Of a stretch of DNA of 12,504 nt, positions 1 to 12,504 are shown one piece after another (the first letter of the stretch is position 1; the number at the start of each line of letters is the position of its first letter). The DNA comes from an uncultured Phaeodactylibacter sp. (GTDB taxonomy: Bacteria; Bacteroidota; Bacteroidia; Chitinophagales; Saprospiraceae): NCBI GenBank assembly GCA_913062745.1, contig CAJXXJ010000040.1:1-12504 (forward strand), written 5' to 3'. The notes below the pieces were generated by a model. The model was not told where the DNA came from. It saw only the letters and a program-made list of their open reading frames with translations, and did not search any database. The position numbers and the translations under genes were made by a program.

Positions 1-690
1 GCCGCCGCTTTCTTTTTTAAGATAGGTGCCCGGGTCATCCTGCAGTGCATTGACAACGAGGTCTGCGCCCAGCTTTTTGGCGAGTTTCAGCTTATCATCC
101 GAGACGTCGATGGCAGCTACGTGCAGCCCCATGGCTTTAGCGTACTGCACCGCTACGTGGCCGAGCCCGCCGATGCCGGAAATAGCGACCCATTCGCCGG
201 GCTTGGTGTCGGTTTCCTTCAGGCCTTTGTAAACGGTGACACCGGCGCACAGAATAGGTGCGATTTCCAGGAAGTTGGTATTATCCGGCAGGTGCCCTAC
301 GTAGTGGGAGTCGGCGATGACATATTCCGCATAGCCGCCGTCTACCCCGTAACCGGTATTGAGCTGGCTCTCGCAGAGGGTTTCCCAACCAGTGATACAG
401 TGCTCGCAGAAGCCACAGGCGGTGTACAGCCAGGGTACGCCTACGGCATCCCCTTCTTTGAGGTGTTTGACGTCGGGGCCCAGAGCGGCTACGTAGCCTA
501 CTCCTTCGTGCCCGGGTATGAGCGGCAGCTTCGGTTTGACGGGCCAGTCGCCGTCGGCAGCGTGCAAGTCGGTGCGGCAGACGCCACTGGCCATTACTTT
601 GACGAGTATTTCGTGCCCCTGCGGACGGCGGACGGGCATCTCCTCAATTTTGAGCGGCTTGCCGAATTCGTGCACCACCGCTGCTTTCAT
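1..690 (-). CDS. adhP: Zinc-dependent alcohol dehydrogenase, AdhP type (partial, C-terminus outside window)
   Basis: Medium-chain dehydrogenase/reductase expected to interconvert primary alcohols and aldehydes with NAD(H) in the cytosol. The frame is open from 690 to the window edge and gives 230 residues of a family usually about 340 long, so roughly the last third is missing. Visible signatures are the catalytic-zinc ligands Cys38 (GVCRTD), His61-Glu62 (GHEGVG) and Cys148; the four structural-zinc cysteines 92, 95, 98 and 106 (TACGFCEHC, then LC); the Rossmann glycine motif GIGGLG at 172-177; and Asp195 at the end of the second beta strand, which points to NAD rather than NADP. The start at 690 gives the typical MKAAVV opening. 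An in-frame ATG at 705 would add five residues (MLPKS) and is less likely. It faces away from the immune-like operon and looks functionally unrelated. The Cys-rich signature makes the family call firm; the exact substrate is unknown. Confidence 0.95.
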
Positions 691-1259
691 GCTTTTAGGT
701 AACATTAGGTTTTAGCGTTTTAATGAACGATTTGGATAAAGGCCGCAAAGGTTGGAAGCCGTAAGGGCATAAACCATCCCACGCAGCCTGTTGATGCAGA
801 GGGGGGGCTTTAGGCATACCTCCCGGCATCGCCGTTAAATTACGAAAAGAGAGTAAAACTATCAATCGGCATAGTAATGATATATGTCACCTAAATGGGG
901 CCTTGGAGGATGTGCCTGGCAGCTTTTGAATGATTTTTGTCAGCAACCGCCTGCCGGCTTGCTAATGGCAGGATGGCTGACGGATTAAGGCTTACAGGTA
1001 AGGTGCCTGTGCAGTAACTCCGGACTTATATACCCGGAACGAAGAGGATTGGGTCTCCCCCGCACGAGCTTACCGATAGCCATTGGTATAGGTATGCCGG
1101 ACATACACGAAGTCGCGTCCGACCGCTCATCAGGCATCACTCCGGCCGCTTAACCTTATTCCGTCGGGCGGTAGCCGGTGTACACAAGAGGGAAGGTGCT
1201 GCGCTCCTTCTCGCCGATTCCGTTTCGGCGAATGGACTGTAGGAGGACGAGGGAATTTA
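691..1259. other. Gene-free stretch between adhP and the LRR gene, with several short inverted repeats
   Basis: No credible coding frame is present on either strand over about 570 bases. The right part (about 940-1235) holds several short perfect inverted repeats: 950-955 with 967-972 (CCTGCC/GGCAGG), 1019-1023 with 1034-1038 (TCCGG/CCGGA), 1092-1096 with 1102-1106 (GTATG/CATAC) and 1211-1217 with 1225-1231. Stems this short also occur by chance. The stretch must contain the adhP promoter, but no convincing Bacteroidota -7/-33 pair could be fixed. It could hold a structured RNA or a decayed mobile element (minus-strand text near 1050-1075 has a GGGGAGACCC-type element that loosely recalls group II intron stems), but nothing was matched with confidence. 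Confidence 0.4.
1211..1231. other. Hairpin downstream of the LRR gene stop
   Basis: A perfect 7-bp inverted repeat, TCGCCGA / TCGGCGA, surrounds a 7-base loop about 28 bases past the stop codon of the LRR gene. Its position fits a role at the 3' end of the operon transcript, such as RNA stability or weak termination. In the minus direction it is not followed by a U-rich run, so it is not a canonical intrinsic terminator. Confidence 0.3.
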
Positions 1260-3890
1260 TTAAAACCTTATGTTGCACCGAGGCATAGCATCCTGAAGGC
1301 TTTTGATCTCCTCTTTAGGGATAGAGTTGTTGCTGATGTCTAGCCTCAATAAGTTCTCGAGTTGCCCGAAGCTATCGGGCAGCGTGGTCAATTGGTTGTT
1401 ATACAGATTAAGTTCCGTCAGCTTGTTGAGTTGGCTGAAGCTATCGGGCAGCGTTGTCAATTTATTACCTCCCAGGTAAAGCAACTGCAGCTTGTTGAGT
1501 TGTCCGAAGCTTTTGGGCAGCGCGGTCAATTTATTACCTCCCAGGTAAAGCAACTGCAGCTTGTTGAGTTGCTCGAAGCTTTCGGGCAGGGTGGTCAATT
1601 GATTACCTTCTAGGTGAAGCAGCTGCAGCTTGTTGAGTTGTCCGAAGCTTTCTGGCAGCGTTATCAATTCGTTGTTATACAGCTTAAGCTCCGTCAGCTT
1701 GCTGAGTTGGCCGAAGCTTTCGGGTAGCGTGGTCAATTGGTTGTTATACAGATTAAGCACCGTCAGCTTGTTGAGTTGCCCGAAGCTTTCGGGTAGCTTG
1801 GTCAATTGGTTGTTATACAGATTAAGTTCCGTCAGCTTGTTGAGTTGTCCGAAGCTTTCTGGCAACGTTATCAATTCGTTGTTATACAGCTTAAGCTCCG
1901 TTAGCTTGTTGAGTTGCCCGAAGCTTTCGGGCAGCGTGGTCAATTGGTTACCTTCTAGGTGAAGCAGCTGCAGCTTGTTGAGTTGCCCGAAGCTATCGGG
2001 CAGCGTGGTCAACCGGTTACTGCGGAGGCCAAGTCTCTGTAGGTTTTTGAATTGCCCGAAGTTATCGGGCAGGGTGGTCAATTGGTTGAATCGAAGATCA
2101 AGCGTCTCTAGGTTTTTGAGTTGCCCGAAGCTATCGGGCAGCGTGGTCAACTGGTTACTGCGGAGGCCAAGTTTCTGTAGATTGTTGAGTTGCCCGAAGC
2201 TTTCGGGCAGCGTGGTCAATTGGTTAAAACGAAGATCAAGCGTCTGTAGGTTTTTGAGTTTCCCGACGCTATCGGGCAGCTCATCAACTTGGTTGTTGGA
2301 AAGCCAAAGTTCCGTCAGCTTGTTGAGTTGCCCTAAACCATCGGGCAGGGTGGTCAATTGATTGCGGTCGAGGTAAAGGGCTGCGAGGTTAGATAGTTCT
2401 GTGATTGCTTCGGGGAATGTGTCGAATTTGTTATCACCAAGAATAAGTTCCGTCAGCTTGTTGAGTTGGCCGAAGCTATCAGGCAGGGTGGTCAATTGGT
2501 TGGAATGAAGATCAAGCGTTTGTAGGTTTTTGAGTTGCCCGAAGCTTTCGGGCAGCGTTGTCAATTCATTGCCGTCGATGTAAAGTTCCGTCAGCCTATT
2601 GAGTTGCCCGAAGCTATCAGGCAGCTCCTCAAATTGATTGTTGGAAAGCCAAAGTTCCGTCATCTTATTGAGTTGCCCGAAGCTATCAGGCAGCTTTTTC
2701 AATTGGTTGTTGGCAAGACTAAGTGCTGTTAGCTCCCTGAGTTGCCCTAAACTATCGGGCAGTGTGGTCAATTGGTTGCTAAAAAGATAAAGGTGTTCCA
2801 GATTGGATAGTTCTGTGATTGCTTCGGGTACTGTTTCGAATTGGTTCTCACCAAGATAAAGCTCTTTCAGCGAGGTAAGCGCCCCGATTTCTTTCGGCAG
2901 TGTATCTAACTCATTAAATGATATTGAAAAGACGATCAGCTTATTAAGTGCTCTGATTTCAGGGTCAAGCACTTTGATAAAGTTTTTGGTAAACCGAAGT
3001 ACAGAAAGATTGGTCAGCGTCCAGATTTCTTTCGGTATCTCTTTTAATTGATTCGACCGTAAATCGAGCGTGGTAAGGTTGGTAAGCTGTCCTATCTGTG
3101 ACGGGATTTTTCGCAGGCGATTTTCTTTGAGCAACAATACCTCTAACTCGCGGTGTTGGAAGACCTGATGAGGGATGGTGTCCAGCCCCTTCCTTCTCAG
3201 ATCCAGTGCAATCACGCCGGCTTTCAAGCTGTCGATACTTTCGGCAACCCGGTACTCCGTGCCGGTAGTGTCGATCAGGAACGTTTGGGAGTCTCGCTCC
3301 ACTCTGGCGAGTCCATCATCATCAAAAAACTCCGCCTCATCGTAGATAAATTCGATCTCAGTTTCCAGTTTTTTGTTGATGAAACCGTATTTCTGTTTGT
3401 TGCTGTCGAAGGATAAGCCAAAACGGCCTTTATAAAAATAAATCTTATCCAGCGCTGCCTGTACGAGTGCTGCCTGGTTTTTAGCCTCTTCCTCTGCATC
3501 CTCCGCTTTTTCCCTTTCCTGCTCTGCATCTTCCCTTGCCTGCTCCGCATCTTCCCTTGCCTTCTTCGCTGCTTTAAGGGCATTTTCCACCCTGGTTTTT
3601 TCCTTTTCCAACCTGGCTTTTGCCTCTTCCGCATCATCACGCTGTTTCTGTATGGCCCTGAACACCTCTTTGGTATACTGCTCAAGCTCGTCCTCCTTCT
3701 CCGGTGCCCAGGCCCGGGCGGCCTCAATGTGGAGCAGGGTGGAATCATACTTTCCCCCGGCAATAGTGGATTCAATATTTTTAACAATAGCCTCGTATTG
3801 TTCTTCCTGGGATAAAGGGGCCACTCCCTGTGCTAAGAGGGGACTACCGCCGAGGAGAAGGAGCAGAAAAAGAAGGGTAAGAGGTTTCAT
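1260..3890 (-). CDS. Exported coiled-coil / WG-like / leucine-rich-repeat protein, putative sensor of the STAND operon
   Basis: An 876-residue protein with no enzyme motif. In order: a signal peptide (residues 1-20, hydrophobic [10 protein letters not shown] then SPLLA before Gln21; no lipobox cysteine); a short helical segment (about 25-80, TPR-like [14 protein letters not shown]); a charged Glu/Lys/Ala coiled coil (about 80-147); a WG-like beta module (about 151-212, with [16 protein letters not shown] and a Gly-Leu-Ala-Arg-Val element); and 27 consecutive 23-residue leucine-rich repeats plus a partial 28th (224-855). The repeat consensus is LxxLxLxxNxLxxLPxxhGQL. It ends in an acidic/basic cap closing with PRCNIRF. 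LRR arrays of this kind bind proteins or other ligands on the concave face. It is the last gene of the operon, 23 bases after the NTPase stop, and supplies the repeat-type sensor that the NTPase lacks. Periplasmic or surface location follows from the signal peptide. The ligand is unknown. Confidence 0.9.
1263..3221 (-). repeat. Array of 69-bp coding repeats (28 LRR units)
   Basis: The LRR-coding region is a tandem array with a strict 69-bp period (23 codons) and no length variation across 27 full units. Similarity is highest at the C-terminal coding end (about 1330-2340). For example, 47 bases at 1456-1502 recur identically at 1525-1571, exactly one period away. Units nearer the N-terminus (about 2780-3221) have diverged most. 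Longer-period similarity is also visible: units 15-16 against 17-18 (two-unit period), and units 6-7 resemble units 12-13, including the shared variant [10 protein letters not shown]. This fits growth by unequal crossing-over with local homogenisation. Confidence 0.9.
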
Positions 3891-3913
3891 GGTACAGTTA
3901 CTTTTAGTGAGGC

Positions 3914-5647
3914 TCAGTTGGATTGAAGTTTAGTTTCAAGCCTCCTTTTTACGTCCTGGAACAGGGGGTCGTCTTCCTTTCCCCCCTGATACAGCGAGTC
4001 TGCTTCCTGAAAAAGCGTATCCGCTTGTAGGTAAAGTGCCCGTGCGGCATCCGGGTAAAGCATATCCAGGTGGGAAGCGCGGTTGAGAAATTGTTCCGCC
4101 TGTCGCAGGTTTTCGCTGGATTTGGCAGCATGCATTTTCCGCAGGCTTTGCTGAGCTTCCTGCTGTGAATACCAGGCCCAGCCCGAAGCTCCCAGAGCCA
4201 CCAGCAGCAGCCCGATGGCCATATAGGAAAAAACGACTGCCCGGCGGCGGCCCCGTTCTGCTTCCTGTTGTAAGCGCTGCGCTTCCCGGCGTTTTTCAGT
4301 TTCCTCGGCGGCTTTGGCCTCAGCAGCACGGCGCTGCTGTTCGTACTCCCGGCGCTCTTCTTCGGCGCGGCGTTGCTTCCTCGACTGTGCGATGGGCCTC
4401 ATCAGCGTATCGTGGCTGATCTCATAGTTGAAGCCTCCGGTGCTGTTGCGCTCCCTGCGCAGCAGGAAGGCATCCACCAGGCTGGAGAGCAGAGCTTCGT
4501 TTATCCCCTCCTCCCGGTAGCGGTCGATCAGGGCACCGCCGTCCACGCTCAGGCGGCGGTACTCATCGCTTTTTTCATTGACCAGCAGCAGGCCTTCCTC
4601 GATGACCAGCCGGGCAGCATCCTGTTGGCCGGCGGGCAGCAGGCTGAGGTTGCGCCGGTAGTACTGGTCATAAATATTGGAGATGTCGGGCAGCCCTTCT
4701 TCAGTAACAAGCACACGGCCGGATTCGTCGCGTTGTTGTATTTCACCACTGCGCACCTGGTATTCGATCTCCCGGCAGATCATCTGCAGCAGGAAGGACT
4801 CAATGCCTGCTTGTGTGGCAGTTTGGCTACTCACCAGGTTATTGAGTATAGCATCAACTGCCGCCGGGGTATAGCCAAAGGGAGCGGTCAGGAAGTTGAG
4901 CCCCCCGGTGTTGGGCAGTCCGGCGGGCTTAACAATCGCCATACGGGCCTGATCCGCTTGCAGAGACTTGAGCTCGTAGCGAATGCGCAGCACGGCAGGC
5001 AAAGCATCCTTAAGCTGGTCAAGCAGGCTCAGCCGGTCGGAACGTATAGAAAATACGGCTTTGACTTCCATCCGCTCCACGAGGTGGTCGTACTCATCGT
5101 CGGGCAGCTCCTCGGCGGCGTCCCGGATGTGCTGTGGAATAGCAACGTACAGCAGTTCGGCCAGCTGCTGCTTGAAAGCAGCCTGTAGCTCCGGTGGATA
5201 GGTAAACAGCTCCTCGAACTGGTCAAACACGAGCAGAAAACGGTGCTGACCGGCTGCCTGCCGCTGCTTGAAGGCTTTCCAGAGGCTGTCCTGTGGCGTG
5301 AGCGAGGAGAGGAAAGCCATACTTGGCGAAGGCGGAAGGGCTTCGGAGAGCTGCTGCCGTATATGGTCCACAGGGGTCAGCTGCCCACCGTCGGGGAGGT
5401 AAGCCCCGAAACGCACCTGTATGGGCAGAAAATGTTCGGGCTCGCCTTTTGGTGCCGCTTCAAACCTGGGCAAAATCCCTGCATTGAGCAGAGAACTCTT
5501 GCCGTAGCCGGATTTGCCAAAGAGCGTCACCATTTTTTCCAGCAGGATCAGCTCGTACAGCTGTTCCCGGTCCTGATCCCGCCCGAAGAAGATGTTTTGC
5601 TCCGAGCGCTCAAAAGGCTTTACGCCGGGGTATCGGTTCTGGCTCAT
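3914..5647 (-). CDS. nSTAND1-family NTPase with one transmembrane helix and no C-terminal sensor repeats
   Basis: A 577-residue signalling ATPase/GTPase of the STAND class, expected to switch between ADP-bound off and ATP-bound oligomeric on states. The N-terminus carries the nSTAND1 opening ([19 protein letters not shown], 6-24). Walker A is GKSGYGKS (44-51). Walker B with its acidic pair is [12 protein letters not shown] (137-148; Asp142, Glu145, Glu146). A sensor-1-like arginine lies in SIRSDRL (200-206). A winged-helix-like region follows, with YEISHDTL at 408-415. Residues about 422-470 form a highly charged coiled coil, and 471-492 are a single hydrophobic helix ([16 protein letters not shown]). 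A helical TPR-like tail of 85 residues would lie across the membrane. STAND proteins normally carry long TPR, WD40 or LRR arrays after the switch; here there are none, and the next gene encodes an exported LRR protein. Its start overlaps the stop of the SIR2/EAD gene. Confidence 0.9.
5644..5647 (-). promoter_or_regulatory. ATGA stop/start overlap linking SIR2-EAD11 and nSTAND1 genes
   Basis: The TGA stop of the SIR2/EAD gene (5646-5644) shares bases with the ATG start of the NTPase gene (5647-5645) in a four-base ATGA overlap. This arrangement usually means translational coupling and near-stoichiometric production of two proteins that act together. Confidence 0.9.
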
Positions 5648-6720
5648 TTTAGCGTATTCAGTAGGTCAAGAAAATCATGGACAATCTGGTTGCGGACAGG
5701 CTCCGACTCGCCGGGCAGGAACAGCCCCCTTGCTTCCTTGCTCTTCCAGTGCTGATGCCGCTCCCGCAGCGCGGTCAGGCGGGTTTCCTGTTCCGGAGTG
5801 AGGCGATACCGCTTCAGGCCTAGCAGTGCGTCCTGCAGCTTGCCCGAGGCTACCTGCCGCATCAGCTCTTCGGTAGGTACCGGGCCACTTGCTTCCGCAA
5901 AACTGAGGGGGCGCAGCAACCCTTCTTCCGAAAGGGTGTCGTGCAGGGCGTCAAAGAAGCTCTTTTCGTTAGGCAGGAACTGTATCTGAAATTGGTGCAC
6001 CAGGAAGTCCCGCGCATCTTCATTTTCAAGCTTTGGCCGCACGGCAAACTTGGGCCTCCCTTTGCGCTCGTAAGTCAGTAGTTGCAGCAGCAGTTGAGAG
6101 TACCATTTTTCAAAGTCAAACCCAAGGAACAGAAAGGATTCTGCCCGCCGCAACTGCATGCGGATTTTGTTGGGCAGGCCGTCCGGTAAGATAGCGCGCA
6201 ACAACTGGAATAAATCCTCGTAGTCGAGCACCAGAGACTCTTCCTCGCTCACACAGCCGGAGAGGTTGTAGATCAGTGGGCGATCGTTGCTCGGCTCGTC
6301 CACATCCTCGGCACCGCCGCCTGAGTAGCGAAAGTGCTTGAAGTCGTGCAGCAGCCCGAGCTCTTGTGCCACCTGGCTCAGGCCGGTATCGGGCGTCATG
6401 CTGACGATAAGGGGGATGGGCAACTCGAGTATTCTCTTGTAAAGAGCGGTGGGCACTTCCATTTTCCGGTACAGCCGTTTAAGGCGGCGGATGGCCCGGT
6501 TTTTGTGTGCGTCTTCTTTAAAGAGGAAAAGGCTGTCGTTCGGATAGTAGTAGGCGATATTATCCGCCTCTTGTTCGAGCAGCTGCTGATGGATGAAGCG
6601 CGTCTGTGACTGGCTATCTTTTCCGCCGATCTCCGGGCCAATCAGCAATACACATTTTTCTTCTTCTATATCGAGGAGCAAGTCTTCTATGACCTTTGCA
6701 CTTTCCAGGGGTTTAGACAT
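5644..6720 (-). CDS. Degenerate SIR2-like domain protein with C-terminal EAD11-like adaptor domain
   Basis: A 358-residue, probably cytosolic protein. Residues about 10-270 have the layout of a SIR2-like Rossmann fold: a first strand and loop KCVLLIGPEIGG (22-33), a second motif IVSMTPDTGL (105-114) where active enzymes have TTNYD or TQNID, LIYNLSG (149-155) where they have an HG motif, then SLVLDYEDLF (162-171) and FLFLGFDFEKW (196-206). The catalytic Asn and His of active sirtuins or SIR2 NADases are replaced, by Pro/Thr and Ser, so it may be enzymatically dead. Residues about 284-358 are a small helical domain (ASGKLQDALLGLK to VHDFLDLLNTL) that resembles effector-associated domain 11, a homotypic adaptor of bacterial conflict systems. 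Start choice: the frame is open back to 6813, but 6720 (MSKPLESAK) begins the conserved part and lies just behind a promoter-like element. First gene of the operon. Confidence 0.72.
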   Translation of the reverse strand: MSKPLESAKVIEDLLLDIEEEKCVLLIGPEIGGKDSQSQTRFIHQQLLEQEADNIAYYYPNDSLFLFKEDAHKNRAIRRLKRLYRKMEVPTALYKRILELPIPLIVSMTPDTGLSQVAQELGLLHDFKHFRYSGGGAEDVDEPSNDRPLIYNLSGCVSEEESLVLDYEDLFQLLRAILPDGLPNKIRMQLRRAESFLFLGFDFEKWYSQLLLQLLTYERKGRPKFAVRPKLENEDARDFLVHQFQIQFLPNEKSFFDALHDTLSEEGLLRPLSFAEASGPVPTEELMRQVASGKLQDALLGLKRYRLTPEQETRLTALRERHQHWKSKEARGLFLPGESEPVRNQIVHDFLDLLNTLK

Positions 6721-6741
6721 ATTTAGGTTCGGTGTATTAAG

Positions 6742-6749
6742 CAAAAATA
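6742..6749 (-). promoter_or_regulatory. Candidate Bacteroidota -7 promoter element for the SIR2-nSTAND1-LRR operon
   Basis: On the minus strand these bases read TATTTTTG, a full match to the Bacteroidota -7 consensus TAnnTTTG, in an AT-rich stretch. Transcription would begin about 15 bases before the ATG at 6720. No clear TTG -33 element is seen at the usual 19-20 base spacing, so the call is tentative. Confidence 0.35.
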
Positions 6750-6874
6750 ACAAACAGCGAAGGAAAAATGAACTGTATTCTGCTTTTGTGAAGATATAAT
6801 GTATGTTGACCACCAGCAGGAAAGCACTTATCGGCGGGGTTGGTGCTCATTGGCGATGGCGTTGCCTAACCCTC

Positions 6875-6890
6875 TGTTTGTTGCCAAACA
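6875..6890. repeat. Short perfect inverted repeat, possible operator
   Basis: TGTTTG and CAAACA form a 6-bp perfect inverted repeat around a 4-base spacer (TTGC). It lies about 150 bases upstream of the operon start and 48 bases before the possible small ORF. It could be an operator or a small hairpin; the length is compatible with chance. Confidence 0.25.
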
Positions 6891-6937
6891 ACTTCGTCAT
6901 CGGTATTATTACTATAGCTCCGAACCACACCCCGTCC

Positions 6938-7045
6938 ATGCAATACATCTCCGTCAGCCTGTACCGCAAAATGATCAACCACGCGCTGAGCGAGGGCATC
7001 GGCCGTAGTGCCTTTGACGATCAGCCGGTGCCGCAGTCGGTGTAG
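6938..7045 (+). CDS. Possible small ORF (35 residues), unrecognised
   Basis: A short open frame from ATG 6938 to TAG 7043-7045, encoding a peptide that begins MQYISVSLYRKM and ends DQPVPQSV. The product is not recognised and has no signal peptide or transmembrane segment. The main reason to list it is position: a strong plus-strand hairpin terminator begins 13 bases past the stop and belongs to neither large neighbour. The frame is open further upstream, to an ATG at 6803, but that part is rich in Trp/Arg/Cys and looks non-coding. It could be a real small protein, the 3' remnant of a larger lost gene, or chance, with the terminator ending a non-coding transcript. Confidence 0.3.
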   Translation: MQYISVSLYRKMINHALSEGIGRSAFDDQPVPQSV

Positions 7046-7057
7046 AATGAACCGCAA

Positions 7058-7094
7058 GCAAGGCTGAAGCCGGTATTCAGCCTTGCACTATTTT
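7058..7094 (+). terminator. Hairpin terminator, plus strand
   Basis: A perfect 11-bp stem (GCAAGGCTGAA, 7058-7068; TTCAGCCTTGC, 7076-7086) encloses a 7-base loop and is followed by ACTATTTT, a modest U-rich tail. Read on the minus strand there is no U run, so it works in the plus direction. It ends whatever is transcribed from the 6900-7045 region and insulates the caspase gene, which starts 199 bases later. Confidence 0.7.
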
Positions 7095-7292
7095 CCTATG
7101 GGCCACTGAATGGTCTATGTGCAGAGCCCGGAAGAGCGCAGCCGTATTTTGCGGAAACGCCAAAAGGACAGGCATATGTTAGCGGGGAGGGAGTTTTTCC
7201 AGAGTACATGCCCTACATTATACCGCCCTCAATATCTTCTGGCCGCAGATCCGATTTTTTCCGGTATATTGGAGCAAAGCTCTGGTACGCTT

Positions 7293-10091
7293 ATGAAAAA
7301 ACGAACCCTCCTTATGGCCTTGCTGCTTCCCCTGCTGTGTTTGGCACAAAAGCCGGAGCTGGTGGTGCCGCTGGGGCATAGCGGCCGGAATGTGACACAC
7401 AGCTACTCACCGGACGGGCAGTACATTGCAACTTTTTTATTCGGAGACCCTGCCGTGAAAATCTGGAGCCGGGAGGGGAAAGAACTGGCCGCTTTGCAGA
7501 GCGGAGAACGGTTTATTGCATCCGCCCGCTTTACCGATGACGGGCTTATGGTTGTCGAGCTGGGATACCGGGAAAGGGTAGAGGGGGATCTTATGGAGTA
7601 CATTTCCTTTCCGTACATCACCGTTTGGCGGCTGGACGGGACAATAGCTGCCAGGCTGGAGGGAAAGCCGAGCGCTACACTGGAGGAAGTTAAGTCAGTC
7701 TATCTGGAAAAAGAGGGCCGCACGCTTCGGCTGCCCGAAGCCCGGCAGGAGCCACCGCTACCCGCCGGTTTTCCCGTAAGGGGCTACGCCCGCAGCATGT
7801 CCGCAGCATTTTTCGGTGCCGATGGCCAGTCTGTAATTGCTAATGGAGCCTGGGACTTGGAGCGGAACCGGATACAGCCTGCAGAGGAGGAACGGCCGTT
7901 CTTCAGCGGCTTCACCGGAGACTTGCTGTGGTCTCCCGGCCGGGAATATATTTTTGGCACCTCCGCCGATGAGCCGGTCCCTGCCCTCTACCCGCAGACA
8001 GAAGCGGCCGAAGCAGTGGTGCAGGCAGTCATCCCAAACGGTTTTGCAGGGCACACTGCCCCCGTCACCGCAGCGGCCTTCTCCCCCGATGGGCAGTACA
8101 TCCTCACCGGCAGCAATGACCAAACGGCCCGCCTCTGGAATCTCAAAGGCGAAGAGCTTCAGGCCTTTCCCGGACATCCCGGCCCGGTATGGTCCGTATG
8201 TTTCCATCCTGAGCGCCCGCTGGTACTGACGGGCACCGAAAAGATGGCAAAAATCTGGCGGAGAGGAGCGCAGGAAGAGCTGGCCTCCCTGATACAGATT
8301 GGGGCCGCTGACTGGGTGGTTATTGCGCCCTCCGGCCTGTTCGATGCCTCGCCGGGCGCGATGCGCTTGCTGCACTACAGCGTCTTTTACGAAGCGGCTT
8401 CGGAATACCTGGCCATTGATGTGGAGCAGCTCAAGTCCCGATACTACGAGCCTGGCCTGCTGCAAAAATTGCTGGGCTACTCCGACGAGCGTATCCGGCC
8501 AGTGGAGGGCTTTGAGGAGGTACGGCTGTACCCAAAGGTTGCCGCAGAGATACAGCAGGATACGCTAATCATCCGGCTGCAGGCGCGCAACGGCGGCATC
8601 GGTAAAGTCAGCATCTTCATTAACGGCAAGGAGGTAGCAGAAGAGGCCAACCCGCTGCCCCGGGTGCCTAACCCGCAGCGTGACAGCCTGATCCGTTTCC
8701 CCTTGTCCGGGCAGCGGCAGTACCTGCTGCGCCATCCGGACAGCACCAATACCATCAGCATACGCGCCTACAACGAAGCGGGCTGGCTGAAGAGCCCGGC
8801 GCACCACCTGGAGTATCAGCTGAGCCGGGCCAGGCGCAGCAATGCGGAAGGCAGGAGCAGCGCCTGGGAAGGAAAGCTCAACCCTAAATTGTACGCTATC
8901 TGCATCGGCACCTCCGACTACACCGGCGAGCAGCTCGACCTGCAGTACGCCGATCAGGATGCTACCATGATGGCCCGGGCACTGCAATCCGTAGGCACCG
9001 CTCTGTTTACCAACGGCGACAGCCTGGAAGTACACTGCCTGTCGACGGCAGCGGCAGACTCCACGGGGCTGGAGGGTACGCCCGTGCAGTGGCAGTTTGC
9101 GGATAAAAAGAATATTGAGGCGGCCTTCAGAGCAGTCCGGCAGCGCGCCAAGGCAGAGGATGTGCTCCTCGTTTACCTCTCCGGCCACGGGCTGGCCCGC
9201 TCCGGCAGAGATCAGACGCAGTTCTACTACCTCACGCAGGGTGTGGCCCGGGAAGAAGACCTGAACGACCCGGCTACGCTCGCCGCGTACACCCTTTCCA
9301 GCGAAGAGCTGACCCGGTGGATCAATGATGTCCCCGCGCTCAAGCAGGTGCTTATTGTGGATGCCTGCAATTCCGGGCAGGTGGTGGAAGACCTCACGGC
9401 AGGAGCCAAGACGCTCAACTCCAGCCAAATCCGGGCTTTTGACCGTATGAAAGACCGCACCGGTATGTTCGTGCTTTCCGGCAGCGCCTCCGATAAGGTG
9501 AGTTACGAGGCGAGCGAATACGGGCAGGGCTTGCTGACTTACGCCCTGCTGCAGGGGATGCTGGGCCTGGCAACGCGTAAGGATAGGCAGGGGCAGGATG
9601 TGGTAGATGTGATGGAGCTTTTTCAGTACGCACGGGATGAAGTACCCAACCTGGCACGCGGCATAGGTATTCAGACTCCTACGCTGGGCTTTCCGGCGGG
9701 GGCAGCGAGCTTCGATATCGGCATTCTCGATGAAGAAGCCAAACGGCGCATCTCGATCGGGAACAAAAAGCCGGTATTTACGCGGAGTGTATTTTTGAAT
9801 AAGGAAACCTTTCTGGACGGTCTGCAGCTGGCGGAGGGCCTGGAGACCGCTTTCCGCAAGGAAACCAAACGGGGCAGCAACGCCCGCCTGATCTACGTTG
9901 ACGTCCACGACTATCCGGGGGCTTATTCGGTGAGCGGGCTGTATGAACAGACAGCGGAGGGCATAAAACTGGAAGCCAAACTATTCCTGGATAAAGCCAA
10001 CCCTGTACGCCTGCAGATTGCGCCGCAGGCAGATCCCGAGCGGTTGATACGGGCACTGATGCGCGCGGTAAGAGAGGCGCTGCAGGAATAG
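7293..10091 (+). CDS. Exported WD40 / Ig-like / caspase-family (peptidase C14) protein
   Basis: A 932-residue predicted cysteine protease of the caspase/metacaspase class. In order: a signal peptide (1-19, KKRTLLMALLLPLLCLAQ); a partial WD40 propeller with blades near 28-58 and 68-113, a degenerate middle, then GHTAPVTAAAFSPDGQY (253-269) and a last blade ending at KIWRR (320-324); the linker WVVIAPSGLFDASPGAMRLL (341-360), usual in Bacteroidota WD40-caspase proteins; an Ig-like segment (about 408-515); and a C14 domain from about 532 (KLYAICIGTSDY). The catalytic dyad is intact: His632 in YLSGHGL and Cys692 in IVDACNSG. The last ~120 residues form an unassigned domain. The frame is open back to 7110, but MKKR at 7293 gives a clean signal peptide and is preferred. 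It is divergent from the STAND operon and tail-to-tail with ldh, 5 bases apart. The substrate is unknown; caspases of this class usually cut after basic residues. Confidence 0.9.
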   Translation: MKKRTLLMALLLPLLCLAQKPELVVPLGHSGRNVTHSYSPDGQYIATFLFGDPAVKIWSREGKELAALQSGERFIASARFTDDGLMVVELGYRERVEGDLMEYISFPYITVWRLDGTIAARLEGKPSATLEEVKSVYLEKEGRTLRLPEARQEPPLPAGFPVRGYARSMSAAFFGADGQSVIANGAWDLERNRIQPAEEERPFFSGFTGDLLWSPGREYIFGTSADEPVPALYPQTEAAEAVVQAVIPNGFAGHTAPVTAAAFSPDGQYILTGSNDQTARLWNLKGEELQAFPGHPGPVWSVCFHPERPLVLTGTEKMAKIWRRGAQEELASLIQIGAADWVVIAPSGLFDASPGAMRLLHYSVFYEAASEYLAIDVEQLKSRYYEPGLLQKLLGYSDERIRPVEGFEEVRLYPKVAAEIQQDTLIIRLQARNGGIGKVSIFINGKEVAEEANPLPRVPNPQRDSLIRFPLSGQRQYLLRHPDSTNTISIRAYNEAGWLKSPAHHLEYQLSRARRSNAEGRSSAWEGKLNPKLYAICIGTSDYTGEQLDLQYADQDATMMARALQSVGTALFTNGDSLEVHCLSTAAADSTGLEGTPVQWQFADKKNIEAAFRAVRQRAKAEDVLLVYLSGHGLARSGRDQTQFYYLTQGVAREEDLNDPATLAAYTLSSEELTRWINDVPALKQVLIVDACNSGQVVEDLTAGAKTLNSSQIRAFDRMKDRTGMFVLSGSASDKVSYEASEYGQGLLTYALLQGMLGLATRKDRQGQDVVDVMELFQYARDEVPNLARGIGIQTPTLGFPAGAASFDIGILDEEAKRRISIGNKKPVFTRSVFLNKETFLDGLQLAEGLETAFRKETKRGSNARLIYVDVHDYPGAYSVSGLYEQTAEGIKLEAKLFLDKANPVRLQIAPQADPERLIRALMRAVREALQE

Positions 10092-10096
10092 CTTAG

Positions 10097-11056
10097 CTAG
10101 CCACCCAGCCCTTCCATCGACTTTTTCAGTACGGAGGCAGAATGCTTGAGCGCCTCGTGCTCCTTCTCGCTCAGGTCGGCTACCAGCACTTTCTCAATAC
10201 CGTCTTTGGAGACCAGGCAGGGCACGCTCAGGCAGATATCTTCCAGACCGTACTCGCCCTTCAGTTTTACGGAAACGGTCAGCACGCTGTGGCTGTCGCG
10301 CAGTATGGCCTGCACGATGCGCACCAGCGCCTGGCCAACCGCAAAGTTGGTTGCTCCCTTGTAGTCAATAATGTGGTAGGCCGAATTTTTAACGGCCTCG
10401 AAAATTTGCTGCTTTTTTCGGGGCCAGTCTTCTTTGAGCCCGTTATTCTGTATATACTGCTGAATCGGTACCCCGCCCAGATTGGTCAGCGACCAGGCCG
10501 GCAGCTCGCTGTCGCCGTGCTCCCCCAGGATGTAGGCATGTACGCTCTTGACGTCTATGCCTACCTCCTGGCTGATGAAGTAACGGAAGCGGGCGCTGTC
10601 CAGCACCGTACCCGAGCCAAAGATATGGCTGCGCGGCCAGCGGGAATGGCGCAGGGCGACTTGCGTCAAGACGTCCACCGGATTCGTGACTACCACTACG
10701 ATGGCCCGCGACTGCTGTTCTATTATGTCATCCATGATGCTTTCCATGATGCCGGCATTGCGCTTCAGCAGCTCGAGGCGGGATTCGCCGGATTTCTGCG
10801 CCGCGCCCGCCGTAATGACGATTACCTGCGCATCGTTGTAATCCTCCGGGCTACCGCTGTAGATGGAAACGGAAGGATAGTAGGGCAGGCCGTGCGACAA
10901 ATCCGAGACCTGCCCGTCGGCCAGCTTCTTATTTTTATCAATCAGGCAGATACTGTCAGCAGCGCCGCTTTGTGCCAGCGCATAAGCAAAGGTAGCACCG
11001 ACTGCGCCGGCACCGACGATGACGACTTTGCGGGGAGCGGAAAGATTAGGGGCCAT
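10097..11056 (-). CDS. ldh: L-lactate dehydrogenase
   Basis: A cytosolic NAD-dependent enzyme (EC 1.1.1.27) converting pyruvate and NADH to L-lactate and NAD. All 319 residues are present, normal for the family. Visible signatures: Rossmann motif GAGAVG (15-20) with Asp40 for NAD ribose binding; the substrate loop GAAQKSGESR with Gln87, which selects pyruvate over oxaloacetate and separates LDH from malate dehydrogenase, and Arg93; VTNPVD (123-128); the relay pair Asp153 and His180 (GEHGDSELP); and substrate-binding Arg156. Arg158 and His173 sit where Bacillus-type LDHs bind fructose 1,6-bisphosphate, so allosteric activation by that sugar is plausible. The stop lies 5 bases from that of the convergent caspase gene, leaving no room for a terminator between them. 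A weak TTTCTTTG (-7-like) element lies about 26 bases upstream of the start. Confidence 0.95.
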   Translation of the reverse strand: MAPNLSAPRKVVIVGAGAVGATFAYALAQSGAADSICLIDKNKKLADGQVSDLSHGLPYYPSVSIYSGSPEDYNDAQVIVITAGAAQKSGESRLELLKRNAGIMESIMDDIIEQQSRAIVVVVTNPVDVLTQVALRHSRWPRSHIFGSGTVLDSARFRYFISQEVGIDVKSVHAYILGEHGDSELPAWSLTNLGGVPIQQYIQNNGLKEDWPRKKQQIFEAVKNSAYHIIDYKGATNFAVGQALVRIVQAILRDSHSVLTVSVKLKGEYGLEDICLSVPCLVSKDGIEKVLVADLSEKEHEALKHSASVLKKSMEGLGG

Positions 11057-11264
11057 ATTCGGATCGTGTTGGTTTAGAGGACAAAGAAATAACTTTAGGG
11101 CGGAGGGAATGTTCGCTGCTGCGGACCCGGGAAGCGCTTGCCGGATAGCTGCCTGCCAGTTTCGTGCAAGGCTTTTTTATCGGCCATCCTGACTTTTTTT
11201 GCTAAAGCAAACAGCCAGAGCGCACAAGGCCCTATCTTTCAGGAAGTTTACAAACACCAGCCCT
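11057..11264. other. Divergent intergenic region between ldh and the propeller sensor gene
   Basis: These 208 bases must hold promoters for both genes. The minus-strand TTTCTTTG at 11089-11082 and the plus-strand TATCTTTC at 11233-11240 are each one mismatch from the Bacteroidota -7 consensus and lie 18-26 bases from their start codons. Neither has a clear -33 partner. Nothing else is recognised. Confidence 0.3.
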
Positions 11265-12504
11265 ATGGCCTCAGAGATAATTGCTCAGTTACCGGAAAGC
11301 TTAACCGTCCGCCGGAGCTGCCTTTCCTGCCTCGTCTGTTTCGCCTTGTGCCTGTGGGTATCTGCAGGCGGCCGGGCGCAGACAGTTGATGCCCGTTTCG
11401 ATCACATCACCGTGAGCGACGGCCTGCTCAACCCCAGCGTGCTGGATATGGTGCAAGACGATAACGGCTTTATCTGGATAGGCACTGTAGCCGGTATTTT
11501 CCGGTACGACGGCCGGCAAATGGTGAGCTACCTCCCCTGTGCTGATCATCCGGATAGCCTCCCGGCCCGGGAGGTCCCTACGCTGCACAAAAGCAAAAAC
11601 GGAGATATCTGGCTGGGAAACGTCCACCAGAAAGCAAAGCTGTACCGCTATGATCCGGCAGCAGATCGGTTTGTCCCCTTTCTCTACCAATCTGGCGGCA
11701 CAGCGCCCATTATTGAGGGTGAGGTCATGGCGATAACGGATGACAGCGCCGGTAATTTATGGGTTGCGGCAGATGGGCAGGGGCTATTTCGGATCCACCC
11801 GCAGACCGGCGATTACACCCTGTACGCACAGGATACAGCTTCTCCGGATGCGCTGCCTTCGCACCATTTTGGCAATGCTTTGGTAGAAGGGCCCTACGGT
11901 CGAATCTGGATTCCTAATGACGGTGGGCTAAGCTGTTTCCTGCCCGAAGAGGAGCGCTTTGAAACCTACTCCCTCTCTTCAGGCGGGCAATCCGGGCCTG
12001 CTCCCTGCACTACCGTTTTTCCGGGGCGCTCCGGCCACCTTTGGGCAAGCGTGCCCGGTGAAGGGCTTGTAGAATTCGACCCCGAAGCCCGGCAGCTGTT
12101 GCGTGCCTTTCGCCATGAGCCGGGCCGGCCGGATGGGCTGTCCGGTAATTACATTTTCGCTATCAACCAGGATTTGGACGGGCGGCTCTGGCTGGGTTAT
12201 CCGAACAAGCTCGATGTACTCGACCCCCACAGCGGGCATACGCTGCACCTTAATGATGCCGGCAGTGAGAATTGGAAAGTAGTCAGCGAGCGCTACAATG
12301 TGCTGCATCTGCACCTCTTTTCCGGCGGCAACGGCTGGGCAGCTACGCACAGTTCCGGGCTCCGGGCTTTGGATACCCGCAACAGCCGGCTTGCCCCGCT
12401 GCAGCTGCCCGGCCAAAATCAGGGGCATCTCGCACAGGGCCTACTGGAAGACCGTCTGGGTAAAGTATGGGTATTTACGGAAAAAGGCTTAGTGCAGTAT
12501 GACC
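11265..12504 (+). CDS. Two-component-type sensor protein, N-terminal beta-propeller part (partial)
   Basis: The first 413 codons of a protein running off the window. Residues about 15-39 look like a signal peptide (TVRRSCLSCLVCFALCLWVS, then GGRAQ). The rest is a string of two-component regulator-propeller repeats: FDHITVSDGLLNPSVLDMVQ with GFIWIGT, then recurring GxhWhG/A and GLxxhDP-type elements (NGDIWLGN, GNLWVAADGQGL, GRIWIPNDGG, GHLWASVPGEGL, GRLWLGY, GKVWVFTEKGL). Proteins of this kind in Bacteroidota go on to a Y_Y_Y domain, a transmembrane helix, and either a histidine kinase (often hybrid, with an AraC-type output) or a LuxR-type DNA-binding domain. Which applies cannot be seen here. 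An in-frame stop lies upstream and no other ATG lies between it and 11265, which supports this start. Confidence 0.88.
   Translation, partial: MASEIIAQLPESLTVRRSCLSCLVCFALCLWVSAGGRAQTVDARFDHITVSDGLLNPSVLDMVQDDNGFIWIGTVAGIFRYDGRQMVSYLPCADHPDSLPAREVPTLHKSKNGDIWLGNVHQKAKLYRYDPAADRFVPFLYQSGGTAPIIEGEVMAITDDSAGNLWVAADGQGLFRIHPQTGDYTLYAQDTASPDALPSHHFGNALVEGPYGRIWIPNDGGLSCFLPEEERFETYSLSSGGQSGPAPCTTVFPGRSGHLWASVPGEGLVEFDPEARQLLRAFRHEPGRPDGLSGNYIFAINQDLDGRLWLGYPNKLDVLDPHSGHTLHLNDAGSENWKVVSERYNVLHLHLFSGGNGWAATHSSGLRALDTRNSRLAPLQLPGQNQGHLAQGLLEDRLGKVWVFTEKGLVQYD

Follow-up and report, generated by a model that had tools for sequence, protein, structure and literature searches.

Three tightly packed minus-strand genes appear to encode an outside-in transmembrane STAND receptor with a pseudo-sirtuin adaptor, a reading to which we assign a probability of roughly 60% on sequence evidence. 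They lie in the window (the whole 12,504-nucleotide stretch analysed here), which is one complete contig (C40) of a 4.7-Mb draft genome in 874 contigs. The first gene encodes a SIR2-fold protein that has lost catalytic residues (hereafter pSIR2) and ends in EAD11, the second an nSTAND1 NTPase with a transmembrane segment (TM), and the third an exported LRR protein that would be the sensor. Relatives of these genes recur together in other genomes, with the sensor either as a separate protein or fused to the NTPase.

The locus and its recurrent gene pair

Table 1. Features of the window discussed in the text
Feature	Position	Strand	Description
Exported LRR sensor (proposed)	1260-3890	-	Signal-peptide-like N-terminus followed by a docking module (proposed plug); coiled coil; WG repeat; 69-base LRR-coding unit repeated ~21 times
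nSTAND1-TM	3914-5647	-	NTPase, winged helix, coiled coil, one TM (residues 470-488), 89-residue predicted extracytoplasmic tail (proposed socket)
4-base overlap of pSIR2 stop and nSTAND1 start	5644-5647	-	Same -4 spacing in 45/113 non-redundant loci
pSIR2-EAD11	5644-6720	-	SIR2 fold (residues 1-268) without catalytic His/Asn; C-terminal EAD11 (~283-358); predicted cytosolic adaptor
AraC-like regulator remnant	6937-7033	+	97 bases, 92% identical to the start of a gene intact in a congener (L183:3800-4789); named AraC-like by eye
Exported WD40-caspase	7293-10091	+	SGHG and DACNSG motifs by eye; neighbour outside the conserved system

The initial annotation of this DNA described the minus-strand genes as tightly packed, and the open reading frames (ORFs) confirm this: besides the overlap listed in Table 1, a gap of only 23 bases separates nSTAND1-TM from the LRR gene. 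Pfam likewise agreed with the proposed domain content (pSIR2-EAD11, nSTAND1-TM, exported LRR and divergent WD40-caspase), with EAD11 scoring at or below its cut-off. Two gene starts involved a choice: the mechanical ORF of pSIR2-EAD11 begins at 6813 and its first ATG was taken as the better start, while the caspase ORF spans 7110-10091 (+) and the likely gene begins at a signal-peptide-like Met. The window flanks hold alcohol dehydrogenase, lactate dehydrogenase (LDH) and Reg_prop genes (Pfam), and Rfam and tRNA scans of the window gave no match.

Searching 59 relatives with the nSTAND1 protein gave a match at E 1e-3 in 22, and 12 matches besides the window's own stood out at ≤1.5e-37; a separate SIR2-like query placed a SIR2-like gene immediately upstream in all 12. 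A contig scan with a pSIR2 alignment then defined 61 loci, presumably all from Bacteroidota, 56 of which have a same-strand nSTAND1 gene (exceptions within these being L131, with reversed order, and L116 and L117, with a gap of ~0.9 kb). Another four (L103, L110, L134 and L148) end at a contig end within ~310 bases, and L154 has no recognisable nSTAND1 gene.

The reverse test started from nSTAND1 and used 80 loci selected down the ranking of the family and phylum searches, weak matches included. pSIR2 was upstream in 76/80 by profile and in 77/80 once L307 is added by Pfam; different genes precede nSTAND1 in L294 and L295, and in L263 no same-strand upstream gene reaches 140 residues. L307 is a very divergent member that the profile missed: its SIR2_2-TIR gene (L307:7746-9164) lies 9 bases upstream of nSTAND1 (5106-7736). 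Because linked members were used to build the nSTAND1 profile, this test could overlook divergent members in which the two genes lie apart. Eighteen loci with nSTAND1 proteins of other kinds served as a control and lacked pSIR2, L017 and L031 holding just EAD11 pieces.

pSIR2 and nSTAND1 are separate ORFs in the window and in all 113 non-redundant loci with pSIR2 upstream, and their spacing is operon-like, with 101 of the 113 pairs lying within 50 bases. Since the pair recurs in 56/61 and 76/80 other loci (sets that overlap), its packing in the window is beyond chance. The initial annotation had proposed as a check that the first three genes, at least, should stay together across genomes: this is strong for pSIR2 and nSTAND1, and for the third gene it holds with the sensor fused or separate.

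The system is patchily distributed. A profile of nSTAND1 (A2) matched 84/398 genomes in a family sample at E 1e-40 and 8/395 in a phylum sample at E 1e-30 (own genome included), and the system was found in none of the five congeners listed, a pattern expected of an accessory system. In a large protein collection, at least 107 of 7999 scored candidates were pSIR2 relatives at E 1e-10. No defence island was seen by eye around the window and 12 relatives, where the neighbours are housekeeping genes. PADLOC gave domain-level matches only, with no system model (chat and ThsA in L302, TIR in L118, and the caspase to a caspase model). We also considered a phage or plasmid origin: 60 stretches in viral contigs matched a pattern and none was confirmed, and one plasmid record matched.

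A complete operon is present in a cultured strain, on plasmid pHALHY02 of Haliscomenobacter hydrossis DSM 1100 (NC_015512.1; L309:732-7709). It is annotated as a SIR2 family protein (HALHY_RS33380, pSIR2), a hypothetical protein (RS33385, nSTAND1-TM) and two WD40 proteins (RS35615 and RS35620), and its nSTAND1 protein is 46% identical to the window's over 72% of the latter.

The initial annotation had counted the WD40-caspase as a fourth component, which would make it the exported executioner of one four-gene system; we consider this highly improbable. The caspase is a divergent neighbour with a signal-peptide-like start (judged by eye) and caspase motifs (Peptidase_C14 60.5 bits, cut-off 21.4; WD40 82.2 bits, cut-off 27), and in other loci a caspase lies directly upstream of pSIR2 (L133 and L135) or an EAD11-caspase lies downstream (L126). 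However, caspase-like genes occur in only 4/61 and 4/80 neighbourhoods, i.e., five distinct loci because three contigs are common to both sets, and none of the five repeats the window's layout, in which the caspase is divergent and lies upstream of pSIR2. The window's caspase also carries no EAD11, and the truncated regulator gene between it and pSIR2 marks a rearrangement. In congeners, the LDH neighbourhoods contain neither caspase nor nSTAND1, and the best caspase homologues and LDH are on different contigs (those of G003 are each <5 kb, so the genes may still be linked in that genome). With so few neighbourhoods and unlinked homologues, the caspase was rejected as a member, and a conserved link to the other three genes is not borne out. 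The same-strand caspase-like genes upstream of pSIR2 at L133:1025-2092 and L135:7946-8974 may be effectors inside their operons.

A SIR2 fold with an exchangeable C-terminus

Pfam assigns SIR2_2 to pSIR2 at 39.4 bits (cut-off 24.5). A structure search with its SIR2 part, i.e., the region ahead of EAD11, gave the fold of ThsA, DSR2, KomC and Avs5 (Avs5 entries 9jap and 9nc9) as the nearest solved structures. ThsA and KomC were also matched by a pSIR2 profile; such a profile was needed, as phmmer with pSIR2 found no SIR2 match in the PDB.

The catalytic residues are largely gone. We located the column of the HG-motif His via ThsA and via KomC H146 plus KomC mutants, and in 64 of 64 pSIR2 proteins it holds F, L, S, V, C, I or M, never H or N. 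The catalytic Asn is kept in 12/64 and gone in 52/64, and the GAGxS loop is GPE or similar in most. Because the His is absent throughout and the C-terminus is EAD11, TIR or CHAT, pSIR2 is probably a dead-enzyme adaptor, not an effector.

These data bear on a different reading, in which pSIR2 is an active NADase effector like Avs5, ThsA or DSR2 and the system is a split, membrane-bound Avs5. The available text of the Avs5 report gives evidence on both sides: Avs5 with a changed HG motif (NG) can stay active, so the loss of activity in pSIR2 is a prediction, whereas Avs5 no longer defended when its His was replaced by Ala or Gln (PMC12931631). The pSIR2 substitutions include neither H nor N, most members also lack the Asn, most have an altered GAGxS loop, and a C-terminal TIR or CHAT would supply the enzyme. 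An active pSIR2 is therefore unlikely, and for this gene, an adaptor/effector in the initial annotation, the role of NADase effector is disfavoured.

Behind the SIR2 part, the C-terminus acts as a slot for different domains. EAD11 in the window scores 22.5 bits against a Pfam cut-off of 26, 25.8 in another scan and 26 with its frame neighbours. Local profiles trained on members assigned EAD11 to 75 of 113 pSIR2 C-termini and TIR to 13, leaving 25 with neither. Pfam placed TIR_2 above its cut-off in 8/10 pSIR2 proteins scanned, and among 10 scanned of the 25 unassigned C-termini it found TIR_2 above the cut-off in three and below it in four. It also found CHAT above the cut-off at the L302 C-terminus, a sub-threshold EAD11 in L254, and in L150 an N-terminal nucleotide cyclase with no C-terminal family. 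A C-x-x-E motif is present in 8/9 TIR tails inspected, at the position that we take to be that of the catalytic Glu in NADase TIRs. The slot thus holds a toxin-type domain in some relatives and the adaptor EAD11 in the window.

EAD11 is abundant in the family (24/59 relatives, up to 32 places per genome). The window's own genome has nine EAD11 places including that on pSIR2, with one protein also carrying TIR and one a kinase. The former is an EAD11-TIR-EAD11 protein (L179:658-1743, contig C123) adjoined by a cyclase-like gene, and is a candidate in-trans partner of pSIR2-EAD11. In available text of the EAD literature, EADs recruit effectors through homotypic contacts (PMC7159879, PMC8195603). 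Elsewhere, an EAD11-CHAT gene (L045:11383-12276) lies directly upstream of an operon of pSIR2-EAD11 and nSTAND1-TM-LRR.

Some members depart further from the window's architecture. In L147 and L150-L153 a class III nucleotide cyclase is fused in front of pSIR2 (above the Pfam cut-off in both scanned, L150 and L153); in L150-L153 the NTPase and the TM of nSTAND1 are also encoded by two separate genes (L147 is cut). L140, L141, L145 and L146 are fused TIR-type members, marine and Flavobacteriia-like, with other outside tails (PKD-like repeats by eye in L141).

The membrane-spanning NTPase and its predicted outside part

The central protein scores 114.7 bits for nSTAND1 (cut-off 27.1). Its P-loop (KSGxGKSS) and Walker B motif (FDQFEE) are invariant in 12/12 sequences compared, and a winged helix follows the AAA core, as in other STANDs. 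An NTPase model (pLDDT 90.6) matched archaeal STAND-like ATPases and ORC/Cdc6, NB-ARC and NLRP structures, in a search confined to the NTPase ahead of the coiled coil and tail. Hydropathy shows a single TM behind the coiled coil, preceded by an Arg-rich stretch (read by eye) which, as the positive side is inside, predicts an N-in/C-out orientation. The protein begins directly with the NTPase, the locus's EAD11 being on pSIR2.

The third protein has a signal-peptide-like start by a simple hydropathy measure, LRR_8 at 327.1 bits (cut-off 27) and a WG repeat at 30.9 (cut-off 25.6). Its LRR array has ~20.8 copies of the repeat unit with a 74% match. NCBIfam matched it to pathogen effector names, one above cut-off, which we took as LRR similarity only. 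In fused relatives, the sequence flanking and following the TM is homologous to residues 20-235 of this protein (L045, 37% over 159 residues, 5e-22; L136, 1e-12), and the N-terminus also matches L127 (1e-10), which has no exported neighbour and lies at a contig end. Given this homology to the post-TM part of fused proteins, the most fitting reading of the exported protein is that it corresponds to the outer half of a transmembrane STAND protein, detached from the rest.

This division recurs. After removal of 22 duplicates, 140 loci left 118, of which a hydropathy heuristic called 47 split and 35 fused; by the same heuristic a further 21 have a short tail without an exported neighbour, 12 lack a recognised TM and three are cut. 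Among the 21 short-tail loci, several are accounted for by a contig end or an overlooked signal peptide and others are not; several of the 12 are truncated or have the TM in a second gene. Three split loci (L118, L294 and L290) were dropped by hand because the neighbour was not a sensor, leaving 44, of which 38 have a sensor gene starting ≤50 bases from the nSTAND1 stop. The split topology that the initial annotation singled out as unusual is thus real and recurrent, with 44 separate and 35 fused non-redundant loci.

Sensor kinds vary in both arrangements, as labelled from simple motif counts (FGE and WD calls from an earlier motif pass) and Pfam tallies, the latter on sensors cut at 650 residues. 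WD40 was found in 20/44 separate sensors by Pfam and in 18/44 by motif counts. The 35 fused tails include nine with WD40 and nine with FGE-sulfatase (Pfam), and motif counts suggested LRR in nine separate and seven fused cases. A rapidly built tree of 79 NTPase domains, with 23 of 76 inner branches weak, requires no fewer than 18 changes between split and fused, against a mean of 26.4 and a minimum of 22 after shuffling. For the sensor kind, counted over the rows that have one, it requires no fewer than 19, against a shuffled mean of 23.7 and a minimum of 20. These changes are many yet below the shuffled values, so both characters have been exchanged often, although not freely. The TIR state of pSIR2 needs two changes on the NTPase tree with divergent TIR-like tails left out.

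Separate sensors share an N-terminal module, here called the plug. We built a profile from residues ~21-115 of 16 WD40-type exported sensors, leaving L047 and L274 out of training. It found 26/28 held-out exported sensors of other and like kinds (nine LRR, three FGE, two WD40 and 12/14 unassigned), with the window's at 4.7e-11; the two misses, L237 and L249, are perhaps not sensors. None of the 35 fused tails matched. Background matches numbered 22/1055, of which 20 are read as further sensors because they have a signal-peptide-like start and the same module at the same loci; of the other two, one has the same start and module and one a longer start. Among the 47 loci flagged as split (before three were dropped), six lack a plug match and 10 carry two to four same-strand proteins with the module. 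Examples with at least two exported plug-module proteins behind one nSTAND1-TM gene are L098, L130, L253, L263, L275 and L285.

The nSTAND1 tail shows a reciprocal pattern. A socket profile built from the tails of 14 loci, with L047, L274, L107 and L287 left out of training, found 19/30 held-out split tails (11 having no match) and 1/35 fused tails, with the window's tail at 3.9e-5. Its background matches (2/979) were the nSTAND1 proteins of L287 and L273 themselves, i.e., part of the test set. From these reciprocal patterns in split and fused loci, we infer that plug and tail form a docking pair.

Proposed mechanism and relation to known systems

The proposed receptor would work from outside to inside. 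A secreted protein with repeats (LRR in the window, and WD40, FGE/lectin-like, WG or TPR in relatives) would dock through its N-terminal module on the tail of an nSTAND1 NTPase predicted to sit in the inner membrane with the tail extracytoplasmic. Ligand binding outside would switch the cytosolic NTPase to an oligomeric state, which would engage the co-transcribed pseudo-sirtuin, predicted to have no NAD hydrolysis left. The latter keeps the SIR2 fold (relatives of which form filaments) and would so cluster its C-terminal domain, acting directly where this is TIR or CHAT. EAD11, as in the window, would instead recruit EAD11-bearing effectors encoded elsewhere: EAD11-TIR-EAD11 or EAD11-kinase in its own genome, and in relatives EAD11-CHAT or EAD11-caspase partners beside the operon. 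The likely outcome would be regulated cell death or growth arrest once the cell meets a phage, a competitor or an envelope insult. Of all this, the sequences themselves show the order of the genes, the fold, the lost catalytic residues, the homology between split and fused forms, the docking modules held in common and the exchange of C-terminal domains; the complex, the signalling direction, the recruitment in trans, the killing and the ligand belong to the model.

A role in phage defence is plausible; killing aimed at phages or competitors is the weakest part of this reading. The same receptor might serve envelope stress, kin recognition or developmental signalling, a role which we regard as possible but somewhat unlikely. 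The housekeeping neighbours would suit it, as would the nucleotide cyclase in front of pSIR2 in variants (an arrangement fitting for signalling) and the lack of any confirmed relative in viral contigs. Against it, TIR or CHAT in the slot and EAD11 partners with CHAT or caspase are typical of conflict and cell-death systems, the presence is patchy, and sensor exchange is frequent.

We see even odds for a more specific form of the receptor reading: an outside-in NLR whose membrane-spanning STAND takes swappable secreted sensors in a dedicated socket (one to four candidates per locus) and whose pseudo-sirtuin is a purely oligomerising adaptor with a slot for EAD11, TIR or CHAT. If true, such receptors would form a class placed between the Toll-like type, with its external sensor and internal TIR, and the NLR type, with its STAND switch. 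To our knowledge, the characterised bacterial STAND immune proteins all sense inside the cell. A family with a sensor across the membrane, fused or plug-in, and a dead-enzyme relay would show how receptor modules get rebuilt. Its split and fused receptors form a natural series, the proposed docking interface can be put to the test, pseudo-sirtuins gain a candidate role as scaffolds, and the plasmid-borne operon of H. hydrossis makes the system directly testable.

EAD-linked STAND conflict systems are known, but no description of the present combination (a membrane-crossing split, a docking module and a pseudo-sirtuin hub) was found in the open-licence literature, supplements being outside that scope. 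In the available text on EAD-centred conflict systems (Kaur et al. 2020, PMC7159879; 2021, PMC8195603), a core switch uses exchangeable effectors via small EADs with many copies per genome, as here, and nSTAND1 is named among NTPases whose tail is a lectin-like FGS domain and whose head is an EAD or an effector. The window's genome likewise has one type of EAD shared by a core component and stand-alone effectors, with the window's EAD11 at its cut-off. The difference, as far as that text goes, is a combination not described there: our EAD is on a pseudo-sirtuin instead of the STAND, the STAND spans the membrane, and the predicted extracytoplasmic sensor is often separate.

A further likeness is with the Thiohalocapsa DGR targets with periplasmic lectin domains, one of which (the second target of DGR 3) is a STAND with a predicted periplasmic ligand-binding part; those targets are DGR-diversified and, in the available text, come with no described pseudo-sirtuin or separate docking sensor (PMC10907252). 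The KomC, ThsA and DSR2 SIR2 NADases are closest to pSIR2 in structure, but pSIR2 lacks their His, mostly lacks their Asn and has EAD11, TIR or CHAT behind its SIR2 part. Avs5 (AVAST type 5, a SIR2-STAND fusion) couples a SIR2 fold to a STAND NTPase, as here. However, the available text describes Avs5 as one chain with an active SIR2 NADase that is triggered by an intracellular phage protein (PMC12931631), whereas our system has two or three chains, lost catalytic residues, a TM and a predicted outside sensor.
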